Assembly: GCA_015059735.1 (NCBI GenBank)
Contig: SUZX01000003.1
Location: 1 to 64,000 of the forward strand
From: Rikenellaceae bacterium
GTDB taxonomy: Bacteria; Bacteroidota; Bacteroidia; Bacteroidales; Rikenellaceae
Direction: 5' to 3'
DNA length: 64,000 bases
Part shown: piece after piece, positions 1-64,000 of the stretch
Numbering within the stretch: position 1 is the first letter of the stretch
Layout of the letters: every line of letters starts with the position of its first letter
Made by a program: the position numbers and the translations under genes
The notes under the pieces: model-generated
Seen by the model: only the letters and a program-made list of their open reading frames with translations
What the model was told of the DNA's origin: nothing
Database searches by the model: none

Positions 1-874
<874 letters not shown>

Positions 875-1027
875 AAAAAAATATAAATGTTTCGTTAGAG
901 TCCTGACTATTCGTTTTCCTTAAAGGAAATTGACAGATAAATACTACATTTCTTTTTCTCTCAGAAAATACCAGTAAATCAAAGAACCAGTTGAAAAAAC
1001 CTCGCATTTTGTAATGCGAAAGGACTG

Positions 1028-1059
1028 CAAAGATAAAGCATATTTTTGAATCCTGCAAA
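1028..1059 (-). promoter_or_regulatory. rRNA promoter P1 (proximal)
   Basis: Read on the minus strand there is a TTTG -33 box, a 20-nt spacer and TATCTTTG, a full match to the Bacteroidota -7 element TAnnTTTG. It lies about 155 nt upstream of the 16S 5' end, so the primary transcript would carry a leader of roughly 150 nt that is removed on maturation. Confidence 0.8.
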
Positions 1060-1174
1060 TATTTTTTCAAGAACTTTGCATCTTCTTTCAAAATCGTGTT
1101 TCCAAAGGTCTTCGGCTCCCTTATTGTAAACCTTCAACTTTTTATCAGAACCACGTTTTTCTCAAATGCGGATG

Positions 1175-1205
1175 CAAAGGTAGGGACTTTTTTTGAATCT
1201 GCAAA
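1175..1205 (-). promoter_or_regulatory. rRNA promoter P2 (distal)
   Basis: Minus strand TTTG, a 19-nt spacer and TACCTTTG. It repeats the context of P1 about 147 nt further upstream; both -33 boxes sit in ATATTTGCAG and are followed by an ATTCAAAAA tract. Tandem promoters are usual for rRNA operons. The rest of 875-1290 shows no gene. Confidence 0.8.
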
Positions 1206-1290
1206 TATTTTCACACTTTTTTGCGAAAAATTTTGAATTTAGTCCTAAATAGGGGATACACCTATTATTATATATAACCCTCAAAACAGT

Positions 1291-1319
1291 GCTCGGACCT
1301 CCCAAAGGAAGATCCGAGC
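1291..1319 (-). terminator. Hairpin terminator after the S8 protease gene
   Basis: The minus strand forms a 13-bp stem (GCTCGGA...TCCGAGC, continuing inward with G-U pairs) around a 3-nt loop, followed by ACTGTTTTGAG. It lies between the stop of the S8 gene and the rRNA promoters, where it would insulate the rRNA operon from upstream transcription. The run of T is weak, so the stem is the main evidence. Confidence 0.65.
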
Positions 1320-1376
1320 AGATCACATATTTACTTTTTCGGCTTAAAGCTATCGACACCGAAACGAAAGTCCCGA

Positions 1377-3452
1377 TTAAAGCCACCCACCATTGGTTGC
1401 CATTGTCGCACGAGCTACGAGTGCAAATTCGCGCGATATGGTTTGATCACCGACCGAAGCCGTTACCGTAATTAAAGCCATACCTTCTTTTTTGCAAGTC
1501 AGCGTTATCTTCGAGCCATTCAAAGTCGGAGCAGTTGTTAACCCGATATTTGCCAAGTTTTTCGATGTCACACCGGTCAGTTTGATTGTCGCAGAAGAAC
1601 CTCCGAAATAATCGGCAAAATCAATGACAGTCGATTTTCCGGTTTGAACATAAAAGGCCGGACTACCCTTGATGGCGAGCAGGAGTTTCAGGGCATCAAT
1701 CACACCACCGCCCATTTTACCTTTATAATTGGCTGCATTCATCGAAATTCCATAGTTCGGGAACGATTTTGATTTTCCCGTAAAGCCCGCATCAACACCT
1801 CTCACCGCACTGAGCAGCAACGCGCGAAACTCATCGGCCGTGAATTTCTTGCCGAGTTGTGCCGCATAGGTAAGTCCCAATGCTGCAACTCCCGAAACAT
1901 GCGGACAGGCCATAGAAGTACCCTGCATCCATCCATAGCCATAATAATCATCTTTTTTACGATCGTCTTTATAATCTATCGAATTATCACAGAGCATAGT
2001 ACTCAAAATTTCACCATTGGTATAAAACGACCCTTCGGACTCCGAGGCTGTAAAATCACCACCCGGAGCTGCAATCTCTGCCCATTTCCCATAGTTGGTA
2101 TAATAGGCGGGCAAATCACTCCAATCAGTGGATGTCACAGCTATATTAGAAGCGTAAGCAGCCGGATAAATCGCCACATCGCCCTGCGTATCCCCATTAT
2201 TACCGGCAGCAAAGATCACCAATCCACCGGAAATCGGGGAGTTCGGATTATTTTTACCGGCACTTTGCACGAAAGTATCGATTGCATTTTTCAGCATATT
2301 GATATTGGTATATTGAGTACCCTCCCACCATGAGCGCACCGTTTCGGGGGTAACCTTATCGGAAAAGGCATATCCCCAACTATTATTAGCGATCACTGCG
2401 CCATTGGTCAGTGCATATTCGAAGGCTCTAACCTCGGCATAAGGGTCGGTATTTTGGGTGTCATAACCTAATATTTGGCAAGACATCAATTGCACACCTC
2501 TCCCCAATTTACCGCCGGCAATACCGCAAACACCGATATTATTGTTATTTACAGCGGCAATGATTCCGGCAACATGAGAACCATGATCGGCATAGGAGTA
2601 ATAAGTTTTACCATTCTCTTCCTCTACACCGAACGACGTCCAGTCGAGTTGCGTTTTGTTGTTGAAGAAATTATAGCCATGCTCACCGGTAGAGGCTTTT
2701 GTCCAAATATTAGCTTTCAAATCGGGATGTTCAGTATAGATCGGTTCATCCATCACAGCTACGATGATCGAGGAGTTGTTACCCGTGCAAAGCCCCCAAG
2801 CATCAGCAAGGTTGATATCGGCACCGGCTTTCTGATTCGGGAAATACTCATTGGAGCCAGAATTCTCATAAGACCACTGATACTTTAACAATGCATCATT
2901 CATCGCAGCGACAGCACGAGTCGGACGGACGTTTTGCGAGATCAACATATTCGCAGAAGTAGCGGGAATAGCAGGCCCTTTACGCAACGAACGACGGTAT
3001 TTGGGATCAACGAGCAAGTTCACACCGACTACTTCTTCGCGCATACCAAGTGCCTTACTAACAGACAGCAAATCGGTATTCTCATCGAAGTAAAGTGCGT
3101 ACCATCGATTGATGCCGGTACGATCATAAGCCGACTCCCACGCCGGATCGTATTTGAAAACTCGCTCAATATGCGTTACCCCAAACTCCTCCAAAACGGC
3201 ATCAATATTCTCCAAACCCGAACGAGTTACCACCTCGCCACTTCGGGTTGTAATCCGTTTGGTCGAAACCGCAGCAGCAGCCGAAGGAGTAAGTTTCACG
3301 GCAAGCGTTCCTCGCGCTGCAACTGCTGTCGAGCCCGTAATTTTGGATTTTATTTCTGCGGGAATCAGTTTGCCTAAATCATCCTCTGTCTGATCTTTGG
3401 TACAAGCCACCAACGCCAACAAGAGGGAAAATGCAAATAACAATCGTTTCAT
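1377..3452 (-). CDS. Subtilisin-like S8 serine peptidase, lipoprotein
   Basis: Predicted exported serine protease anchored by lipid. I start at the ATG of MKRLLFAFS rather than at the nine-codon-longer ORF start, because it gives a clean lipoprotein signal with lipobox LVAC (Cys about 17). An N-terminal propeptide-like region of some 200 residues precedes the S8 domain. The catalytic residues are readable: Asp about 235 in VAVMDEP, His about 290 in DHGSHVAG, the oxyanion Asn in AAGNNGD, and Ser about 513 in GTSMACPHVSG. The Asp motif is unusual, since most subtilases have D-T/S-G there. The last 100 or so residues look like a beta-sandwich and end in NGGWL. It stands alone, with its own promoter and a terminator. 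The substrate is unknown. Confidence 0.92.
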   Translation of the reverse strand: MKRLLFAFSLLLALVACTKDQTEDDLGKLIPAEIKSKITGSTAVAARGTLAVKLTPSAAAAVSTKRITTRSGEVVTRSGLENIDAVLEEFGVTHIERVFKYDPAWESAYDRTGINRWYALYFDENTDLLSVSKALGMREEVVGVNLLVDPKYRRSLRKGPAIPATSANMLISQNVRPTRAVAAMNDALLKYQWSYENSGSNEYFPNQKAGADINLADAWGLCTGNNSSIIVAVMDEPIYTEHPDLKANIWTKASTGEHGYNFFNNKTQLDWTSFGVEEENGKTYYSYADHGSHVAGIIAAVNNNNIGVCGIAGGKLGRGVQLMSCQILGYDTQNTDPYAEVRAFEYALTNGAVIANNSWGYAFSDKVTPETVRSWWEGTQYTNINMLKNAIDTFVQSAGKNNPNSPISGGLVIFAAGNNGDTQGDVAIYPAAYASNIAVTSTDWSDLPAYYTNYGKWAEIAAPGGDFTASESEGSFYTNGEILSTMLCDNSIDYKDDRKKDDYYGYGWMQGTSMACPHVSGVAALGLTYAAQLGKKFTADEFRALLLSAVRGVDAGFTGKSKSFPNYGISMNAANYKGKMGGGVIDALKLLLAIKGSPAFYVQTGKSTVIDFADYFGGSSATIKLTGVTSKNLANIGLTTAPTLNGSKITLTCKKEGMALITVTASVGDQTISREFALVARATMATNGGWL

Positions 3453-3483
3453 AATTATCGTAGCTATATATAGATTCAATCTT

Positions 3484-3514
3484 CAAAGATAGGTCTTTTT
3501 TACGAAAAGCCAAT
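3484..3514 (-). promoter_or_regulatory. Promoter of the S8 protease gene
   Basis: Minus strand TATCTTTG (-7) with ATTG 19 nt upstream as a partial -33 box. Transcription would begin about 25 nt before the chosen ATG at 3452 and close to the longer ORF's ATG at 3479, which favours the shorter start. Confidence 0.55.
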
Positions 3515-3595
3515 ATCTCAACAGAATAAATTCGCGTTTTCAACTTGTCGAAATTTGAGAATCCCAACAGCCCTATCTCAATTGGGAGGGGTACG

Positions 3596-3634
3596 AAAAA
3601 GGGTGTAAATCTCGTAACTACTTGATTTACACCC
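3596..3634 (-). terminator. Terminator after tRNA-Ser
   Basis: A perfect 11-bp inverted repeat, GGGTGTAAATC ... GATTTACACCC, is followed on the minus strand by TTTTT. It lies 8 nt after the tRNA 3' end, a textbook intrinsic terminator. Confidence 0.85.
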
Positions 3635-3641
3635 TTTACTG

Positions 3642-3728
3642 CGGAGAGAGAGGGATTCGAACCCCCGGTACAGTTGCCCGTACACCGCATTTCGAGTGCG
3701 GCCCGATCGACCACTCCGGCATCTCTCC
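3642..3728 (-). tRNA. tRNA-Ser (anticodon CGA)
   Basis: The minus strand reads GGAGAGATGCCGGAGTGG... and closes with TCTCTCC plus discriminator G, giving a 7-bp acceptor stem. The anticodon arm CCGCA-CTCGAAA-TGCGG shows anticodon CGA, which reads UCG. A long variable arm (TGTACGGGCAACTGTACC) and the T-arm GGTTCGAATCC confirm a class II serine tRNA. The terminal CCA is not encoded. Small ORFs called over this region are spurious. Confidence 0.95.
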
Positions 3729-3767
3729 AAACTTATTCCCGAACAACAAAGTGCTGTTTTGGGACTG

Positions 3768-3775
3768 CAAATATA
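3768..3775 (-). promoter_or_regulatory. Promoter -7 element for tRNA-Ser
   Basis: Minus strand TATATTTG, 40 nt before the tRNA 5' end. I see no good -33 TTTG at the expected distance; the upstream sequence is A-rich. Confidence 0.5.
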
Positions 3776-3903
3776 GACATTTTTTTTCTTTTTGCGCATT
3801 TTCGCACAAAAAAATTGCAGTAGGACCAAAAACTTTCGCCATCAACCTCGCTAAGGCTCTCAAAATAGGGTGGAATGTTTACACCCCGATACGCCTAAAA
3901 TCA

Positions 3904-4440
3904 CTATTTCTCAACATAAGTTATCCGATCACGATCATTCTCCGGCACAGGGAGTGGTTTCGGCTGATAATCAGAATAACCCAAAGCAATGGCACACAGC
4001 GGCTCGCAGCCCTCAGGCAACGGCAAGAATTCACGGAGAAAATCGGTAGCAGAAGGTCCTTCGGGATTCTCTTTACACTGTGCGCGGCCAGCGATATGCA
4101 CCCAGCAAGAGGCAAGTCCCTCATCGACAATTGCAAGTTGTAGCATAGTTGCCGCAATCGAAGCATTAACCATCCACAATTCGCTTTTGGCCGTATCGCC
4201 CAACACAACAATCGCCATCGATGCGCCTGCCATGAACGCAGCTCCCGAATCGCGCATCTGACTCATACGTGCAATGGTTTCAGGATTATCGACCACCAAG
4301 AAACGAGTCGAACGGGTATTATGTCCCGAGGGCGCATTCAGTGCGGTGGTAAGAATCCTATCAACGACCTCTTCGGAGATTTTTTTATCCGAAAATTTAC
4401 GAATACTGCGACGTTTGGCTACAACTTCCTTAAACTCCAT
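3904..4440 (-). CDS. Nitroreductase family protein
   Basis: Small FMN-dependent NAD(P)H oxidoreductase of the nitroreductase fold, 178 aa, about the usual length. The N-terminal FMN-binding signature is clear (VVAKRRSIRKFSDKKI, then ALNAPSGHNTRSTRFLVV), followed by the mid helix region (MVNASIAATMLQLAIVDEGLASCWVHI) and the conserved end AIGY-type segment (CAIALGYSD). It is cytoplasmic, with no signal peptide. It is monocistronic with its own promoter, between the tRNA and rplS, which runs the other way. The physiological substrate cannot be told from sequence; quinones, flavins and nitroaromatics are all known for the family. Confidence 0.92.
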   Translation of the reverse strand: MEFKEVVAKRRSIRKFSDKKISEEVVDRILTTALNAPSGHNTRSTRFLVVDNPETIARMSQMRDSGAAFMAGASMAIVVLGDTAKSELWMVNASIAATMLQLAIVDEGLASCWVHIAGRAQCKENPEGPSATDFLREFLPLPEGCEPLCAIALGYSDYQPKPLPVPENDRDRITYVEK

Positions 4441-4469
4441 ATCAATTCATTATTTCAAGGTTTCGATTG

Positions 4470-4499
4470 CAAATATAGCAATAATTAGCGCCCCTCAAA
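4470..4499 (-). promoter_or_regulatory. Promoter of the nitroreductase gene
   Basis: Minus strand TTTG, an 18-nt spacer and TATATTTG, ending 30 nt before the ATG at 4440. Confidence 0.7.
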
Positions 4500-4528
4500 A
4501 TCCTTTCCAAAAGATATTTTACATCAAA

Positions 4529-4561
4529 TTTGCACAGATTCGATTTTTATTCGTATATTTG
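4529..4561 (+). promoter_or_regulatory. Promoter of rplS
   Basis: Plus strand TTTG, a 21-nt spacer and TATATTTG. Transcription would start near 4568, leaving an unusually long 5' UTR of about 175 nt before the rplS ATG. Confidence 0.7.
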
Positions 4562-4567
4562 CAACCC

Positions 4568-4743
4568 CTTTGGGGACGTATATCAACCTCTTTCATTGGG
4601 TACTACGACAAAAATCAGCCATGTAAACTAGGTGTATTTCGATACACTTGCATATGGAGATGGGATTGCCGGTTAAGAGACCGACATGGTAGTTACGGTA
4701 CAGCGGGAATGTTGAATGCGAAATTAAAAAAATTGTTGCAACA
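4568..4743 (+). ncRNA. Candidate structured mRNA leader of rplS
   Basis: The 175-nt untranslated region shows local structure: GTGTAT-TTCG-ATACAC at 4632-4647 (6-bp stem with a UUCG tetraloop) and CGGT-taagag-ACCG at 4670-4683, followed by an A+U-rich stretch up to the ATG. Ribosomal-protein genes are often autoregulated through leader RNAs, and such leaders are known in Bacteroidota. I cannot assign this one to a named Rfam family from sequence alone. ORFs drawn through it on either strand have no recognisable product. Confidence 0.5.
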
Positions 4744-5121
4744 ATGAACAAAGATGCAATCATCAAGCTCGTAAACGAGCAGATGTGGACGAAGACGGAT
4801 GCTGAGGTACCGTCGTTCAAAGCTGGTGACACAATCACCGTAACGTACAGAATTATCGAGGGTAACAAAGAACGCTTGCAGAGCTTTCGCGGTGTGGTAA
4901 TCCAGATCAAGGGCTCGGGTAAAACCAAGATGTTCACGATCCGTAAGATTTCGAACGGCGTGGGCGTTGAGCGTATCTTCCCGCTCTATTCACCCCACAT
5001 CGACAAGATCGAGGTGAACAAGATCGGTGTTGTTCGTCGTGCTCGCATCTACTACTTGCGCAAACTCACTGGCAAAAAAGCCCGTATCAAAGAGAAGCGC
5101 ATGACCAACACGGAGAAATAA
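4744..5121 (+). CDS. rplS: 50S ribosomal protein L19 (bL19)
   Basis: Protein of the large ribosomal subunit at the interface with the 30S subunit. The 125-aa product has the full bL19 signature: [33 protein letters not shown], then [28 protein letters not shown] and [21 protein letters not shown]. Length is normal. It is a single gene behind a long leader; the usual partners rpsP, rimM and trmD are not adjacent. A strong terminator follows. Confidence 0.98.
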
Positions 5122-5137
5122 TCCGTCGAAAGTCACA

Positions 5138-5180
5138 GACAAAAGAGGCTGTTCTACTAGATAGGACAGCCTCTTTTGTC
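5138..5180 (+). terminator. Terminator after rplS
   Basis: A 15-bp perfect inverted repeat, GACAAAAGAGGCTGT ... ACAGCCTCTTTTGTC. The descending arm carries CTCTTTT, and the ascending arm begins with an A tract, so it could act in both directions. Confidence 0.8.
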
Positions 5181-5226
5181 AAAAATCGTATAACATTTCT
5201 AAACAGAAAGCCTTGTTGTCAGAATA

Positions 5227-5258
5227 GAAATGCCCTCGCCGAAATTCCGACGAGGGCA
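5227..5258 (-). terminator. Terminator after the C1 peptidase gene
   Basis: Inverted repeat TGCCCTCG ... CGAGGGCA, followed on the minus strand by TTTCTATTC. It lies about 80 nt after the stop of the C1 peptidase and faces the rplS terminator, so the two convergent units are each closed. Confidence 0.7.
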
Positions 5259-5339
5259 TAATCATTAAAAGTCTGCATTACAAACTCTTTTACGGTCGAA
5301 GACGTATGATTTCAATAGAAATCCACCTACTTCAACAGG

Positions 5340-6536
5340 CTATTTCCAACCTAACTTCTTGGCGATCTCTTTGGGTACAGCCTTGCGGTTAACCATGATC
5401 GTCGTGGTTTTGTACTCGAAGAACGGACGCGAGAAATACCAGAATCCCTTATAAGGAGAGGCTGTCCCCCACGAATTCTGTACTTTGAAGTAGCGATTGC
5501 CGATCTGATCTACTGCTGTTCCGACAATAACCATACCGTGATCGTCTTGTGTTTCATAGTTGTCGAAAGCCGTTTGGCGGATTTCCTGCGTAATTTTACG
5601 CTCTGCTCCAGGCTGCTCGAATTTGTAGCGGGCATCAGCGATCTCCTTCTCGGTGAGTTTGCCCCAACGCTCGGCCTCGGTACCACTTAGGTTTTCAAGT
5701 TTGGTTTCGGGAATAACACCGATTGCTTTGCTGCGGCTAAAACCTTTCTCGCTGACATCGGTTCCCCACGCAACGGTATAACCGTTGTTAAGCGCGTTAT
5801 CCACGATGGCTGTCATCTCGTTGAGTGGCAGATTCCATGCCGTTTCCCACATCCAGTTATCGGGAATTTCGAGGATAAACGGCTTATAGAACGGATGGTG
5901 CGTAAACGAAGTGAACGAAGCATAGTCATCCATATTTATCGGCAGCGAAGCCGCAAACTCTTTCGGAGTGTAAGTCTTGCCGTTGTACTCGAAAGTCTCG
6001 GGCAGCGGACCGAAATAGGTGTCGAGCAATGCGTTGAAACCCTTCTTCCAAACGGGAGTGAGTTTGGCTCTACGAGCAGTTTGGATGATGGAGTTGAGGT
6101 AGCTTTTCAAAGCGGGGAACAGTTCACGGAACTCAGGAAGATCTGTGCCATAGTTCAAACCCGGATAAGCCTCTTGCGGAACGATACCGTATCTCTTGAT
6201 AATCTCGGTAACATCGTGAGCAGCACCTCCTGCTCCGAAGTTGAGGTGGCCGTGTAGGCGAATATACTTCTCGGCCTTCTCCATATAAGAAAGACGCACA
6301 ACCCACATCTCGGAGAGACGTACTTTGGGGCCTCCGGCTTTTAGAATCTCGCTTTCGAGCATGGTAGTTGTCGAATAGCACCAACACGTACCGCTACGGT
6401 TTTGGTTCTTGACATCGGTCGAAGGGATGACGATTTGATCGGTAAACTGATACCCCTTGTTTGCGGATTTCTCCGGAGTTTGAGCAAATGCCGTGCATGC
6501 GATGCAGCAAATCAGCAGCGTGAGGACTTTTTTCAT
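5340..6536 (-). CDS. Exported C1-family (bleomycin hydrolase-like) cysteine peptidase
   Basis: Papain-fold peptidase of the C1B / aminopeptidase C type. I start at MKKVLTLLIC, which gives a signal peptide (LLICCIACTAFAQ); the 15 codons upstream overlap the end of topA and are probably untranslated. Catalytic features in order are the oxyanion Gln and nucleophile Cys about 51 in KNQNRSGTCWCYS, the His in DDHGMVIVGTA and the Asn in VQNSWG. The size of about 398 aa and the long inserts between Cys and His fit C1B enzymes. The E. coli and yeast relatives are cytoplasmic, whereas the signal peptide here points to the periplasm, as in many Bacteroidota homologues. It begins 22 nt after topA and may be cotranscribed with it. 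Confidence 0.9.
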   Translation of the reverse strand: MKKVLTLLICCIACTAFAQTPEKSANKGYQFTDQIVIPSTDVKNQNRSGTCWCYSTTTMLESEILKAGGPKVRLSEMWVVRLSYMEKAEKYIRLHGHLNFGAGGAAHDVTEIIKRYGIVPQEAYPGLNYGTDLPEFRELFPALKSYLNSIIQTARRAKLTPVWKKGFNALLDTYFGPLPETFEYNGKTYTPKEFAASLPINMDDYASFTSFTHHPFYKPFILEIPDNWMWETAWNLPLNEMTAIVDNALNNGYTVAWGTDVSEKGFSRSKAIGVIPETKLENLSGTEAERWGKLTEKEIADARYKFEQPGAERKITQEIRQTAFDNYETQDDHGMVIVGTAVDQIGNRYFKVQNSWGTASPYKGFWYFSRPFFEYKTTTIMVNRKAVPKEIAKKLGWK

Positions 6537-6558
6537 GATATAGAAGTTTTGGGTTAAA

Positions 6559-8856
6559 TTATTTTTTTGAAGTAGTGACAATTTTTCGACACTCGTCGAT
6601 GGTCAATGTTTCCGGCTTGACTCCTTTGGGAAGACGGTAGTTTTTCCCTTTGTAGGCTATATATGGGCCGTAACGACCGCTTTTTACCAACATGTCGGGA
6701 TCTTCGGGGAAGCTTCGCAACGGAGTGTTGGCAGTGGTGACGGCAACTTTGTGGGTTTGAACAATCTCCACTGCACGTTCGTAACTAATCGTATAAGGAT
6801 CTTCGCCTTTTGGGAGCGATGCGAACGATTTCCCATAACGCACGTATGCTCCGAATTTACCAATTCCAACGGCCAACTCATCACCATCCAATTCGCCAAG
6901 CAGACGAGGTAATGCAAAAAGTCCGAGAGCCTCTTCGAGTGTGATCGACTCAATCAGTTGTCCCTTTTTGAGCGATGCAAATCGACTCTTCTCACCCTCA
7001 GCACTCTCGATTTCAACCATTGGTCCGTAACGGCCGATACGGGCTTTGACCACCTGTCCCGTTTTCGGATCATTACCCAGTATGCGCACCTGACTGCGCT
7101 TGTCAGCCTGAGTACCTATGGCAGTATCAACCATTTGATGAAACGGACCGTAAAAGTCGCCGATCATCTTGTCCCATGTAATATCGCCTTCGGCCACACG
7201 GTCGAACTCTTTTTCGACGTTGGCCGTAAAGTGATAATCGATGATCGGGCCGAATTGCATTTCCAAATAGTCGTTGACCAACATACCGATATCGGTAGGC
7301 GCCAAACGATTCTTATCTTTACCGAAATTCTCACTGAGGGTTTTGGCCGAAATCTTATTGTTGGCAAGGATCAGTTGCAGATAATTGCGTTTCTGGCCCT
7401 CTTTATTCTGCTTGACAACATAACCACGATTGATGATCGTGGTAATGGTCGGAGCATAAGTCGAAGGACGTCCGATACCCAACTCTTCAAGCCGCTTGAC
7501 TAACGAGGCCTCGTTATAGCGAGCCGGAGCTTGGGTAAAACGTTCTGTAGCTGTTATTTGTTTGGCTACAACCTGATCTCCCATGCGCATTTTGGGCAAC
7601 AAATTGCCTTCGGCATCGGAATTTTGCTCATCATCGGTCGATTCGGAATAAAGACGTAGGAATCCATCGAATCGAACCACCTCACCCGTTGCCACAAATT
7701 GATACGAAGAATCGGCCATATCAATAACGATCGTCGTACGATCGAGTTCGGCGCAAACCATTTGCGAAGCAACGGTACGCTTCCAAATCAAGTCGTAGAG
7801 TTTTTTTTCGGCCTGCGTACCTTCTATCGACTGACGATCGATATACGATGGTCGGATGGCTTCGTGTGCCTCTTGCGCCCCTTTGGTTTTAGTCTTATAG
7901 TTGAACCATCGCGAGTATTTCTCTCCGTATAGATTGGTAATTTGCTCTTTACATTGGGCAAGAGCTTGTTGTGAAAGGTTTACCGAATCGGTACGCATGT
8001 AGGTAATCAAACCTTGCTCATAGAGATGTTGTGCAACTGACATGGTTTGCGAAACTGACATACCCAATTTACGGCTGGCTTCTTGTTGGAGTGTCGAGGT
8101 AGTGAATGGCGGTGCAGGATAACGTTGTGCCGGTTTCTCTTCGGCTTTCGAGACCGTAAACGATGCTCCGATGCACTCTTTCAAAAAGCGATCGGCCTCC
8201 TCCTGCGTTTCGAATCGGGTGGACAACTCTGCCTTGAAGAGCGTTTCGTCAGGATCAGAGCCAGAATAAAACTGGGCAACAACGCGAAAATAAGGCGTTG
8301 AGCGAAAAGCGATAATCTCGCGTTCGCGTTCAACAAGCAAACGCACTGCAACCGATTGCACACGACCAGCCGAAAGCGATGGCCGTACTTTCTTCCATAA
8401 AACGGGAGAGAGCTCAAAACCAACCAATCGGTCCAACACACGGCGAGCCTGCTGAGCATGCACCAAATTCATATTGACAGTACGAGGTTGCTCAATGGCT
8501 TCGAGAATAGCTCGTTTGGTAATCTCATGAAAGACAATGCGTTTGGTGGTTTCAACGGGGAGTCCCAACACTTCTGTTAGGTGCCATGCGATGGCTTCTC
8601 CTTCGCGGTCTTCATCGGAAGCCAACCATACGGTCTTTGTCTTTGCCAACCGTGTAAGTTCATCAACAACCTTCTTCTTGTCGCTCGGGATTTCGTAAAT
8701 CGGGCTGAATCCTTTATCTATATGGATTCCGAGATCCTTCTTCGAAAGATCTCGGATATGTCCGAAGCTTGACTTAACGATAAAATCCTTTCCCAAGAAT
8801 TTCTCGATGGTTTTGGCTTTGGCGGGTGACTCAACGATAACTAAATTCTCCTGCAT
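6559..8856 (-). CDS. topA: DNA topoisomerase I
   Basis: Type IA topoisomerase relaxing negative supercoils. The TOPRIM domain is at the N-terminus (NLVIVESPAKAKTIEKFLG; acidic motif ASDEDREGEAIAWHL at about 79-93). The active-site Tyr is about residue 286 in GLITYMRTDSVNLS. The C-terminal part has no four-cysteine zinc ribbons as in E. coli TopA. It has instead repeated short modules of the type GRYGPMVEIE / GKFGAYVRYG / GRYGPYIAYKGKNYRLPKG, the usual form in Bacteroidota. At 765 aa it is shorter than the 865-aa E. coli protein for that reason. The minus-strand C1 peptidase gene follows directly. Confidence 0.97.
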   Translation of the reverse strand: MQENLVIVESPAKAKTIEKFLGKDFIVKSSFGHIRDLSKKDLGIHIDKGFSPIYEIPSDKKKVVDELTRLAKTKTVWLASDEDREGEAIAWHLTEVLGLPVETTKRIVFHEITKRAILEAIEQPRTVNMNLVHAQQARRVLDRLVGFELSPVLWKKVRPSLSAGRVQSVAVRLLVEREREIIAFRSTPYFRVVAQFYSGSDPDETLFKAELSTRFETQEEADRFLKECIGASFTVSKAEEKPAQRYPAPPFTTSTLQQEASRKLGMSVSQTMSVAQHLYEQGLITYMRTDSVNLSQQALAQCKEQITNLYGEKYSRWFNYKTKTKGAQEAHEAIRPSYIDRQSIEGTQAEKKLYDLIWKRTVASQMVCAELDRTTIVIDMADSSYQFVATGEVVRFDGFLRLYSESTDDEQNSDAEGNLLPKMRMGDQVVAKQITATERFTQAPARYNEASLVKRLEELGIGRPSTYAPTITTIINRGYVVKQNKEGQKRNYLQLILANNKISAKTLSENFGKDKNRLAPTDIGMLVNDYLEMQFGPIIDYHFTANVEKEFDRVAEGDITWDKMIGDFYGPFHQMVDTAIGTQADKRSQVRILGNDPKTGQVVKARIGRYGPMVEIESAEGEKSRFASLKKGQLIESITLEEALGLFALPRLLGELDGDELAVGIGKFGAYVRYGKSFASLPKGEDPYTISYERAVEIVQTHKVAVTTANTPLRSFPEDPDMLVKSGRYGPYIAYKGKNYRLPKGVKPETLTIDECRKIVTTSKK

Positions 8857-8889
8857 GGATATATCTATCTTCTATTATCTTTTGGTATA

Positions 8890-8911
8890 GAAAAAGCCGC
8901 TGAATCGGCTC
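8890..8911 (-). terminator. Terminator before topA (after the DUF4270 gene)
   Basis: Minus strand AGCCG-attcag-CGGCT followed by TTTTTC, in the 130-nt gap between the DUF4270 gene and topA. It ends the upstream transcription unit; topA must then have its own promoter, which I could not define. Confidence 0.7.
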
Positions 8912-8986
8912 TTTCTTATCAATTCTTTCTTTATTGCATGTCCATTCCATTGTCACAACGGAGATAAGACATTTCAAGGCTTATGT

Positions 8987-10660
8987 CTATTTTACCATAT
9001 TATAAGAGATATCAAAACGTATCGGCGCATTATTTTCAACTGCGCTGCCCGCATCAGTCACTTCTCCTTGCAGTACGGTAAATTGAGGAGTGAAAAGGCT
9101 GTAAGCCTCCGGTCCGAGGTAAATTGTATTCTTCGTAAGTTTATCCCACGCTTTCTCATTGGCGAGATACTCGTTCCACATGATTTGGACATGTCCGGTG
9201 ATATCCATGACATAGCATCCGCGACTACGATTGACATATCCGTTGTAGGCGAGCGCCGTTTCGTAAGTCGTCTCATAAATATAGTTGTAATCGGAGATCG
9301 CTGTCAATACCGTGCCACTGGTATTTTTGTAGTTGGTATAAAGGCCCAAACGAGCGGGAGCCTGATTCATTTGGTCAATCAAAACACCAGCACCCGAAGG
9401 TTTTATGCTCTCCCAATCGTATTGGCTTTCGGGAAAATAAATCGACATGAGAACCTGACTGAACGCGAATGAACGGAATCCTTTGTTCGAATCTATGTTC
9501 TCTTCCTCGATCTTCTGCTCCAATGCCTCGAAGAATGCCGGTGTAAACTTTATTTCGGTAACCACACCTCCTAAACCGGAAACATAGGCACGAGAGGTCG
9601 TCGGACGATTGTCCGGCTGACCGGACGTCGGCTCTTTGGCATCGGCAATATTGATCTTTGCAGGCGAAATGGCTCGATCGTAATCGTGTCTGACAGTATT
9701 AATCGAAACATTGCCCTGCTCGCAAAGTTCATCAAAGAAGAAAAAGTTCATACCGATCGTATCTTTGATCAGTGTCGGATCCTCTTTGTCACGGTTACGG
9801 CCGTAAATGGCAAAACCCGAAGAGGAGAGGGTCAATCCATAAATTGTTCCCTCACTACTGCTATTCAAGGCGTTATTCGTTTCATCGGAGGGCTTGATAT
9901 AGATTCCCATAAATTCGTCGAACCATTGAGTCAAACTATCGGTACTATAAATGGAGTAGTCGGCAGCATAATTTTTGGTGCGATAGTTGTCGCTCGGTTG
10001 CAACATCAAGCGAGCAACAAAATCGCGACCGGCAGCAGTCGGTTGCATGGTGACAGCTGTGGCACTCGGTCCATTGGTTTCACCTCCCAACGTGAAGGTA
10101 AAGAGCTTCTCGCCAAGAATACTAGTACCGTTGTCGGCGGTTTGGGGGTCGAATGAAAGGTAGAAGGTCGTATCACGCTCGTTTTTGCCGGAAACCGGTG
10201 GCTTTTCGGTCAAAAATTTATTGCTGATAACCTCATAAACCTCAAAAGTCTGCACAGTGGTAGTATCGATACCGTAGCTCTCAACAGTGATTATAATTTG
10301 TGCCGAGTCGAAGATCGGGCGATATCCGAAATAACCCGAATCGACCATGTAGTAGTTGGTATATTGCGAAAAGAAACCGGCCGAGCGAAGTCCGAGCGTG
10401 TCGTTATAATGCGCCCCAAGGTAGCCGATTTGGATGTTGGAACTTTTAATCGAGTCGGTCTGATACAAACGAGTCTCAACAACTTTTTTAGGATTGAGAT
10501 CTGCTCGAAGCGAAATAAAACCCGCCTTCATCTGTTGATTATCGGGAATCATGTTGGCTCCCAAAGTATCATCAACTTTTGTGCAATTGACCAAGCCAAT
10601 TGTTACGAACAACAACGGTATCAACCGAAATAAGTGGCGAAGTTTATTGAATAGCATCAT
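8987..10660 (-). CDS. DUF4270 lipoprotein
   Basis: Secreted lipoprotein of the DUF4270 family, widespread in Bacteroidota and of unknown function. I start at MMLFNKLRHLFRLIPLLF, giving a lipobox LVNC followed by TKVDDTLGANMIPD. The longer ORF start would run 76 nt further back into the preceding gene and lacks a signal. With this start the gene overlaps the end of the GT5-like gene by about 17 nt, so translational coupling is likely. The protein is about 557 aa, beta-rich, with the family's early block LGANMIPDNQQ and a middle region of DTxGLR and YGIDTTT-like segments. No catalytic motif is visible. Confidence 0.88.
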   Translation of the reverse strand: MMLFNKLRHLFRLIPLLFVTIGLVNCTKVDDTLGANMIPDNQQMKAGFISLRADLNPKKVVETRLYQTDSIKSSNIQIGYLGAHYNDTLGLRSAGFFSQYTNYYMVDSGYFGYRPIFDSAQIIITVESYGIDTTTVQTFEVYEVISNKFLTEKPPVSGKNERDTTFYLSFDPQTADNGTSILGEKLFTFTLGGETNGPSATAVTMQPTAAGRDFVARLMLQPSDNYRTKNYAADYSIYSTDSLTQWFDEFMGIYIKPSDETNNALNSSSEGTIYGLTLSSSGFAIYGRNRDKEDPTLIKDTIGMNFFFFDELCEQGNVSINTVRHDYDRAISPAKINIADAKEPTSGQPDNRPTTSRAYVSGLGGVVTEIKFTPAFFEALEQKIEEENIDSNKGFRSFAFSQVLMSIYFPESQYDWESIKPSGAGVLIDQMNQAPARLGLYTNYKNTSGTVLTAISDYNYIYETTYETALAYNGYVNRSRGCYVMDITGHVQIMWNEYLANEKAWDKLTKNTIYLGPEAYSLFTPQFTVLQGEVTDAGSAVENNAPIRFDISYNMVK

Positions 10661-11453
10661 AGAATCGCATATAGTTATCGAAAAAGTCTTCATCCGCTGG
10701 TGATTGGTAGTCGAGTATCGGTTTCCCGCTTGCACGCACCTCGTCGAGGAGTTTGCTATCTACTTTCTCAGACGCCACCACAATACCATCGGCATACTCC
10801 ATAACGAAACGGATGAGGTTTTCGTATGATGGGGTATCGAGATTTTTCAGATTTTTATCTTTAATACCTTCACCTTCGATCTTGGCACGAAATCCCGAAT
10901 CGAGCGTTTCAGGGAAAGCATCATCGTAAAGCGAAACCACGATTTTAACATCGCGGAAAATCGGATCATCGGCAAAAACTTTCTTCAAGTAGATGGGAAT
11001 GACCGAAGAGAACCACCCATGACAATGCACCACAGAGGGTGCCCAACGTAATTTCTTGACAGTTTCGAGGACACCTCTGGCAAAGAATATGGCACGTTCG
11101 TCGTTATCGGCGAAATAGGCCCCCTCCGAATCGGTCAGAACCGCTTTGCGCGAGAAATAATCGTCGTTGTCGATGAAATAGATCTGCACACGCGCCGAAG
11201 GGATCGATGCTACCTTGATGATGAGTTGATGATCGTTGTCGTCGATAATGAGGTTCATTCCCGACAATCGAATCACTTCGTGTAGCTGGTGACGACGTTC
11301 GTTAATGCAACCGTAACGAGGCATGAACGTGCGAATTTCGCTCCCACGCTCCTGCATTGCCTGCGAAAGATTGCGACAGAGTGTCGAGAGCTCATTCTCC
11401 GGCAGGTAAGGCATTATTTCCTGACAAACGTAGAGTATCTTACGTGAAGCCAT
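10644..11453 (-). CDS. Short glycogen/starch synthase-like protein (GT5 N-terminal domain only)
   Basis: Resembles the N-terminal half of GT5 glycogen synthases: KILYVCQEIMPYLPENELSTLCRNLSQAMQERGSEIRTFMPRYG at the start and VVHCHGWFSSVIPIYLKK in the middle, matching the DxVHAHDWHT-type motif. The protein stops at 269 aa, so the C-terminal GT-B domain with its nucleotide-sugar site is absent. The glycine-rich KxGGL motif is also replaced (YLPENEL). Short proteins of this kind beside a DUF4270 gene are a recurrent Bacteroidota arrangement, so this is probably a real family rather than a truncation. Whether it is an enzyme is doubtful. It ends overlapping the DUF4270 start. Confidence 0.8.
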   Translation of the reverse strand: MASRKILYVCQEIMPYLPENELSTLCRNLSQAMQERGSEIRTFMPRYGCINERRHQLHEVIRLSGMNLIIDDNDHQLIIKVASIPSARVQIYFIDNDDYFSRKAVLTDSEGAYFADNDERAIFFARGVLETVKKLRWAPSVVHCHGWFSSVIPIYLKKVFADDPIFRDVKIVVSLYDDAFPETLDSGFRAKIEGEGIKDKNLKNLDTPSYENLIRFVMEYADGIVVASEKVDSKLLDEVRASGKPILDYQSPADEDFFDNYMRFYDAIQ

Positions 11454-11475
11454 GTATCAGTTATTTTACAAAGTG

Positions 11476-11483
11476 CAAATATA
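11476..11483 (-). promoter_or_regulatory. Promoter -7 element of the GT5-like / DUF4270 unit
   Basis: Minus strand TATATTTG, 23 nt before the ATG at 11453. No convincing -33 box is seen. Confidence 0.5.
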
Positions 11484-11552
11484 CAAAAAAAATGTTTAGA
11501 ATTAGGGAGTTTTTGCCGATTTTAAGCAATAAATACCAACTAAGTCTGATTC

Positions 11553-12602
11553 TTAAAGAATGAGCATGGCATCACCATAAGTACCGAACCGGTAATTCTC
11601 CTCGCGTGCGATTTTATAAGCATTCATGATCAAATCATAACCGCCGAATGCCGCCACCATCATCAATTGGGTGGAATAAGGCAGATGGAAATTTGAAACC
11701 AAAGCATCGGCAACCGAGAAATCGTAAGGTGCAAAAATAAATTTGTTGGTCCACCCTTCCGAAGGTTTGATCATACCGTTGGTCGATACGGCGGTTTCAA
11801 TGGTGCGCATTACGGTAGTACCAACAGCCAAAACCTTGTGTCCTCCACGTTTAGCGGCATTGACAGCTTCGGCAGCCTCTTCGGAAACAAAAAATTGCTC
11901 GGAATCCATCTTATGTTTCGACAAATCTTCAACATCGACCGTACGGAAGTTACCCAATCCGACATGCAGAGTGACAAAAGCACAATCCACTCCTTTGATC
12001 TCCATGCGTTTCATCAGATGTTTCGAGAAGTGCATGCCGGCAGTCGGAGCTGCAACAGCTCCCTCTTTGGCCGCGAAGATCGTTTGATAACGTTCAGCAT
12101 CTTCGGGCTCAACCTTTTCACGGATCCATTTGGGTAACGGTGTTTCACCCAAAGCAAAAAGTGCTTGTTTGAACTCTTCGTATGAACCATCAAAGAGGAA
12201 ACGCAGGGTACGACCTCGCGAAGTGGTATTATCAATAACCTCGGCCACAAGCAGATCGTCATCACCGAAATAGAGTTTGTTGCCGATTCGGATTTTGCGA
12301 GCCGGATCAACCAAGACATCCCACAAGCGCAATTCGCGATTCAATTCGCGTAGCAAGAAGATTTCGATCTCGGCACCGGTTTTCTCTTTGTTGCCATAGA
12401 GACGAGCAGGAAAAACCTTTGTATCGTTGAACAGAAAGAGATCTTTTTCGTCGAAATAGTTAAGAATCTCTTTGAATGTGTGATGCTCAATGCTCTTTTT
12501 TGCTCGATCAATCACCATCAAACGAGACTCGTCGCGGTTTTCCGCCGGATACTTTGCCAACATTTCGGGCGAAAACTCATATCCGTATTGCGATAATTTC
12601 AT
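11553..12602 (-). CDS. queA: tRNA preQ1(34) S-adenosylmethionine ribosyltransferase-isomerase
   Basis: Transfers and isomerises the ribosyl part of S-adenosylmethionine onto preQ1 at tRNA position 34, making epoxyqueuosine. Family blocks are present end to end: [92 protein letters not shown] and [37 protein letters not shown]. The length of 349 aa is typical. It is the last gene of a minus-strand run from ftsX through DUF3098, uppP and truB, an order common in Bacteroidota. It is separated from truB by 61 nt. Confidence 0.97.
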
Positions 12603-12663
12603 GGTATATAGTTTTTTGCGTTCAAAAAATACTCAACAAATTAATCATAATACGCAAAAAAAA

Positions 12664-13380
12664 CTATTTTGTTTCAAGTTGTTGCAACTTTTTTAAGAAA
12701 TCATCGAGTTGCCAAGCATTGTTCAGGGTAAACCCTCCGCTACGCGTGCGTCGAAGAGCCGTAAGATGAGCCCCACTATTGAGCGCTTCGCCGATCTCCC
12801 GAGCCAACGAGCGGATGTAAGTACCTTTACTGCATCGTACCCGAATACCGATACGGGGCAACTCGCAATCGGTGAGTTCCAACTCATAAATCGTGATCTG
12901 CGCTTTGCGCAGTTCGACCTCTTCTCCGGCGCGAGCCAATTCATAAGCTCGGGTACCATCGACTTTTTTCGCCGAATAGAGCGGAGGCGTTTGAAGACGC
13001 TCGCCGGTAAGCGAACGGAGTGCCTCCAATGTCGCGTCTCGCGTGATGTGCTCCCACGGATAAGTCTGATCAATCGGATGTTCGAGGTCATAGCTGGGCG
13101 TAGTGGCTCCCAACATGACATCGGCCGTATATTCTTTCTCTTCGGCCTGCAAGGCATCGACCATTTTGGTCGCGCGACCGATGCAGACGACCAAAATCCC
13201 CGTAGCCAACGGATCGAGTGTGCCGGCATGCCCCACCTTGATTTTACGGTATCCTAATTTATGCAGTGCAAATTTGATCTTGCGGACCACGTCAGCCGAG
13301 GTCCAATGTAGCGGTTTGTCCAAAACGGCGATATATCCCTCTTCGAAATTGATGCCGCGCAGTTCGTGGTGTTGATTCAT
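12664..13380 (-). CDS. truB: tRNA pseudouridine(55) synthase
   Basis: Makes pseudouridine 55 in the T-loop of tRNAs. I start at [15 protein letters not shown], since the 20 codons upstream lie inside uppP. With this ATG the gene overlaps the uppP stop by 4 nt (ATGA), a sign of coupled translation. The catalytic Asp is in [25 protein letters not shown], and the substrate segment [19 protein letters not shown] and [20 protein letters not shown] are in place. About 238 aa, within the normal short range. The C-terminal PUA-like domain of E. coli TruB is absent, as in many bacteria. Confidence 0.96.
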
Positions 13381-14171
13381 TGGAAAAAGTAGCTTACGAG
13401 TGAAACAATGCCGGCCAGTGCGCAGTAGATTGCGAACCAAATGAGCTTGCCTCGTTTAACAATTTCAATCATAAATTTGCAGGCCAACGAGCCTGTGATA
13501 AAAGCTGCGAGAAATCCGGCCACCAGCGGTGCTGTTCCTATGCCGGTCGAAAACTCGCCATCAAGAGCACTGAGCAGTGTTTCGCCCAAAATGGGGGCCA
13601 AGACCATCAAAAAGGAGAATTGAGCAACGACTGTCTTGCGGTTACCGAGCAACAAACCGGTGGCAATTGTCGTTCCTGATCGGGAAAGTCCCGGGAGAGC
13701 GGCAACAGCTTGACCGAGTCCGATGATAAAGGCGTCGCGATAAGAGATGGTCTCTTTCTCGCGCGGTTGGGCATAATAGGCAAATGCAAGCAGTAGTGCC
13801 GTTACAAGCAACATAACACCCACAACCACCAAAATCCACGATGTATTGAGCAGCGCATCGAGTTGCTCTTTGAATAAAAGTCCGACAATCCCGATCGGAA
13901 TCATCGAAATTATCAATTTCAAGATATAGGCTTGTTCGGCGTTGAAATGGCGCGAGAAAAGCCCTTTCAGTAGTTTCCACACCTCTCCCCACAAAACGAC
14001 AAGCGTACTGAGTACCGTAGCGGTGTGCAATAGGACATCGAACGTGAGATTATTTTCCAACTCAACACCCAGTACTGCTTTGGCTATTTGCAAATGACCG
14101 CTGCTTGAAACGGGCAGAAACTCGGTAATTCCTTGAACAATTCCGAGAAGAATGGCTTCAAAAGTTTCCAT
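13377..14171 (-). CDS. uppP: Undecaprenyl-diphosphatase
   Basis: Integral membrane phosphatase (BacA/UppP family) that recycles undecaprenyl pyrophosphate to the monophosphate carrier for peptidoglycan and other envelope polymers. The two signature segments are intact: [18 protein letters not shown] near the N-terminus and [19 protein letters not shown] near residue 160. The 264 aa form about eight hydrophobic helices. It abuts DUF3098 upstream (start immediately after its stop) and overlaps truB downstream by 4 nt. Confidence 0.97.
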
Positions 14172-14426
14172 TTAGCGATTGTAACGTTTCATGATGGCGT
14201 AAACTTCCACCGCGAATCCTCCTACAACCAAAATAGGTGCTAAAGTAATGCGTCGCCATGAAAACATCGCGTAGTTAAATTCGTCGGGAGAATCACTGCC
14301 ACCGCCGGCCATAAGAAGAAATCCCAACAGTATAATGCCAAAACCAATGACCAACAGGAGATAATTTCGGCGGGAGAGTGGCAAACGCGGATCTTCCTGC
14401 TCAGGAGTATTTTTCAAATTGCTCAT
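14172..14426 (-). CDS. DUF3098 small membrane protein
   Basis: An 84-aa protein with two predicted transmembrane helices (YLLLVIGFGIILLGFLLMAGG and ITLAPILVVGGFAVEVYAIM), a D/N-rich loop between them (GGSDSPDEFNYAMFSWRR) and a basic C-terminus. It matches the DUF3098 family, which in Bacteroidota sits between ftsX and uppP as it does here. Function is unknown; its position suggests a link with envelope or division processes. It is spaced 12 nt from ftsX and abuts uppP. Confidence 0.85.
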   Translation of the reverse strand: MSNLKNTPEQEDPRLPLSRRNYLLLVIGFGIILLGFLLMAGGGSDSPDEFNYAMFSWRRITLAPILVVGGFAVEVYAIMKRYNR

Positions 14427-14438
14427 TACTTACGTTAT

Positions 14439-15320
14439 TTAATAGAGATGTATTTTATTGGATTTCATGTTTACAAAACGATTGAGGGCCGTATAGGTAA
14501 AAGCCAACGAGAAGATAATGCCGCCAATAAGCATAACGCCGAGGATAATAGCGATTTTTGCAATATCGGCAATGGCAGTCAACTCGGGAATTGTTTCGTT
14601 GAGGCTGTAAATCGCCCCACCAAAGAGAAACGCAGCACAGATTCCTGCCCAAAAACCCTGTTTGACACTATCGGCAAGGAACGGACGCATGATAAACCAT
14701 TTGGTTGCACCGACCAATTTCATCGTGTTGATCAAATAGCGTTTTGAAAAGATTGCCAACCGAATTGTATTGCTCAACAAAATCAGCGAGATGACCAACA
14801 GAGCCCCACCAAAGAACAGCAACACCAAACGAATCTTTCCGACTGTGGAATGTAACCGTTCAGCAAGTCGCACGGGATAAGAAACGCGGGCGACACCCGA
14901 TAGTTTTTCAGTGGCTGCGATGAATTTGTCGAGGGCCGTTTGATCGGATGAGCGAGCTGTGAGCTTCAATTCATAGGAATCGGATAGCGGATTTTCTTGC
15001 AAAATCTCCTCAAATTGACTCTCGAACATTTTACGAAACTCTTTATCTTCGAGTTTCTCCTCTTTCGACGAGTAACTGATCGTTGCAACCATCTCGTTGT
15101 CGGCAAGTTGCTTACCAACAGATTCCCGCTTATCATCGGCAAGACCATCGGCAAGTTCCACCGTAACGGAGATACTCTCCTGCAACGTATCGGCAACCTG
15201 CATGGCTACAACCATCAAATAGCCCACCGACCCCAACAGAAACAGCACGAGAGCCATACTGATCGTGGAGATCAGGTAGGAGTTGCGAACCTTGCGTTTT
15301 AATCTTTTATCTTCTTTCAT
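14439..15320 (-). CDS. ftsX: Cell-division protein FtsX (ABC transporter permease)
   Basis: Membrane partner of the FtsE ATPase in the complex that activates periplasmic peptidoglycan hydrolases at the septum. The topology is typical: a basic cytoplasmic N-terminus, TM1 (STISMALVLFLLGSVGYLMVVA), a periplasmic extracellular domain of about 120 residues, and three C-terminal helices. The permease block LFFGGALLVISLILLSNTIRLAIFSKRYLINTMKLVGATKWFIMRPFL is clear. The length of 293 aa is normal. ftsE is not adjacent, which is common in this phylum. Confidence 0.94.
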   Translation of the reverse strand: MKEDKRLKRKVRNSYLISTISMALVLFLLGSVGYLMVVAMQVADTLQESISVTVELADGLADDKRESVGKQLADNEMVATISYSSKEEKLEDKEFRKMFESQFEEILQENPLSDSYELKLTARSSDQTALDKFIAATEKLSGVARVSYPVRLAERLHSTVGKIRLVLLFFGGALLVISLILLSNTIRLAIFSKRYLINTMKLVGATKWFIMRPFLADSVKQGFWAGICAAFLFGGAIYSLNETIPELTAIADIAKIAIILGVMLIGGIIFSLAFTYTALNRFVNMKSNKIHLY

Positions 15321-15363
15321 GTTCGGTAATCATTGAAGGCCGTGAACTAAACAAACCGGAAAT

Positions 15364-17847
15364 CTATTGAATCTCACTCTTTTTTTTACGGATACAATAT
15401 ATCACTGCAACAATTGCTCCCAACAAAACGAGCAGAGAAGCAACAGCTGTAATGGTTTCAGCCATACGCCAATGCGGTGCGCGAAATTTCCATTCGACCA
15501 CATGCTTTCCGGCCGGCAACTGCATAGCACGCAACACATAGTCGGCTCGGAAATAAGAGTTTTCTTTTCCATCGACATAGGCAGTCCAACCCTTATCATA
15601 GAATATTTCCGAGAACACGGCAATTCTCGGCTCGTCTGCCGTATATTCGTATTTCAAATAGTTGGGATGATATGCAACCAATCGGATAGTTGCCGAATCG
15701 GATTGTGCTACCGGAGTATCCATGCAGCCACGATCTTTGGCAGCCACGACAGCAGTGGTACGCAGGTTAACGGTATCAAGCAGTCCGATCTCCTGTTGCG
15801 GAGAGTCGGCGTAGGCAATGTTATCAACAAACCATGCCGCCCCGTATTCCGTACCACGACGTTGCACCTGTGGAACACCATCGGTATTAGGGACAATTAG
15901 GTAACGGGTATTGAGCATGTCAAGAATTGCAGGGTGCGGTGCAATCAGATAGCGATCGATCAAATCCTGATAACGAGCCAATTTCGCTCCGTGATAGCCA
16001 CCTACCGAACGATGAAAATAAGAAGTTGTGGCATCGTTGAAAGGGCTGACGGTGAGATTCAACACACGGAATCCCAAATCCTTGTCAGCCAAAATTGCTT
16101 TATCAGCAGCAGTAGCCGTAATACGCTGTTGTCGGGCGGGCACAAAGTTGTCATGCGACAAAAAACGCAGATCAACGGGAATCAGGTCAATAAGCATGAT
16201 AACGGCAAGAATTGCCACAAGGATCTTACCGCCAATACGTTGCCAAATGAAGAGGGCAACACCTCCGGCCGCAAGCAGAATCATCAACAACGAGCGCCAA
16301 GCATCGGCCGACATCATGGCAATACGATCGGTCGCCATAGCAGCTCCGACAGCCTCTCCCCATTCGACATCCAAACCGCGATCGAGATAGGTTTGCAGGT
16401 TGTTGGCTCGAAATATCTGCTGGAATTGATCAATCATCATGTCGCTGCTTGCTCGTTGCCCAAAATCGAAAAGTGTTCCTCCGAAAAGTGCGAAAAGAAG
16501 GCACAATCCTCCGGTAAGACCTACACTCCAAGCCAAAGCACGTTGCAACTCTTTACGCGAGATTTCACCTTTCCACAACCGCATCAGCCCCAAAGCCCCC
16601 AACAAGGGCACAGCCCATTGCACAACAATAAGAGCCATCGATACGGTACGGAATTTATTATACCCGGGCAAATAATCGAAGAAAAACTCGGTAAATCCCA
16701 TCCAATGACGTCCCCATGAAAGGAACATCATCAGCAGACAAATGCCCAAAAGCCACCATTTATCGCGACCGCGAAGCAAAAAAAGCCCTAAAACGGCAAG
16801 AAAAACAGCTGCGGCCCCAAGATAGGTAGGGCCTCCGGTATAGGGTTGATCCCCCCAATAGGTGGGCAGTTGCTGTGCCGCACCACGCAGACCGTAGTCA
16901 TTGAGCACGGCGGCCGTTGCGCCATCAGCAGGGAAAGTCGAGGCCGATTCGCGCCCCATAAAGTCGGGGATCAGCAAATTGAAAGTTTCGGTCGGTCCGT
17001 AACTCCATGCTGTGGCATATTCGAGATCCAACCCCGAGCGAGGTTTTTCATCGGCAACAGCCAATTCCGAGCCACCTCGTATTGTCTCTTTCGAGTGTTG
17101 CATGGTATACCAAAGCGGGGAGAAGTTTGAGGCTATGGCAATCAAACCGGCAGCGATTAGGACTACGGTACGCAGTGCAAAGTCGCGCAATCGTTTGTCG
17201 CGCACGGCAATAACGGCTTCACTAATCCAAAGAGCCGCCATTGCCATCCCGAAATAATACGCAATTTGCGGATGGTTGGTGCCGACTTCAAGCGAAGTCG
17301 CCAAAGCTGTCAATGCCGCTCCGCACCAAAGGTTGCGCCGCAGTGTCATCCAAACTCCGCCCATCATCAGCGGAGCATAGACCAAAGCCCACATTTTAGT
17401 GATATGGCCAGCACCGATGATCAGCACAAAATAGGTTGATAATCCGTATGCTAATGATGCAATGATCCCGATCCACGGATTAACTCCGAAAATCAAGAGC
17501 ATAAGCCACATGGCCGACATGGCAAAGAAAAGGAAACCGGCCGGAGTAGCAACCAAACGTATGATTTCACCAACGGTGTTTTTCACCAATTGAGCCGGAT
17601 AGGCCACGTTGATCAGATAGGCAGGCATACCACCGAACATGTTACCGGTCCATTGGGGGTCTTCACCTGTCTCAGAACGCATCTGTTTGATGTCGCTATT
17701 CATGCCTTCATATTGAAGTACATCATGTTGAGGCAACTTCTCACCACGAAATTGCGGGGAGAAATAGGTGGCACTCACTACAAAAAAAAGTATAAAGGCA
17801 ATGGCTGCTGGCAAAAACCGACGCAACGTTATTTCCGACAAATTCAT
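15364..17847 (-). CDS. YfhO family polytopic membrane protein
   Basis: Large membrane protein (827 aa) of the YfhO family. It has an N-terminal array of about a dozen transmembrane helices after residue 12 (FLPAAIAFILFFVVSATYFSP), the family-type loop HDVLQYEGMNSDIKQMRSETGEDPQWTGNMFGGMPAYLINV, a soluble C-terminal domain with YAADEPRIAVFSEIFYDKGWTAYVDGK-like sequence, and a last helix. YfhO of Firmicutes takes part in lipoteichoic-acid glycosylation. The Bacteroidota members are probably lipid-linked glycosyltransferases too, but their product is not known. It lies 43 nt upstream of ftsX on the same strand. Confidence 0.85.
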   Translation of the reverse strand: MNLSEITLRRFLPAAIAFILFFVVSATYFSPQFRGEKLPQHDVLQYEGMNSDIKQMRSETGEDPQWTGNMFGGMPAYLINVAYPAQLVKNTVGEIIRLVATPAGFLFFAMSAMWLMLLIFGVNPWIGIIASLAYGLSTYFVLIIGAGHITKMWALVYAPLMMGGVWMTLRRNLWCGAALTALATSLEVGTNHPQIAYYFGMAMAALWISEAVIAVRDKRLRDFALRTVVLIAAGLIAIASNFSPLWYTMQHSKETIRGGSELAVADEKPRSGLDLEYATAWSYGPTETFNLLIPDFMGRESASTFPADGATAAVLNDYGLRGAAQQLPTYWGDQPYTGGPTYLGAAAVFLAVLGLFLLRGRDKWWLLGICLLMMFLSWGRHWMGFTEFFFDYLPGYNKFRTVSMALIVVQWAVPLLGALGLMRLWKGEISRKELQRALAWSVGLTGGLCLLFALFGGTLFDFGQRASSDMMIDQFQQIFRANNLQTYLDRGLDVEWGEAVGAAMATDRIAMMSADAWRSLLMILLAAGGVALFIWQRIGGKILVAILAVIMLIDLIPVDLRFLSHDNFVPARQQRITATAADKAILADKDLGFRVLNLTVSPFNDATTSYFHRSVGGYHGAKLARYQDLIDRYLIAPHPAILDMLNTRYLIVPNTDGVPQVQRRGTEYGAAWFVDNIAYADSPQQEIGLLDTVNLRTTAVVAAKDRGCMDTPVAQSDSATIRLVAYHPNYLKYEYTADEPRIAVFSEIFYDKGWTAYVDGKENSYFRADYVLRAMQLPAGKHVVEWKFRAPHWRMAETITAVASLLVLLGAIVAVIYCIRKKKSEIQ

Positions 17848-17868
17848 TTTTCAACGATTAACTTCTGC

Positions 17869-17876
17869 CAAAGATA
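17869..17876 (-). promoter_or_regulatory. Promoter -7 element proximal to the YfhO gene
   Basis: Minus strand TATCTTTG, 22 nt before the ATG at 17847. A second, better-formed promoter lies just upstream in repeat copy A. Confidence 0.55.
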
Positions 17877-17893
17877 CGAAAAATCTGATTATT

Positions 17894-18088
17894 ATATCAC
17901 AAAGGTAACAGACAAATTTCAATTGTCCCAATAGCTCCAAATGCCCCATCTTAGCAGTTGATTTTTAACCTCTTGATTTAGTTTGAATTAGGGTTATTTG
18001 GAATTTTTGAAACTATTAAAAATAGCCCTAACTGGTTGGCGTCCAATTATTAGGAACTTATTTTGTTACTGATAGAACTTTATAAATT
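17894..18088 (-). repeat. Promoter-bearing intergenic repeat, copy A
   Basis: About 195 nt with clear similarity to 20349-20543 in the same orientation. Shared blocks include TATCACAAAGGTAACAGA, TCCCAATAG, TTGATTTAGT, AACTAT(t/c)AAAAA, and TCCAATTATTAGGAA; overall identity by eye is roughly three quarters, with small indels. Read on the minus strand it contains a promoter (TTGG, 20 nt, TACCTTTG at 17900-17931). The two copies bracket the pair of lipoprotein genes at 18344-20328. Confidence 0.75.
17900..17931 (-). promoter_or_regulatory. Promoter within repeat copy A
   Basis: Minus strand TTGG, a 20-nt spacer and TACCTTTG. It points towards the YfhO gene, 53 nt away, and would add a second start upstream of the proximal TATCTTTG element. 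Confidence 0.55.
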
Positions 18089-18154
18089 ATTATCTAATAA
18101 GATTAGGGCTTGATGGTTAAAATTACTAATTTCTTTCTTAATATGCAATAGGTA

Positions 18155-18193
18155 TAAAAAAGCAAGAAGATGTCATTTGGTATCTTCTTGCTT
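18155..18193 (-). terminator. Terminator after the lipoprotein pair
   Basis: A 12-bp perfect inverted repeat, AAGCAAGAAGAT ... ATCTTCTTGCTT, followed on the minus strand by TTTTTT. It closes the unit made of the two lipoprotein genes before the YfhO promoters. Confidence 0.85.
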
Positions 18194-18290
18194 CATTCGG
18201 TTTGGTTGGGATGACCAAATGGGTTATTTCGTAGCCATGCGGTCTACTCCATGACGCCTTCCCTATACTGCTCGCCGCAGGGAGACTTAC

Positions 18291-18325
18291 AGCCAAACTT
18301 CGTAACTCGGTTACGAAGTTTGGCT
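18291..18325. repeat. Perfect 16-bp palindrome after the second lipoprotein gene
   Basis: AGCCAAACTTCGTAAC-tcg-GTTACGAAGTTTGGCT: 16 paired bases around a 3-nt loop, 18 nt after the stop of the gene ending at 18344. It lacks a following T run on either strand, so it is not a standard terminator, and a separate terminator lies at 18155-18193. The adjoining 100 nt (GACGCCTTCCCTATACTGCTCGCCGCAGGG) is richer in G+C than the genes next to it. It may be part of a dispersed intergenic element. Confidence 0.6.
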
Positions 18326-18343
18326 ATGGCATTATCAATCGAG

Positions 18344-19240
18344 CTATTCAAAAATTCCATACTTGTGAAGAGTCCAATCTTGAGATTTTTGTCTTTTGCT
18401 AACAGGTTTGATTATAATCACACTCATCTGCTTATTGCCGATATGAGAACAATTGGTTCTCATGGCAGGTACATATTTGTTGTCAATGCCCAAAGGAATA
18501 CTGCGAACCAAATTGATATACCATTGGGTACACTCTCTGTTCGGACCGTAAAAATCATTTGTTATTTCTAGTGCTCCTAAGAATCCTTTTGTCGCTTTTG
18601 TAGGTTCTCCCTTCATGGTCAGTATCTCCCATTGACCGTCTTTGCATACTACAAAATGGCTGATGGACAAATAGTTGTGGACGTATATGATTCGGTCGTA
18701 TATATCTGGAAAGATTTGTCGATATTTTTTAGACTCGTATAAATCATCCTCATCATAATATAGGCCGCAGTATTTACCGTCAAGCGTATAAAGGAAACAT
18801 CTGTTGTTGCGCAAAAAATTAGCGCATTTTTTTGGAAGCCCATACGTGTTTCTTAATGGATATTTTATGCCTGATTCGGTTTCGGCATACGCATATCCTT
18901 CCTCATCTTTTTTTAGAGTATAGCATTCTTTTTCAAATAAGAACATTTGCGCGTCAGCATTGTATAAATACTCCTTCCCGTTTTCGCTCATAATAAACAT
19001 ATTCTCACTGCCCGAAACTTCATCCAATCCTAACGGTTGAAATGAATCAATCACAAAGTCACTGAGGTAGATTTTGTTATAGGCATCATAAATGGCCCAC
19101 TTCTGCGTGCCTTTGGCACGGCGCATTTCAGTTTTCACCTTACCTGTAAGGTAGTCTTTTTCGACAAGTATTATTTTTTCGAATCTTTGACACGACAGTA
19201 ATAAGCATACGATGCAACCTGCTAATAGGATTTTTTTCAT
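18344..19240 (-). CDS. Lipoprotein of unknown function (WG-repeat-like)
   Basis: I do not recognise a named family. The 298-aa protein starts with a lipoprotein signal (MKKILLAGCIVCLLLSCQ; lipobox LLSC). The body has loosely repeated segments of the form KWAIYDAYNKIYL, GKEYLYNADAQMFL, GKYCGLYYDEDDLY and QWEILTMKGEPTKA, which recall WG-type beta-propeller repeats but are degenerate. It overlaps the preceding gene by 4 nt (ATGA), so the two are surely coexpressed. Base composition is more A+T-rich than the flanking genes, which suggests acquisition from elsewhere. It is probably periplasmic or surface-exposed. Confidence 0.75.
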   Translation of the reverse strand: MKKILLAGCIVCLLLSCQRFEKIILVEKDYLTGKVKTEMRRAKGTQKWAIYDAYNKIYLSDFVIDSFQPLGLDEVSGSENMFIMSENGKEYLYNADAQMFLFEKECYTLKKDEEGYAYAETESGIKYPLRNTYGLPKKCANFLRNNRCFLYTLDGKYCGLYYDEDDLYESKKYRQIFPDIYDRIIYVHNYLSISHFVVCKDGQWEILTMKGEPTKATKGFLGALEITNDFYGPNRECTQWYINLVRSIPLGIDNKYVPAMRTNCSHIGNKQMSVIIIKPVSKRQKSQDWTLHKYGIFE

Positions 19241-20328
19241 AGTGATTCTGTTGTATTGGGATAAACAATAATTCCTGTTAAATAGCCTGACTCCTCTGAT
19301 ATTTTCTTGAATTTGCCATTTTTCCAGATTCCAGGAGCGTATCCGTTATCTCCTGCACAATAGACATCCTCTCCAACAACGGAGATATCAAATACACTCG
19401 CACCGATTTCGCGGAGGGGAACATATTGCCCATTCACCCAGTATGCAGGAGTTTTGAATTTAGATTCTTCATAGTAACCACAGAGATAATAGTTGCCATT
19501 GAATATTCGCGCACTATGAAAGTAACTATTGCCTTGTCTGCCGTCGCTAAGAGCTTTTCGCCATCCGTTCTCCCAATATATATCCTTTTCATCCCCGTCA
19601 TATTCGAAGCTGCTAATCCAACCTGAAATATAAATTTTCTTCCCATCACCAACGATTGTACTTGCATCCGAATAGCGGTGATTATCGAGATCTTGTCGTT
19701 TGCCGTCAATCCAAAAGCAAGCTTTTTTGGTTCGTACCCAAGCATATTGATACCACTCCAACAAGAAGTTGTCGAATCCTACAATATGCACACGATTGTC
19801 GGGATCGATATAGATGCCGTTTGCACAACCTCCTTTCTTGCCATTGGTTAATGTGTATAGTAATTTCCCATTTTTCCAACATTTGGCAACATTGAATCGA
19901 AATAATTTTTCATTTCTCCAGTTTGTGTGCCACGAACCGGTTTGCTCGCATCCTACGCAATAGACATCTGTACCATTTACGGCGATTTGTTGAATTAAAG
20001 CATTGTGCTTTCCGTCAGTCACATAGGTAGGCTCGCCGTTTTTCCAATATACGGCGATCTTGAAATCTGGAGAGTTCCATGTGGTGCCTGCGCAATAAAT
20101 ATCATTGCCAGCCTGTACCATATCGTGAACAGCCGTATTTGCATAGGAGGATTTCAGATAAATTCGCTCACCGGAAGGAGTGGTATAGAATCCTTTGTGC
20201 TCGTCGTTAGAAGGACGTAAGTTTCCGCAAACTACAATAGCGTTCACCTCTTCCTTTTCTTGGTTGCATGAAATAGTAAACAATAGGGCGATTATTGCGA
20301 AAAATCGACACATGGATGGTGGTTTCAT
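19237..20328 (-). CDS. Lipoprotein with about six YWKNG beta-propeller-like repeats
   Basis: A 363-aa lipoprotein (lipobox TISC, MCRFFAIIALLFTISC) of unrecognised family. It has at least six tandem repeats of 40-50 residues with the pattern xYWxNGxxxxL-xxG ... I.V.G.DVYxxG: AVYWKNGEPTYV, AKCWKNGKLLYT, ACFWIDGKRQDL, DIYWENGWRKAL, PAYWVNGQYVPL and PGIWKNGKFKKI, each followed by a strand such as GTDVYCVG, KKIYISG or EDVYCAG. An additional diverged unit precedes them (GNDIYCAG). This is best explained by a six- or seven-bladed propeller. It heads a two-gene unit with its own promoter in repeat copy B. Binding, not catalysis, is the likely role; the partner is unknown. Confidence 0.78.
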   Translation of the reverse strand: MKPPSMCRFFAIIALLFTISCNQEKEEVNAIVVCGNLRPSNDEHKGFYTTPSGERIYLKSSYANTAVHDMVQAGNDIYCAGTTWNSPDFKIAVYWKNGEPTYVTDGKHNALIQQIAVNGTDVYCVGCEQTGSWHTNWRNEKLFRFNVAKCWKNGKLLYTLTNGKKGGCANGIYIDPDNRVHIVGFDNFLLEWYQYAWVRTKKACFWIDGKRQDLDNHRYSDASTIVGDGKKIYISGWISSFEYDGDEKDIYWENGWRKALSDGRQGNSYFHSARIFNGNYYLCGYYEESKFKTPAYWVNGQYVPLREIGASVFDISVVGEDVYCAGDNGYAPGIWKNGKFKKISEESGYLTGIIVYPNTTESL

Positions 20329-20348
20329 AGAGTTATTATTTGATCATC

Positions 20349-20543
20349 ATATCACAAAGGTAACAGAAATTCTCAATTATCCCAATAGTTTCAAATATCC
20401 TATTTTAATAATTATTTTTTAACTTATTGATTTAGTGATAATTATAGCTTCACTTATAACTTTTGTAACTATCAAAAAAGGTCTTAACTGATTGGCATCC
20501 AATTATTAGGAATTTTTCTTATTACTGAAAGAGCATTATAAAT
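20349..20543 (-). repeat. Promoter-bearing intergenic repeat, copy B
   Basis: Second copy of the element at 17894-18088, in direct orientation and about 2.45 kb away, just upstream of the YWKNG-repeat lipoprotein. It keeps the same order of conserved blocks. The copies have diverged by substitutions and short indels, so the duplication is not recent. The remaining sequence up to 20583 shows no gene. Confidence 0.75.
20355..20385 (-). promoter_or_regulatory. Promoter within repeat copy B, for the lipoprotein pair
   Basis: Minus strand TTGG, a 19-nt spacer and TACCTTTG, ending 27 nt before the ATG at 20328. The same boxes are kept in copy A. Confidence 0.65.
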
Positions 20544-20583
20544 AAAATCTCCTACTTACAGAGTGGCTGTTGCGAAATTTTAT

Positions 20584-20591
20584 TATCTTTG
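20584..20591 (+). promoter_or_regulatory. Promoter -7 element of the polyprenyl synthase gene
   Basis: Plus strand TATCTTTG. The ORF-track start at 20589 would lie inside it, so the true start must be downstream, in agreement with the ATG at 20673. No clear -33 box is present. Confidence 0.6.
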
Positions 20592-20672
20592 CATGAATTA
20601 TGTGGCAATCCGACGTTTTGTACGATGCAAAAAGGTCGGCTCGAAGATCCGAGATGCCGGAAAAGTTTGTTT

Positions 20673-21662
20673 ATGATAACACTCGATCTCATCCGCAAGC
20701 CCGTAACCGCCGAATTGCAGGCCTACGACGAATTTGTCGAACGGCAGTTTACGGCCGAAGGAGAATTACTCTCCGAGATGTTGCATTATGCGCTGACATC
20801 GCGGGGCAAAGGGATTCGGCCGTTGCTGGTCATGCTTTCGGGAGCGATGAACGCTGCGGTGAAGGGGGCGGCAACAGGACGACGAGCCTGCTTGGCTGCC
20901 ATGTTGGTTGAAATGATTCATGTAACATCGCTCATTCATGACGATGTGATCGATGAGTCGGATACACGTCGCGGACGACCTTCGGTCAATGCGCGTTGGC
21001 AGTCGCAAAAAGCGGTAATTTTAGGTGACTATATCCTTGCTCGCAATGTAAGTCTCGGACTCCAAAGCGGACAATACGATTTGGTGACGCTTATTTGCGG
21101 CTCGATGGCTGCATTATGCGAGGGCGAAATGTTGCAATCGGAATGCGCCGGTAAGCAGGAGATGAACCGCCAGAAATACCTCGACATAGTCTATAAAAAG
21201 ACCGCATTTCTGCTCGGCATCAGCGCATCGGCCGGAGCAATGGCTGTGGGAGCTACTCGCGATAAGGTGACCTTGATGCGTCGATTTGGCGAAGCGCTGG
21301 GTATGGCGTTTCAAGTACAGGACGACATCCTCGACTACCGTGCGGATGCACAAACCGGAAAACCGACCAATAACGACCTGCGCGAGGGAAAAATCACACT
21401 CCCACTGTTGGTTATATTGGATAAATCTTCGGAAGAACGGCGGAAAGAGTTGCTGAAATTATTGGGACGGTGTCACAACGAGGATGATGCAGTGCATCAA
21501 TTGCAGCAGATTGTCGTAGAAGAAGGCGGTTTGGAGTTTGCGGCACAAGTAATGCAAAGCTATATCCAAAAGGCCATTAATATGTTGTCCGAATATGAGC
21601 CGTCAGAGTATCGTTCGGCATTGATCAACCTCTGCACTTATATCGTCGAGCGCGACCGGTAA
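20673..21662 (+). CDS. All-trans polyprenyl diphosphate synthase
   Basis: Chain-elongating prenyltransferase that adds isopentenyl units to an allylic diphosphate, probably for the menaquinone side chain. I start at MITLDLIRKPVTAELQ; the 28 codons before it overlap the promoter and show no family similarity. The two aspartate-rich Mg-binding motifs are present: LIHDDVIDESDTRRGRPS (first, DDxxD) and AFQVQDDILDYRAD (second). The GKGIRPLLVML block and the KTAFLLGISASAGA segment also fit. It has 329 aa, typical of medium- to long-chain synthases. Product length cannot be told from sequence with certainty. Confidence 0.94.
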   Translation: MITLDLIRKPVTAELQAYDEFVERQFTAEGELLSEMLHYALTSRGKGIRPLLVMLSGAMNAAVKGAATGRRACLAAMLVEMIHVTSLIHDDVIDESDTRRGRPSVNARWQSQKAVILGDYILARNVSLGLQSGQYDLVTLICGSMAALCEGEMLQSECAGKQEMNRQKYLDIVYKKTAFLLGISASAGAMAVGATRDKVTLMRRFGEALGMAFQVQDDILDYRADAQTGKPTNNDLREGKITLPLLVILDKSSEERRKELLKLLGRCHNEDDAVHQLQQIVVEEGGLEFAAQVMQSYIQKAINMLSEYEPSEYRSALINLCTYIVERDR

Positions 21663-21730
21663 GCGCATCACGCAAAACAGAAACGACATAACAAACAACT
21701 AAAAACCAAATATTCACCAATCTAATTTTA

Positions 21731-23008
21731 ATGCACATGAAACAAAAAAGTAACGTATTGGCCATCATCGTGATGATCCTGCTGTTCGGTATGATCTCAT
21801 TTGTGACCAATTTGGCATCGCCTATGGGTGATGTATTGAAAAACCAATTCAGTGTTGCCAACTGGATGGGTACGCTAGGTGTGTTTGCCAACTTTATTGC
21901 TTATGCGGTAATGGGTATCCCCGCCGGTAATATGCTTCAAAAGTATGGCTATAAAAAGACAGCTTTGGTTGCTATTGCCGTAGGTTTTACGGGAGTTGCC
22001 ATTCAGACCATTTCGGGCTTTGCCGGATCGTTCGGTATCTATCTGTTGGGAGCTTTCATTGCCGGTTTCTCGATGTGTATGTTAAACATCGTTGTTAACC
22101 CGATGCTCAATAAATTGGCAGGTGGTGGCAACAAGGGTAATCAGCTTATTCAAGTGGGCGGTTCGTTTAACTCGTTGATGGGTACGGCTGTTATCATCCT
22201 CACCGGTTTGTTGATCCCCAACATTGCCAAAGCACAGATCAGCCAGGTGTTCCCCTTGATGTATACCGCATTGGCAATCTTTGCCGTAGCTTTCATTGTA
22301 GTATTCTTTACGGCAATTCCCGAGAATGCTCCCCAAGCCGCTGCTAAGGCCGAGAAGTCGCAGTATGGTCCTTTGTCGTTCCGTCACTTTGTGTTGGGTG
22401 CTATCGCAATCTTCGTTTATGTAGGCGTAGAGGTAGGTATTCCGAACGTGCTGCAAAAATGGTTGAATGTAGCTCTTACCGTAGATAATGCTACTGCTAT
22501 TGCCGGTACGGTTGCCGGTACATATTGGTTCTTGATGCTCATCGGCCGTCTGACCGGTGCTGCTATCGGTAGCAAGGTTTCGGCGAAGGCAATGTTGGCC
22601 GTTGTTTCGGTTGTCGGTTTGTGCCTCACGCTGGGTGCTATCTTCTTGGATCCCGCAACGATGGTTAACCTTCCTGTATTCGATGGCGCGAAAGGCTTTG
22701 CTATGGCCGAGGTACCTATCAATGCTGCGTTGCTCGTATTGTGCGGTCTTTGCACATCGGTAATGTGGGGCGGTATCTTTAACCTTGCCGTCGAGGGTCT
22801 GGGTAAATACACCGAGAAAGCTTCGGGTATCTTCATGGCATTGGTTTGCGGTGGTGGTATTCTCCCGCTTTTGCAAAACGGTATCGTTGACTGGACGGGT
22901 AGCTACTTGGCAAGCTACTGGGTAATTATCGCAGGTTTGGCATACATGCTCTTCTATGCTCTCGTCGGCTCGAAAAATGTCAACAAAGATATTCCCGTAG
23001 AAGACTAA
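21731..23008 (+). CDS. Sugar MFS transporter, FHS (fucose / glucose-galactose) type
   Basis: A 425-aa, twelve-helix major facilitator of the FHS family (FucP/GluP-like), expected to import a monosaccharide by proton symport. The N-terminal block FGMISFVTNLASPMGDVLKNQFSVANWMGTLGVFANFIAYAVMGIPAGNMLQKYGYKKT matches that family. The helix with GAFIAGFSMCMLNIVVNPMLNKLAGGG and later NAALLVLCGLCTSVMWGGIFNLAVEGLGKYTEKASGIF are characteristic. Two in-frame Met codons (21731 and 21737) make the exact start uncertain by two residues. It stands alone, with a terminator behind it. The sugar is not determined. Confidence 0.92.
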   Translation: MHMKQKSNVLAIIVMILLFGMISFVTNLASPMGDVLKNQFSVANWMGTLGVFANFIAYAVMGIPAGNMLQKYGYKKTALVAIAVGFTGVAIQTISGFAGSFGIYLLGAFIAGFSMCMLNIVVNPMLNKLAGGGNKGNQLIQVGGSFNSLMGTAVIILTGLLIPNIAKAQISQVFPLMYTALAIFAVAFIVVFFTAIPENAPQAAAKAEKSQYGPLSFRHFVLGAIAIFVYVGVEVGIPNVLQKWLNVALTVDNATAIAGTVAGTYWFLMLIGRLTGAAIGSKVSAKAMLAVVSVVGLCLTLGAIFLDPATMVNLPVFDGAKGFAMAEVPINAALLVLCGLCTSVMWGGIFNLAVEGLGKYTEKASGIFMALVCGGGILPLLQNGIVDWTGSYLASYWVIIAGLAYMLFYALVGSKNVNKDIPVED

Positions 23009-23059
23009 TCGGATCGTGAAAAGAGGGATCGAATAATAAATCCCCTATTGTCGTAATTT

Positions 23060-23094
23060 CGCCCTTGTCAGGATGCTTCTGACGAGGGCGATTT
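23060..23094 (+). terminator. Terminator after the MFS sugar transporter
   Basis: CGCCCTTGTCA-ggatgcttc-TGACGAGGGCG, an 11-nt arm pair with one mismatch, followed by ATTTCATATT. It lies 50 nt after the stop codon. Confidence 0.65.
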
Positions 23095-23182
23095 CATATT
23101 ATAAAAAAGATATGTCAAACAAACTCTTCGTTGATATATGCCTAAACAAAACCGATACCTATCCCCATAAAAAGACCCATTT

Positions 23183-23214
23183 TTTGTATAAATAGGATTT
23201 TATAACTATATTTG
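23183..23214 (+). promoter_or_regulatory. Promoter of the BamA/TamA-like gene
   Basis: Plus strand TTTG, a 20-nt spacer and TATATTTG, a near-perfect Bacteroidota promoter. Transcription would start near 23221, which rules out the ORF-track ATG at 23212 and supports the ATG at 23236. Confidence 0.8.
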
Positions 23215-23235
23215 CGCACTCATCAATACCCTAAC

Positions 23236-24699
23236 ATGAAGAACTTTATAAAAATTCTGTTCTTATCGGCTCTACTTTTGAGCGTCACAATAAGTTCCGC
23301 CCAAAAGCGAGAGCACACCGACAATAAACAGGTCGTTCCGATTGCCGGAATCCATACACCAATCGATCACAAAGATCAGTCGGTCTCACTTTCAACCGAC
23401 ACCCTCTCCATCACTCCCAAAAAGAAAGGATTTCTACGTCGCATCATCGACTATTACAATCGTTCGAATGTGGATCGCACCTTCGAGAAGAAGATCGATT
23501 GGAGCATCGCTCCGGGTCCGAACTACTCGTCGGATGTAGGTTTCGGTATCGGTTTCTTGATTGCCGGACTCTATCGTTTGGATCGTACCGACTCGATCAC
23601 CGCTCCTTCCAACGTTTCGATTTATGGCAATGTTACCACCGAGAAATTTTTCTTGTTGCGTTTCTCGGGTGATAATATCTTCAACCACAACAAGCAACGT
23701 TTGAGCTATTCGGGAGCCTTCGTCTATTTTCCGGGTGCTTTCTACGGCATCGGCCACAAAGCCGGCGAGGAGGGATACGCACAAGATTTGACAACCACAA
23801 TGGGTATCGCTCGCATTTCCTACTGTTCAGCAGTTGTCGGACGACTCTATCTCGGAGTGAGTGCCGAACTCAACTACTCGGGGTCCAAATACAAAAAAAC
23901 GGGTGTAAGTAGCACAAGATTCGAAAAAATTAAAGACGACGTTGATAACGGGAAAGAAAATCCACTAACAGGAGATTTCCGCAAGGTATATGACACTTGG
24001 GCAGAGGATGTGGCTAACGGTGTTTCGAAAGAGAATTTGCGTTACGATCCCGACAAGCAGGATCCTTTCTCCAACTATTTCAACGATCCGGCACATCCTG
24101 AGCGGGTCAGCGAGAAAGCCAATGCATTCAATACCAATATCGGTCTTTTTGCACAATACGACACACGCGACCTGACATTCAACGCCTCGAAAGGTATTTT
24201 TGTCAAGGGTGAAGTCAAATGGTATCCGAAATGGTTGGGTAACACAGGTCGTCACTTTGGCCGTTTCGCACTGACGTTCGATGCCTACCAAAAGTTGTGG
24301 AAAGGAGCAATCCTTGCTTATGACCTCTATACCGACATTGTGTTCGGCACACCCTCTTGGCACATGTACGCCAAATTGGGCGGTATGGAGCGCATGCGCG
24401 GATATTACGAGGGTCGTTATCGCGACAAACGTTTGGTCGAAACCCAATTGGAGTTACGCCAAAAAATCTACCGTCGTCACGGCATTGTCGGTTGGATCGG
24501 TGCCGGTCAAGTATGGGGAACGGCTCCTTTCAATTGGGGCAATACCTTATATAGTTTCGGTTGCGGTTATCGTTTCGAATTCAAGAAACGCATGAACATA
24601 CGTCTCGACTACGGTTGGGGTGTTTATGGCAATCAACATCTGCCGTGGGATCGCAAACGCTCGTCGGCATTTATGTTTACGGCATCCGAGGCGTTCTAA
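23236..24699 (+). CDS. BamA/TamA family outer-membrane barrel protein
   Basis: Outer-membrane beta-barrel of the Omp85 surface-antigen type without POTRA domains. The start at MKNFIKILFLSALLLSVTISSAQ gives a signal peptide. A linker of about 50 residues follows, then a beta-barrel made of alternating strands (FGIGFLIAGLYRL, VSIYGNVTTEKFFLLRFSGDN, LSYSGAFVYFPGAFYGIG, RLYLGVSAELNYSGSKY). The C-terminal part has the typical segments FNASKGIFVKGEVKWYP, GGMERMRGYYEGRYRDKRLVETQLELRQKIYRRHGIVGWIGAGQVWG, and ends RIDYGWGVYGN...FTASEAF. It has 487 aa. The RMRGYYEGRYRDK motif corresponds to the RGY/F motif in barrel lid loop 6. Role unknown; it is not the essential BamA, which has POTRA domains. Confidence 0.87.
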   Translation: MKNFIKILFLSALLLSVTISSAQKREHTDNKQVVPIAGIHTPIDHKDQSVSLSTDTLSITPKKKGFLRRIIDYYNRSNVDRTFEKKIDWSIAPGPNYSSDVGFGIGFLIAGLYRLDRTDSITAPSNVSIYGNVTTEKFFLLRFSGDNIFNHNKQRLSYSGAFVYFPGAFYGIGHKAGEEGYAQDLTTTMGIARISYCSAVVGRLYLGVSAELNYSGSKYKKTGVSSTRFEKIKDDVDNGKENPLTGDFRKVYDTWAEDVANGVSKENLRYDPDKQDPFSNYFNDPAHPERVSEKANAFNTNIGLFAQYDTRDLTFNASKGIFVKGEVKWYPKWLGNTGRHFGRFALTFDAYQKLWKGAILAYDLYTDIVFGTPSWHMYAKLGGMERMRGYYEGRYRDKRLVETQLELRQKIYRRHGIVGWIGAGQVWGTAPFNWGNTLYSFGCGYRFEFKKRMNIRLDYGWGVYGNQHLPWDRKRSSAFMFTASEAF

Positions 24700-24715
24700 A
24701 AGGAGGATACAACGA

Positions 24716-25282
24716 CTACAAGATATACACGACGACAAAGCCGTCGTCCAAAGACACGGAGAGTTTGATAGGCTCTCCGTTTTTTATGCGACCTACCATA
24801 TTACGGCCGTTTCGCAGATCAACCTGTTCGATATGCAGATCGCGCAACAGATCCAACTCCACCTCTCCCGCGTATTTATAAAGTACCTCTTTGGCACACC
24901 ATAACGCCGCAGGGAGTAACGGATCATCGGACAAATTCTGTTCATCCTCCGACATACAACGCGAAGCTACCCGACTGAAATCGCGCCCGAGAGGCTCAAT
25001 ATCCACCGCACAACGTCGATCCGACATGACGACTGCAATCCTCTCCGAACAATGAGAAACCGAAATATACAAAGGGTAGTTGGTGATAATGGGAGCTCCA
25101 ACCTCGTTATAAGCAAATTGGGCATCAATACCTATTTCGCGACGCACCAAAGCCCGCCATGAAAGATACTCTGCGCAACGTTTGGGCGAGAATGTAGCTG
25201 CCGTAGCCAACTCATCGGCTGTCACCCATGTTGCCGCCTCTGCGACATCCATCGAAGTTCCAATCAGCAGTTTGCGGATCAT
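24716..25282 (-). CDS. 4'-phosphopantetheinyl transferase (Sfp-like)
   Basis: Transfers phosphopantetheine from coenzyme A to acyl- or peptidyl-carrier proteins. The three superfamily motifs are readable in 188 aa: ISVSHCSERIAVVMSDRRCAVDIEPLGRDF (with the Mg-binding Asp of VDIE) and WCAKEVLYKYAG (the W-x-x-KE-A/xxK motif). It overlaps the end of gldE by 4 nt (ATGA), so the pair is coexpressed; a phosphopantetheinyl transferase next to gldE is common in Bacteroidota. The convergent BamA/TamA-like gene ends only 16 nt from its stop, and that gene's likely terminator lies within this coding sequence. Confidence 0.92.
   Translation of the reverse strand: MIRKLLIGTSMDVAEAATWVTADELATAATFSPKRCAEYLSWRALVRREIGIDAQFAYNEVGAPIITNYPLYISVSHCSERIAVVMSDRRCAVDIEPLGRDFSRVASRCMSEDEQNLSDDPLLPAALWCAKEVLYKYAGEVELDLLRDLHIEQVDLRNGRNMVGRIKNGEPIKLSVSLDDGFVVVYIL
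24756..24785 (+). terminator. Terminator of the BamA/TamA-like gene, inside the convergent gene
   Basis: Plus strand ACGGAGAG-tttgatagg-CTCTCCGT followed by TTTTT, 57 nt after the barrel gene's stop. The bases also code for the C-terminal part of the phosphopantetheinyl transferase on the other strand. Confidence 0.7.
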
Positions 25283-26559
25283 AACAGATCGACACGAATT
25301 TTATCGACACGGCGACCGTCCATCTCCTGCACGGTAAATCGGATGGCATGCGCCGTGAAATTGTCGCCTTTGCGTGGGAAGTCGCGTTTGAGTTCAAGTA
25401 TTAGACCGGCCAACGTTTCGGCCTCACCACGTACATCGGAGAAAGTTTCTTCATCAATTTCAAGTACCCGCTCAAAATCTCCGATGTGGGTTTTACCCTC
25501 AAAGAGATAGCTCTTGGCATCGAGTCGCGTATAGAAACGCTCATCAGTATCACTCTCATCGGATATTTCGCCAACGATCTCTTCGATGATATCTTCCAAC
25601 GACACCAACCCCAATGTCGAGCCATACTCATCGACAACGATCGCCATGTGGATCTTATTGGCTTGGAAATCGGCCAACAGATCGTTGATCTTCTTGTGCT
25701 CGGGGATGAAATAGGGTCTGCGGATCAATTGCTGCCAACCAAACTCGTTGCCATTATTAATATAAGGTAACAGATCTTTGACATAAAGCGTTCCGCGAAT
25801 GTTATCCATATCCTCATCATAGACCGGAATACGAGAAAATCCCGAATCCATAATCGTTTTTTTTACGGTTTCATAATCGTCGGTTATCTCCAACGCCGTG
25901 ATGTCCACACGAGGTTTCATAATCTCCTGCACCTCGGTATTCACAAAGTTGACAATTCCCGACAACATTTCTTGCTCTTCGCGTGTTGCTCCTTGTGTCA
26001 TATCTACGGCGTCGGCCAACTCATCAAGCGAGATTTCGCTCCTATGTGCAGCCTTTTCACTGATCCGATTGCCCGTTTGCACTAATATGTATGAGAACGG
26101 ATAAACGAGCCAACGCAACAGCAACAACGGCTGCGCCACAAATGTGGCAAAACGCATGGGAATAGTCTGAGCTAATACTTTGGGGAGAATCTCGCCGAAA
26201 AGGAGCAACAAGAAAGTTACTACCACCGTCTTGAACAGAAATTCAAACCGATGGAAAGTAAAGAGCGAATCGACAACATTGGAGGTAAGTATGACGATAC
26301 AAATATTCACCAAATTATTGACTACCAATATGGTCGCCAATAGCTGATCGACGTTGCCCAACAAGCGCAGAATTGCCTCCGAGGCAGGATTTTTACGATC
26401 TTTTAGTTGTTGTATGTCTTTATGAGTCAGTGAGAAAAACGATGTTTCTGCGCCCGACACCAAAGCGGAGATACACAACAAGCACAACGATCCTACACAC
26501 GACGCAATGATCTGCGGCGAGAAATCATTAAAAACAATCCAAGAAGTCGTCTGATCCAA
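25279..26559 (-). CDS. gldE: GldE-like CNNM/CorC-type membrane protein
   Basis: A 426-aa member of the CNNM / HlyC-CorC family. It has a DUF21 transmembrane domain at the N-terminus (CVGSLCLLCISALVSGAETSFFSLTHKDIQQL, then helices to about 160), two CBS domains (IMKPRVDITALEITDDYETVKKTIMDSGFSRIPVYDEDMDNIRGTLYVKDLL and ADFQANKIHMAIVVDEYGSTLGLVSLEDIIEEIVGEISDE), and the C-terminal CorC_HlyC domain. The arrangement and its phosphopantetheinyl transferase neighbour fit GldE, which stabilises gliding machinery in gliding Bacteroidota. I see no other gliding genes here, so a general metal-ion role is as likely. ftsZ lies 18 nt upstream. Confidence 0.85.
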   Translation of the reverse strand: MDQTTSWIVFNDFSPQIIASCVGSLCLLCISALVSGAETSFFSLTHKDIQQLKDRKNPASEAILRLLGNVDQLLATILVVNNLVNICIVILTSNVVDSLFTFHRFEFLFKTVVVTFLLLLFGEILPKVLAQTIPMRFATFVAQPLLLLRWLVYPFSYILVQTGNRISEKAAHRSEISLDELADAVDMTQGATREEQEMLSGIVNFVNTEVQEIMKPRVDITALEITDDYETVKKTIMDSGFSRIPVYDEDMDNIRGTLYVKDLLPYINNGNEFGWQQLIRRPYFIPEHKKINDLLADFQANKIHMAIVVDEYGSTLGLVSLEDIIEEIVGEISDESDTDERFYTRLDAKSYLFEGKTHIGDFERVLEIDEETFSDVRGEAETLAGLILELKRDFPRKGDNFTAHAIRFTVQEMDGRRVDKIRVDLL

Positions 26560-26577
26560 CGTTGCAAAGTATTAGAG

Positions 26578-27903
26578 TTATTCAAACTGCATAGCCGATT
26601 GCGTTCCCTCCTGTTTCGCATTATCGGAGGCATCCTCTCGAACAACCTCTTTACGTTTGCCCGACAGTTGGACCACCAATTTCGAATTTCGCGACTGATA
26701 GGCAGGCTTTGCCAACAACGTCTCAATATCCTTATAACGGGTTGATTTGGCTCCCAGCACCACTTGTTCGGGTTGACGGAGCACTCCATTTCGGGGTTGC
26801 AACGGTTTCAGCGGTTCCAAGTCCGATGTGCTTTCGGGTTTCTCACTGGCGGGAACAACTTGTCGAGCCGGCGGAATGATTTGACGCATAGATTGTCCTG
26901 CAATCTCGTCTTCGAAACCGGTAGCTACCACCACCAATTCGATAGCATTGCCAAGTTGTGGTTTCTCGCTCGTTCCCCAAATGATGTTGGCATCGTGGAC
27001 TTCGCCATTGATATCTTTCACGCTGGCATGCGATTGAATGTATTCGAGAATGCGCATCACCTCCTCGTACATCAACTCCTCGGTATTGGCCACCGAGATA
27101 TTCAACAAGATATTTTTAGCTCCCGAGATCATGTTATGGTCAAGCAACGGCGAATGTAACGATGCTTCGGCAACAGCCTCAGCTCGATTATCACCCGTAG
27201 CGGTTGCCACAGCCATATGCGCATGACCGCTGTTATGCAACACACGCGCCACGTCGGCAAAATCGACATTCACCAAATCGCTCTCCAATGTAATAAGTTC
27301 GGCAATACCTTTTGCCGCCGAAGCCAAGATATCATCAGCTTTGCCAAAAGCCTGTTTGAGCGACAATTTGCCATAAATCTCCAAGATATTTTCGTTGTTG
27401 ATAATCAACAACGAATCGACATGTTGGCGCAATTCCTCAATGCCGCGAAAAGCCTGTTCGTAACGTATCTTACCCTCCACAGCCAATGGTGATGTCACGA
27501 TGGCAACGGTCAACAGTCCCATTTCACGTGCCAATTTGGCGATGATCGGCGAGGCTCCAGTGCCGGTACCTCCACCCATTCCGGCCGTGATGAAGAGCAT
27601 CTTTGTTCCGGCTTCTTCCAACTGCTGGCGTATCTCAGGCAAGGTTTCCACTGCGGCACGCCGTCCGTTCTCGGGATCATTGCCGGCACCGAGACCTTCA
27701 CTGCCCAAACGTATTTTCAACTCCACAGGGCTCTTGTCTAGCGCCTGCTGATCGGTGTTACACACCATAAAAGTCACCCCATGTATTTTGAGATCCCACA
27801 TGTGGTTCACGGCATTGCCTCCCGCACCACCGACTCCCACGACCGTAATAATGGTCTTTTTTTCGGGTGCAGCCTTTATTTCAGACATCAATTCGTCCGT
27901 CAT
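26578..27903 (-). CDS. ftsZ: Cell-division GTPase FtsZ
   Basis: Tubulin homologue that forms the Z-ring. The GTP-binding T1 region VVGVGGAGGNAVNHM, the tubulin signature GMGGGTGTGASPI (about 108-120) and the T7 synergy-loop region (LVNVDFADVARVL) are intact. The globular core ends near 330 and is followed by a variable linker (about 335-400). The last residues, KLVVQLSGKRKEVVREDASDNAKQEGTQSAMQFE, are not the canonical DIPxFLR peptide, though YKDIETLLAKPAY about 60 residues from the end may be the binding peptide used with FtsA. It is the last gene of the run murG-murC-ftsQ-ftsA-ftsZ. Confidence 0.97.
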   Translation of the reverse strand: MTDELMSEIKAAPEKKTIITVVGVGGAGGNAVNHMWDLKIHGVTFMVCNTDQQALDKSPVELKIRLGSEGLGAGNDPENGRRAAVETLPEIRQQLEEAGTKMLFITAGMGGGTGTGASPIIAKLAREMGLLTVAIVTSPLAVEGKIRYEQAFRGIEELRQHVDSLLIINNENILEIYGKLSLKQAFGKADDILASAAKGIAELITLESDLVNVDFADVARVLHNSGHAHMAVATATGDNRAEAVAEASLHSPLLDHNMISGAKNILLNISVANTEELMYEEVMRILEYIQSHASVKDINGEVHDANIIWGTSEKPQLGNAIELVVVATGFEDEIAGQSMRQIIPPARQVVPASEKPESTSDLEPLKPLQPRNGVLRQPEQVVLGAKSTRYKDIETLLAKPAYQSRNSKLVVQLSGKRKEVVREDASDNAKQEGTQSAMQFE

Positions 27904-27974
27904 ATCTTTTGTTTTTCGTGTTATCTTTCAAATAATTCGGTTTCTCCGACTTTTCATTCCGGCCAAAAATTCTA

Positions 27975-29543
27975 TCAGATCTCCTCGTCGTCGGATTGTT
28001 GCACGTTAAATTTCTCGGTTAGCGACTTCAACATGCTCTCGATACGCAACCCGAATCCACCTTTACCACTCTTTTTAGCCGATTTATCCGTATCATTGTC
28101 GGCCGAAGAGAACTGTTCCTCATCCCGATCGCTATTGTCAACTCCAACAGGTGGTGTTTGTTGTACGACCGGTGAAACGGGTCGAACAGGTTGCGGAGGA
28201 ACAACAGGCGAAGTTGTCGGCGTTGCGGGCTGCGACACCCCTTGCGTGCGGGCAAAAGGATTTACCACCGAAGGTGATCCAGTATCCGATGGTTTGTTTA
28301 CCGACGGAACCTTTACAGAAGCACCTGTCACAGAAGGAGTAACGATCGGCTGCTTGGTTTCCGGTTTGACAATCGGACGCTCTACCATCACACTCGATGC
28401 TCCCAATTCAGCTCCTCGCAACAGCAAACCCACTGCCGTAGCAAACGACGGATCAGCAACCTTCTTTTTCGAATCTTCACTAACAGCCACATCGGGCAAG
28501 GCGACACGCACCTCCATTCCCGTCACCCGACGGAACAACTCATCGAGATCTTTGAGTTTGGCCGAACCACCCGTAAGCACGATTCCATAGACCAACTTTC
28601 CGGCATATCCCGAATCTCGAATCTCCTGCAAGACAAACTCCGCGATATCGGTGGCTCGTGCCTCGATTACCGTAGCCAGATTACATAACAGAATATCTTT
28701 GGCCTCACGCGCCGGTCCTGTCACACGAATACACTTTTCAGGAGCTAACTCGGCAACCGCCGAACCGTATTTCTGTTTGAAACTTTCGACATATTTCTCA
28801 GGCACACACATTGTCCGAATGTCGCGGTTAATAGCCGAGGCCCCCATCGGGATCGACACCACATAACGCACCACATTTCGGTAGTAAACCGTCACATCGG
28901 TCACACCGCTACCGATATCGACAACAACCACACCCTCTTCCTTTTCATCGGGGAACAATACCGCCTCGGGGGTCACAAGTGCATTGGGCAACGTGCCAAG
29001 CATTTTGATTCCCAAACGGCGAAGAGCCATATCCAAACGCTGAATCGGGGTTTTAAGGCAGAGAACGAAATTGAATGTCGAAGAGAGTTTTTTACCGAAC
29101 GATCCTACCGGATTTTTCACCTCTTGATTGTCGTCAACCATGTAATTTTGGGGCACACGCTCCATAATGGTTTCGTCATCGGGAGCTTGCACATTGCGCA
29201 TACGATCAAACAAGCCATCAACATCTTTCTGATTGATTCCGTTTTGGGGATCATATACAAATACATGATCGGTATGGCGGGCACAACGCACAAAATTTCC
29301 CGATATACCGGCATACGCCTCCTCAACACGAATCCCCAACTGTGTTTCAACCTCCGAAACAGCTTCGTGAATCGCGCGGCCTACCTGCTCGATATTCTCA
29401 ATCATACCGGCTTTTACCCCTTCTACCGGTTTCTGCACGGCACATACAACATCAAGCAACCCTTCCGGATTCTTCTCTGCGACAGCCACTGTCACTTGCG
29501 AAGATCCAAGATCAATGGCAATAATGTAATTCTTTCTTTCCAC
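27975..29543 (-). CDS. ftsA: Cell-division protein FtsA
   Basis: Actin-like ATPase that tethers FtsZ to the membrane. N-terminal phosphate-binding motif IIAIDLGSSQVTVAV, the SHS2 subdomain 1C region, GVVVVDIGSGVTDVTVYY (phosphate 2) and YGIVLTGGSAKLKDLDELF (adenosine motif) are all present. It has 522 aa, about 100 more than E. coli FtsA. The extra part is a linker rich in Pro, Val, Thr and Ser (about 390-495), followed by a C-terminal amphipathic segment, GLRIESMLKSLTEKFNV, which fits a membrane-targeting helix. It lies between ftsQ (17 nt) and ftsZ (71 nt). Confidence 0.96.
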   Translation of the reverse strand: MERKNYIIAIDLGSSQVTVAVAEKNPEGLLDVVCAVQKPVEGVKAGMIENIEQVGRAIHEAVSEVETQLGIRVEEAYAGISGNFVRCARHTDHVFVYDPQNGINQKDVDGLFDRMRNVQAPDDETIMERVPQNYMVDDNQEVKNPVGSFGKKLSSTFNFVLCLKTPIQRLDMALRRLGIKMLGTLPNALVTPEAVLFPDEKEEGVVVVDIGSGVTDVTVYYRNVVRYVVSIPMGASAINRDIRTMCVPEKYVESFKQKYGSAVAELAPEKCIRVTGPAREAKDILLCNLATVIEARATDIAEFVLQEIRDSGYAGKLVYGIVLTGGSAKLKDLDELFRRVTGMEVRVALPDVAVSEDSKKKVADPSFATAVGLLLRGAELGASSVMVERPIVKPETKQPIVTPSVTGASVKVPSVNKPSDTGSPSVVNPFARTQGVSQPATPTTSPVVPPQPVRPVSPVVQQTPPVGVDNSDRDEEQFSSADNDTDKSAKKSGKGGFGLRIESMLKSLTEKFNVQQSDDEEI

Positions 29544-29560
29544 GACAAAAAAACATCTTA

Positions 29561-30661
29561 TTATTTCCTACAAACCACCTGTTTGTCGAATCTGATATCT
29601 ATCACCCGATATACGTCCCAACCGATTCGGGAAAGCCCCTGCCGATAGAAATGCAACAACTTGCTGAGTTTTGCCTCCACCTGCTCGATACGCCCGAAAC
29701 AGATTGTATATTGTCCGCTACGAGGAATAAGATCGATTTCCAAAGCTCCACTATGCGCTGTATGCGCTACGATCTGCACGAATTCCGACCTCCAAAAATC
29801 GTTGTTCTCGACATGTTCTACAAAGGTAAGGAGTTTCATGAAATCTTCGTAGTTTTTCTCCAACTTTTTTTGCTCCTGCCGTTGTGCGGCCTGCTGACGC
29901 TCAATTTGCTCGATTCCTTCACGGATCAAACGTGCCTCGTAGCGGTAATCCCGCCGACGCTGTTCTTTGAAAAGACGCAACTCCTTAACCCGTTCTTCGA
30001 ACTTCTCCCGACTCTCGAAAGCCCACCAACGCCGCTTGATACGCAAACGACGCAGATTTCTAAAATTGTTATCGTTTTCGAGCGAACGCTTATAAAACGG
30101 ATATTTTTCATGTTCCAACTCCTCGATTCGCCGATCAATCCGCGCCTGTTCCCGATCGATGTGATCACGCAACTTTCCTTCATAATTTGCAGGAAAAGGC
30201 GGACGATAATCTCCCGTTACCACCGGCACATAGCGCGACACACCCTTTGGAGCGACAAAAACCACCCCCTCGGATGTGGTATAGCTATTCATCCCATCGG
30301 TCAACAAACGCAAGACAGGGCGACGTTGGCTGATGTCGATTCGCAGAACTCCGTCATAATTTACACGAGCCACCACCCGATCGACAAAACCATTGCGGGC
30401 TATGAGTTTCTCGATGTCAGCAAGTCGCAACGAATCAACCAACTCGTTGATCGTCGGAATACCGTTATCGGCAATCCATTCGCGAACTTTCTCCGATGCG
30501 ACCAAATACCCTTGCGCGGTACTATCCTCCACATGAATCTCCAACGCCTGCACCCGTTGTCCGCTACGCACGTTCCGGACACGCGAAGCCGCTCCGACTA
30601 CATAGGCAATCGCAGCTCCCCATAACAAGGAAAAAAAGAGGTATTGATACCACCGGTTCAC
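29561..30661 (-). CDS. ftsQ: Cell-division protein FtsQ/DivIB with a coiled-coil insert
   Basis: Bitopic division protein linking early and late divisome parts in the periplasm. One N-terminal membrane helix (YLFFSLLWGAAIAYVVGAA, about 8-26) follows a very short cytoplasmic end. The POTRA-like region covers about 35-120 (KVREWIADNGIPTINELVDSLRLADIEKLIARNGFVDRVVARVNYDGVLRIDISQRRPVLRL), then the conserved VVTG strand at about 150. Residues 162-272 are a highly charged, Arg/Glu-rich helical stretch (EQARIDRRIEELEHEK ... QAAQRQEQKKLEKNYEDF) not expected in FtsQ. The family-type beta region resumes at DFMKLLTFVEHVENNDFWRSEFVQIVA. Identity rests on this framework and on position between murC and ftsA. 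Confidence 0.9.
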   Translation of the reverse strand: MNRWYQYLFFSLLWGAAIAYVVGAASRVRNVRSGQRVQALEIHVEDSTAQGYLVASEKVREWIADNGIPTINELVDSLRLADIEKLIARNGFVDRVVARVNYDGVLRIDISQRRPVLRLLTDGMNSYTTSEGVVFVAPKGVSRYVPVVTGDYRPPFPANYEGKLRDHIDREQARIDRRIEELEHEKYPFYKRSLENDNNFRNLRRLRIKRRWWAFESREKFEERVKELRLFKEQRRRDYRYEARLIREGIEQIERQQAAQRQEQKKLEKNYEDFMKLLTFVEHVENNDFWRSEFVQIVAHTAHSGALEIDLIPRSGQYTICFGRIEQVEAKLSKLLHFYRQGLSRIGWDVYRVIDIRFDKQVVCRK

Positions 30662-30674
30662 GTTCGAATAACGA

Positions 30675-32060
30675 TTAACTTTTCTCTCTCAACTTCTCGG
30701 CCAACTTTTCACAGCAGGCATCAATATTTCCAGCACCGAAACTGATCACCACATCGGTCGGCATTGCAGCAATCGTCTCAACCAACTCTTCGCGCGGTAC
30801 AATCTTCCACGCAACAGTGATTCGCTCACCAATAATCTCCGACACGATACCGGCAATCGGCTCTTCACGAGCCGGATAGATCGGCAACAATACCACCTCA
30901 TCGGCCTGCGACAATGCTCCGGCAAACTCTTCGAAGAGATCGCGAGTTCGCGTATAGAGGTGTGGTTGAAAAATAGCAGTTATTTTTCGTGCCGGAAACA
31001 TCCGACGCACGGAAGCAAGTGCGGCAGCCAACTCGCGCGGATGGTGGGCATAATCGTCCATATAGACCTGTTGCGGAGTGTTGACCCAAAACTCGAAACG
31101 ACGCTTTACTCCCGAGAACGAAGCCAGCCCCTCACGCAGACGATCAAAATCGAGGGTACGTCCTTCGGCCTTCGCCGCACACCAAACCGAAGCCACTGCT
31201 GCTATTGCATTTTCGACATTCACCCACCCGGGAATTCCGAGAGTACACCCCTCAATCGGGCCATCAGGCGTCATGATGTCATAACGATAATAACCTCCAC
31301 CGAGCAGTTGTACATTGCATGCCCAAAAATCACATGGCGTATCGTAAGCATATCGATAGCAGGTGATCCCCGAATTATCAACCCGAATATCCACGCCTTG
31401 TTTCAAGATCAGGTATCCGCCTTTCTTGATCTGTCCTACAAATTGCGAAAAGGCTTTTTTCAACTCCTCGTGCGTTCCGTAGATGTCGAGGTGATCGGCA
31501 TCGGCCGAAGTTACCACCGCCACATCGGGCCACAGTCGCAAAAACGAACGATCGAACTCATCGGCTTCGACAGCCAAGCGTACTCCCTCGCCCAATACCA
31601 AGTTGCCATCAAAATTTTTCGAAATGCCTCCGAGAAATGCAGAACCGCCACCTGTCAACGCACGATTGAGCCATGCAATCAATGTCGAAGTAGATGTCTT
31701 GCCGTGTGTTCCGGCCACCGCCATCACATATTTCCCTTCGGCCAAATGTCCGAGCATCTGCGAACGTTTCTCAACACAGAAACCGTGATCGATAAAATAA
31801 CGATATTCGGCATGTTCTTGTGGCACGGCCGGCGTATAAACTACCATCGTAGTCTCCGGATCAAGAAACTCCTCGGGAATCAATTGCACATCCTCCTCAT
31901 AGTGGATCTCTGCTCCCTCCGTTTCCAACGCCTCGGTCAACTGCGACCGCGTACGATCGTAGCCCGCAACCCTGCGACCTTCGTGGAGGAAATAACGCGC
32001 CAAAGCACTCATTCCGATACCGCCAATCCCTAAAAAGTAGATATTTCGAAAACTCTTCAT
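30675..32060 (-). CDS. murC: UDP-N-acetylmuramate--L-alanine ligase
   Basis: Adds L-alanine to UDP-N-acetylmuramic acid, the first peptide step of cytoplasmic peptidoglycan precursor synthesis. The N-terminal Rossmann motif FLGIGGIGMSALARYF, the ATP-binding P-loop AVAGTHGKTSTSTLIAW at about 115, EADEFDRSFLRLWPDVAVVTSADADHLDIYG and the C-terminal YMDDYAHHPRELAAAL are all standard. The length of 461 aa is normal. It sits 47 nt after murG and 13 nt before ftsQ. Confidence 0.98.
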   Translation of the reverse strand: MKSFRNIYFLGIGGIGMSALARYFLHEGRRVAGYDRTRSQLTEALETEGAEIHYEEDVQLIPEEFLDPETTMVVYTPAVPQEHAEYRYFIDHGFCVEKRSQMLGHLAEGKYVMAVAGTHGKTSTSTLIAWLNRALTGGGSAFLGGISKNFDGNLVLGEGVRLAVEADEFDRSFLRLWPDVAVVTSADADHLDIYGTHEELKKAFSQFVGQIKKGGYLILKQGVDIRVDNSGITCYRYAYDTPCDFWACNVQLLGGGYYRYDIMTPDGPIEGCTLGIPGWVNVENAIAAVASVWCAAKAEGRTLDFDRLREGLASFSGVKRRFEFWVNTPQQVYMDDYAHHPRELAAALASVRRMFPARKITAIFQPHLYTRTRDLFEEFAGALSQADEVVLLPIYPAREEPIAGIVSEIIGERITVAWKIVPREELVETIAAMPTDVVISFGAGNIDACCEKLAEKLREKS

Positions 32061-32107
32061 AACACCATTTTCAGTATAAAGGTCTCTCCGACTCGATTCC
32101 TATCTGT

Positions 32108-33226
32108 TTAACGCCCGACGACCCGAATAATTTCATCGACAATACGTTCGGCAGCATCGGGGCGTGCTAGCTTTTCGAGGTTGGAACTCATCTGCACCAA
32201 TGCCTCTTTATCGGCAGCCAAAGCCAACGCCCGTTCCATTGCCTCTTCGCGACAACGATTGTCGGCAACCAACAAAGCAGCACCTTTGGCCTCCAAAGCT
32301 TGTGCATTTTTGGTCTGGTGATCTTCGGCAACATTGGGCGACGGCACAAAAATCACCGGTTTAGCCACCAACGACAACTCCGACACCGTACCGGCACCAC
32401 TGCGCGAAACGACGACATCGGCCGCCGCATAGGCATAGTCCATGCGGTCGATAAATGCCCCCTGCCAAACATGTTCGGCGGGATGAGTTTCCAAAAACTC
32501 ACGCATCTCCCGTTCGTAGTATTTGCCCGTTTGCCAAATCACCTGCACCGGAGCTTTGCCCTCAGTACGCACGATCCACGCCTTCATCATCTCGTTGAGC
32601 GACCGAGTACCGAGTGAGCCACCGACCACCAACACCACCGGCAAATCGGCCGACAACCCGTAATAAACCAATGCCTCGGAGCGATCAGCCCCCGTCTTCG
32701 AGAAGTTCCCGCGCAACGGATTTCCTGTCAAGAGAATCTTCTCAGCAGGGAAGAAACGCTCCATTCCCTCATATGCCGTACAGATACGTCGAGCCCGTTT
32801 TGCCAAGATTTTATTCGTTACTCCCGCATAGGAGTTTTGCTCCTGGATCACGGTCGGTACTCCCATACGTTGTGCCGCCCACAACACCGGTGCGCTGGCA
32901 TAACCGCCGAAACCGACCACGACATCGGCTCCAAAATCGCGAATCGTTTGACGCGCCTTGCGAATACTACGCAACACTTTGAACGGCACCAAAAGATTGC
33001 GCCACTCCAAGCGTCGTTGCAGACCGGCAATAGGCAACCCGACAATTCGATAGCCCAATGCCGGCACCTTTTCCATCTCCATCTTGCCCTCAGCACCGAC
33101 AAAAAGCAACTCCACCCCCTCACCCAATCGCCGTTTCAATGCCTCGGCAACCGCAACAGCCGGATAGATATGACCACCCGTACCGCCACCCGAAAGAATG
33201 ATTTTCAAAGGTTTATTTTTCTCCAT
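32108..33226 (-). CDS. murG: Undecaprenyldiphospho-muramoylpentapeptide beta-N-acetylglucosaminyltransferase
   Basis: Membrane-associated GT-B enzyme that converts lipid I to lipid II. Signature sequences: ILSGGGTGGHIYPAVAVAEALKRR (G-loop 1), VVGFGGYASAPVLWAAQRMGVPTVIQEQNSYAGVTNKILAKRA, VVLVVGGSLGTRSLNEMM, and the donor-site block ADVVVSRSGAGTVSELSLVAKPVIFVPSPNVAEDHQTKNAQAL. It has 372 aa. In Bacteroidota murG usually follows ftsW; here the next gene upstream, 36 nt away, is comM. Confidence 0.98.
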   Translation of the reverse strand: MEKNKPLKIILSGGGTGGHIYPAVAVAEALKRRLGEGVELLFVGAEGKMEMEKVPALGYRIVGLPIAGLQRRLEWRNLLVPFKVLRSIRKARQTIRDFGADVVVGFGGYASAPVLWAAQRMGVPTVIQEQNSYAGVTNKILAKRARRICTAYEGMERFFPAEKILLTGNPLRGNFSKTGADRSEALVYYGLSADLPVVLVVGGSLGTRSLNEMMKAWIVRTEGKAPVQVIWQTGKYYEREMREFLETHPAEHVWQGAFIDRMDYAYAAADVVVSRSGAGTVSELSLVAKPVIFVPSPNVAEDHQTKNAQALEAKGAALLVADNRCREEAMERALALAADKEALVQMSSNLEKLARPDAAERIVDEIIRVVGR

Positions 33227-33262
33227 TATTTTGATTTTTCTCGTTTACTATCTATTTCGCTC

Positions 33263-34804
33263 CTACCGTCCCCAACCTTCGCGATCAAGCGAACGATAAC
33301 CGATTGCCTCGGCTACATCCGAAGTCTCAATCTGTTCACGCCCCGCCAAATCGGCTATTGTTCGTGCCACTTTCAAAATTCGATCATAAGCACGGGCGGA
33401 TAAAGACAGCCGATCCATTGCTCTTTCGAGCAGGGCGGCGGTAGCTGCATCGAGTTGGCAATATTCACGCAACAACGCCGAATTCATCATAGCGTTGGTA
33501 TGCACATTCGGGACAGCAGCAAACCGCCGTGATTGAATCTCTCGTGCACGTATCACCCGTTCGCGAACAACAGCACTCCGCTCCTCGGAGGTTGCAGTCG
33601 AGAGTGCCGAGGGTGATACGGGGGTTACTTCGACATGCAAGTCGATGCGGTCCATCAAAGGGCCCGAAATCCGACTCATGTAACGATGTACCGACCCCGA
33701 AGAACAAGTACACTCTTTTGTCGGATGGTTATAATAGCCGCAAGGACAGGGATTCATGGCGGCAACCAACATGAAATTAGCCGGATAAATCACACTGTAT
33801 TTTGCTCTCGAAACCGTGATCTGTTTATCTTCCAACGGCTGTCGCAACACTTCAAGGACGCTGCGTCCGAATTCGGGCAACTCATCGAGGAACAACACTC
33901 CGTTATGTGCCAATGAGACCTCCCCCGGGGCAGGAGATTGACCGCCGCCGACCACCGCAACCTGCGATGTAAGGTGGTGGGGAGCCCGAAAGGGTCGTCG
34001 TGTCATCAACCCTCCGGCAAAGCCTGTTTTGCCCGCCACAGAGTGGATTTTTGTGGTTTCCAATGCTTCATCTTGTGTAAGCGGAGGCAAAATCGTCGGA
34101 AGACGTCGCGCCAACATGGTCTTTCCCGACCCGGGGGCTCCCACAAGCAACACGTTATGACCTCCTGCTGCCGCAATCTCCATGGCCCGCTTGGCCTGTT
34201 GCTGTCCTTTGACGTCGGCAAAATCTTCGTCGTAACGGCCGACAATCGTTTCGAATGGCTCTTCGGCAACAACTTGCGCCGGAGCAATCTCCATTTCGCC
34301 CATCAGCCAACCGATCAACATTTTTAGGCTATCCACCGGAATCACCTCAACTCCCTCAACGACAGCTGCCTCCGAAACATTCTCCTGCGGAAGCACAATT
34401 CGACGCAATCCCAACTCCCGAGCCCTAATGGCAATCGGCAGCACACCGCGCACCGGACGTACCGAGCCATCGAGCGACAATTCGCCAACGAAGAGAGTTC
34501 CCTCAACCGCCTCAACCGGTATCCGTTCCATAGCAGCAAGGATTCCCACCGCAATCGGCAAGTCGAACGATGCGCCCTCCTTGCGCAAATCGGCAGGAGC
34601 GAGGTTGACCACCACCTTTCGGCCTGTCATCCGCACTCCGGAATTTTCGAAAGCTGCCCGAATACGTTGCTCGCTCTCTTTGACGGCACTATCCGGAAGT
34701 CCGACCAAATACATGCCTAATCCACCTCCGGTGATATTAACCTCAACAACCACCGATGCCGCGTCGATCCCGACAATAGCTCCTGCATGAATTTTGACAA
34801 ACAC
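33263..34804 (-). CDS. comM: YifB/ComM family AAA+ ATPase (Mg-chelatase-like)
   Basis: A 513-aa ATPase of the ComM (YifB) family. In naturally competent bacteria ComM is a hexameric helicase that promotes branch migration during integration of transformed DNA. The N-terminal Lon-protease-like domain (VKIHAGAIVGIDAASVVVEVNITGG...GLPDSAVKESEQRIRAAFENSG), the Walker A motif VLLVGAPGSGKTMLARRLPTILPPL, Walker B GVLFLDELPEF and the cysteine block MNPCPCGYYNHPTKECTCS are all present, with the sensor/arginine region after it. Together with comF nearby it could serve DNA uptake, but both genes are widespread in non-competent species. Confidence 0.94.
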   Translation of the reverse strand: MFVKIHAGAIVGIDAASVVVEVNITGGGLGMYLVGLPDSAVKESEQRIRAAFENSGVRMTGRKVVVNLAPADLRKEGASFDLPIAVGILAAMERIPVEAVEGTLFVGELSLDGSVRPVRGVLPIAIRARELGLRRIVLPQENVSEAAVVEGVEVIPVDSLKMLIGWLMGEMEIAPAQVVAEEPFETIVGRYDEDFADVKGQQQAKRAMEIAAAGGHNVLLVGAPGSGKTMLARRLPTILPPLTQDEALETTKIHSVAGKTGFAGGLMTRRPFRAPHHLTSQVAVVGGGQSPAPGEVSLAHNGVLFLDELPEFGRSVLEVLRQPLEDKQITVSRAKYSVIYPANFMLVAAMNPCPCGYYNHPTKECTCSSGSVHRYMSRISGPLMDRIDLHVEVTPVSPSALSTATSEERSAVVRERVIRAREIQSRRFAAVPNVHTNAMMNSALLREYCQLDAATAALLERAMDRLSLSARAYDRILKVARTIADLAGREQIETSDVAEAIGYRSLDREGWGR

Positions 34805-34848
34805 CGATTTTTTTGTTTAATTATTCGATACTTAAACGTACTCCCGTA

Positions 34849-36426
34849 TTAGAACGGCACTTCATCGCCCATATTCCGCGACAAATTCGGATCGAACTCT
34901 CCACCCGTTGCCGCGCCGAGAGCACCCATACTCGCACCAAATCCACCTCCGGCATTTGATCCATTAAAACCGCTGGCATAATCGTCGTAAGCCTGCTGAC
35001 TATCGGCAGCCTGTGCCGGAGCCAACATCGAATCGTCCATATCAGCAAATCGTGCCTGCTCTTTCAAGAATCGCAAGTTGACATCGGTAACAGCACCGTT
35101 ACGATGCTTGGCGATGATGATCTCGGCCAAACCAGCGGTCGGCTGACCATTTTCGTCTTGATTGATGCCATAATACTCCGGACGATGAATAAATGCCACA
35201 ATGTCGGCATCCTGCTCGATAGCCCCCGATTCACGAAGATCTGACAACTGCGGACGTTTCGAGCCACCTCGCATTTCGGTAGCACGGCTCAACTGCGAAA
35301 GGGCGATCACCGGCACATTCAACTCTTTGGCAATCGCTTTGAGTGTACGCGAAATGAAGGCCACCTCCTGTTCGCGATTACCTTTTGAATCCTGATTACC
35401 GGTCATCAATTGGAGGTAGTCGATGATAATGATTTTGATGTCATTATGAATTTTCAAACGACGCGCCTTCGAGCGGAACTCAAAGACCGACAATGCAGGA
35501 GTATCATCGATGAAGAGCGGTGCGGCTCCCAGCGGTTTGGTTGCCGACTCCAAATGTCGCCACTGCTCCGGAGAGAGGCGTCCCGACTTCACATCGTTGC
35601 CCTGTAACCCTGTCTCGGCAATAATCAGACGCATCATGAGCTGCACGGCCGACATTTCGAGAGAGAAAAATGCCACGCCCTGCTCGTGATCAACCGCCAT
35701 GTTGCGAGCCATCGACAACACAAAGGCCGTTTTACCCATCGACGGACGTGCTGCAATAATGATCAGGTCAGACAACTGCCAACCGAGCGTCACGCGATCG
35801 ATCGCCATAAAGCCTGATGGCACTCCGTTGAATGCACTCGTATTTTTCGAAGCCTCTTCGATCTGCATCAACGCCCGCGCCAAAATATCCTTCGAAGACT
35901 GCACCGAACGTTTCACATGTCCCTCCGAAACTTTGAAGATTTCGCCCTCTGCATATCCGATGAGTTCTGTCACATCGGTCGATTCGTCATAAGAGCGTCT
36001 TTGAATTTCGGTGGCCGAACGAATCAATTCGCGTTGCACATATTTTTGGGCAATGATCTTGGCATGAAACTCGACATTGGCCGCCGAGCCCACTTTTTGG
36101 GTCAGTTGCGCAAGGTACGATGCCCCTCCCACCTTTTTCAACTCTTTTTTTACTTTGAGTCTTTCGGTCACAGTAAAGAGGTCGATGGGTTTGAGTTCCA
36201 TCGACAGTTCTTCGATCGCCTTATAGATCGTACGGTGCTCTTCGGTATAGAAAGCCTCAGGAGTGACAAACTCCTGCACGGCAATGATACTGTCTTTTTC
36301 GAGCATCAAGGCTCCGAGCACTGCCTCCTCCAATTCAACGGCTTGTGGTGGCACATTGCCGACCGTTTCGGTCAACGCTTCGAAAGCTTCCCGATTGCGG
36401 GAGGAAGGGGTATAATTTTTAGCCAT
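34849..36426 (-). CDS. dnaB: Replicative DNA helicase
   Basis: Hexameric helicase that unwinds DNA at the replication fork. I start at MAKNYTPSSRNREAF, since the promoter puts transcription start downstream of the longer ORF's ATG. The N-terminal domain (PQAVELEEAVLGALMLEKDSI...EAFYTEEHRTIYKAI) is followed by the RecA-like ATPase with Walker A IIAARPSMGKTAFVLSMARN, IIDYLQLMTG (Walker B) and AIALSQLSRATEMRGGSKRPQLSDLRESGAIEQDADIVAFIHRPEYYG. The C-terminal 60 residues are rich in Gly, Ala and Asn and probably disordered. 525 aa. Its unit is separate from comF upstream. Confidence 0.97.
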   Translation of the reverse strand: MAKNYTPSSRNREAFEALTETVGNVPPQAVELEEAVLGALMLEKDSIIAVQEFVTPEAFYTEEHRTIYKAIEELSMELKPIDLFTVTERLKVKKELKKVGGASYLAQLTQKVGSAANVEFHAKIIAQKYVQRELIRSATEIQRRSYDESTDVTELIGYAEGEIFKVSEGHVKRSVQSSKDILARALMQIEEASKNTSAFNGVPSGFMAIDRVTLGWQLSDLIIIAARPSMGKTAFVLSMARNMAVDHEQGVAFFSLEMSAVQLMMRLIIAETGLQGNDVKSGRLSPEQWRHLESATKPLGAAPLFIDDTPALSVFEFRSKARRLKIHNDIKIIIIDYLQLMTGNQDSKGNREQEVAFISRTLKAIAKELNVPVIALSQLSRATEMRGGSKRPQLSDLRESGAIEQDADIVAFIHRPEYYGINQDENGQPTAGLAEIIIAKHRNGAVTDVNLRFLKEQARFADMDDSMLAPAQAADSQQAYDDYASGFNGSNAGGGFGASMGALGAATGGEFDPNLSRNMGDEVPF

Positions 36427-36448
36427 TGTTTCGTGATTTTTCAATTTC

Positions 36449-36479
36449 CAAAAGTAGCGATTTGCCACGAAATATCAAA
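36449..36479 (-). promoter_or_regulatory. Promoter of dnaB
   Basis: Minus strand TTTG, a 19-nt spacer and TACTTTTG, a full match to the consensus. It ends 23 nt before the chosen ATG. Confidence 0.75.
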
Positions 36480-36578
36480 ACACAAAAACAGGAGTTTTTC
36501 GACAAATCGATGTTTATAACATCGGACAACGGATTTTTACGCAATCTCGGACTACAATCGGGCTGTCGAAAACTTTTT

Positions 36579-37301
36579 TCAGCTTTTCACACCCAACTCA
36601 TGACGCGACACGGCCAATGCCGCAATACTTACCCTGCAATCAGGAGCGGCCCGTAAAACAGCCTCGGCACACGAAAGAAGTGTACTGCCCGTAGTCATCA
36701 CATCGTCAACCAACAGAATATGGCGTCCGGCCAATCGCTCGGGTCGTCGCACGGCAAAAGCCCCCTCGACATTAGCAGCCCGTTCGCGTCGCGCTCGAAG
36801 TGCCTGACTCGGCGTATTATGACGTCGATAAACACTCCGAAGATCCACCGGCACTCCGAGTTCTGTTGCGATACCCTCGGCAATATATTCCGACTGATTA
36901 TATCCTCGATGACACTGTTTCAAAGGATGCAACGGTAACGGAATAACCACTTCCACATCGTCATAAAGACCGCTTTCACCCAAACAACGCCCGTACCATG
37001 CCCCCATAACACGAGCCGACCGCCACATATTGCGGTATTTGAAACCATGAATCAGATCGCGCCAACCGCTTCCATGCACAAAAAACAGAAAAGCCGAAGC
37101 TCGATGAATGGGCAGTTGATCGCGGCAACGATCGAGCAACGGATTATCGGCTTCACGCCAATACCCCGTAAGCGGTGCCAAAGCCCGACATAGGACACAT
37201 ATCACCTCTTCGCCCGCCACCAACGGTTTTCCGCACACGGCACAACGATCCGGCACGAAGAGCGCACGCAGATCCTGCCACCAATCATTGAGGATCGACA
37301 T
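36579..37301 (-). CDS. comF: ComF family phosphoribosyltransferase-like protein
   Basis: ComF-type protein with an N-terminal zinc-finger-like region (DRCAVCGKPLVAGEEVICVLCRAL; four Cys) and a C-terminal phosphoribosyltransferase domain. The PRPP-binding loop is HILLVDDVMTTGSTLLSCAEAV at about 195-216, and VVIPLPLHPLKQCHRGYNQSEYIAEGIA is the family block before it. ComF is needed for DNA uptake in some competent bacteria; its reaction is not settled. It overlaps the end of priA by 17 nt and is translated with it; both proteins act on single-stranded DNA steps. Confidence 0.93.
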   Translation of the reverse strand: MSILNDWWQDLRALFVPDRCAVCGKPLVAGEEVICVLCRALAPLTGYWREADNPLLDRCRDQLPIHRASAFLFFVHGSGWRDLIHGFKYRNMWRSARVMGAWYGRCLGESGLYDDVEVVIPLPLHPLKQCHRGYNQSEYIAEGIATELGVPVDLRSVYRRHNTPSQALRARRERAANVEGAFAVRRPERLAGRHILLVDDVMTTGSTLLSCAEAVLRAAPDCRVSIAALAVSRHELGVKS

Positions 37302-39546
37302 CGGCTATAACGGTTATTTGTTTGAAACTCGGATTACTAAATAATTCTTTCAATTCTCCGTTCACTATCTCGCGGGCTCGTGCCGAAGAGGCTCCGCTCT
37401 CGACTTTGAGCAACAAATTCATCAGATACTCGCCCCGAATACGATCGACCGGAGGTGCCATAGGTCCCAGCAACCGGTTCCCAAAACGACCTCGCAACCG
37501 AGCAGCCAACTCACCGGCCGCACGACGCAACAATTCCGGATCGCGATGACGCAAAGTCAACGCAATTAGTCGCGCATACGGCGGATAAAAAAACTGTTGG
37601 CGTTCGGCCAATTGCTCCCGCGCCATCGACTCATAGTCACCGGCAACCACTTGACGGATAATCGGATGCGTCGGTTCTGCGGTTTGGATTACGACCTCCC
37701 CGCCCTCGGAACGTCGGCCCGCCCGACCGGCAACCTGCATCATCCGTTGAAAAGCCCGCTCGGCGGCTCGGAAGTCGGGATTGTTCAGCAGATTGTCGGC
37801 ATTGAGGATTCCGACCAACGAAACTCCCCCGAAATCGAATCCTTTGGTGATCATCTGTGTCCCCACCAAAATATCGGTTTTGTGTTGTTCGAAATCCGCC
37901 ACAATGTTGCGAAAAGCCCGTTCAGAGGTTACACTATCGCGATCAAGACGCGCCACACGCGCCTCGGGAAACAAACGTGCGATCTCCTCCTCGATTTTTT
38001 CGGTGCCAAATCCCTTTGACACGACATCCGTAACCTTGCACGATGGACACTTGACCGGCACGACTTCGGTGTGACCACAATAATGACAGATCAGCCGGCC
38101 GCCACCCCGCTGGTGATAAGTAAGTGTCACGTTACACGATGGGCAACGGGCTGTCCACCCGCACTCGGTACAGGTGACATAAGGAGAAAAACCACGACGA
38201 TTTTGGAATAACATTACTTGTTCGCCACGCTCCAACGTCTCCTCGATTTTGTCTAACAGTAATTTGTTGAAATGGCTGTGTCGCTCGCCTCGACGAGCTG
38301 CTCTCAACGTATCGGAAACCAGAATCTGCGGCAAACGTGCATCGCCATAACGCTCGGAGAGTGTGGCCATTCCGTATTTCCCGATCCGAGCATTAAGCCA
38401 CGTTTCGAGCGAGGGTGTAGCACTACCCAACAGCGCGTGTCCCCCATACAAACGCGCCATCATCACTGCGCAATCGCGGGCATGATAGCGGGGAGCCGGT
38501 TCGCTCTGTTTATAACTGCTATCGTGTTCCTCATCGACAATGATCAACCGCAACCGTTTGAGTGGCAGGAACAAGGCTGAACGAGCTCCGACAACAAATT
38601 CACCTCCCTCCGAGTGATTGAGACGCATATAGGTCTCTGTGCGACACCGATTGGTAAGTTTTGAATGAAAGGGAGTCACACGACTACCGAAAATGCGCTC
38701 CATACGATCGATCAGCTGCGCCGTGAGTGCAATCTCCGGAACCAACAACAGCACATCCCCCCCGCGCGACAGCATCTCAGCAATCAAATGAATATAGATT
38801 TCAGTTTTGCCCGATCCAGTGATGCCTTGCAACAAAGCTGTACTCTTTCCGGAGGCAAACTGCGCTTGCAGTCTGCTTAATGCAGCAACTTGGTGCTCCG
38901 AAAGTTTTGGCAGTCGGAAGTTCGAATTTCCGCGCTCCACTCGTCGTTCGTGTTCGACCTGTCGGATAAACCCCTTGCGAGCCAACGCCTGCAACACGGC
39001 ATAATCGGCTTGCAACAATCGTCGGGCAATTTCACCGGTCGCTATGCGGGTATCATCTCCGGCCGTGGCGATCTCCAATAGGGCTTCATATTGTTTCGGA
39101 GCACGCCGTTCCAGTTTTTCGAAGACTTCGTGCAAACGTTCTTCATCTCGCAACGCGACATCGAGTGCCACATAGACCTCCTTTTTCGGACGAAACTCCT
39201 CCTCGGCAAACTCCTCCTCGGTCTCACCCGATGGCTTCATTAGTGTCGGCAAGGCCGCACGCATCACCTCGCCAAGCGAACACATATAGTACGACGCAAT
39301 CCACTCCCACAAGGCCATTTGTTCAGCCGTCAGGAGCGGATCAGGATATAATATACGATGAACGGATTTGATTCGAGGGAAGTCGGGGCGACGATCATGC
39401 GTACGCCAAACGATTCCCGTATAGAATTTCCGAGGCCCGAATTGCACAGCCACAGCCTGTCCCACAACAACCGTCATTCTCTCGGGAACGGCGTATGTAT
39501 AAGCAGGTTGCGCTAACGGCAATACAATATCGGCATACAAAGACAT
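37285..39546 (-). CDS. priA: Primosomal protein N' (replication restart helicase)
   Basis: A 753-aa helicase that reloads DnaB at stalled forks. The N-terminal 3'-DNA-binding domain (YADIVLPLAQPAYTYAVPERMTVVVGQAVAVQFGPRKFYTGIVW), Walker A LLQGITGSGKTEIYIHLIAEML, DEEH box IIVDEEHDSSYKQ and the zinc-binding cluster CTECGWTARCPSCNVTLTYHQRGGGRLICHYCGHTEVVPVKCPSCK are intact. Helicase motifs V and VI are seen at GTQMITKGFDFGGVSLVGILNADNLL and QVAGRAGRR. The longer loop typical of Bacteroidota (about 125-210) links the N-domain to the helicase. comF follows, overlapping its end. Confidence 0.97.
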   Translation of the reverse strand: MSLYADIVLPLAQPAYTYAVPERMTVVVGQAVAVQFGPRKFYTGIVWRTHDRRPDFPRIKSVHRILYPDPLLTAEQMALWEWIASYYMCSLGEVMRAALPTLMKPSGETEEEFAEEEFRPKKEVYVALDVALRDEERLHEVFEKLERRAPKQYEALLEIATAGDDTRIATGEIARRLLQADYAVLQALARKGFIRQVEHERRVERGNSNFRLPKLSEHQVAALSRLQAQFASGKSTALLQGITGSGKTEIYIHLIAEMLSRGGDVLLLVPEIALTAQLIDRMERIFGSRVTPFHSKLTNRCRTETYMRLNHSEGGEFVVGARSALFLPLKRLRLIIVDEEHDSSYKQSEPAPRYHARDCAVMMARLYGGHALLGSATPSLETWLNARIGKYGMATLSERYGDARLPQILVSDTLRAARRGERHSHFNKLLLDKIEETLERGEQVMLFQNRRGFSPYVTCTECGWTARCPSCNVTLTYHQRGGGRLICHYCGHTEVVPVKCPSCKVTDVVSKGFGTEKIEEEIARLFPEARVARLDRDSVTSERAFRNIVADFEQHKTDILVGTQMITKGFDFGGVSLVGILNADNLLNNPDFRAAERAFQRMMQVAGRAGRRSEGGEVVIQTAEPTHPIIRQVVAGDYESMAREQLAERQQFFYPPYARLIALTLRHRDPELLRRAAGELAARLRGRFGNRLLGPMAPPVDRIRGEYLMNLLLKVESGASSARAREIVNGELKELFSNPSFKQITVIADVDPQ

Positions 39547-39625
39547 GGATCATCTGTTTTTCCGGCCCCCTACCTCGAAAAAGCCGGCATATCTGCGGAT
39601 CGAAACTCTTTGTGCCGATCCGGAA

Positions 39626-40519
39626 TTACAATTTACTGAGCGCACTGAATCCTTTACCGTAAACCCCCATCACAGAGCCAACGGTAATGAACGCATTGGG
39701 ATCAATGGCTTTAACAAAACGGAGAATTAAGGCACTCTCACGTTTCCGGCAAACAACCATGATGATCTTCGACTGCTCTTTGGTGTACCAACCCTGCGCG
39801 TCGAGGAGCGTCACTCCGCGATGCAACTCTTGGATGATGGTATCAGCCATCTTCTCGTAATCGTGGGTTACGATAAAGAGTTGGCTCGACTGCTGGTTGC
39901 CGGCCAAAATGATATCGGCCGTATATCCCACTACGGCAGTCAACACGAAACCATAGATAACGGAATCGATACTATATCCGACAAGCAACGACGAGCAGAT
40001 AATGAGCGAATCGGTGTAAATCAAGATCTTACCATAACTGATTGTGCGATATTTGTTGATAATCATCGCCACGATATCCGTACCTCCCGTAGAGCCTCCT
40101 TGCGTAAAACAAATAGCCACGCCAGCACCAGCCAAAAGACCACCCAAAATAATCGACAAAATTCGTTCGAGATGCAGGAAATCGCCCGCAGGAAGAATTG
40201 TCTCCCAAACATTCATTCCGACCGAAAGCATCACGATACAAAAGATTGTTTTGACGCCAAAATTCCAGCCGACCACTAATCCTCCGACAACAAGCAATAT
40301 ACCATTGACAATAAGTGCCATTGTACCGATCTGAATCGAAACTCCAAACCACTCTTCCAACGCTGAGGCCAACACCAATGAAAAACCCGTAGCACCGCCA
40401 CCCGTACCCTTAGCCGGAATAATACAAGCGATCCAAGCAAACGAATAGAGCATCGCACCCAAAGTCATCACCACATACTCCTTAATGGATTTGAATGCAG
40501 AATCTTTTGTAATTTTCAT
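39626..40519 (-). CDS. YitT family membrane protein
   Basis: A 297-aa protein with about five transmembrane helices (DUF161/YitT_membrane: MTLGAMLYSFAWIACIIPAKGTGGGATGFSLVLASALEEWFGV ... GVAICFTQGGSTGGTDIVAMIINKYRTISYGKILIYTDSLII) and a soluble C-terminal DUF2179 domain from about 215 (QLFIVTHDYEKMADTIIQELHRGVTLLDAQGWYTKEQSKIIMVVCRKRE). The family's function is unknown; export of small molecules has been proposed. A TATCTTTG element at 40552-40559, inside the last codons of the upstream gene, may be its own promoter. Confidence 0.9.
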   Translation of the reverse strand: MKITKDSAFKSIKEYVVMTLGAMLYSFAWIACIIPAKGTGGGATGFSLVLASALEEWFGVSIQIGTMALIVNGILLVVGGLVVGWNFGVKTIFCIVMLSVGMNVWETILPAGDFLHLERILSIILGGLLAGAGVAICFTQGGSTGGTDIVAMIINKYRTISYGKILIYTDSLIICSSLLVGYSIDSVIYGFVLTAVVGYTADIILAGNQQSSQLFIVTHDYEKMADTIIQELHRGVTLLDAQGWYTKEQSKIIMVVCRKRESALILRFVKAIDPNAFITVGSVMGVYGKGFSALSKL

Positions 40520-40533
40520 GAGAACGAATCAAT

Positions 40534-41496
40534 TTAAGACAAATTTGGGCGCAAAGATAGCACAATTTCGCCTTGATATACATCACAACGCTCCAATTTT
40601 TTTTCAAGCATCGCCCAAAGCTGTTCGTTGCGTACCAATCCCCAATTGGGACCGTAGTGATAACGGGGTGGAGCTTCGGAGGCAAACCGCTCGACCACCA
40701 GATCGGGGCGCAACCGCCGAAACAACTCGACCATCAGATCGAGATATTCATCCAATGTCCAAAACCGGAAGTGTTCCGGATGGCTGTCGTATTCGGCCGC
40801 CATTGTCGTTCCACGAAAAATCTGCAACTGATGGAACTTCACGGAGGTAAGAGGCAACGCATTGATCTGCTCAGCCTGTGCCAACAGCATCTCGTCGGTT
40901 TCGTCCGGCAATCCGAGGATAAAATGAGCCCCGACATGCAACCCTCGCTCGGCACTCATCATCACCGCCCGCTCTGCACATGCAAAGTCGTGGCCGCGAT
41001 TGATACGTCGCAAAGTTGCATCTGAGGTCGATTCGATGCCGTATTCGACTGCCACATATTTATCGCGAGCCAAAGTCGCTAAATAATCGAGTTTACGCTC
41101 ATCGACACAATCGGGACGTGTTCCCACAATGATTCCTGCTACGGCAGGATGCGACAAGGCCTCTTCATAGACCTTTTGCAGTTGTTCCAACGGGGCATAG
41201 GTATTGGAAAACGATTGGAAATAAACCAAGTAGCGCGAAGCTTTACGGTAGCGATTGACATGAAACTCGATCCCCTCTTCGATCTGCTGCCGCACACTTT
41301 TGGCAGGAGTACAATAAGAAGGAGTAAAAGCTCCATTGTTACAAAACGTACAACCGCCTACGGCAAGTGATCCGTCACGGTTGGGACAGGTAAAACCTGC
41401 ATCGACCGAGATTTTCTGCATCCGTTCGCCAAACAGCCGACGAAAATACCCCGCATAAGAGTTATAACGTCGTGTATCGCCCCAAGGATAAACCAT
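40534..41496 (-). CDS. Radical SAM protein of the YhcC / TIGR01212 family
   Basis: Radical S-adenosylmethionine enzyme; the reaction is not established. The start at MVYPWGDTRRYNSYAGYFRRLFGERMQKISVDAGF lies 2 nt after the upstream stop; the ORF-track start five codons earlier would overlap the nuclease gene. The [4Fe-4S] cysteines are in FTCPNRDGSLAVGGCTFCNNGAFTPSYC, a spaced motif (Cx10CxxC) particular to this family. Then come YLVYFQSFSNTYAPLEQLQKVYEEAL, GTRPDCVDERKLDYLATLA and EYGIESTSDATLRRINRGHDFA. 320 aa, cytoplasmic. The gene order nuclease, yhcC, yitT is tightly spaced on one strand. Confidence 0.92.
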   Translation of the reverse strand: MVYPWGDTRRYNSYAGYFRRLFGERMQKISVDAGFTCPNRDGSLAVGGCTFCNNGAFTPSYCTPAKSVRQQIEEGIEFHVNRYRKASRYLVYFQSFSNTYAPLEQLQKVYEEALSHPAVAGIIVGTRPDCVDERKLDYLATLARDKYVAVEYGIESTSDATLRRINRGHDFACAERAVMMSAERGLHVGAHFILGLPDETDEMLLAQAEQINALPLTSVKFHQLQIFRGTTMAAEYDSHPEHFRFWTLDEYLDLMVELFRRLRPDLVVERFASEAPPRYHYGPNWGLVRNEQLWAMLEKKLERCDVYQGEIVLSLRPNLS

Positions 41497-41498
41497 AT

Positions 41499-42749
41499 TT
41501 ATAAGCCCCAATCAGAAGCGGTATATCGGTTTTTGGGTGCATTAGGAACATTGACAAAGAAAGTATGTCCTGTCAGTTTTTCGAGATCGGCAATGGTCAT
41601 CATCTCACGAGCCGTGACACGCTGTCCTTTCAATCCGTTGTTGTGTGCACGTACAAAAGCAGCGCACATCAACTCATCGGCCGAACAATTTAGCACCGAT
41701 TTCCCCGTGTTCCCCTTTTTGGTCCGCAACACGGCAATATAAAACATCGTAGGGCATGATACATCATCACGACCTCCGAACGAAATCTTCTTCGGAGAAG
41801 CCGACATGCCGTAACCATCAGTGTAGGCATCGAAATAGGCTCCGATCACCAAATAGGTCGTATCGGCGCATACTTTCGTATCGATCCAATCCTCCAACGT
41901 ATTCCATCCGCCACCACCGGTATTATAACCTGAGGAGTATTGCGGAGCAATATTCGTGTAATAAAAGACCTGTCGATTGATGGCCGAAGAGCGCGTTCGT
42001 TCAGCCGAACCAAGCATGTGCCCCTTGTTGCATCCATCACCGGTACTTTTGCTGGCAAACTGAATACTCGACGGGATGTCGGGATCTTGCGCATAGGCAT
42101 CAGTGCGCCCCGAACTTCCTTTGTAGCAGGCATGACGCGGAGCTGCCACCCAAACCGGACAATGGTGCGAAGCACTGAAACAAACCGTATAGTTACGCGC
42201 CTTGTTCCCTTTTATCATAAGATCAGGGCAAAGGTGGTAGGCGTAATAATATTCACCGGACTTCGCAGCATCTTCCGGCAACAACTCAGGCCAACCTGCG
42301 AATTTCGTAGTTCCCGATGGAGTCGTTCCACTCTGGTTGCCTCCTCCTTGATTTCCGCCACCAGATCCGCCTGCTATCGTCTTAATGAGCACCGCAGGGC
42401 TCTCCATGCGCATCGAACCGATTTGAACCCATGCCGAAATCCGATAGGTTGTCAAAGCTTGCAAACCCTCGATCGAGCCGTACAACGTCTGTTGTTCGGG
42501 CTGCGCTGTGATCTCTTGAACGGAATCGTCGCCACCATCGACAACCATATACGAAAATCCGCAACGGGTATCCGCCAACACAGTCTCGGCAAATTTCGTT
42601 TGACAACTCAACTGCACCTTGGTTGCTTCGATCGACACCACTTCTGGTTGTGTAAGCCATACTCGCTCGTCATTTGAAGAGGAGTCACCGCACGCGATGA
42701 ATAAAGCTGCGACACAGCCAATCAACAACAAAACAAATACTCTTTTCAT
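41499..42749 (-). CDS. Secreted DNA/RNA non-specific endonuclease, lipoprotein
   Basis: A 416-aa lipoprotein (MKRVFVLLLIGCVAALFIAC; lipobox FIAC). Residues about 33-125 look like a fibronectin type III-like domain (VVSIEATKVQLSCQTKF ... TYRISAWVQIG). A Gly/Asn/Ser/Thr-rich linker follows (GGSGGGNQGGGNQSGTTPSGTT, about 127-148), then a nuclease domain of the NUC (beta-beta-alpha-metal) type: GCNKGHMLGSAERTRSSAINRQVFYYTNIAPQYSS holds the catalytic His. The motif is NKGH rather than the classic DRGH. Metal-binding Asn would be the one in YYTNIAPQ. It is probably an extracytoplasmic nuclease for scavenging nucleic acids. dtd lies 13 nt upstream. Confidence 0.87.
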   Translation of the reverse strand: MKRVFVLLLIGCVAALFIACGDSSSNDERVWLTQPEVVSIEATKVQLSCQTKFAETVLADTRCGFSYMVVDGGDDSVQEITAQPEQQTLYGSIEGLQALTTYRISAWVQIGSMRMESPAVLIKTIAGGSGGGNQGGGNQSGTTPSGTTKFAGWPELLPEDAAKSGEYYYAYHLCPDLMIKGNKARNYTVCFSASHHCPVWVAAPRHACYKGSSGRTDAYAQDPDIPSSIQFASKSTGDGCNKGHMLGSAERTRSSAINRQVFYYTNIAPQYSSGYNTGGGGWNTLEDWIDTKVCADTTYLVIGAYFDAYTDGYGMSASPKKISFGGRDDVSCPTMFYIAVLRTKKGNTGKSVLNCSADELMCAAFVRAHNNGLKGQRVTAREMMTIADLEKLTGHTFFVNVPNAPKNRYTASDWGL

Positions 42750-42762
42750 TGTTTATTTTCGA

Positions 42763-43215
42763 TTATTCTCTATTCTTCGAATCAATCCATATTGTTACCG
42801 GACCATCGTTTGTGAGCGCCACCTGCATATCGGCACCAAATTCACCTGTGGCCACCTTCCGACCGAGCAAATCGGCAACTCGTGCCGAAAAAGCCTCATA
42901 TAGCGGACGGGAAACCGCTTCGGGCGCCGCTTTGATATACGACGGACGATTGCCCTTGCGCGTAGCGGCCATCAGTGTAAATTGGCTTACCACCAACACT
43001 TCGCCACCCACTTGTTGTATGTCGCGGTTCATCACACCGGCCTCATCGTCGAAGATGCGCAGCCGCACAAGTTTACCGGCCAAATATTCGATATCGTCGG
43101 CCGTGTCGTCCATGCCGACACCAAGCAACACCAACAATCCACGACCGATGCGGGAGTGAAGTTGGGAATCAATCGTCACGGAGGCCTCTGTGACACGTTG
43201 TATCAAAATTCGCAT
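42763..43215 (-). CDS. dtd: D-aminoacyl-tRNA deacylase
   Basis: Removes D-amino acids, and glycine mischarged on tRNA-Ala, from tRNA. I start at MRILIQRVTEASVTI, the invariant N-terminus of the family; the longer ORF would overlap the upstream gene. The active-site motifs are LVVSQFTLMA (SQFTL) and the C-terminal GEFGADMQVALTNDGPVTIWIDS, corresponding to the NxGPxT motif. The length of 150 aa is normal. It begins 13 nt after the RluA-type gene. Confidence 0.96.
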   Translation of the reverse strand: MRILIQRVTEASVTIDSQLHSRIGRGLLVLLGVGMDDTADDIEYLAGKLVRLRIFDDEAGVMNRDIQQVGGEVLVVSQFTLMAATRKGNRPSYIKAAPEAVSRPLYEAFSARVADLLGRKVATGEFGADMQVALTNDGPVTIWIDSKNRE

Positions 43216-43228
43216 AAATTCGGAAAGA

Positions 43229-43924
43229 TTAGCAATTTTCAAACACTGCCCACAGATTATCTCCGGCAGGCACGGGAGCTGTCACCACAACCGGCTCGTG
43301 GCGAACAGGATGTTCGAATTCAACACGCCGCGAATGGAGCGAGATACCACCTCCGGCAAGCGAGCGGCGGGCTCCATATTTCAGATCTCCACGAATCGGG
43401 CAACCGATTTTCGAGAGTTGCGCACGAATTTGATGGTGGCGCCCTGTCAATAGTTCGATCTCAACCAACGTATAGTGCGTTGCCCGCCCCTGCACCTCAT
43501 AACGCAATCGCGCCGATTTGGCGTCGGCTTTGGGCATATCGAGAGCCCGCGAGCGGTTGGTACGACCATCGCGCAGGATATAGTGGCGCAATTCACCCGC
43601 TTCGGGATCGGGCGTCTGTTCGGTCAAAGCCCAATAGAATTTACGAATGCGTCCTTCGCGGATCATTTCGTTGAGTCGCACAAGTGCTTTCGAGGTTTTG
43701 GCAAAGAGCACCACACCGCTCACCGGCCGGTCGATACGGTGTACCACACCGAGAAATACCTCGCCGGCTTTCGCATCACGCACCTTAATAAAGGCTTTTA
43801 TCTGATCTTCAAGGGCACTTTCACCCGAGGGATCGGGTTGCACCAGATCGCCACTGTGCTTGTTAACGATCAGCAGGTGGTTGTCTTCGTAAAGGATATC
43901 GTTTGGGGAGAACATCTTTGACAA
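43229..43924 (-). CDS. RluA family pseudouridine synthase
   Basis: A 231-aa RNA pseudouridine synthase of the RluA/RluC/RluD family, without an S4 domain. The catalytic Asp is in FLGVVHRIDRPVSGVVLFAKTSKALVRLNE (HRIDxxxSG). ILYEDNHLLIVNKHSGDLVQ at the start and EIELLTGRHHQIRAQLSKIGCPIRGDLKYGA near the end are typical. The short form without S4 fits RluA- or TruC-like enzymes, so the target may be tRNA or rRNA. Start could be M1 or M4 (MFSPND); the difference is three residues. Confidence 0.93.
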   Translation of the reverse strand: MSKMFSPNDILYEDNHLLIVNKHSGDLVQPDPSGESALEDQIKAFIKVRDAKAGEVFLGVVHRIDRPVSGVVLFAKTSKALVRLNEMIREGRIRKFYWALTEQTPDPEAGELRHYILRDGRTNRSRALDMPKADAKSARLRYEVQGRATHYTLVEIELLTGRHHQIRAQLSKIGCPIRGDLKYGARRSLAGGGISLHSRRVEFEHPVRHEPVVVTAPVPAGDNLWAVFENC

Positions 43925-43929
43925 CTAAA

Positions 43930-44391
43930 TTAAAGCACAAAGGTAAAAGGCAACAATTGGGTAGCTGAATCAACCACCGTAGCCGAGCCGTTGCCGCTCA
44001 TGATGACCCGCATGGGAGAGCCCTGACGACGCTCGACATCGACCAACACCTGACGACATTGGCCGCAGGGATAACACTCGCGCTCCGAAGGCACCGAGGC
44101 AATGGCCAACGCCTCGATCGGATCGTCGGCATGGTTGGCTTGCGCATAGAACAACAACGATCGCTCGGCACACAATCCCGCTGGATAGACTTCGCTCTCG
44201 AAATTACTGCCATAGATAATTTTGCCACTACGCAAACGGGCAGCTGCCCCAACATGAAAATTCGAGTAAGGTGCATGTGCATTGGCGGTGGCACGCTCGG
44301 CCTCGATCACCAACAAACGGTCGGCTTCGGGAAGTGTGCCGCAAGACGCATAGTGTTCGTAGTCAAAACAAAATTGTTGTTTCATAAGCAT
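43930..44391 (-). CDS. cdd: Cytidine deaminase
   Basis: Zinc enzyme of pyrimidine salvage that deaminates cytidine and deoxycytidine. I start at MLMKQQFCFDYEHY (44391; an ATG two codons later is equally possible). The ORF-track extension to 44562 is excluded by a -7 element (TATTTTTG, 44404-44411) just upstream. The motifs APYSNFHVGAAARLRSG, the CAE-box YPAGLCAERSLLFYA (active-site Glu and zinc Cys) and CYPCGQCRQVLVD (two zinc Cys) are complete. It has 153 aa, the homotetrameric length class. Confidence 0.95.
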   Translation of the reverse strand: MLMKQQFCFDYEHYASCGTLPEADRLLVIEAERATANAHAPYSNFHVGAAARLRSGKIIYGSNFESEVYPAGLCAERSLLFYAQANHADDPIEALAIASVPSERECYPCGQCRQVLVDVERRQGSPMRVIMSGNGSATVVDSATQLLPFTFVL

Positions 44392-44403
44392 CTCTATTTT
44401 TGA

Positions 44404-44411
44404 CAAAAATA
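44404..44411 (-). promoter_or_regulatory. Promoter -7 element of cdd
   Basis: Minus strand TATTTTTG, 12 nt before the ATG at 44391. No -33 box found. The gap from 44412 to 44563 holds nothing else that I recognise. Confidence 0.45.
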
Positions 44412-44563
44412 GTGTGAAAAGCGGTAGAATCCTAATTTTGGCCGATATTTTTTGGGCAATATCCCGACTTCTCGGCAAAAATCGGCAACTCTTTTCGGCA
44501 TAAATATCCTCGCACATTTTTATCGTTTCTCCTCGATTGACGTCAAAAAAATCGCAGTTCAAC

Positions 44564-44594
44564 CTTGTTATATTAATTTTTTTTACTATCTTGC
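44564..44594 (+). promoter_or_regulatory. Promoter of the tatA operon
   Basis: Plus strand CTTG, a 19-nt spacer and TATCTTGC, one base off the TAnnTTTG consensus. Transcription would start near 44601, about 148 nt before tatA. The leader contains a hairpin, TGCGACAA ... TTGTCGCA (44621-44646), and a nine-codon reading frame, MANSFLEIH, at 44712-44741 preceded by GGGAGA, ending 7 nt before the tatA ATG. Confidence 0.5.
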
Positions 44595-44748
44595 AACGAT
44601 TTTAGGAGAGATATACCCTCTGCGACAAAAACCATTCCTTGTCGCAACCACAAAACAAACAACGATACAACAAAGGAAAACAACTTAAATTAAAATAACC
44701 CTCGGGAGACTATGGCAAATAGCTTTCTCGAAATTCACTGAAATCATT

Positions 44749-44940
44749 ATGAACAATTTCTTATTTCTCGGTAACTTCGGCACTGGCGAAATTATTATCA
44801 TCGCGCTGATTGTTTTGCTGCTTTTCGGCGGCCGTAAAATTCCCGAACTGATGAAGGGCATCGGCAAAGGTGTCCGCAGTTTCAAAGATGGCATGAACAA
44901 CATCGAAAAAGAGATCGAAGGAACTGACGATAAAAAATAA
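44749..44940 (+). CDS. tatA: Sec-independent protein translocase TatA
   Basis: Small pore-forming subunit of the twin-arginine translocase, 63 aa. It has the standard build: a short N-terminus, one membrane helix with the conserved Glu ([22 protein letters not shown]), the [25 protein letters not shown] amphipathic helix, and a charged tail ([10 protein letters not shown]). There is no tatB here, as usual in Bacteroidota, where one TatA-type protein serves. It starts an operon with a Tat-dependent oxidoreductase 31 nt downstream, and tatC three genes later. Confidence 0.95.
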
Positions 44941-44971
44941 CTCTCAAACTTAAATAAAAACTACTAAAACC

Positions 44972-46444
44972 ATGTCAAACGAAATGTCTCGCCGTAATTT
45001 CCTGAAAACGGGAGCAACGGCAGCCCTCGGTTTAGCGGTAGTCCCCAACACCGTATTGGGTAAGAAATTCGGGCACACAGCTCCGAGTGATAAGTTGAAT
45101 ATCTTGGGTGTTGGTGTTGGCGGTCGCGGTGCAAGTGTATTGCGCGGATTCAAAGGCCAAAATATCATTGGCTTGTGCGATGTCGACTGGAAATATGCCG
45201 ATCGTGTCTTCAAGGAGTACCCCAAAGCCAAGAAGTTCAACGACTATCGCAAGATGTACGACAAAATGCTCAAATCGGCCGATGCCGTCATGGTAGCCAC
45301 TGCCGACCACACGCACGCCATCATCGCCGCTGAGGCAATGACTGCCGGCAAACACGTCTATGTTGAGAAACCATTGACTCACTCGGTTTACGAGTCGCGT
45401 CTGCTCACCAAACTCGCAGCCAAATATCAGGTAGCTACCCAGATGGGTAATCAAGGAGCTTCGGGAGAGGGTGTTCGCACGGCTTGTGAATGGATTTGGA
45501 ATGGCGAAATCGGAGAGATTCGCAAAGTCGAAGCTTTTACCGACCGTCCGATCTGGCCACAAGGTTTGGCTCGCCCCGAAGGAGATCAAGCCATCCCCAG
45601 CACCATGAACTGGGACGCTTTCATCGGTCCGGCTCCCTATCGTCCTTACAACGAGATTTATACCCCGTGGAATTTCCGTGGATGGTGGGATTTCGGTACG
45701 GGAGCATTGGGCGATATGGCCTGCCATATCCTGCACCCCGTATTCAAGGGTCTGAACCTGCGTTATCCGACAAAAGTACAAGGTAGTTCGACCTCGTTGC
45801 TAACCGACTCATGTCCGTCGGCACAGATCGTGAAGTTCACCTTCCCCGCACGTGACAACATGCCCAAAGTGGCCATGCCCGAGGTGGAGGTTTATTGGTA
45901 CGATGGCGGTTTGAAACCGGAGCGTCCGGAAGGATTGCCCGCAGGCAAAGATCTCAACTATCAAGGTGGCGGCGTGATCTTCCACGGCACGAAAGACACC
46001 CTGATCTGTGGTTGCTACGGACGTAAGCCCTACCTGCTCTCTGGTCGTGTACCTTCTGCCCCGAAGGTATTGCGCAGAGTTACCGAAACCCATTACATGG
46101 ACTGGGTTCGCGCCTGCAAAGAGGATCCCGCCAACCGCGTATTGTGCGCATCGGATTTCAGCGAGGCTGGTCCGTTCAACGAGATGGTAGTCATGGGTGT
46201 TTTGGCTATCCGTCTGCAAAATCTCCATCAGGAGTTGCATTGGGATGGTGAGAACATGCGCTTCACGAACATTCCGGCAGGAGCCACGATCAAGACCATG
46301 ATCAAAGACGGCTTCTCGATCAAAGACGGACACCCCACGTTCAACAAGACATATACCGATCCGGTTGACGCCAACCAATTTGCCTCTGAGTTGATCAAAC
46401 ACAACTACCGCGAGGGTTGGAAGTTGCCCGACATGCCCCTTTAA
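44972..46444 (+). CDS. Tat-exported Gfo/Idh/MocA family oxidoreductase
   Basis: Nicotinamide-dependent sugar oxidoreductase exported folded by the Tat pathway. The N-terminus has a perfect twin-arginine signal, SRRNFLK, with a weakly hydrophobic core (TGATAALGLAVVPNTVLG). The Rossmann domain follows: LNILGVGVGGRGASVLRGF, GLCDVDWKYADRVFKEYP, MVATADHTHAIIAAEAMTAGKHVYVEKPLTHS, where the Lys of EKP is the catalytic-type residue of the family. The C-terminal half contains the substrate domain with many Trp and Tyr (TPWNFRGWWDFGTGALGDMACHILHP). 490 aa. I infer oxidation of a sugar hydroxyl, probably at C3, from the DUF1080 and TIM-barrel genes behind it. Zymomonas glucose-fructose oxidoreductase is a precedent for a Tat-exported member with tightly bound cofactor. 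Confidence 0.92.
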   Translation: MSNEMSRRNFLKTGATAALGLAVVPNTVLGKKFGHTAPSDKLNILGVGVGGRGASVLRGFKGQNIIGLCDVDWKYADRVFKEYPKAKKFNDYRKMYDKMLKSADAVMVATADHTHAIIAAEAMTAGKHVYVEKPLTHSVYESRLLTKLAAKYQVATQMGNQGASGEGVRTACEWIWNGEIGEIRKVEAFTDRPIWPQGLARPEGDQAIPSTMNWDAFIGPAPYRPYNEIYTPWNFRGWWDFGTGALGDMACHILHPVFKGLNLRYPTKVQGSSTSLLTDSCPSAQIVKFTFPARDNMPKVAMPEVEVYWYDGGLKPERPEGLPAGKDLNYQGGGVIFHGTKDTLICGCYGRKPYLLSGRVPSAPKVLRRVTETHYMDWVRACKEDPANRVLCASDFSEAGPFNEMVVMGVLAIRLQNLHQELHWDGENMRFTNIPAGATIKTMIKDGFSIKDGHPTFNKTYTDPVDANQFASELIKHNYREGWKLPDMPL

Positions 46445-46480
46445 TCAAAAAAAATCACGACATTAAACACATAATCAATC

Positions 46481-47329
46481 ATGAAAAAGAGTTTGATTCT
46501 CATGGCATCGTTGGCTATGGTAGCCTGCGGTAGCCGCGCAGCCAAAACACAAAGCACCGAAAGTGAAGCAAGCGCAACACCTCAATACACCGTTATAGAG
46601 AATGCCCAAATCGACTTGGCCCAACTGCCGCAAGATAAAGATGGTTATTACATCCTCTTCGATGGCAAAACTTTGAACGGCTGGCGTGGTTACGGCAAAC
46701 AGCACGTTCCTTCGAAGTGGACCGTTGAAGACGGCGCCATCAAATTCAACGGCACGGGTGGCGGTGAAGCCCAAGACGGCGACGGCGGCGACCTGATCTT
46801 TACGCGCAAATTCAAGAACTTCGAGTTGGAACTCGAATGGAAAGTTTCGAAAGGCGGCAACTCGGGTATCTTCTACCTTGCACAAGAGGTTGAGACCGAA
46901 AAAGACGGCAAAAAGAAGATGCAGCCCATCTACATTTCGAGTCCCGAGTATCAGGTACTCGACAATGCCAACCACCCCGACGCAAAACTCGGCAAAGATG
47001 GCAACCGCCAATCGGCATCGCTCTACGACATGATTCCGGCTGTTCCGCAGAACCAGAAACCTTACGGTGAGTGGAACAAAGCCAAGATCATGGTTTACAA
47101 AGGCACGGTTATACACGGTCAAAACGGTGAAAACGTCGTAGAGTATCACCTTTGGACTCCCCAATGGACCGAGATGTTGGAGGCCAGCAAGTTCAGCTCG
47201 AAGAAGTGGCCGTTGGCATTTGAGTTGCTCAACAACTGCGGTGGTGCCAACCGCGAGGGTTACTTCGGTCTGCAAGATCATGGCGACGATGTTTGGTATC
47301 GCAACATCCGCATCAAGATTCTCGACTAA
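46481..47329 (+). CDS. DUF1080 / 3-keto-disaccharide hydrolase family lipoprotein
   Basis: A 282-aa lipoprotein (MKKSLILMASLAMVACGS; lipobox MVAC) of the Pfam DUF1080 family, renamed 3-keto-disaccharide hydrolase, with a concanavalin-like beta-sandwich. Family blocks: YYILFDGKTLNGWRGYG, WTVEDGAIKFNGTGGG, DLIFTRKFKNFELELEWKVSKGGNSGIFYLAQE, SPEYQVLDNANHPD, and GYFGLQDHGDDVWYRNIRIKIL at the end. Members cleave glycosidic bonds after C3 oxidation of the sugar. It follows the oxidoreductase by 36 nt and precedes a TIM-barrel gene by 27 nt, so a shared pathway is likely. It is probably anchored at the periplasmic or outer face, where it would meet the Tat-exported enzyme. Confidence 0.92.
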   Translation: MKKSLILMASLAMVACGSRAAKTQSTESEASATPQYTVIENAQIDLAQLPQDKDGYYILFDGKTLNGWRGYGKQHVPSKWTVEDGAIKFNGTGGGEAQDGDGGDLIFTRKFKNFELELEWKVSKGGNSGIFYLAQEVETEKDGKKKMQPIYISSPEYQVLDNANHPDAKLGKDGNRQSASLYDMIPAVPQNQKPYGEWNKAKIMVYKGTVIHGQNGENVVEYHLWTPQWTEMLEASKFSSKKWPLAFELLNNCGGANREGYFGLQDHGDDVWYRNIRIKILD

Positions 47330-47356
47330 TTCGCAACTTTATAAACCACATTCGTA

Positions 47357-48268
47357 ATGAAACGTTGCATTTTGTGGATGTTGGTAATTCTGCTTTCCGG
47401 AATCGTCTCTCCCGAGACGGTTTCGGCAAAGCCGAAAAAGAAATCGGGAAAGAAAGAGATCGCCATACAGCTCTACTCGATTCGCCACCTGCTTAGAAAA
47501 GATGGGAAATATGTCGGCAATCTGCCGGAGGCTCTCAAAAGCTTGGCCAAAATGGGCTACACAGGTGTTGAGGCCGCCAACTACAAAAACGGTAAATTCT
47601 ACGGCATGACACCGGTAGAGTTCCGCAAGGCTGTAGAGGATGCTGGCATGAAAGTTCTGTCTTCACATACCACCAAACGTCTTACCGCCGAAGAGTTGGA
47701 GTCGGGAGACTACTCAAAAGCACTCAAATGGTGGGAACAATGTATTGCCGACCATAAAGCCGCCGGCATGACCTACATTGTCACCCCTTCGATCCAACGT
47801 AAGGGCATAAAAAACCTTGCCCAATTGGAGACCTATTGCCGTTATTTCAACGCCATTGGCGAGATGTGCAAAAAAGCCGGTCTGCAATACGGCTATCACA
47901 ACCACGATTTCGAATTCAAGAAGATCGAAGATCAAGTGATGCTCGACTACATGATTCAGCACACCGATCCGAACGTGGTATTCTTCCAGATGGACGTATA
48001 TTGGGTGGTTCGCGGACAAGCAAGTCCGGTGGATTACATCAACAAATACCCGGGACGTTTCAAGATTTTGCACATCAAAGATGAGCGTGAAATCGGACAG
48101 AGCGGAATGGTCGGATTTGATGCAATCTTTGCCAACACGAAAACGGCCGGCGTTGCCGACATCGTAGTCGAAGTCGAGCGTTACAGCGGCGACGTCGAGC
48201 AGAGCATAAAACAGAGTATCGATTATCTGTTGGCGGCTCCGTTTGTCAAAGCATCGTATCGCAAATAA
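47357..48268 (+). CDS. Exported sugar phosphate isomerase/epimerase-like TIM barrel
   Basis: A 303-aa protein of the xylose-isomerase-like TIM-barrel superfamily (AP endonuclease 2 fold) with a cleavable signal peptide (MKRCILWMLVILLSGIVSPETVSA). Barrel segments with likely metal ligands are GYTGVEAANY, LQYGYHNHDFEF (His), NVVFFQMDVYWVVRG (Asp), RFKILHIKDE (His) and DIVVEVERY (Glu). The export signal argues against action on sugar phosphates. Relatives act with Gfo/Idh/MocA and DUF1080 proteins in 3-keto-sugar metabolism, as lyase, hydratase or epimerase. Which of these applies is unknown. A terminator-like hairpin separates it from tatC. Confidence 0.9.
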   Translation: MKRCILWMLVILLSGIVSPETVSAKPKKKSGKKEIAIQLYSIRHLLRKDGKYVGNLPEALKSLAKMGYTGVEAANYKNGKFYGMTPVEFRKAVEDAGMKVLSSHTTKRLTAEELESGDYSKALKWWEQCIADHKAAGMTYIVTPSIQRKGIKNLAQLETYCRYFNAIGEMCKKAGLQYGYHNHDFEFKKIEDQVMLDYMIQHTDPNVVFFQMDVYWVVRGQASPVDYINKYPGRFKILHIKDEREIGQSGMVGFDAIFANTKTAGVADIVVEVERYSGDVEQSIKQSIDYLLAAPFVKASYRK

Positions 48269-48296
48269 AAGCGACCTATCGATAAAAAACTTTTGG

Positions 48297-48330
48297 CTTC
48301 GGATGCCGCGTGGCGGTATCCGAAGTTTTT
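48297..48330 (+). terminator. Intrinsic terminator or attenuator between the TIM-barrel gene and tatC
   Basis: CTTCGGAT-g-CCGC-gtg-GCGG-t-ATCCGAAG followed by TTTTT: twelve base pairs with one internal mismatch pair and a 3-nt loop. It lies 24 nt upstream of the tatC ATG, in the same orientation as the operon. It should lower tatC expression relative to the upstream genes. Confidence 0.75.
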
Positions 48331-48354
48331 CACACTAAACAGGAAATTTACCCT

Positions 48355-49452
48355 ATGTCACAGGAATATACGGAGGAAGAAACCAAAACATTTTGGGGTC
48401 ATTTGGAAGATCTGCGTTGGAGTCTAATGCGGGTGGTGGCAGTGCTATTCGTTGGCTTCATCGCTAGTTTTGCTGCCATGCGCGAATTTTTATTCGACAA
48501 GATCGTGATGGCTCCCACCACCTCCGATTTTATTCTCTACCGTTGGATTGCCGCTTTGGGAGAGCCGTTCGCTTCGTTTGGTGAGCCTTTCTCGGTGCAG
48601 ATCATCAACATCAAGGTCACGTCGCAATTCATGACCCATATCAGCATGTCGTTTTGGTTTGCGTTGTTGATCACATTTCCATACCTAATATTCGAGATAT
48701 GGCGGTTCATACAGCCGGCTCTATTCCGCGAAGAGAAACGCAACATAGCCATCGCATTTGTCTGCGGAACAGGCATGTTTTTCCTCGGATGTTTAGTGGG
48801 TTATCTGTTGGTATTCCCTTTGATGTTCCGCTTTTTGGCCGAATATCAACTCAGCACCGAGATTGCTAATCAGATCTCTCTTACCTCATACACAGGCAAC
48901 TTTTTGGGAATGATATTTGTCATGGGTATCGTTTTCGAATTACCACTACTCACATGGTTGCTTTCGAGATTGGGCTTGGTCAATCGAAAGATGTTGCAAA
49001 ACTACCGTCGTCACGCGGTAGTTGCATTGCTTGTGCTATCGGCGATCATCACGCCATCGGGGGATCCTTTTACGCTTTTTGTGGTATTCCTACCACTCTA
49101 CATGCTTTATGAGGTAGGCATCTTCTTTGCCCGAAAAGCAGAGATAGCGGACGACAACAATGATGATGACGATCCTTTGCATCCGGACGGCAATCAAGAT
49201 AAAACAACTGAAACAACACCGGACAAAGAGGAGTCCGACTCTAAACCTTCATCGGCAGAAAAAGGTGTTGCAGCCGCCGGAATTACCACCCTTTCGGATA
49301 CTTCCGATGCTTCGGCAATCAGCTATGATTCGGGATACGACGAGGACGACGGATACCTGCCGGAGGAGAAATCCCCCTATCCCACCTACGAAGGCGACTC
49401 GGAGGATTACGAAGTGCCCGACGAATATATGGAAGAGGACGAAGAGGATTGA
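48355..49452 (+). CDS. tatC: Sec-independent protein translocase TatC with an acidic tail
   Basis: Multi-spanning receptor of the Tat translocase. I start at MSQEYTEEETKTFWGHLEDLRWSLMR, which holds the conserved HLEDLR motif; the ORF-track start lies inside the hairpin upstream. Six helices follow, with TSQFMTHISMSFWFALLITFPYLIFEIWRFIQPAL (the P-Y-x-x-E/F-IWxFIxPAL block) and FVMGIVFELPLL. The conserved core ends near 260. The remaining 104 residues (AEIADDNNDDDDPLHPDG ... DEYMEEDEED) are an Asp/Glu-rich, probably disordered cytoplasmic extension, absent from the 258-aa E. coli TatC. Together with tatA it makes a minimal two-component translocase. Confidence 0.95.
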   Translation: MSQEYTEEETKTFWGHLEDLRWSLMRVVAVLFVGFIASFAAMREFLFDKIVMAPTTSDFILYRWIAALGEPFASFGEPFSVQIINIKVTSQFMTHISMSFWFALLITFPYLIFEIWRFIQPALFREEKRNIAIAFVCGTGMFFLGCLVGYLLVFPLMFRFLAEYQLSTEIANQISLTSYTGNFLGMIFVMGIVFELPLLTWLLSRLGLVNRKMLQNYRRHAVVALLVLSAIITPSGDPFTLFVVFLPLYMLYEVGIFFARKAEIADDNNDDDDPLHPDGNQDKTTETTPDKEESDSKPSSAEKGVAAAGITTLSDTSDASAISYDSGYDEDDGYLPEEKSPYPTYEGDSEDYEVPDEYMEEDEED

Positions 49453-49504
49453 TCGAAAACAAGAAAGAGGTTATTTACACGTTGGAGTAAATCGTCGGAT
49501 ATAA

Positions 49505-49540
49505 AACAAAGCCCTGCTGATTAAGCAGGGCTTGTTGTTT
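49505..49540. terminator. Bidirectional terminator between tatC and the serine hydrolase
   Basis: AAGCCCTGCT-gatta-AGCAGGGCTT, a 10-bp stem, followed by GTTGTTTG on the plus strand and by TGTTTTAT on the minus strand. It separates two convergent genes. Confidence 0.75.
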
Positions 49541-49559
49541 GATCGTAACGAACAAATCT

Positions 49560-50720
49560 TTAGAATTCTGATCCGTTATAGTTGGGTTGGAAGATACTCA
49601 TCAATTTGGAATGAATTTTGGCTCCGTTGGCACTGTTGGTGAAATAGACCATATAGGTCTTCTTCTCGGGCATGATCCAGAAACGGCAACGGAAGTTGCG
49701 GTTGCTACCGGTATGTCCCCATACAGGACCCCACTCCGTTCCTTCGTTGGGATTGATACGGATACCCAATCCGAAATATTTGCCGGCGTTGTTGATAGGT
49801 CTCCATGCTGTGAGCATCATTTTGTGGGTTTCGGGTTTCAGGAACTTACCCTCCATCAAAGCCTCGATGAAACGCGAGAAATCTTTCACATTGGTACGCA
49901 TAGAATAGGCACTGTTGCTCTTCATGCTCTTGCGCTGACCGCTGGTTCTAAAATCGGAATAGTAGCCGGAAGCTGCCTGTTGAGCATACTCCGGACGCCA
50001 CTCATAACTAGTGCTGGTCATACCCAGCGGATCGAAAACATATTTACGCGCCAATTGTTCGAGCGATGAACCGGTAATATGCTCTACGACACGTTGCAGA
50101 TACCACATACCCTCGCCCGAATAGCGATGTTTTGCGTTGGGTTTGAATGCAAATCTAAGTTTTGCGCCACTGGGACTGCTTTTCCTCGCCCAATTGGGCA
50201 ATCCGGTACCATGAGTCAACACCATACGGGCTGTAACCAACTTCGCCCTCTCGACATTTTGGGCACTCTTTTCGGGATTATCGGGATAAGCATCTTGGAA
50301 ACGCTCCTCCACATAGCCCAAATACTCCCACAGTGGTTTATCGAGATCGATGATTCCCTTGTCATAAAGTTGCAACACCAAATAGCTGAAAACCACCTTA
50401 CTTATCGAACAAGCCTGATAAACCGTCGTACAATCGGACTCCGTTACGAAATCAAACTGAGCAGATTCGAAACAGAAATAACGATCGGGGGTTTTGTAAG
50501 CGAGTTGAATCAACGGAATGTTAAGTTCGGTAGCAAACTTTTTGACCTGCTTTTTATACCATTTTTTCGATTTCTGTCCCGGGACATTTTCGGGCAGAGA
50601 ATGCTCGTTCTTCTTGGATTTAGCAGCCTCCAAATCATTGGCCTGCAAATCCGCTGAGCAAAGCAACATCAACGCCAATGCAACTACGGGAAAAATCCGT
50701 GTGAATACTTTTGTTTTCAT
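49560..50720 (-). CDS. Exported serine hydrolase, beta-lactamase class C / PBP4* family
   Basis: A 386-aa secreted protein (signal MKTKVFTRIFPVVALALMLLCSADLQA) with the penicillin-binding fold. The nucleophile motif SxxK is SISK at about 105-108 (YQACSISKVVFSYLVLQL). The second motif is YSG in HRYSGEGMWYLQRVVEHITG (YxN-like) and the third is HTG in VWGHTGSNRNF. NWARKSSPSG and GLGIRINPNEGTEWG fit the same family. Such proteins are often esterases or D-aminopeptidases rather than true beta-lactamases, and the YSG variant favours that. A TATTTTTG element at 50750-50757 may be its promoter. It stands alone between convergent and divergent neighbours. Confidence 0.87.
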   Translation of the reverse strand: MKTKVFTRIFPVVALALMLLCSADLQANDLEAAKSKKNEHSLPENVPGQKSKKWYKKQVKKFATELNIPLIQLAYKTPDRYFCFESAQFDFVTESDCTTVYQACSISKVVFSYLVLQLYDKGIIDLDKPLWEYLGYVEERFQDAYPDNPEKSAQNVERAKLVTARMVLTHGTGLPNWARKSSPSGAKLRFAFKPNAKHRYSGEGMWYLQRVVEHITGSSLEQLARKYVFDPLGMTSTSYEWRPEYAQQAASGYYSDFRTSGQRKSMKSNSAYSMRTNVKDFSRFIEALMEGKFLKPETHKMMLTAWRPINNAGKYFGLGIRINPNEGTEWGPVWGHTGSNRNFRCRFWIMPEKKTYMVYFTNSANGAKIHSKLMSIFQPNYNGSEF

Positions 50721-50749
50721 AACATGCGGTTAATAGTGATTTGTTGCAA

Positions 50750-50757
50750 CAAAAATA
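50750..50757 (-). promoter_or_regulatory. Promoter -7 element of the serine hydrolase gene
   Basis: Minus strand TATTTTTG, 29 nt before the ATG at 50720. No good -33 box. Confidence 0.4.
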
Positions 50758-50811
50758 GGCAAAAAATCCGAAATATCTTTCAACAGATAGCAATTCTGCC
50801 ACAATTTTCAC

Positions 50812-50819
50812 TATATTTG
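50812..50819 (+). promoter_or_regulatory. Promoter -7 element of the two-component operon
   Basis: Plus strand TATATTTG. The ORF-track ATG at 50821 directly follows it and would precede the transcription start, so the ATG at 50842 is preferred. Confidence 0.55.
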
Positions 50820-50841
50820 TATGTGTATAAATTTCGCATCC

Positions 50842-51804
50842 ATGTTGATTAAGATTCTGCTTGTCGTTTCGATCCTTATTCAGATCATCGCTTCGGTTTA
50901 TGCGTTAAAATTGGTGCGCATGACCAAGTACAACTCGGTGTGGATACTTTTTATCATCGGATTCTTTCTGCTCTCTGTCGAACGTTTTGTCAAGTTACTC
51001 TCTGTTTCAGAGGTTTCCGATGAAACAGAATGGTGGTTTGTCTATTTGGCGGTAGTGATCTCGATATGTCTTTCGATCGGGGTAATGTATGCACACAAAC
51101 TTTTCAAATACATCGAACGGCTGAATCGCCAACGGCAGATGCTGAATCGACGGATTCTCACAGCAGTATTGCGCACCGAAGAGAAAGCCCGATCGCGGTT
51201 TTCAAAGGAACTGCATGACGGGTTAGGGCCACTGCTCTCATCGGCCAAGATGTCGCTTACGGCACTTGCGCGCGAGGAGAATAATCCCGAGCAACGCGAA
51301 ATCATCGACAACACAACTTATGTGATCAACGAAGCTATTCGCTCGCTACGCGAAATATCCAACAACCTCTCACCACATGTACTCAATGATTTCGGATTGG
51401 CACGCGGAATACAAAACTTCATCGACAAGAGTGCCGCAATGCACGACGTAAAGATCCGATTCACCACCAACCTGCGTTCGGAACGATTCGATACCGATGT
51501 GGAAGTGATCCTTTATCGGGTAATTTGCGAATTGATCAACAACTCGCTCAAACATGCAGCTTGCTCGGCAATTAATCTCTCGCTGTCGCAAAACGGAACG
51601 GAACTGACACTCGATTACACAGACAACGGAAGAGGATTCAATCCCGAAGCGATGTTGGATTGTGGCATGGGATTGTCAAATATCGATTCGCGCATCAACT
51701 CATTAGGAGGGACATTCGACATCGTGTCATCGAAAGGAAAAGGGATGCGAGCTGCCATCCGTATAAACACCCGAACCGATGGGGAGGGACACAACCATAA
51801 ATAA
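50842..51804 (+). CDS. Sensor histidine kinase, NarL/NarX (HisKA_3) type
   Basis: Membrane histidine kinase of 320 aa starting at MLIKILLVVSILIQII. Three hydrophobic segments (about 1-20, 34-52 and 66-83 from this start) form the sensor, with no sizeable periplasmic domain. The HisKA_3 dimerisation segment holds the phospho-acceptor His at about 125 in RFSKELHDGLGPLLSSAKMSL. The ATPase has the N box VICELINNSLKHA, LDYTDNGRGFNPEAMLDCGMGLSNIDSRINSLGGTF (G boxes) and a final GKGMRAAIRI. It is followed 5 nt later by its response regulator. The signal is unknown. Confidence 0.92.
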   Translation: MLIKILLVVSILIQIIASVYALKLVRMTKYNSVWILFIIGFFLLSVERFVKLLSVSEVSDETEWWFVYLAVVISICLSIGVMYAHKLFKYIERLNRQRQMLNRRILTAVLRTEEKARSRFSKELHDGLGPLLSSAKMSLTALAREENNPEQREIIDNTTYVINEAIRSLREISNNLSPHVLNDFGLARGIQNFIDKSAAMHDVKIRFTTNLRSERFDTDVEVILYRVICELINNSLKHAACSAINLSLSQNGTELTLDYTDNGRGFNPEAMLDCGMGLSNIDSRINSLGGTFDIVSSKGKGMRAAIRINTRTDGEGHNHK

Positions 51805-51809
51805 AGCCA

Positions 51810-52451
51810 ATGAGATCCGAATATCGCATAACACTAGTAGATGATCATTCGCTTTTCCGAAACGGATTGCGGGGGTTGCTAGAACATTATACCGGCTGTC
51901 GAGTGGTACACGAAGCCTCCGGAGGCGAGGAGTTTTTAGCCACCCTCGACACGTTAGAGACCGACATCGTCTTCATGGATTTTGCCATGCCCGGGATGGA
52001 CGGAGCGCGCACCACCGAATTGGCATTGGCACGTCGCCCCGACCTGAGAATCATCACCCTATCGATGTTCGGAGAGGAGAGTTACTATTCGCGCATGGTA
52101 CAGGCCGGAGCTCGTGGTTTTTTGTTGAAAGATTCGGATATTGAAGATGTGATCGAGGCGATCGATTCGGTCATGGCCGGAGGCAGTTATTTCTCGCCCC
52201 AACTGCTCTCTTCGCTTACGGGGCGGATGCGAACACGCGAAAACATCTCCGACGAACAACTCTCGGAGCGCGAGCGGGAAATCCTGATTGCCGTATGTCG
52301 CGGATTGTCGAATCAAGAGATTGCCGATGAACTCTTCATCTCGAAACGTACAGTCGATAAACATCGCGCCAACATTCTCGAAAAGACCGGATGTAAAAAT
52401 ACTGCTTCGTTGGTTGTATTTGCCATTCGAAACGGGATTGTCGAGATTTAA
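51810..52451 (+). CDS. Response regulator, NarL/FixJ family
   Basis: A 213-aa DNA-binding response regulator. The receiver domain has the acidic pair at ITLVDDHSLFRNGLRGLL, the phospho-acceptor Asp about 57 in DIVFMDFAMPGMDGARTTE, the Thr/Ser at IITLSMFGEESYYSRMVQAGARGFLLKDSD (with the conserved Lys). The C-terminal LuxR-type HTH is LSEREREILIAVCRGLSNQEIADELFISKRTVDKHRANILEKTGCKNTASLVVFA. It forms an operon with the kinase, 5 nt apart. The regulon is unknown, and no obvious binding site repeats were seen nearby. Confidence 0.95.
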   Translation: MRSEYRITLVDDHSLFRNGLRGLLEHYTGCRVVHEASGGEEFLATLDTLETDIVFMDFAMPGMDGARTTELALARRPDLRIITLSMFGEESYYSRMVQAGARGFLLKDSDIEDVIEAIDSVMAGGSYFSPQLLSSLTGRMRTRENISDEQLSEREREILIAVCRGLSNQEIADELFISKRTVDKHRANILEKTGCKNTASLVVFAIRNGIVEI

Positions 52452-52474
52452 GGGAGCGTAGTCTCCCTCGACCA

Positions 52475-53896
52475 TTACATCAATTGCGCAAAAATACGCA
52501 TAAACGACTCGGCAAGACGGGTCAATCTTGGACGGCGAAACCAAGTTTTGGGTACAAGAAGTTCGCAATGTAAAAGATCGTTTTCAAAAACGGCAGCCAT
52601 GCGGGTCGTAAAATCATTGTCATAAACAAACGCATTAATCTCGAAGTTGTGCTCAAAACTGCGAAAATCGAGGTTTGCCGAGCCTATTACCGTAAGATCA
52701 TCGTCGATAATCAACTGTTTGGCATGCAAAAATCCCGACTTATAAAATGCCACAGTGACACCGGCTTTGACCATGTCGTCGAGAAAAGAGTGGGTTGCCA
52801 AATCGACGGCACGGGCATCAGAACGTTTCGGCAACATCAACCGTACATCCACACCAGCCAATGCCGCGGTCTGTAAGGCGGTATTCAGCACCTCGGAGGG
52901 GAGGTAATAAGGAGTCTGAATCCAAATCCTCCGTTGAGCCGAAGCAATCGCCGTGGTAACAGACTGCAACAAACTGCGCCATTTCCCAAAGGGACCGCTG
53001 GCAACAATCTGCATCGTAGAGCCGGCATGTTCGATCATTGTCGGGAAATAAGAAGTACCCTCGACATGTTGTTGGGTTGTTGCCGCCCAATCACTTAGAA
53101 ATACGGCTTGAAGGCCGATCACGGCATTGCCTTCGATGCGGAAATGGGAGTCGCGCCAATTTCCCCACGAAGTCCCTTCAAGATAGCGGTCGGCAATATT
53201 CATTCCCCCGATAAATCCAATACGGCCATCGATGACCACAATCTTGCGGTGATTGCGGTAGTTGACTTTGCTGGTAAAACGCGGAAATTTGACATGCAGG
53301 AAAGCTCGCACCTCGATCCCCTCACGACGCATCGTTTCGAAAAAGTCGGATTTCACACCTCGGCTACCCACGTCGTCGTAGAGGATACGCACCGTTACAC
53401 CCTCACGTGCTTTGGCTATGAGGGCTTCTCGCAACCGATGTCCAACTACATCGTCACAAAAAATATAGTATTGCAGGTGAATATGGTGTCGAGCCTGCGC
53501 AATTTCGGCAAGCAACGCCTCCATTTTCGATTTGCCATCCACATAGGGCACGATCCGATTTCCGGCAAGAGGAACTGCATGAATCGTATTGGTCAGCAAC
53601 GTTGCAAGACGGTCATATTTCGCAGGAATGTGGGGAGGAATCTCCTGATTGAAGGCTTCGAGTTTGGTAACAAGTCGTTTGCGCATACGGCGGGGGATGA
53701 TGCGCTGTTTGGAGAGATTTTGCCCGAAAAAGAAATAACCGACCAAGCCGACAACAGGTGCCAGCAACAAAATGATGATCCACGATACGGTCTTCACCGG
53801 ATTGCGGTTGTCGCTGACAATAATCAGCACAATGCCGAGTACGGTAAGCGAATAGAGCCCCACAAAGAGATATGTAAGCAACTGCTGGATGGGCAT
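52475..53896 (-). CDS. cls: Cardiolipin synthase
   Basis: Phospholipase D-superfamily enzyme that joins two phosphatidylglycerols to cardiolipin. Two N-terminal membrane helices (LLTYLFVGLYSLTVLGIVLIIVSD and TVSWIIILLLAPVVGLVGYFFFGQNLSKQRI) precede two HKD motifs: NYRNHRKIVVIDGRIGFIGGMNIADRYL and FLHAKQLIIDDDLTVIGSANLDFRSFEHNFEINAFVYD. It has 473 aa, close to E. coli ClsA. The 3' end converges with the response regulator gene, 23 nt apart. Confidence 0.95.
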   Translation of the reverse strand: MPIQQLLTYLFVGLYSLTVLGIVLIIVSDNRNPVKTVSWIIILLLAPVVGLVGYFFFGQNLSKQRIIPRRMRKRLVTKLEAFNQEIPPHIPAKYDRLATLLTNTIHAVPLAGNRIVPYVDGKSKMEALLAEIAQARHHIHLQYYIFCDDVVGHRLREALIAKAREGVTVRILYDDVGSRGVKSDFFETMRREGIEVRAFLHVKFPRFTSKVNYRNHRKIVVIDGRIGFIGGMNIADRYLEGTSWGNWRDSHFRIEGNAVIGLQAVFLSDWAATTQQHVEGTSYFPTMIEHAGSTMQIVASGPFGKWRSLLQSVTTAIASAQRRIWIQTPYYLPSEVLNTALQTAALAGVDVRLMLPKRSDARAVDLATHSFLDDMVKAGVTVAFYKSGFLHAKQLIIDDDLTVIGSANLDFRSFEHNFEINAFVYDNDFTTRMAAVFENDLLHCELLVPKTWFRRPRLTRLAESFMRIFAQLM

Positions 53897-53931
53897 AGCG
53901 CAGGCTTAAATTTCGATTTTATGGAGGGAAA

Positions 53932-54972
53932 CTACTTTTGGGTCGAACCGGCTTCGGGAGTTTCGGCAACTTTCGGGAACTGTATGCCGTAAAGCAGGTG
54001 TTCCACGCCACGCATATAGTTGCGTTTGCGCGGTTTGTTTAGGTCAGGTGCATAAACATAGCCATCGAACGTAAAGACACGACCGGTGACGGTATCGACC
54101 GTTGTATAGCTCACAAACGGCCCCCCCATGAAGTCACCATGAACATCCCAAAAACCACGCAACTCGCACCACAGACGCCCTTCGAGACGGAACATGCGGA
54201 AATCAGGCGAGATGACATCGGAGGTAGTCATGTAAGAGCCCTCACGAGGACCCGGGATGCGCGCCGCGAATTTATTGCGGGCAGCCAACAACGCCTCGGC
54301 CGTCAGTTGTTGCGGACCTGTATAGGGATAAGAGTAGAGGAAAAACCCTTGGCTTGCGGTGGGGTATTCGAAACGAGCCCACAGAAAATCGGGCTTATCA
54401 TCGGCCAACACATAGCCTTTGGGAACGGTCATCTCGACATTGAAAGTTTTGCGTATTGCCTTTTCAACATTCTCTTGGTGGAACGACTGGTTGAAACTCA
54501 AACTCCGATCGCGCTCGGCCTTCTCCAAGACTTGCAACAACTCGTTGCGATGATCGGAAACATAAGCCGTAAGGGCCGTATCGGACGGTCCTTGCAGGGT
54601 CATGATGATTTGCGGCTCGGCCGTGACATCGTACTGCACAGCAACCGAGGTCTCTTTTAGCGAGGGATCGACCAATACTTTCAACACATTGCGGTGATCG
54701 GCAATCATTCCCGAGAAACCGCGTTCGGTGACACGCAACACATCGAAATAGGGCTCCGGCTGATTGAGGTAGGGCACGGGTGCTGTCAGTACGGCACGCA
54801 ACGTATCACCCAACTCGCCTGTCCATTCTGGCTGGGAACAAACAACGATTAATTCGTAGGCGCATCCCTGTGCCGTTTTGAGTTTCGATCGGGTCAGGGT
54901 ATGAAACGCATCGCAACCCGTCAACAAAACGAGCAGCAACAACGCAGCCAAAGAGCGGAAAATCGTTTTCAT
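53932..54972 (-). CDS. DUF4837 lipoprotein
   Basis: A 346-aa lipoprotein of the Bacteroidota-specific DUF4837 family, function unknown. The start at MKTIFRSLAALLLLVLLTGC gives a lipobox LTGC; the ORF-track start four codons earlier adds MCTT and is less likely. Family segments are AYELIVVCSQPEWTGELGDTLRAVLTAPVPYLNQPEPYFDVLRV, the charged middle LLQVLEKAERDRSL, MTVPKGYVLADDKPDFLWARFEYP, and RGFWDVHGDFMGGPFVSYTTVDTVTGRVFTFDGYVYAPDLNKPRKRNYMRGVEHLLYGIQF. It lies 35 nt upstream of cls and may be cotranscribed with it. Confidence 0.9.
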   Translation of the reverse strand: MKTIFRSLAALLLLVLLTGCDAFHTLTRSKLKTAQGCAYELIVVCSQPEWTGELGDTLRAVLTAPVPYLNQPEPYFDVLRVTERGFSGMIADHRNVLKVLVDPSLKETSVAVQYDVTAEPQIIMTLQGPSDTALTAYVSDHRNELLQVLEKAERDRSLSFNQSFHQENVEKAIRKTFNVEMTVPKGYVLADDKPDFLWARFEYPTASQGFFLYSYPYTGPQQLTAEALLAARNKFAARIPGPREGSYMTTSDVISPDFRMFRLEGRLWCELRGFWDVHGDFMGGPFVSYTTVDTVTGRVFTFDGYVYAPDLNKPRKRNYMRGVEHLLYGIQFPKVAETPEAGSTQK

Positions 54973-54997
54973 GGTCGTGCACATTTAAGAATATGTA

Positions 54998-55005
54998 CAA
55001 AGATA
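54998..55005 (-). promoter_or_regulatory. Promoter -7 element of the DUF4837 gene
   Basis: Minus strand TATCTTTG, 25 nt before the ATG at 54972. No clear -33 box. Confidence 0.5.
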
Positions 55006-55093
55006 GTAATTTTTTTCGAAAAGATGTATGCAAAATGCTCTCCAATATTCGTAGAGGAGAGTTTGTTTCTGAAAGATTCATCCCCACATCAAA

Positions 55094-55128
55094 AACATGA
55101 GGACAGCCCATTTGCAAGGGCTGTCCTC
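55094..55128 (-). terminator. Terminator after the BspA-like remnant
   Basis: An 11-bp perfect stem, GAGGACAGCCC ... GGGCTGTCCTC, followed on the minus strand by ATGTTTTTGATG. It lies about 165 nt past the end of the decayed surface-protein gene and was probably that gene's terminator. Confidence 0.7.
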
Positions 55129-55292
55129 TGCTCACTGCGTGAAATGCGTCATCGAAACATTGCGTCGGATTTCGATTGTCCGCAAAATTACATCACTTTG
55201 CAGGATCAGGCAAGCCTGTTTTCGATTTAAGCCTAAACGGCTTACATCCAAGACAAAACAACGTATTTCGGTCGAAGAAACTGAGCACGATA

Positions 55293-55588
55293 TTAAAAAT
55301 CATAACCTACAATCCGATCGGCATAGTCGCTCCAACCCGATGCGGCTTTATAGGCATTAACCGATGCTCGCGGAACGTAAATCAAAACTTTATCACTTCC
55401 ATATTATTCCGATCGAAATTTTCCAAGCAATAAATTCGAAAGAAGGGATCTTTGATTCTTAAACACACATCCGTAACGAGGTATCCCGAGTCATCGCCTC
55501 CACATGCCACCATCAGGCATACTACTGAAAGCAAAGGATAGAAAAAGAGTTGTTTCGTACTTTTTTTATAAAGTTTAGATTGCCACAA
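55293..55588 (-). pseudogene. Remnant of a BspA-like LRR surface lipoprotein, internal repeats deleted
   Basis: Two parts in different frames. The 5' part (55382-55588, 68 codons) encodes a lipoprotein signal (KQLFFYPLLSVVCLMVAC; lipobox LMVAC) and then VCLRIKDPFFRIYCLENFDRNN. This resembles the start of BspA-type surface proteins, where a DPxFxxYCLENFDxNxDG segment is usual. The 3' part (55293-55403, shifted frame) encodes YGSDKVLIYVPRASVNAYKAASGWSDYADRIVGYDF and a stop. That is the typical C-terminal cap of BspA-like leucine-rich-repeat proteins (IYVPxxSVxAYKxAxGWxDYxxxIVGYDF). The central LRR array is gone and the halves are joined out of frame near 55403. A short truncated lipoprotein could still be made. 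Recognition is from memory of the family. Confidence 0.7.
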
Positions 55589-55949
55589 CAGCTCCTATGC
55601 GACGGTTAAGCACAAAAGAAAGTGTGGAGCCGAATTCGTTTATCTTTTGGAGGCTCTGGTAAGCCCAAGTACAAATAAACAATACTCCACACCCGTATTG
55701 AGCATGGAAGAATATCCCACGAGCAATCAATACGAAGTGATGAGTGCCTTGCCAACCCTTGTACTTTGAAATTTACCAGATTCCCAAAAGGGATAAAAGC
55801 GAATACACTTTCATCAAAATATGTCTGCCACAGATCAGCCGTAGCAACGACAAAGTTATGAAATTTTTGTTTACCGACAATATTCGAAACAAATCTATCG
55901 CTGAGAAAATAAAAAATGGTCTGAACGGCCGATTATGGCAGGGAATTTC
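55589..55949. other. Intergenic stretch without recognisable gene
   Basis: No ORF here has a recognisable product. The only structure seen is an inverted pair GTGTGGAG (55622-55629) and CTCCACAC (55685-55692), 55 nt apart, which might be the end of a decayed mobile element. The ORF at 55744-55968 on the plus strand has no detectable family features and runs across the ispG promoter. Confidence 0.5.
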
Positions 55950-55957
55950 TATCTTTG
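55950..55957 (+). promoter_or_regulatory. Promoter -7 element of ispG
   Basis: Plus strand TATCTTTG. It lies 23 nt before the ATG at 55980 and downstream of the ORF-track start at 55935, so it decides the start in favour of MNLSEHSRRTAYE. No good -33 box. Confidence 0.6.
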
Positions 55958-55979
55958 TAGTCGGATAAACACCGAAACC

Positions 55980-57470
55980 ATGAATCTTTCCGAACACAGC
56001 CGGCGCACAGCATACGAAGTGCGCATCGGACAGGTCACCATCGGCGGCACACAACCCATAGCCGTACAGTCGATGACCAACACCGACACCAACGATACCG
56101 AAGCCAGCGTGGCACAAATCCTGCGCATTGCAGCGGCAGGCGGTCGGATCGTGCGTCTGACGGCACAAGGTCGCCGCGAGGGTGAGAATCTCCGCGAAAT
56201 TGTGCAACGTCTCCGCGAGGAGGGGTGTAATGCCGCCATCGTTGCCGATATCCATTTTGTCCCCGAAGTAGCCAGCATAGCGGCACAATATGTCGATAAG
56301 GTACGCATCAACCCGGGAAACTACCGTACGGATCGGGGTGAGTTGGAGGCATTGATCGAACAGTGTCGCCAGCGCGGTGTCGCATTACGCATCGGAGTCA
56401 ATCACGGGTCGTTAGCCAAACGGGTCTTCGACAAGTGGGGCGACACCCCACAAGGCATGGTGGTTTCGGCTATGGAGTTTCTGCGGATCTGCAAGGCACA
56501 TGATTTCGATCAGGTGGTCGTCTCGATGAAATCGAGTAACACACGGGTCATGGTGGCAGCCTATCGGTTGCTGGCCGAGGCTATGGATGCCGAGAGGATG
56601 AGTTTCCCGATTCATTTGGGAGTTACCGAGGCAGGGAACGGATTGGAGGGACGCATCAAGAGTGCCGTAGGAATCGGCGCATTGCTCTCCGACGGCATTG
56701 GCGACACGATTCGTGTTTCGCTGACCGAAGCTCCCGAGAACGAAATTCCTGTGGCGCAACTTCTCGTCGAGCATTTCAAGAATCGCGCGGGAAATTTCAA
56801 GGTATTGCATCCCGAACGTTACTCTCCGACCGAATACCGCCGACGGACAGCCGTACAGATACCGATCGTACACAACGAACCTCTCACAGGCTTTCGCATC
56901 ATCGAGGCGTTATCCGCAAACCCGACGGCCGAATTGCGTGCCGCAATCCTGAATTTGGAGCAACCCGACGAACCGGTAATAGTAAAACGTCGCTACGATG
57001 ATCAGTCGCTCGAAACATTGGCTATAAAAGCTGCGGCAGACTTGGGCGTGTTGTTTCTCGATGGATTGGCCGATGGAATTTGGATCGACGCTCCTCAATT
57101 CTCCGAAACCGAGATCCGCAATGTCGAGTTGATGATTTTACAGGCAGCGCGAGTTCGATTCTCGCAGACCGAATATATCGCCTGTCCGAGTTGCGGACGC
57201 ACGCTCTACGATATAGAAAAAACATTGGCCATCATCAAGTCACGCACATCACACCTCAAAAATTTACGGATCGGAGTGATGGGCTGTATTGTCAACGGTC
57301 CGGGCGAAATGGCCGATGCCGACTACGGCTATGTAGGAGCAGCTCCCGCACGAATCACACTCTACAAAGGGCGTGAGATCATCGCCCGCAACATTCCACA
57401 GGAGGAGGCTCTCGACCGCTTGATCGAGTTGATCAAGGCCAATGGTGATTGGGTAGATCCGGAGGTGTAA
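55980..57470 (+). CDS. ispG: 4-hydroxy-3-methylbut-2-en-1-yl diphosphate synthase
   Basis: Iron-sulfur enzyme of the methylerythritol phosphate pathway of isoprenoid synthesis, making HMBPP from MEcPP. The TIM-barrel domain covers about 1-270 (RIGQVTIGGTQPIAVQSMTNTDTNDTEASVAQILRIAAAGG ... KVRINPGNYR ... VVSMKSSNTRVMVAAYRLLAEAM ... IHLGVTEAGNG). The C-terminal cluster domain has ACPSCGRTLYDIE and GVMGCIVNGPGEMADADYGYVGAAPARITLYKGREII. Between them lie about 125 extra residues (roughly 275-400). The length of 496 aa is more than E. coli IspG (372 aa) but less than the 600-aa forms I know from Bacteroides. The 5'-most ORF codons are rejected because of the promoter. Confidence 0.95.
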   Translation: MNLSEHSRRTAYEVRIGQVTIGGTQPIAVQSMTNTDTNDTEASVAQILRIAAAGGRIVRLTAQGRREGENLREIVQRLREEGCNAAIVADIHFVPEVASIAAQYVDKVRINPGNYRTDRGELEALIEQCRQRGVALRIGVNHGSLAKRVFDKWGDTPQGMVVSAMEFLRICKAHDFDQVVVSMKSSNTRVMVAAYRLLAEAMDAERMSFPIHLGVTEAGNGLEGRIKSAVGIGALLSDGIGDTIRVSLTEAPENEIPVAQLLVEHFKNRAGNFKVLHPERYSPTEYRRRTAVQIPIVHNEPLTGFRIIEALSANPTAELRAAILNLEQPDEPVIVKRRYDDQSLETLAIKAAADLGVLFLDGLADGIWIDAPQFSETEIRNVELMILQAARVRFSQTEYIACPSCGRTLYDIEKTLAIIKSRTSHLKNLRIGVMGCIVNGPGEMADADYGYVGAAPARITLYKGREIIARNIPQEEALDRLIELIKANGDWVDPEV

Positions 57471-57492
57471 AATCGCATAAAATTACTCGGCA

Positions 57493-58098
57493 ATGGTCAT
57501 TCTTCCTTTGGCATATCTCCCTTCGGTGGAGTATTTCACATACCTGAAACAGGGCAACTGCACGATCGACTTGGGCGAACACTTCATCAAACGTTCGGAG
57601 CGTAACCGAGCCCGCATATTGGCACCCGACGGAGTGATGGATCTCACCGTACATGTATGCAAAGCCAACCGTCCCCGTACTCCGATGCGCGAGATGCGTC
57701 TTGACTACTCGAAACGCTGGCAACACCAACATTGGGGAGCTTTAACCGCCTCGTACAAGGCCTCGCCCTATTTCGACCACTATGCCGAACTATTAGAACC
57801 GTTTTATCAGCACGAATATCACTTTTTGGTCGATTACAATTGGGCACTGCTCGAAACTCTCTGCAACCAACTCGGCATTGCCATACCAAATTTCAGCGAA
57901 TCGTATATCGACGCAACCGAAGAGGATCTCGACTTGCGCCCCAAACAAAAAGAGGGCTCGGCATTTGTTGCTGAACCCTATGTGCAGGTCTTTTCCGACC
58001 GACTTCCTTTCACTCCTAATCTTTCGATTGTGGATTTGCTGTTTGCAGAAGGCCCTGCGGCTTCGGCTGTGCTGGCGCAAAGCCTGCGGGGAAAGTAA
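57493..58098 (+). CDS. WbqC family protein
   Basis: A 201-aa cytoplasmic protein of the WbqC family, often found with lipopolysaccharide or glycan loci; its reaction is not established. Signature segments: LPLAYLPSVEYFTYLKQGNCTIDLGEHFIKRSERNRARILAPDGVMDLTVHV, DYSKRWQHQHWGALTASYKASPYFDHYAELLEPFYQ and the end YVQVFSDRLPFTPNLSIVDLLFAEGP. It follows ispG by 22 nt on the same strand. Its last 83 bases overlap, tail to tail, the 3' end of the GH2 gene on the other strand. Confidence 0.9.
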   Translation: MVILPLAYLPSVEYFTYLKQGNCTIDLGEHFIKRSERNRARILAPDGVMDLTVHVCKANRPRTPMREMRLDYSKRWQHQHWGALTASYKASPYFDHYAELLEPFYQHEYHFLVDYNWALLETLCNQLGIAIPNFSESYIDATEEDLDLRPKQKEGSAFVAEPYVQVFSDRLPFTPNLSIVDLLFAEGPAASAVLAQSLRGK

Positions 58099-60040
58099 AA
58101 CCATCACGCAAAGTACCTGCTACAATACGCACCTCGGCACGGTCGGGTAAATCGATCGAGTCAGTGCGGTATTGGCAAGGAGCGTATTCGGTCATCGCCA
58201 CAGTATCGGTTCCAATAGTCATTTGCGGAACTCCAGACGAAGAATAGACGCGCAACACTTGTCTGCGACCATTTTGCGACAAATAACGTTTCCCGACTAA
58301 ATGGAGGGTTGGAGAACGGTGATTCCACAAAGCACGATAAAGATAATAGGCATCTTTGCATGTACGACGATCAAATGTCACAAGGCCCTGACAATCGACT
58401 CCATACATTCGCCGTGAAGAGCCATAATCGAACATATTTTCAACCCATACACCCCAAAACAACGAGTCGTTTTGCAGGTTGCGCACATACTCCTCGTGAA
58501 AGCGCGTTTGACGATCCTCGGGCATGCGGTTTGCTTCGGGGAGCGACTGCTCCGAAGCAACGGCATGTCCCACCATGCCATTGCCACCATAGGAAATACC
58601 CGACCGCAGATGCGACCAGTCCTGCCGCAACCGATCTCGCCAAATTGTCAAATCATCAGCCGAGCCACGTTGCCAACCCAACTCCTGTTTCCAAACAATC
58701 AGTTCGCTAATAAAATTAAGTGCCCCGTTGCGATTGCTATGCGCCACAGTGGGACGCGAGGGATCCATCGTGCGAGCCGTATTGTGCAGTTTGCGAATAT
58801 ACGAGGTAGGATTGTCTCCATTCATACGCAGACGCGAAAACAATCCCCACATCACCACCGAAGGATGGTTGATGTTTTGTGCAATAATCTCCTGCAATTG
58901 AACTATTCCGTTTTGTTCGAAAGCCGGCGTGGCAAAATAGGCGATATCGCTCAAAAAAGCCCGATGTAACGGCATGTCGATCCAAACGAGCATCCCCTGT
59001 TCATCACAACGGTTGTAGAGATGTTGCGGATGTGGCTGAACGGCCGACCGCAAAGCATTGGCTCCCATGTCGGCAATTTGGCGCAGATCGGCATCAAGTT
59101 GTTCTGCGGTTCGAAGTCCGCCGGTATAGGCCGTATCGTGATAGAGAGTTACGCCATTCAAACGGATTGGTTGATTGTTGATCGTAAGAGCTCCTTGTTG
59201 TTCAGTACCGATCGAACGAAAACCGGTTCGCACGCTGACACGATCGATCGGCTCAGATTCTCCCAGCATAGCTGTAACGGTATAAAGTACCGGCTGTGCA
59301 GGATTCCACAACTGCGGACGATTGATCGCAAAGGGGAAAGAGATCGGCTTATTCTCTATACGGACACGTTGTCGTTTGGTAAAGACACGCCGCCCCGAGG
59401 AATCAAGGATTTCAAGTGTCAAGTAATTATTGACATTCTCTTGGGCAGTCAGATGCACCTCAACAGTGCCCTCAACCTTGTCGTCTGTAACAAGACGCGG
59501 ATGCACCAACACACCCTCTGAACCGAAATAGAGTGGCGAAATAGCTGTCGGTTCGGTAACTATCAACTCCACTTCACGATAAAGTCCTCCGTAGCGGTTC
59601 TGACTAGTAGAGGTGGGCAGCACATCGTTACGATAACTATTGCTCACACATACAAACAGCGTATTGTCGTGACCGAAACGAACTTTGTCGGTGATTTCGA
59701 ACGTAAAGGCCGTAGCGGCACCCTGATGTGTTCCGATATAGCGACCGTTGACAAAAAGGTCGGCCACACTTTGGGCACCATAGAATTTCAAAAACAGTCG
59801 TTTGGAGGCCCAACACTCCGGCACATGCAACACCCGCTGGTAATTTCCCGTAGTTTCGTAAACCGGCAATCCGGCAGCAGGAACGGTATTCCAACTATGG
59901 GGCAATGTCACGATGCGGGCATTGTCGGAGGTATTCTCCGATCGATAAAAGAAAAGCCATGACTCGTTAAGCGGGATGATTTCGCGGGCTTGTACAATCG
60001 TAGATAATGCAAGTAGCCAAATGATAAAAAGTCGTTTCAT
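58016..60040 (-). CDS. GH2-family (beta-galactosidase-like) protein lacking both catalytic glutamates
   Basis: A 674-aa secreted protein (signal MKRLFIIWLLALSTIVQA) with the full GH2 architecture: jelly-roll sugar-binding domain (about 20-165; SVADLFVNGRYIGTHQGAATAFTFEIT), immunoglobulin-like domain (about 175-280) and TIM barrel (about 285-600; NHPSVVMWGL, PSRPTVAHSN, NMFDYGSSRRMYGVDCQGLVTFDRRTCKDAYYLYRALW). The acid/base motif WxxxNE is WGLFSR, with Arg403 where Glu should be. The nucleophile motif ISEYG appears as GISYG, with Ser483 in place of Glu. The substrate-site segment normally RxAHYPQ reads RSAVQPHPQ. The rest is undamaged, with no stops, so this is probably a non-catalytic binding protein rather than a pseudogene. 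The last 15-20 residues overlap wbqC. Confidence 0.85.
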   Translation of the reverse strand: MKRLFIIWLLALSTIVQAREIIPLNESWLFFYRSENTSDNARIVTLPHSWNTVPAAGLPVYETTGNYQRVLHVPECWASKRLFLKFYGAQSVADLFVNGRYIGTHQGAATAFTFEITDKVRFGHDNTLFVCVSNSYRNDVLPTSTSQNRYGGLYREVELIVTEPTAISPLYFGSEGVLVHPRLVTDDKVEGTVEVHLTAQENVNNYLTLEILDSSGRRVFTKRQRVRIENKPISFPFAINRPQLWNPAQPVLYTVTAMLGESEPIDRVSVRTGFRSIGTEQQGALTINNQPIRLNGVTLYHDTAYTGGLRTAEQLDADLRQIADMGANALRSAVQPHPQHLYNRCDEQGMLVWIDMPLHRAFLSDIAYFATPAFEQNGIVQLQEIIAQNINHPSVVMWGLFSRLRMNGDNPTSYIRKLHNTARTMDPSRPTVAHSNRNGALNFISELIVWKQELGWQRGSADDLTIWRDRLRQDWSHLRSGISYGGNGMVGHAVASEQSLPEANRMPEDRQTRFHEEYVRNLQNDSLFWGVWVENMFDYGSSRRMYGVDCQGLVTFDRRTCKDAYYLYRALWNHRSPTLHLVGKRYLSQNGRRQVLRVYSSSGVPQMTIGTDTVAMTEYAPCQYRTDSIDLPDRAEVRIVAGTLRDGFTFPAGFAPAQPKPQGLLQTANPQSKD

Positions 60041-60065
60041 CGCCTCATCAAAAATTGTTGTGCTA

Positions 60066-60073
60066 CAAAGATA
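60066..60073 (-). promoter_or_regulatory. Promoter -7 element of the GH2 gene
   Basis: Minus strand TATCTTTG, 25 nt before the ATG at 60040. The gap from 60074 to 60279 holds no recognisable gene. Confidence 0.5.
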
Positions 60074-60279
60074 GGAATTTAGCCGCAGATTATCTCATTT
60101 TTTCGCCGGAGAAGTATCAAAATTACCCAAAAGCCACAATTTCTCCTTTTCGAAATGAATTTTAGACCAATCATCGGAAGCCGTATCAATAAGTACGCCG
60201 AACGATATCGGAGATGCAAGAATACTCCGTTATCAATGATTTTTAGTGTGCAAAAATAACAAAGACCGCCAAAAGCATA

Positions 60280-60287
60280 TATCTTTG
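60280..60287 (+). promoter_or_regulatory. Promoter -7 element of the MFS gene
   Basis: Plus strand TATCTTTG. The ORF-track ATG at 60289 would be upstream of the transcription start, so the ATG at 60328 is preferred. Confidence 0.55.
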
Positions 60288-60327
60288 CATGTGGGAAATC
60301 ATCATTCGAGCGAAAACCCTTTGTATT

Positions 60328-61509
60328 ATGGAAAAACCGGCTGAAAAATTGTGGAATGGCAACTACTGCCGAGTATGGATCGCCAACTTTCTGCTCTACT
60401 TTTCGTTCATGCTGCTGACGCCGCTTTTCCCGCTCTATTTGAGTGAGACGTTCGACGCCGACAAGCAGATGATCGGGATCGTATTGTCGGGATATACACT
60501 CACTGCGCTCATCATTCGCCCGTTCAGCGGATATTTGATCGATGGGTTTCCGCGAAGAGTCGTGCTGCTCACCAGCTTTTTTCTCGTCTTTCTACTTTTC
60601 TTCGGGTATCCGCTGTCGGCCAGCCTATTGCTATTTGCCACGATCCGAACCCTACATGGAGCTCCATTCGGAGCGGCCACCATTTCGAATAGTACAGTAG
60701 CAATCGATGTATTACCCTCATCCCGACGAGCCGAGGGAATCGGTTACTATGGTTTGAGCAACAACGTGGCAACCGCTATCAGCCCGACCGTCGCATTGGC
60801 CATCTATGGTGCAACGCACAGCTACAACCTGCTCTTCGCACTGGCAATTTTGGTTTCGGGGCTTGCTTTCTACTGCAACTACACCTTGAAACTGCAACCC
60901 AAAGCCATAACTCGCCGACCACCGTTGTCGTTCGATCGTTTTGTACTGCTCAAAGCATGGCGACAAGGTTTTTGTATCGCCTGTTTCAGTTTCTCCTATG
61001 GAGTTATCTCGACCTATATCGCCGTTTACGGAAAAGAGGAGTTAGGCATTACGAGCGGTACGGGATTATTCTTCATGTTGCTCTCAATCGGGTTGATCCT
61101 TTCACGCATAACAGGTAGCCAAACCCTCCGCAGGGGAAAAATCGCACAAAACGCCTCGATCGGAATATCGATCTCAGCAATTGGTTATCTGCTTTTTGCC
61201 GCACTACATAACTCCTGGGGGTACTACGGTGCAGCCTTTATCATCGGCTTGGGCAACGGCCACATGTTTCCGGCCTTCCAAACCATGTTTCTCAATTTGG
61301 CTTCGAATGACCAACGCGGAACGGCCAACTCCACGCTTTATGTTTCGTGGGATATAGGCGTGGGGCTCGGGATTCTTGCAGGAGGTATGGTGGCTGAATT
61401 TTGGGGCTATCATGCAGCATTTTGGATGATGTGGATTGTGAATGTATTCGGAGCCATCAGTTATTTCGTTTCGGCAAAAAAACATTTCCTGAAAAATCGA
61501 CTGTATTGA
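60328..61509 (+). CDS. MFS transporter
   Basis: A 393-aa, twelve-helix major facilitator starting at MEKPAEKLWNGNYCRVWIANFLLYFSFMLLTPLFPLYL. The loop 2-3 motif A is degenerate but present (LIDGFPRRVVLLTSF), and RTLHGAPFGAATISNSTVAIDVLPSSRRAEGIGYYGLSNNVATAISPTVALAIY is a typical drug-efflux-like helix 4-5 region. The second half has GLGNGHMFPAFQTMFLNLASNDQRGTANSTLYVSWDIGVGLGILAGG. The fold suggests an exporter of small molecules or drugs, as in the YhhS/YfcJ group. The substrate is unknown. It is a single gene. Confidence 0.88.
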   Translation: MEKPAEKLWNGNYCRVWIANFLLYFSFMLLTPLFPLYLSETFDADKQMIGIVLSGYTLTALIIRPFSGYLIDGFPRRVVLLTSFFLVFLLFFGYPLSASLLLFATIRTLHGAPFGAATISNSTVAIDVLPSSRRAEGIGYYGLSNNVATAISPTVALAIYGATHSYNLLFALAILVSGLAFYCNYTLKLQPKAITRRPPLSFDRFVLLKAWRQGFCIACFSFSYGVISTYIAVYGKEELGITSGTGLFFMLLSIGLILSRITGSQTLRRGKIAQNASIGISISAIGYLLFAALHNSWGYYGAAFIIGLGNGHMFPAFQTMFLNLASNDQRGTANSTLYVSWDIGVGLGILAGGMVAEFWGYHAAFWMMWIVNVFGAISYFVSAKKHFLKNRLY

Positions 61510-61594
61510 TCCCTGTCCAACAAAAAACCGCATCACAACGCTCAAAAAGCCGAAATCATAAGGAATAAATAGGTTGCGGATCAAAAAATCTTTA

Positions 61595-61602
61595 TAACTT
61601 TG
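61595..61602 (+). promoter_or_regulatory. Promoter -7 element of the M28 peptidase gene
   Basis: Plus strand TAACTTTG with TTG 18 nt upstream, a weak -33 box. It lies 46 nt before the ATG. Confidence 0.45.
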
Positions 61603-61648
61603 TGGTTTGAAGGACATGTCAAATATTTTCATATAACTTTTTCAACCA

Positions 61649-63166
61649 ATGAAACATCTTTTATTTTATTTATTGCTGTTAATCCCGACTACCGGTTGGG
61701 CACAACAAGCCGCCATAAATAAAATCATGGCAATGGCTCGGGAGGATAATCGCGCCATGCAACATCTCGATATTTTAGTCAACCGTTTCGGAGGACGTCC
61801 GGCAGGCTCGGATGCCTGTGCCAACGCTGAACAATGGGCCAAACGCTGTTTTGAGTCGTGGGGCTATGATGTCAAACTCGAAAAAGCCGGTGATTTGAGT
61901 GTCGGATTCAATCGCGGAGGCTGGTGGGGACGTATGACCGGCGAGGAGTCGATGGTTTTGCACTTCGCAACCCCGTCGTATAGTTCGGGAACCAAAGGGC
62001 CGCAACGAGGACATGTATTGATCGAACCGCGCACACAATCCGAATTCGACGGCATGAAACACCGCTTGAAAGGAGCTTGGGTATTGATAAACGGAAAATC
62101 TCGTGGTGGAGGCATTGCTCGCGACGAAGAGTCAAGAACGCATCGTCGGGAGATCATCGCAAAAAATAACGAAGCTGAAAAATATAACAAAACACTGACC
62201 GATCCGGACGACAACCGCAAGTCAATCAACCGCAAAGAGCCTGCACTCTTCTACGAGGAGATGGTTGCCGCTGGAGCTTTGGGTTTCATTCAAGCCGCGT
62301 CGGTGCCCATTCGAGCTACATACGATCGCTCGGTCGTAAAAGATCGGACTCCGTTTGACAGTCTGCCTACGACACCTTACATTTTACTCGACAAAGAGCA
62401 ATATCTCCGCATCCATAAATTGACCAAACAACGCCGCAATATCGAATTGGAATTCGACATCCGCAATTATTTCAAAATAGGTCCTGTCGATTATCACAAC
62501 GTAGTGGCCACGATCAAAGGCTCAAAATATCCCGACGAATATGTGGTGATGGGATGTCACCTCGACTCTTACGATGTCGCTACGGGAGGAGTAGATTGCG
62601 GCAATGGCGTTTCTGCAATGATGGAGGCCGCCCGCATGCTTTCCGTATCGGGAGCCAAACCCGACAGAACAATCATCTTCATTCTTTTCGCAGCCGAAGA
62701 GTTCGGATTGTTAGGATCGAAAGCGTGGGTTAAAGCACATCCGGAGAAGATCGACAAAATTTCGCTGATGATCAACCGCGATGGCGGACCGTTGCCGTAC
62801 GTCGGCTTCGAAGTTCCGAAATCGATGATCAAAGAGTACGATAAAATTGTCGAGCCCATTCGGCAACTCTATCCCGAATATGGCTTTAAGATCAGCGAAA
62901 TGATCCCCATTCCACGTTCCAGAATACGTGGAGGATCCGATTACAAATCGTTCTTGCAGGTCGGTGTCCCTGCCGTAAAGATGACCATGCGTGATGCAAA
63001 AGGATATAACTTCAACTACGGAGAAATATGGCACACCGAGCGTGATACCTATCAAAAAGCCATTCCGGAATATCAAGAGCAGGCAGCTGCAGCTTTGGCA
63101 ATCATCGCATTGGGAACCGCCAACCTGCCGACAATGTTGCCCCGCGAAGAGTTTTTCCGTCCGTAA
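61649..63166 (+). CDS. Exported M28-family zinc aminopeptidase
   Basis: A 505-aa secreted metallopeptidase (signal MKHLLFYLLLLIPTTGWAQ). An early helical segment and a PA-type insert (about 110-255; GHVLIEPRTQSEFDGMKHRLKGAWVLI) precede the catalytic core. The co-catalytic zinc ligands are in YVVMGCHLDSYDVATGGVDCGNGVSAMMEAARML (His, Asp), IIFILFAAEEFGLLGSKAWV (Glu-Glu), SLMINRDGGPLPYVG (Asp) and GEIWHTERDTYQKAI (His). The order fits the carboxypeptidase-Q/plasma glutamate carboxypeptidase type. It acts in the periplasm or outside. cvpA lies 21 nt downstream. Confidence 0.92.
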   Translation: MKHLLFYLLLLIPTTGWAQQAAINKIMAMAREDNRAMQHLDILVNRFGGRPAGSDACANAEQWAKRCFESWGYDVKLEKAGDLSVGFNRGGWWGRMTGEESMVLHFATPSYSSGTKGPQRGHVLIEPRTQSEFDGMKHRLKGAWVLINGKSRGGGIARDEESRTHRREIIAKNNEAEKYNKTLTDPDDNRKSINRKEPALFYEEMVAAGALGFIQAASVPIRATYDRSVVKDRTPFDSLPTTPYILLDKEQYLRIHKLTKQRRNIELEFDIRNYFKIGPVDYHNVVATIKGSKYPDEYVVMGCHLDSYDVATGGVDCGNGVSAMMEAARMLSVSGAKPDRTIIFILFAAEEFGLLGSKAWVKAHPEKIDKISLMINRDGGPLPYVGFEVPKSMIKEYDKIVEPIRQLYPEYGFKISEMIPIPRSRIRGGSDYKSFLQVGVPAVKMTMRDAKGYNFNYGEIWHTERDTYQKAIPEYQEQAAAALAIIALGTANLPTMLPREEFFRP

Positions 63167-63187
63167 GAACGATTTAATCCCAAAGAG

Positions 63188-63712
63188 ATGAATTGGATTG
63201 ATATTATCGTTATTTTGGTCTTGGGCATCGCCATATGGAACGGCTGGCGACGCGGATTTATCATGCAGGTATGCAGTTTAGCCGGTATTGCCGTTGCCAT
63301 TTGGGTGGCAATAAACTACGGAAAACTTGTCGGACAATGGTTGCAACTCGATAATCAGGTTGCCACGCCGGTCGGTTTCGTCGTCGTATTTGTGGTGGTA
63401 TTGATTGCTGTGGCAATTGTCGCCCGAGGCATCCGCAAATTGTTTGATTTCACAGGATTTGGCATGCTCGATGTCTTGTTGGGTGTGGTGATCTCTTTGG
63501 CGAAATATTTGTTGATACTCAGCGTATCATTGTCTGTTTTCGATCGTTTGAATGACTCGTGGAATCTTGTATCTCGTCAGACGATCGAGTCGTCGAAAAG
63601 CTATCGGCCAATCATCCACCTCTCCGGGCAACTGTTGCCATTATGGGAGTGGGTTGGCGATCAAATTCCGCGACAGGAATTGAAACAACCGCAAGAGGGA
63701 TCGAATATATAA
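63188..63712 (+). CDS. cvpA: CvpA family membrane protein
   Basis: A 174-aa protein with four predicted membrane helices: IDIIVILVLGIAIWNGWRRGFIMQVCSLAGIAVAIWVAINY, VATPVGFVVVFVVVLIAVAIVARGI and LDVLLGVVISLAKYLLILSVSLSVFDRL. The WNGWRRGF motif after the first helix is typical of CvpA, first described as needed for colicin V production. Its general role is unknown. The soluble C-terminus (about 125-174) is hydrophilic. It lies 4 nt before rsgA and after the M28 gene. Confidence 0.9.
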   Translation: MNWIDIIVILVLGIAIWNGWRRGFIMQVCSLAGIAVAIWVAINYGKLVGQWLQLDNQVATPVGFVVVFVVVLIAVAIVARGIRKLFDFTGFGMLDVLLGVVISLAKYLLILSVSLSVFDRLNDSWNLVSRQTIESSKSYRPIIHLSGQLLPLWEWVGDQIPRQELKQPQEGSNI

Positions 63713-63716
63713 GCCG

Positions 63717-64000
63717 ATGGAGAGAAAATTTACGGGGGTGGTCGTTCGTGCCACAGGCAGTTGGTATGAAGTGTTGCACGATGGAGCAACCATACGTTGC
63801 CGTATTCGGGGACGCTTGCGATTGCGCGGCGTGCGATCGACCAATCCGGTTGTCGTGGGTGATGAGGTAACCTGTGAAGCCGACGAAAACGGCGACTATG
63901 TGATCGCTGATATCACACCGCGACGCAACTATGTAATCCGTCGCGCCTCAAATCTTTCGAAAGAGTCGCATATCATTGCCGCCAACATCGACCAAGCGAT
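63717..64000 (+). CDS. rsgA: Ribosome small-subunit GTPase RsgA, 5' part
   Basis: Not in the ORF track because it runs off the right edge. From ATG at 63717 the frame is open to the end: MERKFTGVVVRATGSWYEVL, then IRCRIRGRLRLRGVRSTNPVVVGDEVTC and NYVIRRASNLSKESHIIAANIDQA. This is the N-terminal OB-fold of RsgA (YjeQ) and the start of the circularly permuted GTPase domain, before its G motifs. RsgA helps late maturation of the 30S subunit. The start lies 4 nt after the cvpA stop, so the two genes are coupled. Confidence 0.92.
   Translation, partial: MERKFTGVVVRATGSWYEVLHDGATIRCRIRGRLRLRGVRSTNPVVVGDEVTCEADENGDYVIADITPRRNYVIRRASNLSKESHIIAANIDQA

Follow-up and report, generated by a model that had tools for sequence, protein, structure and literature searches.

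A segment of 2664 bp has been inserted precisely into the 59-bp region between the divergent promoters of yfhO and ispB, as shown by comparison of the site with its counterparts in related genomes. The insertion occupies positions 17887..20550 of the window (the whole analyzed stretch of 64,000 nucleotides), with one copy of a 7-bp repeat counted. It carries two overlapping lipoprotein genes, both on the minus strand. Gene 1 (19237..20328) encodes a lipoprotein of 363 amino acids with seven kelch-like repeats, a candidate beta-propeller. Gene 2 (18344..19240) encodes an orphan lipoprotein of 298 amino acids and starts within the stop codon of gene 1. The explanation that we favor, with somewhat better than even confidence, is an acquired lipoprotein locus in which the propeller protein of gene 1 would be a stand-alone binder, gene 2 would be accessory, and the terminal repeats would be remnants.

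The preliminary description had presented a vague "lipoprotein island": two ATGA-overlapping lipoprotein genes at 18344-20328, richer in A+T than their neighbors and provided with their own promoter and terminator. All of this stands: the coordinates, the strand and the overlap are right, and both products have lipobox-like cysteines. What is new is that the insertion is defined to the base and its empty site is measured. The insertion architecture is the moderately surprising aspect of the locus.

Insertion site and terminal repeats

Both flanks of the insert are conserved bacterial genes, yfhO on the minus strand and ispB on the plus strand. They are direct divergent neighbors without such an insert at 23 of 24 loci from the same genus, and the insertion was delimited by this adjacency together with the empty-site comparison. 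The only exception is genome G004, where other housekeeping genes are found upstream of ispB instead of yfhO. The possibility that the yfhO/ispB region is an insertion hotspot was considered and rejected, as nothing of the kind is seen at the 24 loci, G004 having housekeeping genes in this place.

The ancestral -7 boxes, TATCTTTG in both promoters, were identified by promoter alignment at 17869..17876 (yfhO, minus strand) and 20584..20591 (ispB, plus strand), and are conserved in relatives. If positions 17887-20550 are excised and one AAAATCT is kept, the boxes are separated by 59 bp. This coincides with the distance of 58-59 bp between the same boxes in 11 compact relatives; the insertion is precise. 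The empty-site alignment places the two copies of AAAATCT at 17880..17886 and 20544..20550. It is a good inference that this 7-bp direct repeat is a target-site duplication, the alternative being microhomology.

The insert is bounded by two direct repeats of approximately 205 bp that match its ends and are read on the minus strand: P' (17883..18087), upstream of yfhO, and P (20338..20543), upstream of gene 1. They are 77% identical and form the only pair of direct repeats of at least 60 bp in the window. Both contain the same Bacteroidota-type promoter with the -7 box TACCTTTG, at 17900-17907 in P' and at 20355-20362 in P. When the repeats are aligned, few stretches are as well conserved as the promoter block. 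In P, the box lies 27 bp upstream of the start of gene 1, is preceded by TTG 20 nt upstream, and fits the Bacteroides consensus TAnnTTTG (PMC4747536). The P' copy places a second promoter-like -7 box (region 17883-17907) upstream of that of yfhO itself.

No further copy of the 205-bp repeat was found in this genome, in 150 genomes of the genus, or in phage and plasmid records. The hypothesis of a dispersed element was rejected, since neither the genome nor the 150 relatives contain another copy. A 25-bp match to the flanking repeat in genome G113 lies inside a seemingly unrelated coding gene and is probably due to chance.

The opposite end of the operon contains two hairpins on the minus strand. 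A perfect 16-bp hairpin (18291..18325) is situated just past gene 2. An intrinsic terminator hairpin (18160..18193) followed by TTTTTTATACC was identified from sequence and folding. The folding z-score of the 3' region is -6.7, and the minus-strand terminator is real and intact.

Composition and origin of the segment

The GC content of genes 1 and 2 is 41.6% and 37.5%, respectively, compared with a mean of 49.6% (sd 2.6) in the 42 other genes of the window. The GC3 values are 0.396 and 0.398 (z = -4.1 and -4.0), compared with 0.533 in the same 42 genes (sd 0.034, minimum 0.445). Both genes are intact and coding-like only in their own frames. The genes are compositionally foreign, and the 2.66-kb segment is most likely a foreign, acquired one. 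No donor of the segment was found. A phage or plasmid origin was rejected: there are no protein or DNA matches in phage and plasmid records, nor was any viral contig found.

The tail of the insert (18150..18302, minus strand) is a degenerate copy of a genus repeat trailing tRNA genes, with 69-72% identity over approximately 155 bp to loci adjoining such genes. It retains a remnant of the tRNA-Pro 3' end, GGTCATCCCAAC, at 18205-18216; the version in relatives is CAGTCATCCCGAC. In many relatives from the genus the source repeat is located directly behind tRNA-Pro, tRNA-Ser and tRNA-His genes, often in tandem. The tandem units (loci L022, L024, L025, L030, L032 and similar) are approximately 215 bp long; each has a conserved block of approximately 150 bp and, at its end, a fragment of the tRNA 3' terminus plus a terminator hairpin. 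This resembles the RtT repeats behind tyrT of E. coli, which also are tandem repeats each containing a tRNA 3' end. However, the source of the island tail has a different sequence, belongs to another bacterial group and is associated with several tRNA species. The window copy has no match in Rfam. There is no second copy of the tail repeat in this genome, which suggests that a related species was the source of the tail as well as of the insert with which it arrived.

One possible origin of the insert is a mobile unit that is non-autonomous and bounded by long direct repeats. The ends, the 7-bp target duplication and the promoter would then constitute the element, and the two genes would be cargo moved by a recombinase encoded elsewhere. 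Indeed, the ends are precise, the 7-bp direct repeat is present, the long repeats lie exactly at both ends, and the genes are compositionally foreign. However, the flanking repeat occurs nowhere else in the covered sample (this genome, the 150 genus genomes, phages and plasmids), no recombinase or transposase is encoded in the insert, the two lipoprotein genes being its only open reading frames, and the 23% divergence of the repeat copies means that such a unit would probably be old and stable. We consider this origin quite improbable. The chances are slimmer still for an undescribed kind of mobile unit, in which promoter-bearing long direct repeats would enter divergent promoter regions with a 7-bp target duplication, deliver a lipoprotein operon and re-promote the neighbor. 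If it did exist, such a unit would supply a surface lipoprotein operon and a new promoter for the adjacent gene at once.

In the favored explanation of an acquired locus, the foreign 2.66-kb segment would have entered the 59-bp yfhO/ispB region, as the comparison with relatives indicates, bringing its own Bacteroidota-type promoter, the two overlapping lipoprotein genes and the terminator. The 205-bp repeats would then most simply be left over from a tandem duplication of the promoter together with the genes, with the genes of one copy subsequently lost and a spare promoter left upstream of yfhO. The precedent for a tandem duplication is an array of gene 1 relatives with near-identical spacers in genome G499 (see below). 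The other simple explanation of the repeats is that a circle integrated into a copy that was already resident. In this species, yfhO may have two promoters.

The propeller lipoprotein and its family

The product of gene 1 begins with a signal peptide and a lipobox-like cysteine (IALLFTIS-C21, a pattern-based call). Seven repeat units can be recognized, six of them clear and the seventh, N-terminal, degenerate; they contain six W-x-N/D-G and six xYxxG motifs. The number of self-similar windows is 98, compared with at most 12 in 60 shuffled sequences. The protein matches the family profile A2 over positions 1-348 of 349 with E 4.6e-84, although gene 1 itself is a row of this profile; an independent single-protein search reaches members of the family with E 2.6e-8.

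The A2 profile, in turn, matches solved kelch propellers, in particular the designed protein SAKe6FR (E 5.4e-6) and Keap1 (E 7e-4). The similarity to kelch propellers (PF01344/PF13964; Keap1; SAKe6) extends over approximately 150-200 residues, with E-values down to 5e-6; being obtained with the family profile, it is indirect for gene 1 and applies at the level of the superfold, not of a functional family. Gene 1 alone is far below the Pfam cut-off for Kelch_6 (10.6 bits, the cut-off being 25.3). The SBBP lipoproteins (PF06739; LipL53, NF047494) also are lipid-anchored repeat propellers, and one member of the gene 1 family matches them with E 0.003, whereas gene 1 itself scores 8.7 bits at the cut-off of 20.5. 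AlphaFold2 runs without an alignment yielded pLDDT of 41, for gene 1, and 39; these single-sequence models are unusable, and thus the predicted fold of gene 1 rests on the repeats and the profile. The two together agree with the preliminary reading of gene 1 as a beta-propeller of at least six repeats, and a seven-bladed kelch-like propeller is well supported at the family level.

No curated family in Pfam or NCBIfam, enzyme families included, matches gene 1 above the cut-off. Gene 1 adds a new member to an ordinary, though uncurated, kind of protein. The initial statement that neither gene matches a known family thus holds as regards curated libraries; gene 1, however, has a family of its own, which is uncurated and distributed throughout the order. 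The literature yielded nothing on either this family of propellers or pairs of WG and propeller lipoproteins.

The family consists of proteins of approximately 340 amino acids, mostly lipid-anchored, with a consensus of seven YxAG...WKNG units. Its distribution is patchy: members occur in 20 of the 180 genus genomes and in 20 of the 393 that represent the order, this one included in both cases. In 12 genus relatives the family members adjoin rpsL. These members (loci L128-L138, L145) are propeller lipoprotein genes divergent to rpsL at a conserved site. Gene 1 resembles the W-x-N-G propeller lipoproteins of the order in length, lipid anchor, the seven repeats and the full-length profile match. 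It differs from them in being only 17-27% identical, in residing on an acquired insert, in preceding a second lipoprotein gene and in not being adjacent to rpsL. In genome G499 (C72, locus L110, 4520-9055) four family genes with near-identical signal peptides and spacers form a tandem array. This array is a recent expansion of the family.

The optimal characterized signal of surface export after the lipidated cysteine is C-X-K-(D/E)2-X, the position being critical (PMC5080379). The sequence NQEKEE following Cys21 of gene 1 is polar and acidic, but is off the optimal C-X-K-(D/E)2-X register (PMC5080379). In gene 2, the cysteine is followed by QRFEK, without an acidic pair. The export signals used in this comparison were C-X-K-(D/E)2-X and S-D-D-D-D of B. 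fragilis. Judging from these residues, surface exposure of the gene 1 product is plausible.

Several surface lipoproteins of Bacteroidota with propeller folds are glycan-active. Gene 1 could by analogy encode an enzyme, for instance a glycan-cleaving propeller, rather than a binder, and at least one homolog carries an additional N-terminal domain, DUF4988. However, no enzyme family from Pfam or NCBIfam is matched above the cut-off, and the invariant columns of the family are mainly glycines, tyrosines and tryptophans of the repeat frame and not a catalytic set. An enzymatic role is thus very unlikely. Under the favored explanation, the protein would be exported by the Sec pathway, lipidated at Cys21 and, as predicted from the repeats and the profile, closed into a seven-bladed kelch-like propeller. 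It would most likely reside on the outer membrane, where a face of the propeller may bind a ligand, either a glycan or a protein. It would act as a stand-alone binding lipoprotein, similar to its unpaired homologs.

The second gene and the question of pairing

The TGA stop codon of gene 1 (19237-19239) overlaps the ATG start codon of gene 2 (19238-19240), forming ATGA. Gene 2 also encodes a signal peptide with a lipobox-like cysteine, C17. It has no internal repeats (0 self-similar windows). No relatives of gene 2 were found in 180 genomes of the genus or in 396 genomes of the phylum, nor in searches of the GTDB collection and of viral, phage and plasmid sequences, where the GTDB and viral scans would reveal only near relatives and each species is represented in the genome sample by a single genome, so that strain-level relatives could escape. 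A match in genome G735 has E 0.005 in the set of 396 genomes, which is at the level of chance, and the protein looks unrelated.

Gene 2 had been described as WG-repeat-like. By eye, it contains a few KWxIxD-like stretches similar to those of the WG beta-repeat proteins (PF14903). However, these repeats have no statistical support: gene 2 has no Pfam match, PF14903 is absent genome-wide, and the score of a small local WG profile is lower than that of at least 339 of 500 shuffled sequences. The assignment failed all three tests and was rejected. In the genus and the order such proteins are frequent, being encoded in 21 of 31 sampled genomes; the search yielded none here.

The two genes had been suggested to form a paired secreted binding system. 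In the strong form of this suggestion, they encode a dedicated two-protein system, forming one complex and inherited together. The ATGA overlap, the common promoter and terminator, and the lipoprotein nature of both products conform to it. However, when the loci of the gene 1 family were inspected for co-occurrence of the pair, no gene-2-like neighbor was found at any of the 17 extended loci or at approximately 20 loci of the genus, and gene 2 has no counterpart in the 180 genomes of the genus, the 396 of the phylum, or the phage and plasmid records. The homologs of gene 1 are unpaired at all inspected loci, which is the outcome that the preliminary description itself had named as a refutation, and gene 2 has no detectable homologs; thus the paired system is not supported, and its strong form is distinctly unlikely. 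As sampled, genes 1 and 2 occur together only in this genome. Here they are likely to be co-transcribed, and a local partnership is possible. In the acquired locus, gene 2 would be a co-translated accessory lipoprotein, as the observed lipobox and overlap suggest.

It is also conceivable, if unlikely, that both genes are selfish or neutral imports with no function in the host. Within the sample they were found in one species, there are no relatives of gene 2, and the composition is foreign. On the other hand, neither reading frame is broken and both look coding-like, P' and P share a well conserved promoter, and the terminator is intact.

The eye-catching pairing is private to one genome, as far as sampled. 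The family of gene 1, by contrast, is stand-alone, patchy, tandemly expandable and without a model in Pfam or NCBIfam, and it is a plausible uncurated set of surface binding proteins of Bacteroidota.

Follow-up and report, generated by a model that had tools for sequence, protein, structure and literature searches.

A candidate pseudoglycosidase of the GH2 family retained across the gut genus Alistipes

The window analyzed here is a stretch of 64,000 nucleotides from a presumed Alistipes genome (1.91 Mb, 15 contigs). Its minus strand encodes a GH2-like protein of 674 amino acids at positions 58016..60040, an open reading frame whose length and motifs agree with a preliminary description made from the sequence. 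The protein begins with a signal peptide read from the sequence (residues 1-18, MKRLFIIWLLALSTIVQA with RE following; 59987..60040) that carries no lipobox cysteine, and this N-terminus can be aligned with orthologues and with intact enzymes. A Pfam search of the whole protein found three domains in the GH2 order, all above their cut-offs: the N-terminal jelly roll (PF02837, approximately residues 19-165; 59546..59986), an Ig-like domain (PF00703, residues 179-275; 59216..59506) and the TIM barrel (PF02836, residues 282-572; 58325..59197), all on the minus strand. The protein is a member of GH2 as a sequence and fold family, and its domains, signal peptide and frame are as intact as had been claimed. 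The best solved relatives are the Bacteroidales GH2 enzymes 5z1a, 3cmg (a “putative beta-galactosidase”) and 8dhe (E values of 1e-109 to 1e-113), which resemble it in domain order and length and align with it over approximately 600 residues. Among named families, the NCBIfam beta-glucuronidase LacZ4 (NF050095) scores best, with a match spanning residues 8-608. Yet the score of 495.5 bits falls short of the curated cut-off of 950, which places the protein outside the LacZ4 equivalog, and the catalytic residues are missing. Bacteroidetes promoters have the -7 consensus TAnnTTTG, and a match by sequence reading, TATCTTTG, precedes the ATG by 25 nt (60066..60073, minus strand). Within the jelly roll, all intact enzymes compared have Asp at the column of residue 146 (59603-59605), and 129 of 136 Alistipes orthologues (135 extracted and the window’s own, aligned together) have either Asp or Glu there; Ser is found only in the window’s protein.

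The gene is surrounded by housekeeping genes. A wbqC-family gene identified by Pfam (57493..58098, plus strand) is convergent with it and overlaps its 3′ end, followed outward by ispG, identified by NCBIfam (55935..57470, plus strand), while cvpA, identified by Pfam, lies on the other side (63188..63712, plus strand). Synteny supports all three neighbors: the order cvpA-GH2-wbqC-ispG recurs across genera, and wbqC is convergent with the GH2-like gene in 116/135 Alistipes loci (only 2 of the other 19 had room to show wbqC). The context also includes RsgA, and in relatives IspD/LemA or RelA/GTPase. An MFS transporter and an M28 peptidase gene (60289-63166) separate the GH2-like gene from cvpA in the window. 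Since most of the relatives examined have cvpA close by, this intervening pair looks like an insertion or rearrangement in the window’s lineage. No SusC/SusD was found at the GH2-like loci examined in the window and its relatives. The possibility of a surface glycan-binding protein belonging to a polysaccharide utilization locus (PUL) was rejected on the basis of the housekeeping neighbors and the missing SusC/SusD and lipobox cysteine.

An active retaining GH2 enzyme has an acid/base glutamate following Asn on strand 4, a nucleophile glutamate on strand 7 (in SEYG) and a -1 subsite made up of the AHYP His, Asn/Tyr on strand 6, Trp on strand 8 and N-x-K; none of these could be recognized in the aligned protein. 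The enzymes 5z1a, 3cmg and 8dhe have Asn-Glu and SEYG; in alignments to them, WGLFNEL becomes WGLFSRL and GISEYGAG becomes GIS-YGGNG in the window protein, and the His/Tyr/Asn/Trp/Lys subsite is changed as well. At the former acid/base motif, WGLFSR (residues 398-403; 58832..58849, minus strand), Ser402-Arg403 replaces Asn-Glu. The former nucleophile motif, GISYGG (residues 481-486; 58583..58600, minus strand), is one residue shorter than GISEYGA and has no Glu. Orthologue alignments and a profile-profile comparison against intact enzymes (E 8e-139 over 645 columns) found the same catalytic columns altered. The replacement of the acid/base Glu by Arg403, as put forward in the preliminary description, was borne out by both the alignments to the solved enzymes and the profile-profile alignment. 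Its reading of the nucleophile site was right that the Glu is absent; the proposed Glu-to-Ser483 substitution did not stand, and the site is best described as a one-codon deletion that includes the Glu. The residue before Tyr484 varies among Alistipes orthologues (C53 A42 S16 T8 E7 Q6 and others), and Ser483 therefore does not represent a conserved replacement.

The loss is shared throughout the genus. All 136 Alistipes orthologues have a nucleophile motif one residue short, and 133/136 lack Glu at the acid/base column, which drifts among L, R, Q, C, M, E and other residues. The search for homologues sharing the Arg and Ser that had been suggested found a shared deletion (136/136) with variable residues at both sites. 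A Glu occupies the acid/base column in three orthologues and precedes the Tyr in seven, never in one protein, so that both glutamates occur together in 0/136. The Glu before YG in these few orthologues was considered as a surviving nucleophile and rejected, as the column is variable and none of them has the acid/base residue too. Three GH2 paralogues in the window’s genome retain the Asn-Glu motif, which argues against a genome-wide error. By homology to a glycoside hydrolase family and the loss of its catalytic residues, the protein is classed as a predicted pseudoglycosidase.

The changes extend to the residues that would hold a sugar. Ten columns that show little or no variation among intact enzymes are lost or vary freely here: His300, His334, Tyr335, Asn402, Glu403, Asn451, Tyr453, Glu483, Trp534 and Lys551. 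His334 is found in 0/136 and Lys551 in 11/136 Alistipes orthologues, and Tyr453 and Trp534 are lost, compared with 10-11 of 11 intact enzymes. The former AHYPQ substrate segment reads AVQPHPQ (residues 333-339; 59024..59044, minus strand), a change that had been noted before and that takes away the conserved His and Tyr at positions 334 and 335; column comparison identified His337 in this segment as newly conserved. We take these subsite columns to be sugar-contacting residues by analogy with LacZ and beta-glucuronidases. With the -1 subsite residues gone, sugar binding is not implied by GH2 homology, and any sugar binding would need a different set of residues.

The gene is widespread and its history can be followed across the family. 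A match was found in 180/180 Alistipes genomes searched, including all 70 that are near-complete (completeness of 90% or more, contamination of 5% or less), and a homologue in 22/22 genera of the family, which was taken as Rikenellaceae. In a maximum-likelihood tree computed with the two motif regions left out of the alignment, the altered group excludes eight enzymes that belong to other families of Bacteroidales, a single copy of genus g8 and two copies of genus g14, all of which have intact NE and SEYG. In nearly all members of a 55-row clade (support 100/100), other residues stand in place of Asn-Glu (S-N, S-K, S-D, G-G and others). The first branch of this clade consists of nine rows in which the nucleophile Glu is mostly still present, and a nested clade of 46 rows from 11 genera (100/100) has the one-residue deletion in every row. 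An early branch without the acid/base residue and mostly with the nucleophile shows a stepwise loss, acid/base first and nucleophile second, and the nucleophile loss in the 46-row clade would most simply be a single deletion event. Of the 244 genomes sampled from Bacteroidales that do not belong to the family, eight gave a match at E <= 1e-90, all intact, and no intact close copy was seen in Alistipes. Plasmid and phage collections held only distant GH2 relatives below 60% identity and gave no sign of mobility.

The TIM barrel of the Alistipes proteins is most conserved at its mouth. Column comparison identified His301-Asp302 (59135..59140; 130/136 and 136/136 Alistipes orthologues), Asp355 (58976..58978; 132/136, Glu in intact enzymes) and Gln452 (58685..58687; 134/136), all encoded on the minus strand. 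It also identified three Alistipes-specific invariants on the same strand: Ser332 (59045..59047; 134/136, Leu in intact enzymes), Trp532 (58445..58447; 134/136, Phe or Tyr elsewhere) and Arg543 (58412..58414; 133/136). With His337, all of these are new or changed near-invariants in Alistipes, apart from Asp302, which is old. Sites at the C-terminal strand ends of the barrel and close to them were hand-picked from motif positions, the eight ancestral catalytic and subsite columns were excluded, and the resulting mask was shifted along the barrel. None of 290 shifted masks was as conserved in Alistipes, so that, catalytic columns aside, no part of the barrel is better conserved than the strand ends; among the remaining genera of the deletion clade the signal was weaker, with 24/290 shifted masks as conserved. 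AlphaFold models based on five sequences reached a mean pLDDT of 42.7 for the full protein and 41.4 for the barrel alone, too low for an overlay, and viral contigs scanned for further relatives for modelling contained none. Pocket geometry as given here therefore rests on alignment; the strand ends near 299, 332, 355, 435 and 533 are consistent with the secondary structure that these low-pLDDT models show. The conservation of the mouth would speak, indirectly, for a specific ligand bound where the active site used to be and against a bare scaffold, and it could be partly structural.

Several explanations for such a protein can be weighed. An artefact of sequencing, assembly or alignment limited to the window might be suspected from an assembly in 15 contigs; it is refuted by the recurrence of the deletion and the acid/base loss in 135 other Alistipes orthologues and ten further genera, and its probability is negligible. 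A neutral relic, in which the gene decays once activity is lost, is suggested by the free drift of the catalytic columns and by the few earlier-branching copies in pieces. Against it, all 70 near-complete Alistipes genomes keep the gene, full-length frames persist over a mean pairwise identity of approximately 50%, and the median dN/dS over 83 Alistipes pairs is 0.137. Retention and dN/dS contradict decay, which is highly improbable, and because of them the gene is regarded as maintained by purifying selection. The secreted pseudo-enzyme in a preserved fold that the preliminary description proposed is therefore strongly supported as a prediction from sequence, with both glutamates and most of the -1 subsite gone; the carbohydrate-binding or sensing role that it ventured is only a possible one.

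What, then, might selection maintain? The dead GH2 protein could act through protein-protein contacts, as a pseudo-subunit or scaffold partnering an active enzyme or an envelope complex, with the pocket incidental. The entire four-domain fold and its length are kept despite the lost catalytic center, conservation in Alistipes is similar for the jelly roll and Ig domains and for the rest of the barrel (0.52 vs 0.51), and klothos are protein-binding pseudoglycosidases (PMC7828330). A pure scaffold, however, would have no need of the conserved Alistipes barrel mouth, and no conserved neighboring partner gene was found besides the housekeeping genes, which leaves this explanation rather unlikely. 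The barrel could also still be an enzyme in which new residues (for example His301/Asp302/His337/Asp355/Arg543) replace both glutamates. Asp302 is invariant, Asp355, His301, His337 and Arg543 are nearly so, all lie at or near strand ends, and catalytic residues can migrate, as a pseudoenzyme review points out (PMC10211241). However, the invariance of Asp302 extends to intact GH2 enzymes, so that its role must be older. Asp355 stands in for a conserved Glu with no obvious partner gained, and a retaining pair is not apparent. His301, Ser332, Trp532 and Arg543 are specific to Alistipes, whereas the glutamate loss is older. Migrated catalysis is accordingly considered improbable. A binding function is the explanation considered probable here: an ancient, vertically inherited pseudoglycosidase of the periplasm, repurposed to hold a ligand in a rebuilt pocket without cleaving it. 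Its ancestor would have been an exported GH2 enzyme of the LacZ4/beta-glucuronidase-like branch. Sequences and tree show that the acid/base Asn-Glu and the substrate-holding His, Trp and Lys were lost in a first step, and that a one-codon deletion then removed the nucleophile Glu in the common ancestor of much of the family, Alistipes included. Exported by its signal peptide, the product would most likely be a non-catalytic binding protein of the periplasm, and at its rebuilt barrel mouth His301, Asp302, Ser332, His337, Asp355, Gln452, Trp532 and Arg543 would hold the ligand. As the gene lies at a housekeeping locus and not in a PUL, the ligand may be a glycan of the cell’s own envelope and not a food polysaccharide. 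We infer the periplasmic site, the binding of a ligand in the pocket and an envelope rather than a nutritional role. It is doubtful that the old active site has become, through the same eight residues, a new functional center, possibly with new chemistry, that serves a genus-wide envelope function in Alistipes and its relatives.

Pseudoglycosidases are an already known kind of protein (PMC7828330). The chitinase-like YKL-39 (GH18), klothos (GH1) and CyRPA (GH33) have kept a glycosidase fold, lost catalysis and been repurposed for binding (PMC7828330). These are animal or protozoan proteins of other GH families, whereas the present one is a bacterial GH2 protein found genus-wide and in much of a family. 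The C-terminal pseudo-esterase domain of PgaB in E. coli is a pseudo-CAZyme of the bacterial envelope that binds glycan (PMC7828330). That domain has a CE4 fold and is joined to an active one, whereas the present protein stands alone. In the open-licence literature, no GH2 pseudoenzyme was found, nor a bacterial genus-wide one derived from GH2. The comparisons made here show that, step by step and at the level of a family, a GH2 enzyme has turned into a conserved protein that lacks the GH2 catalytic machinery. Alistipes is a common gut genus in which this protein looks like a core protein. Annotation pipelines would label it a GH2 glycosidase, and scoring it as active would inflate the galactosidase and glucuronidase capacity assigned to gut genomes. 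The natural series from intact enzyme to acid/base loss, nucleophile deletion and rebuilt pocket offers a model for how an enzyme becomes a non-enzyme that is apparently still important.

A few copies depart from the general pattern. One row of the early branch, from genus g2 (L091) and on a long branch of its own, has both glutamates (NE, AEYG) within the clade that lacks the acid/base residue, and may represent a reversion, a transfer or a misplacement. Three rows from genus g8 (L090, L094 and L095) show an independent acid/base loss, with WGLFDQ and a retained SEYG, and one g8 genome (G217) additionally has an intact paralogue (L088). Early-branching copies in genera g6 and g7 (L083, L085 and L096) are split into two or three ORF pieces and are possible pseudogenes or assembly errors. 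Finally, a copy at the start of a contig in an Alistipes MAG (L038:895-1140) has a foreign N-terminus of approximately 80 amino acids that resembles another GH2 jelly roll and carries no signal peptide, a possible case of gene conversion or an assembly chimera.
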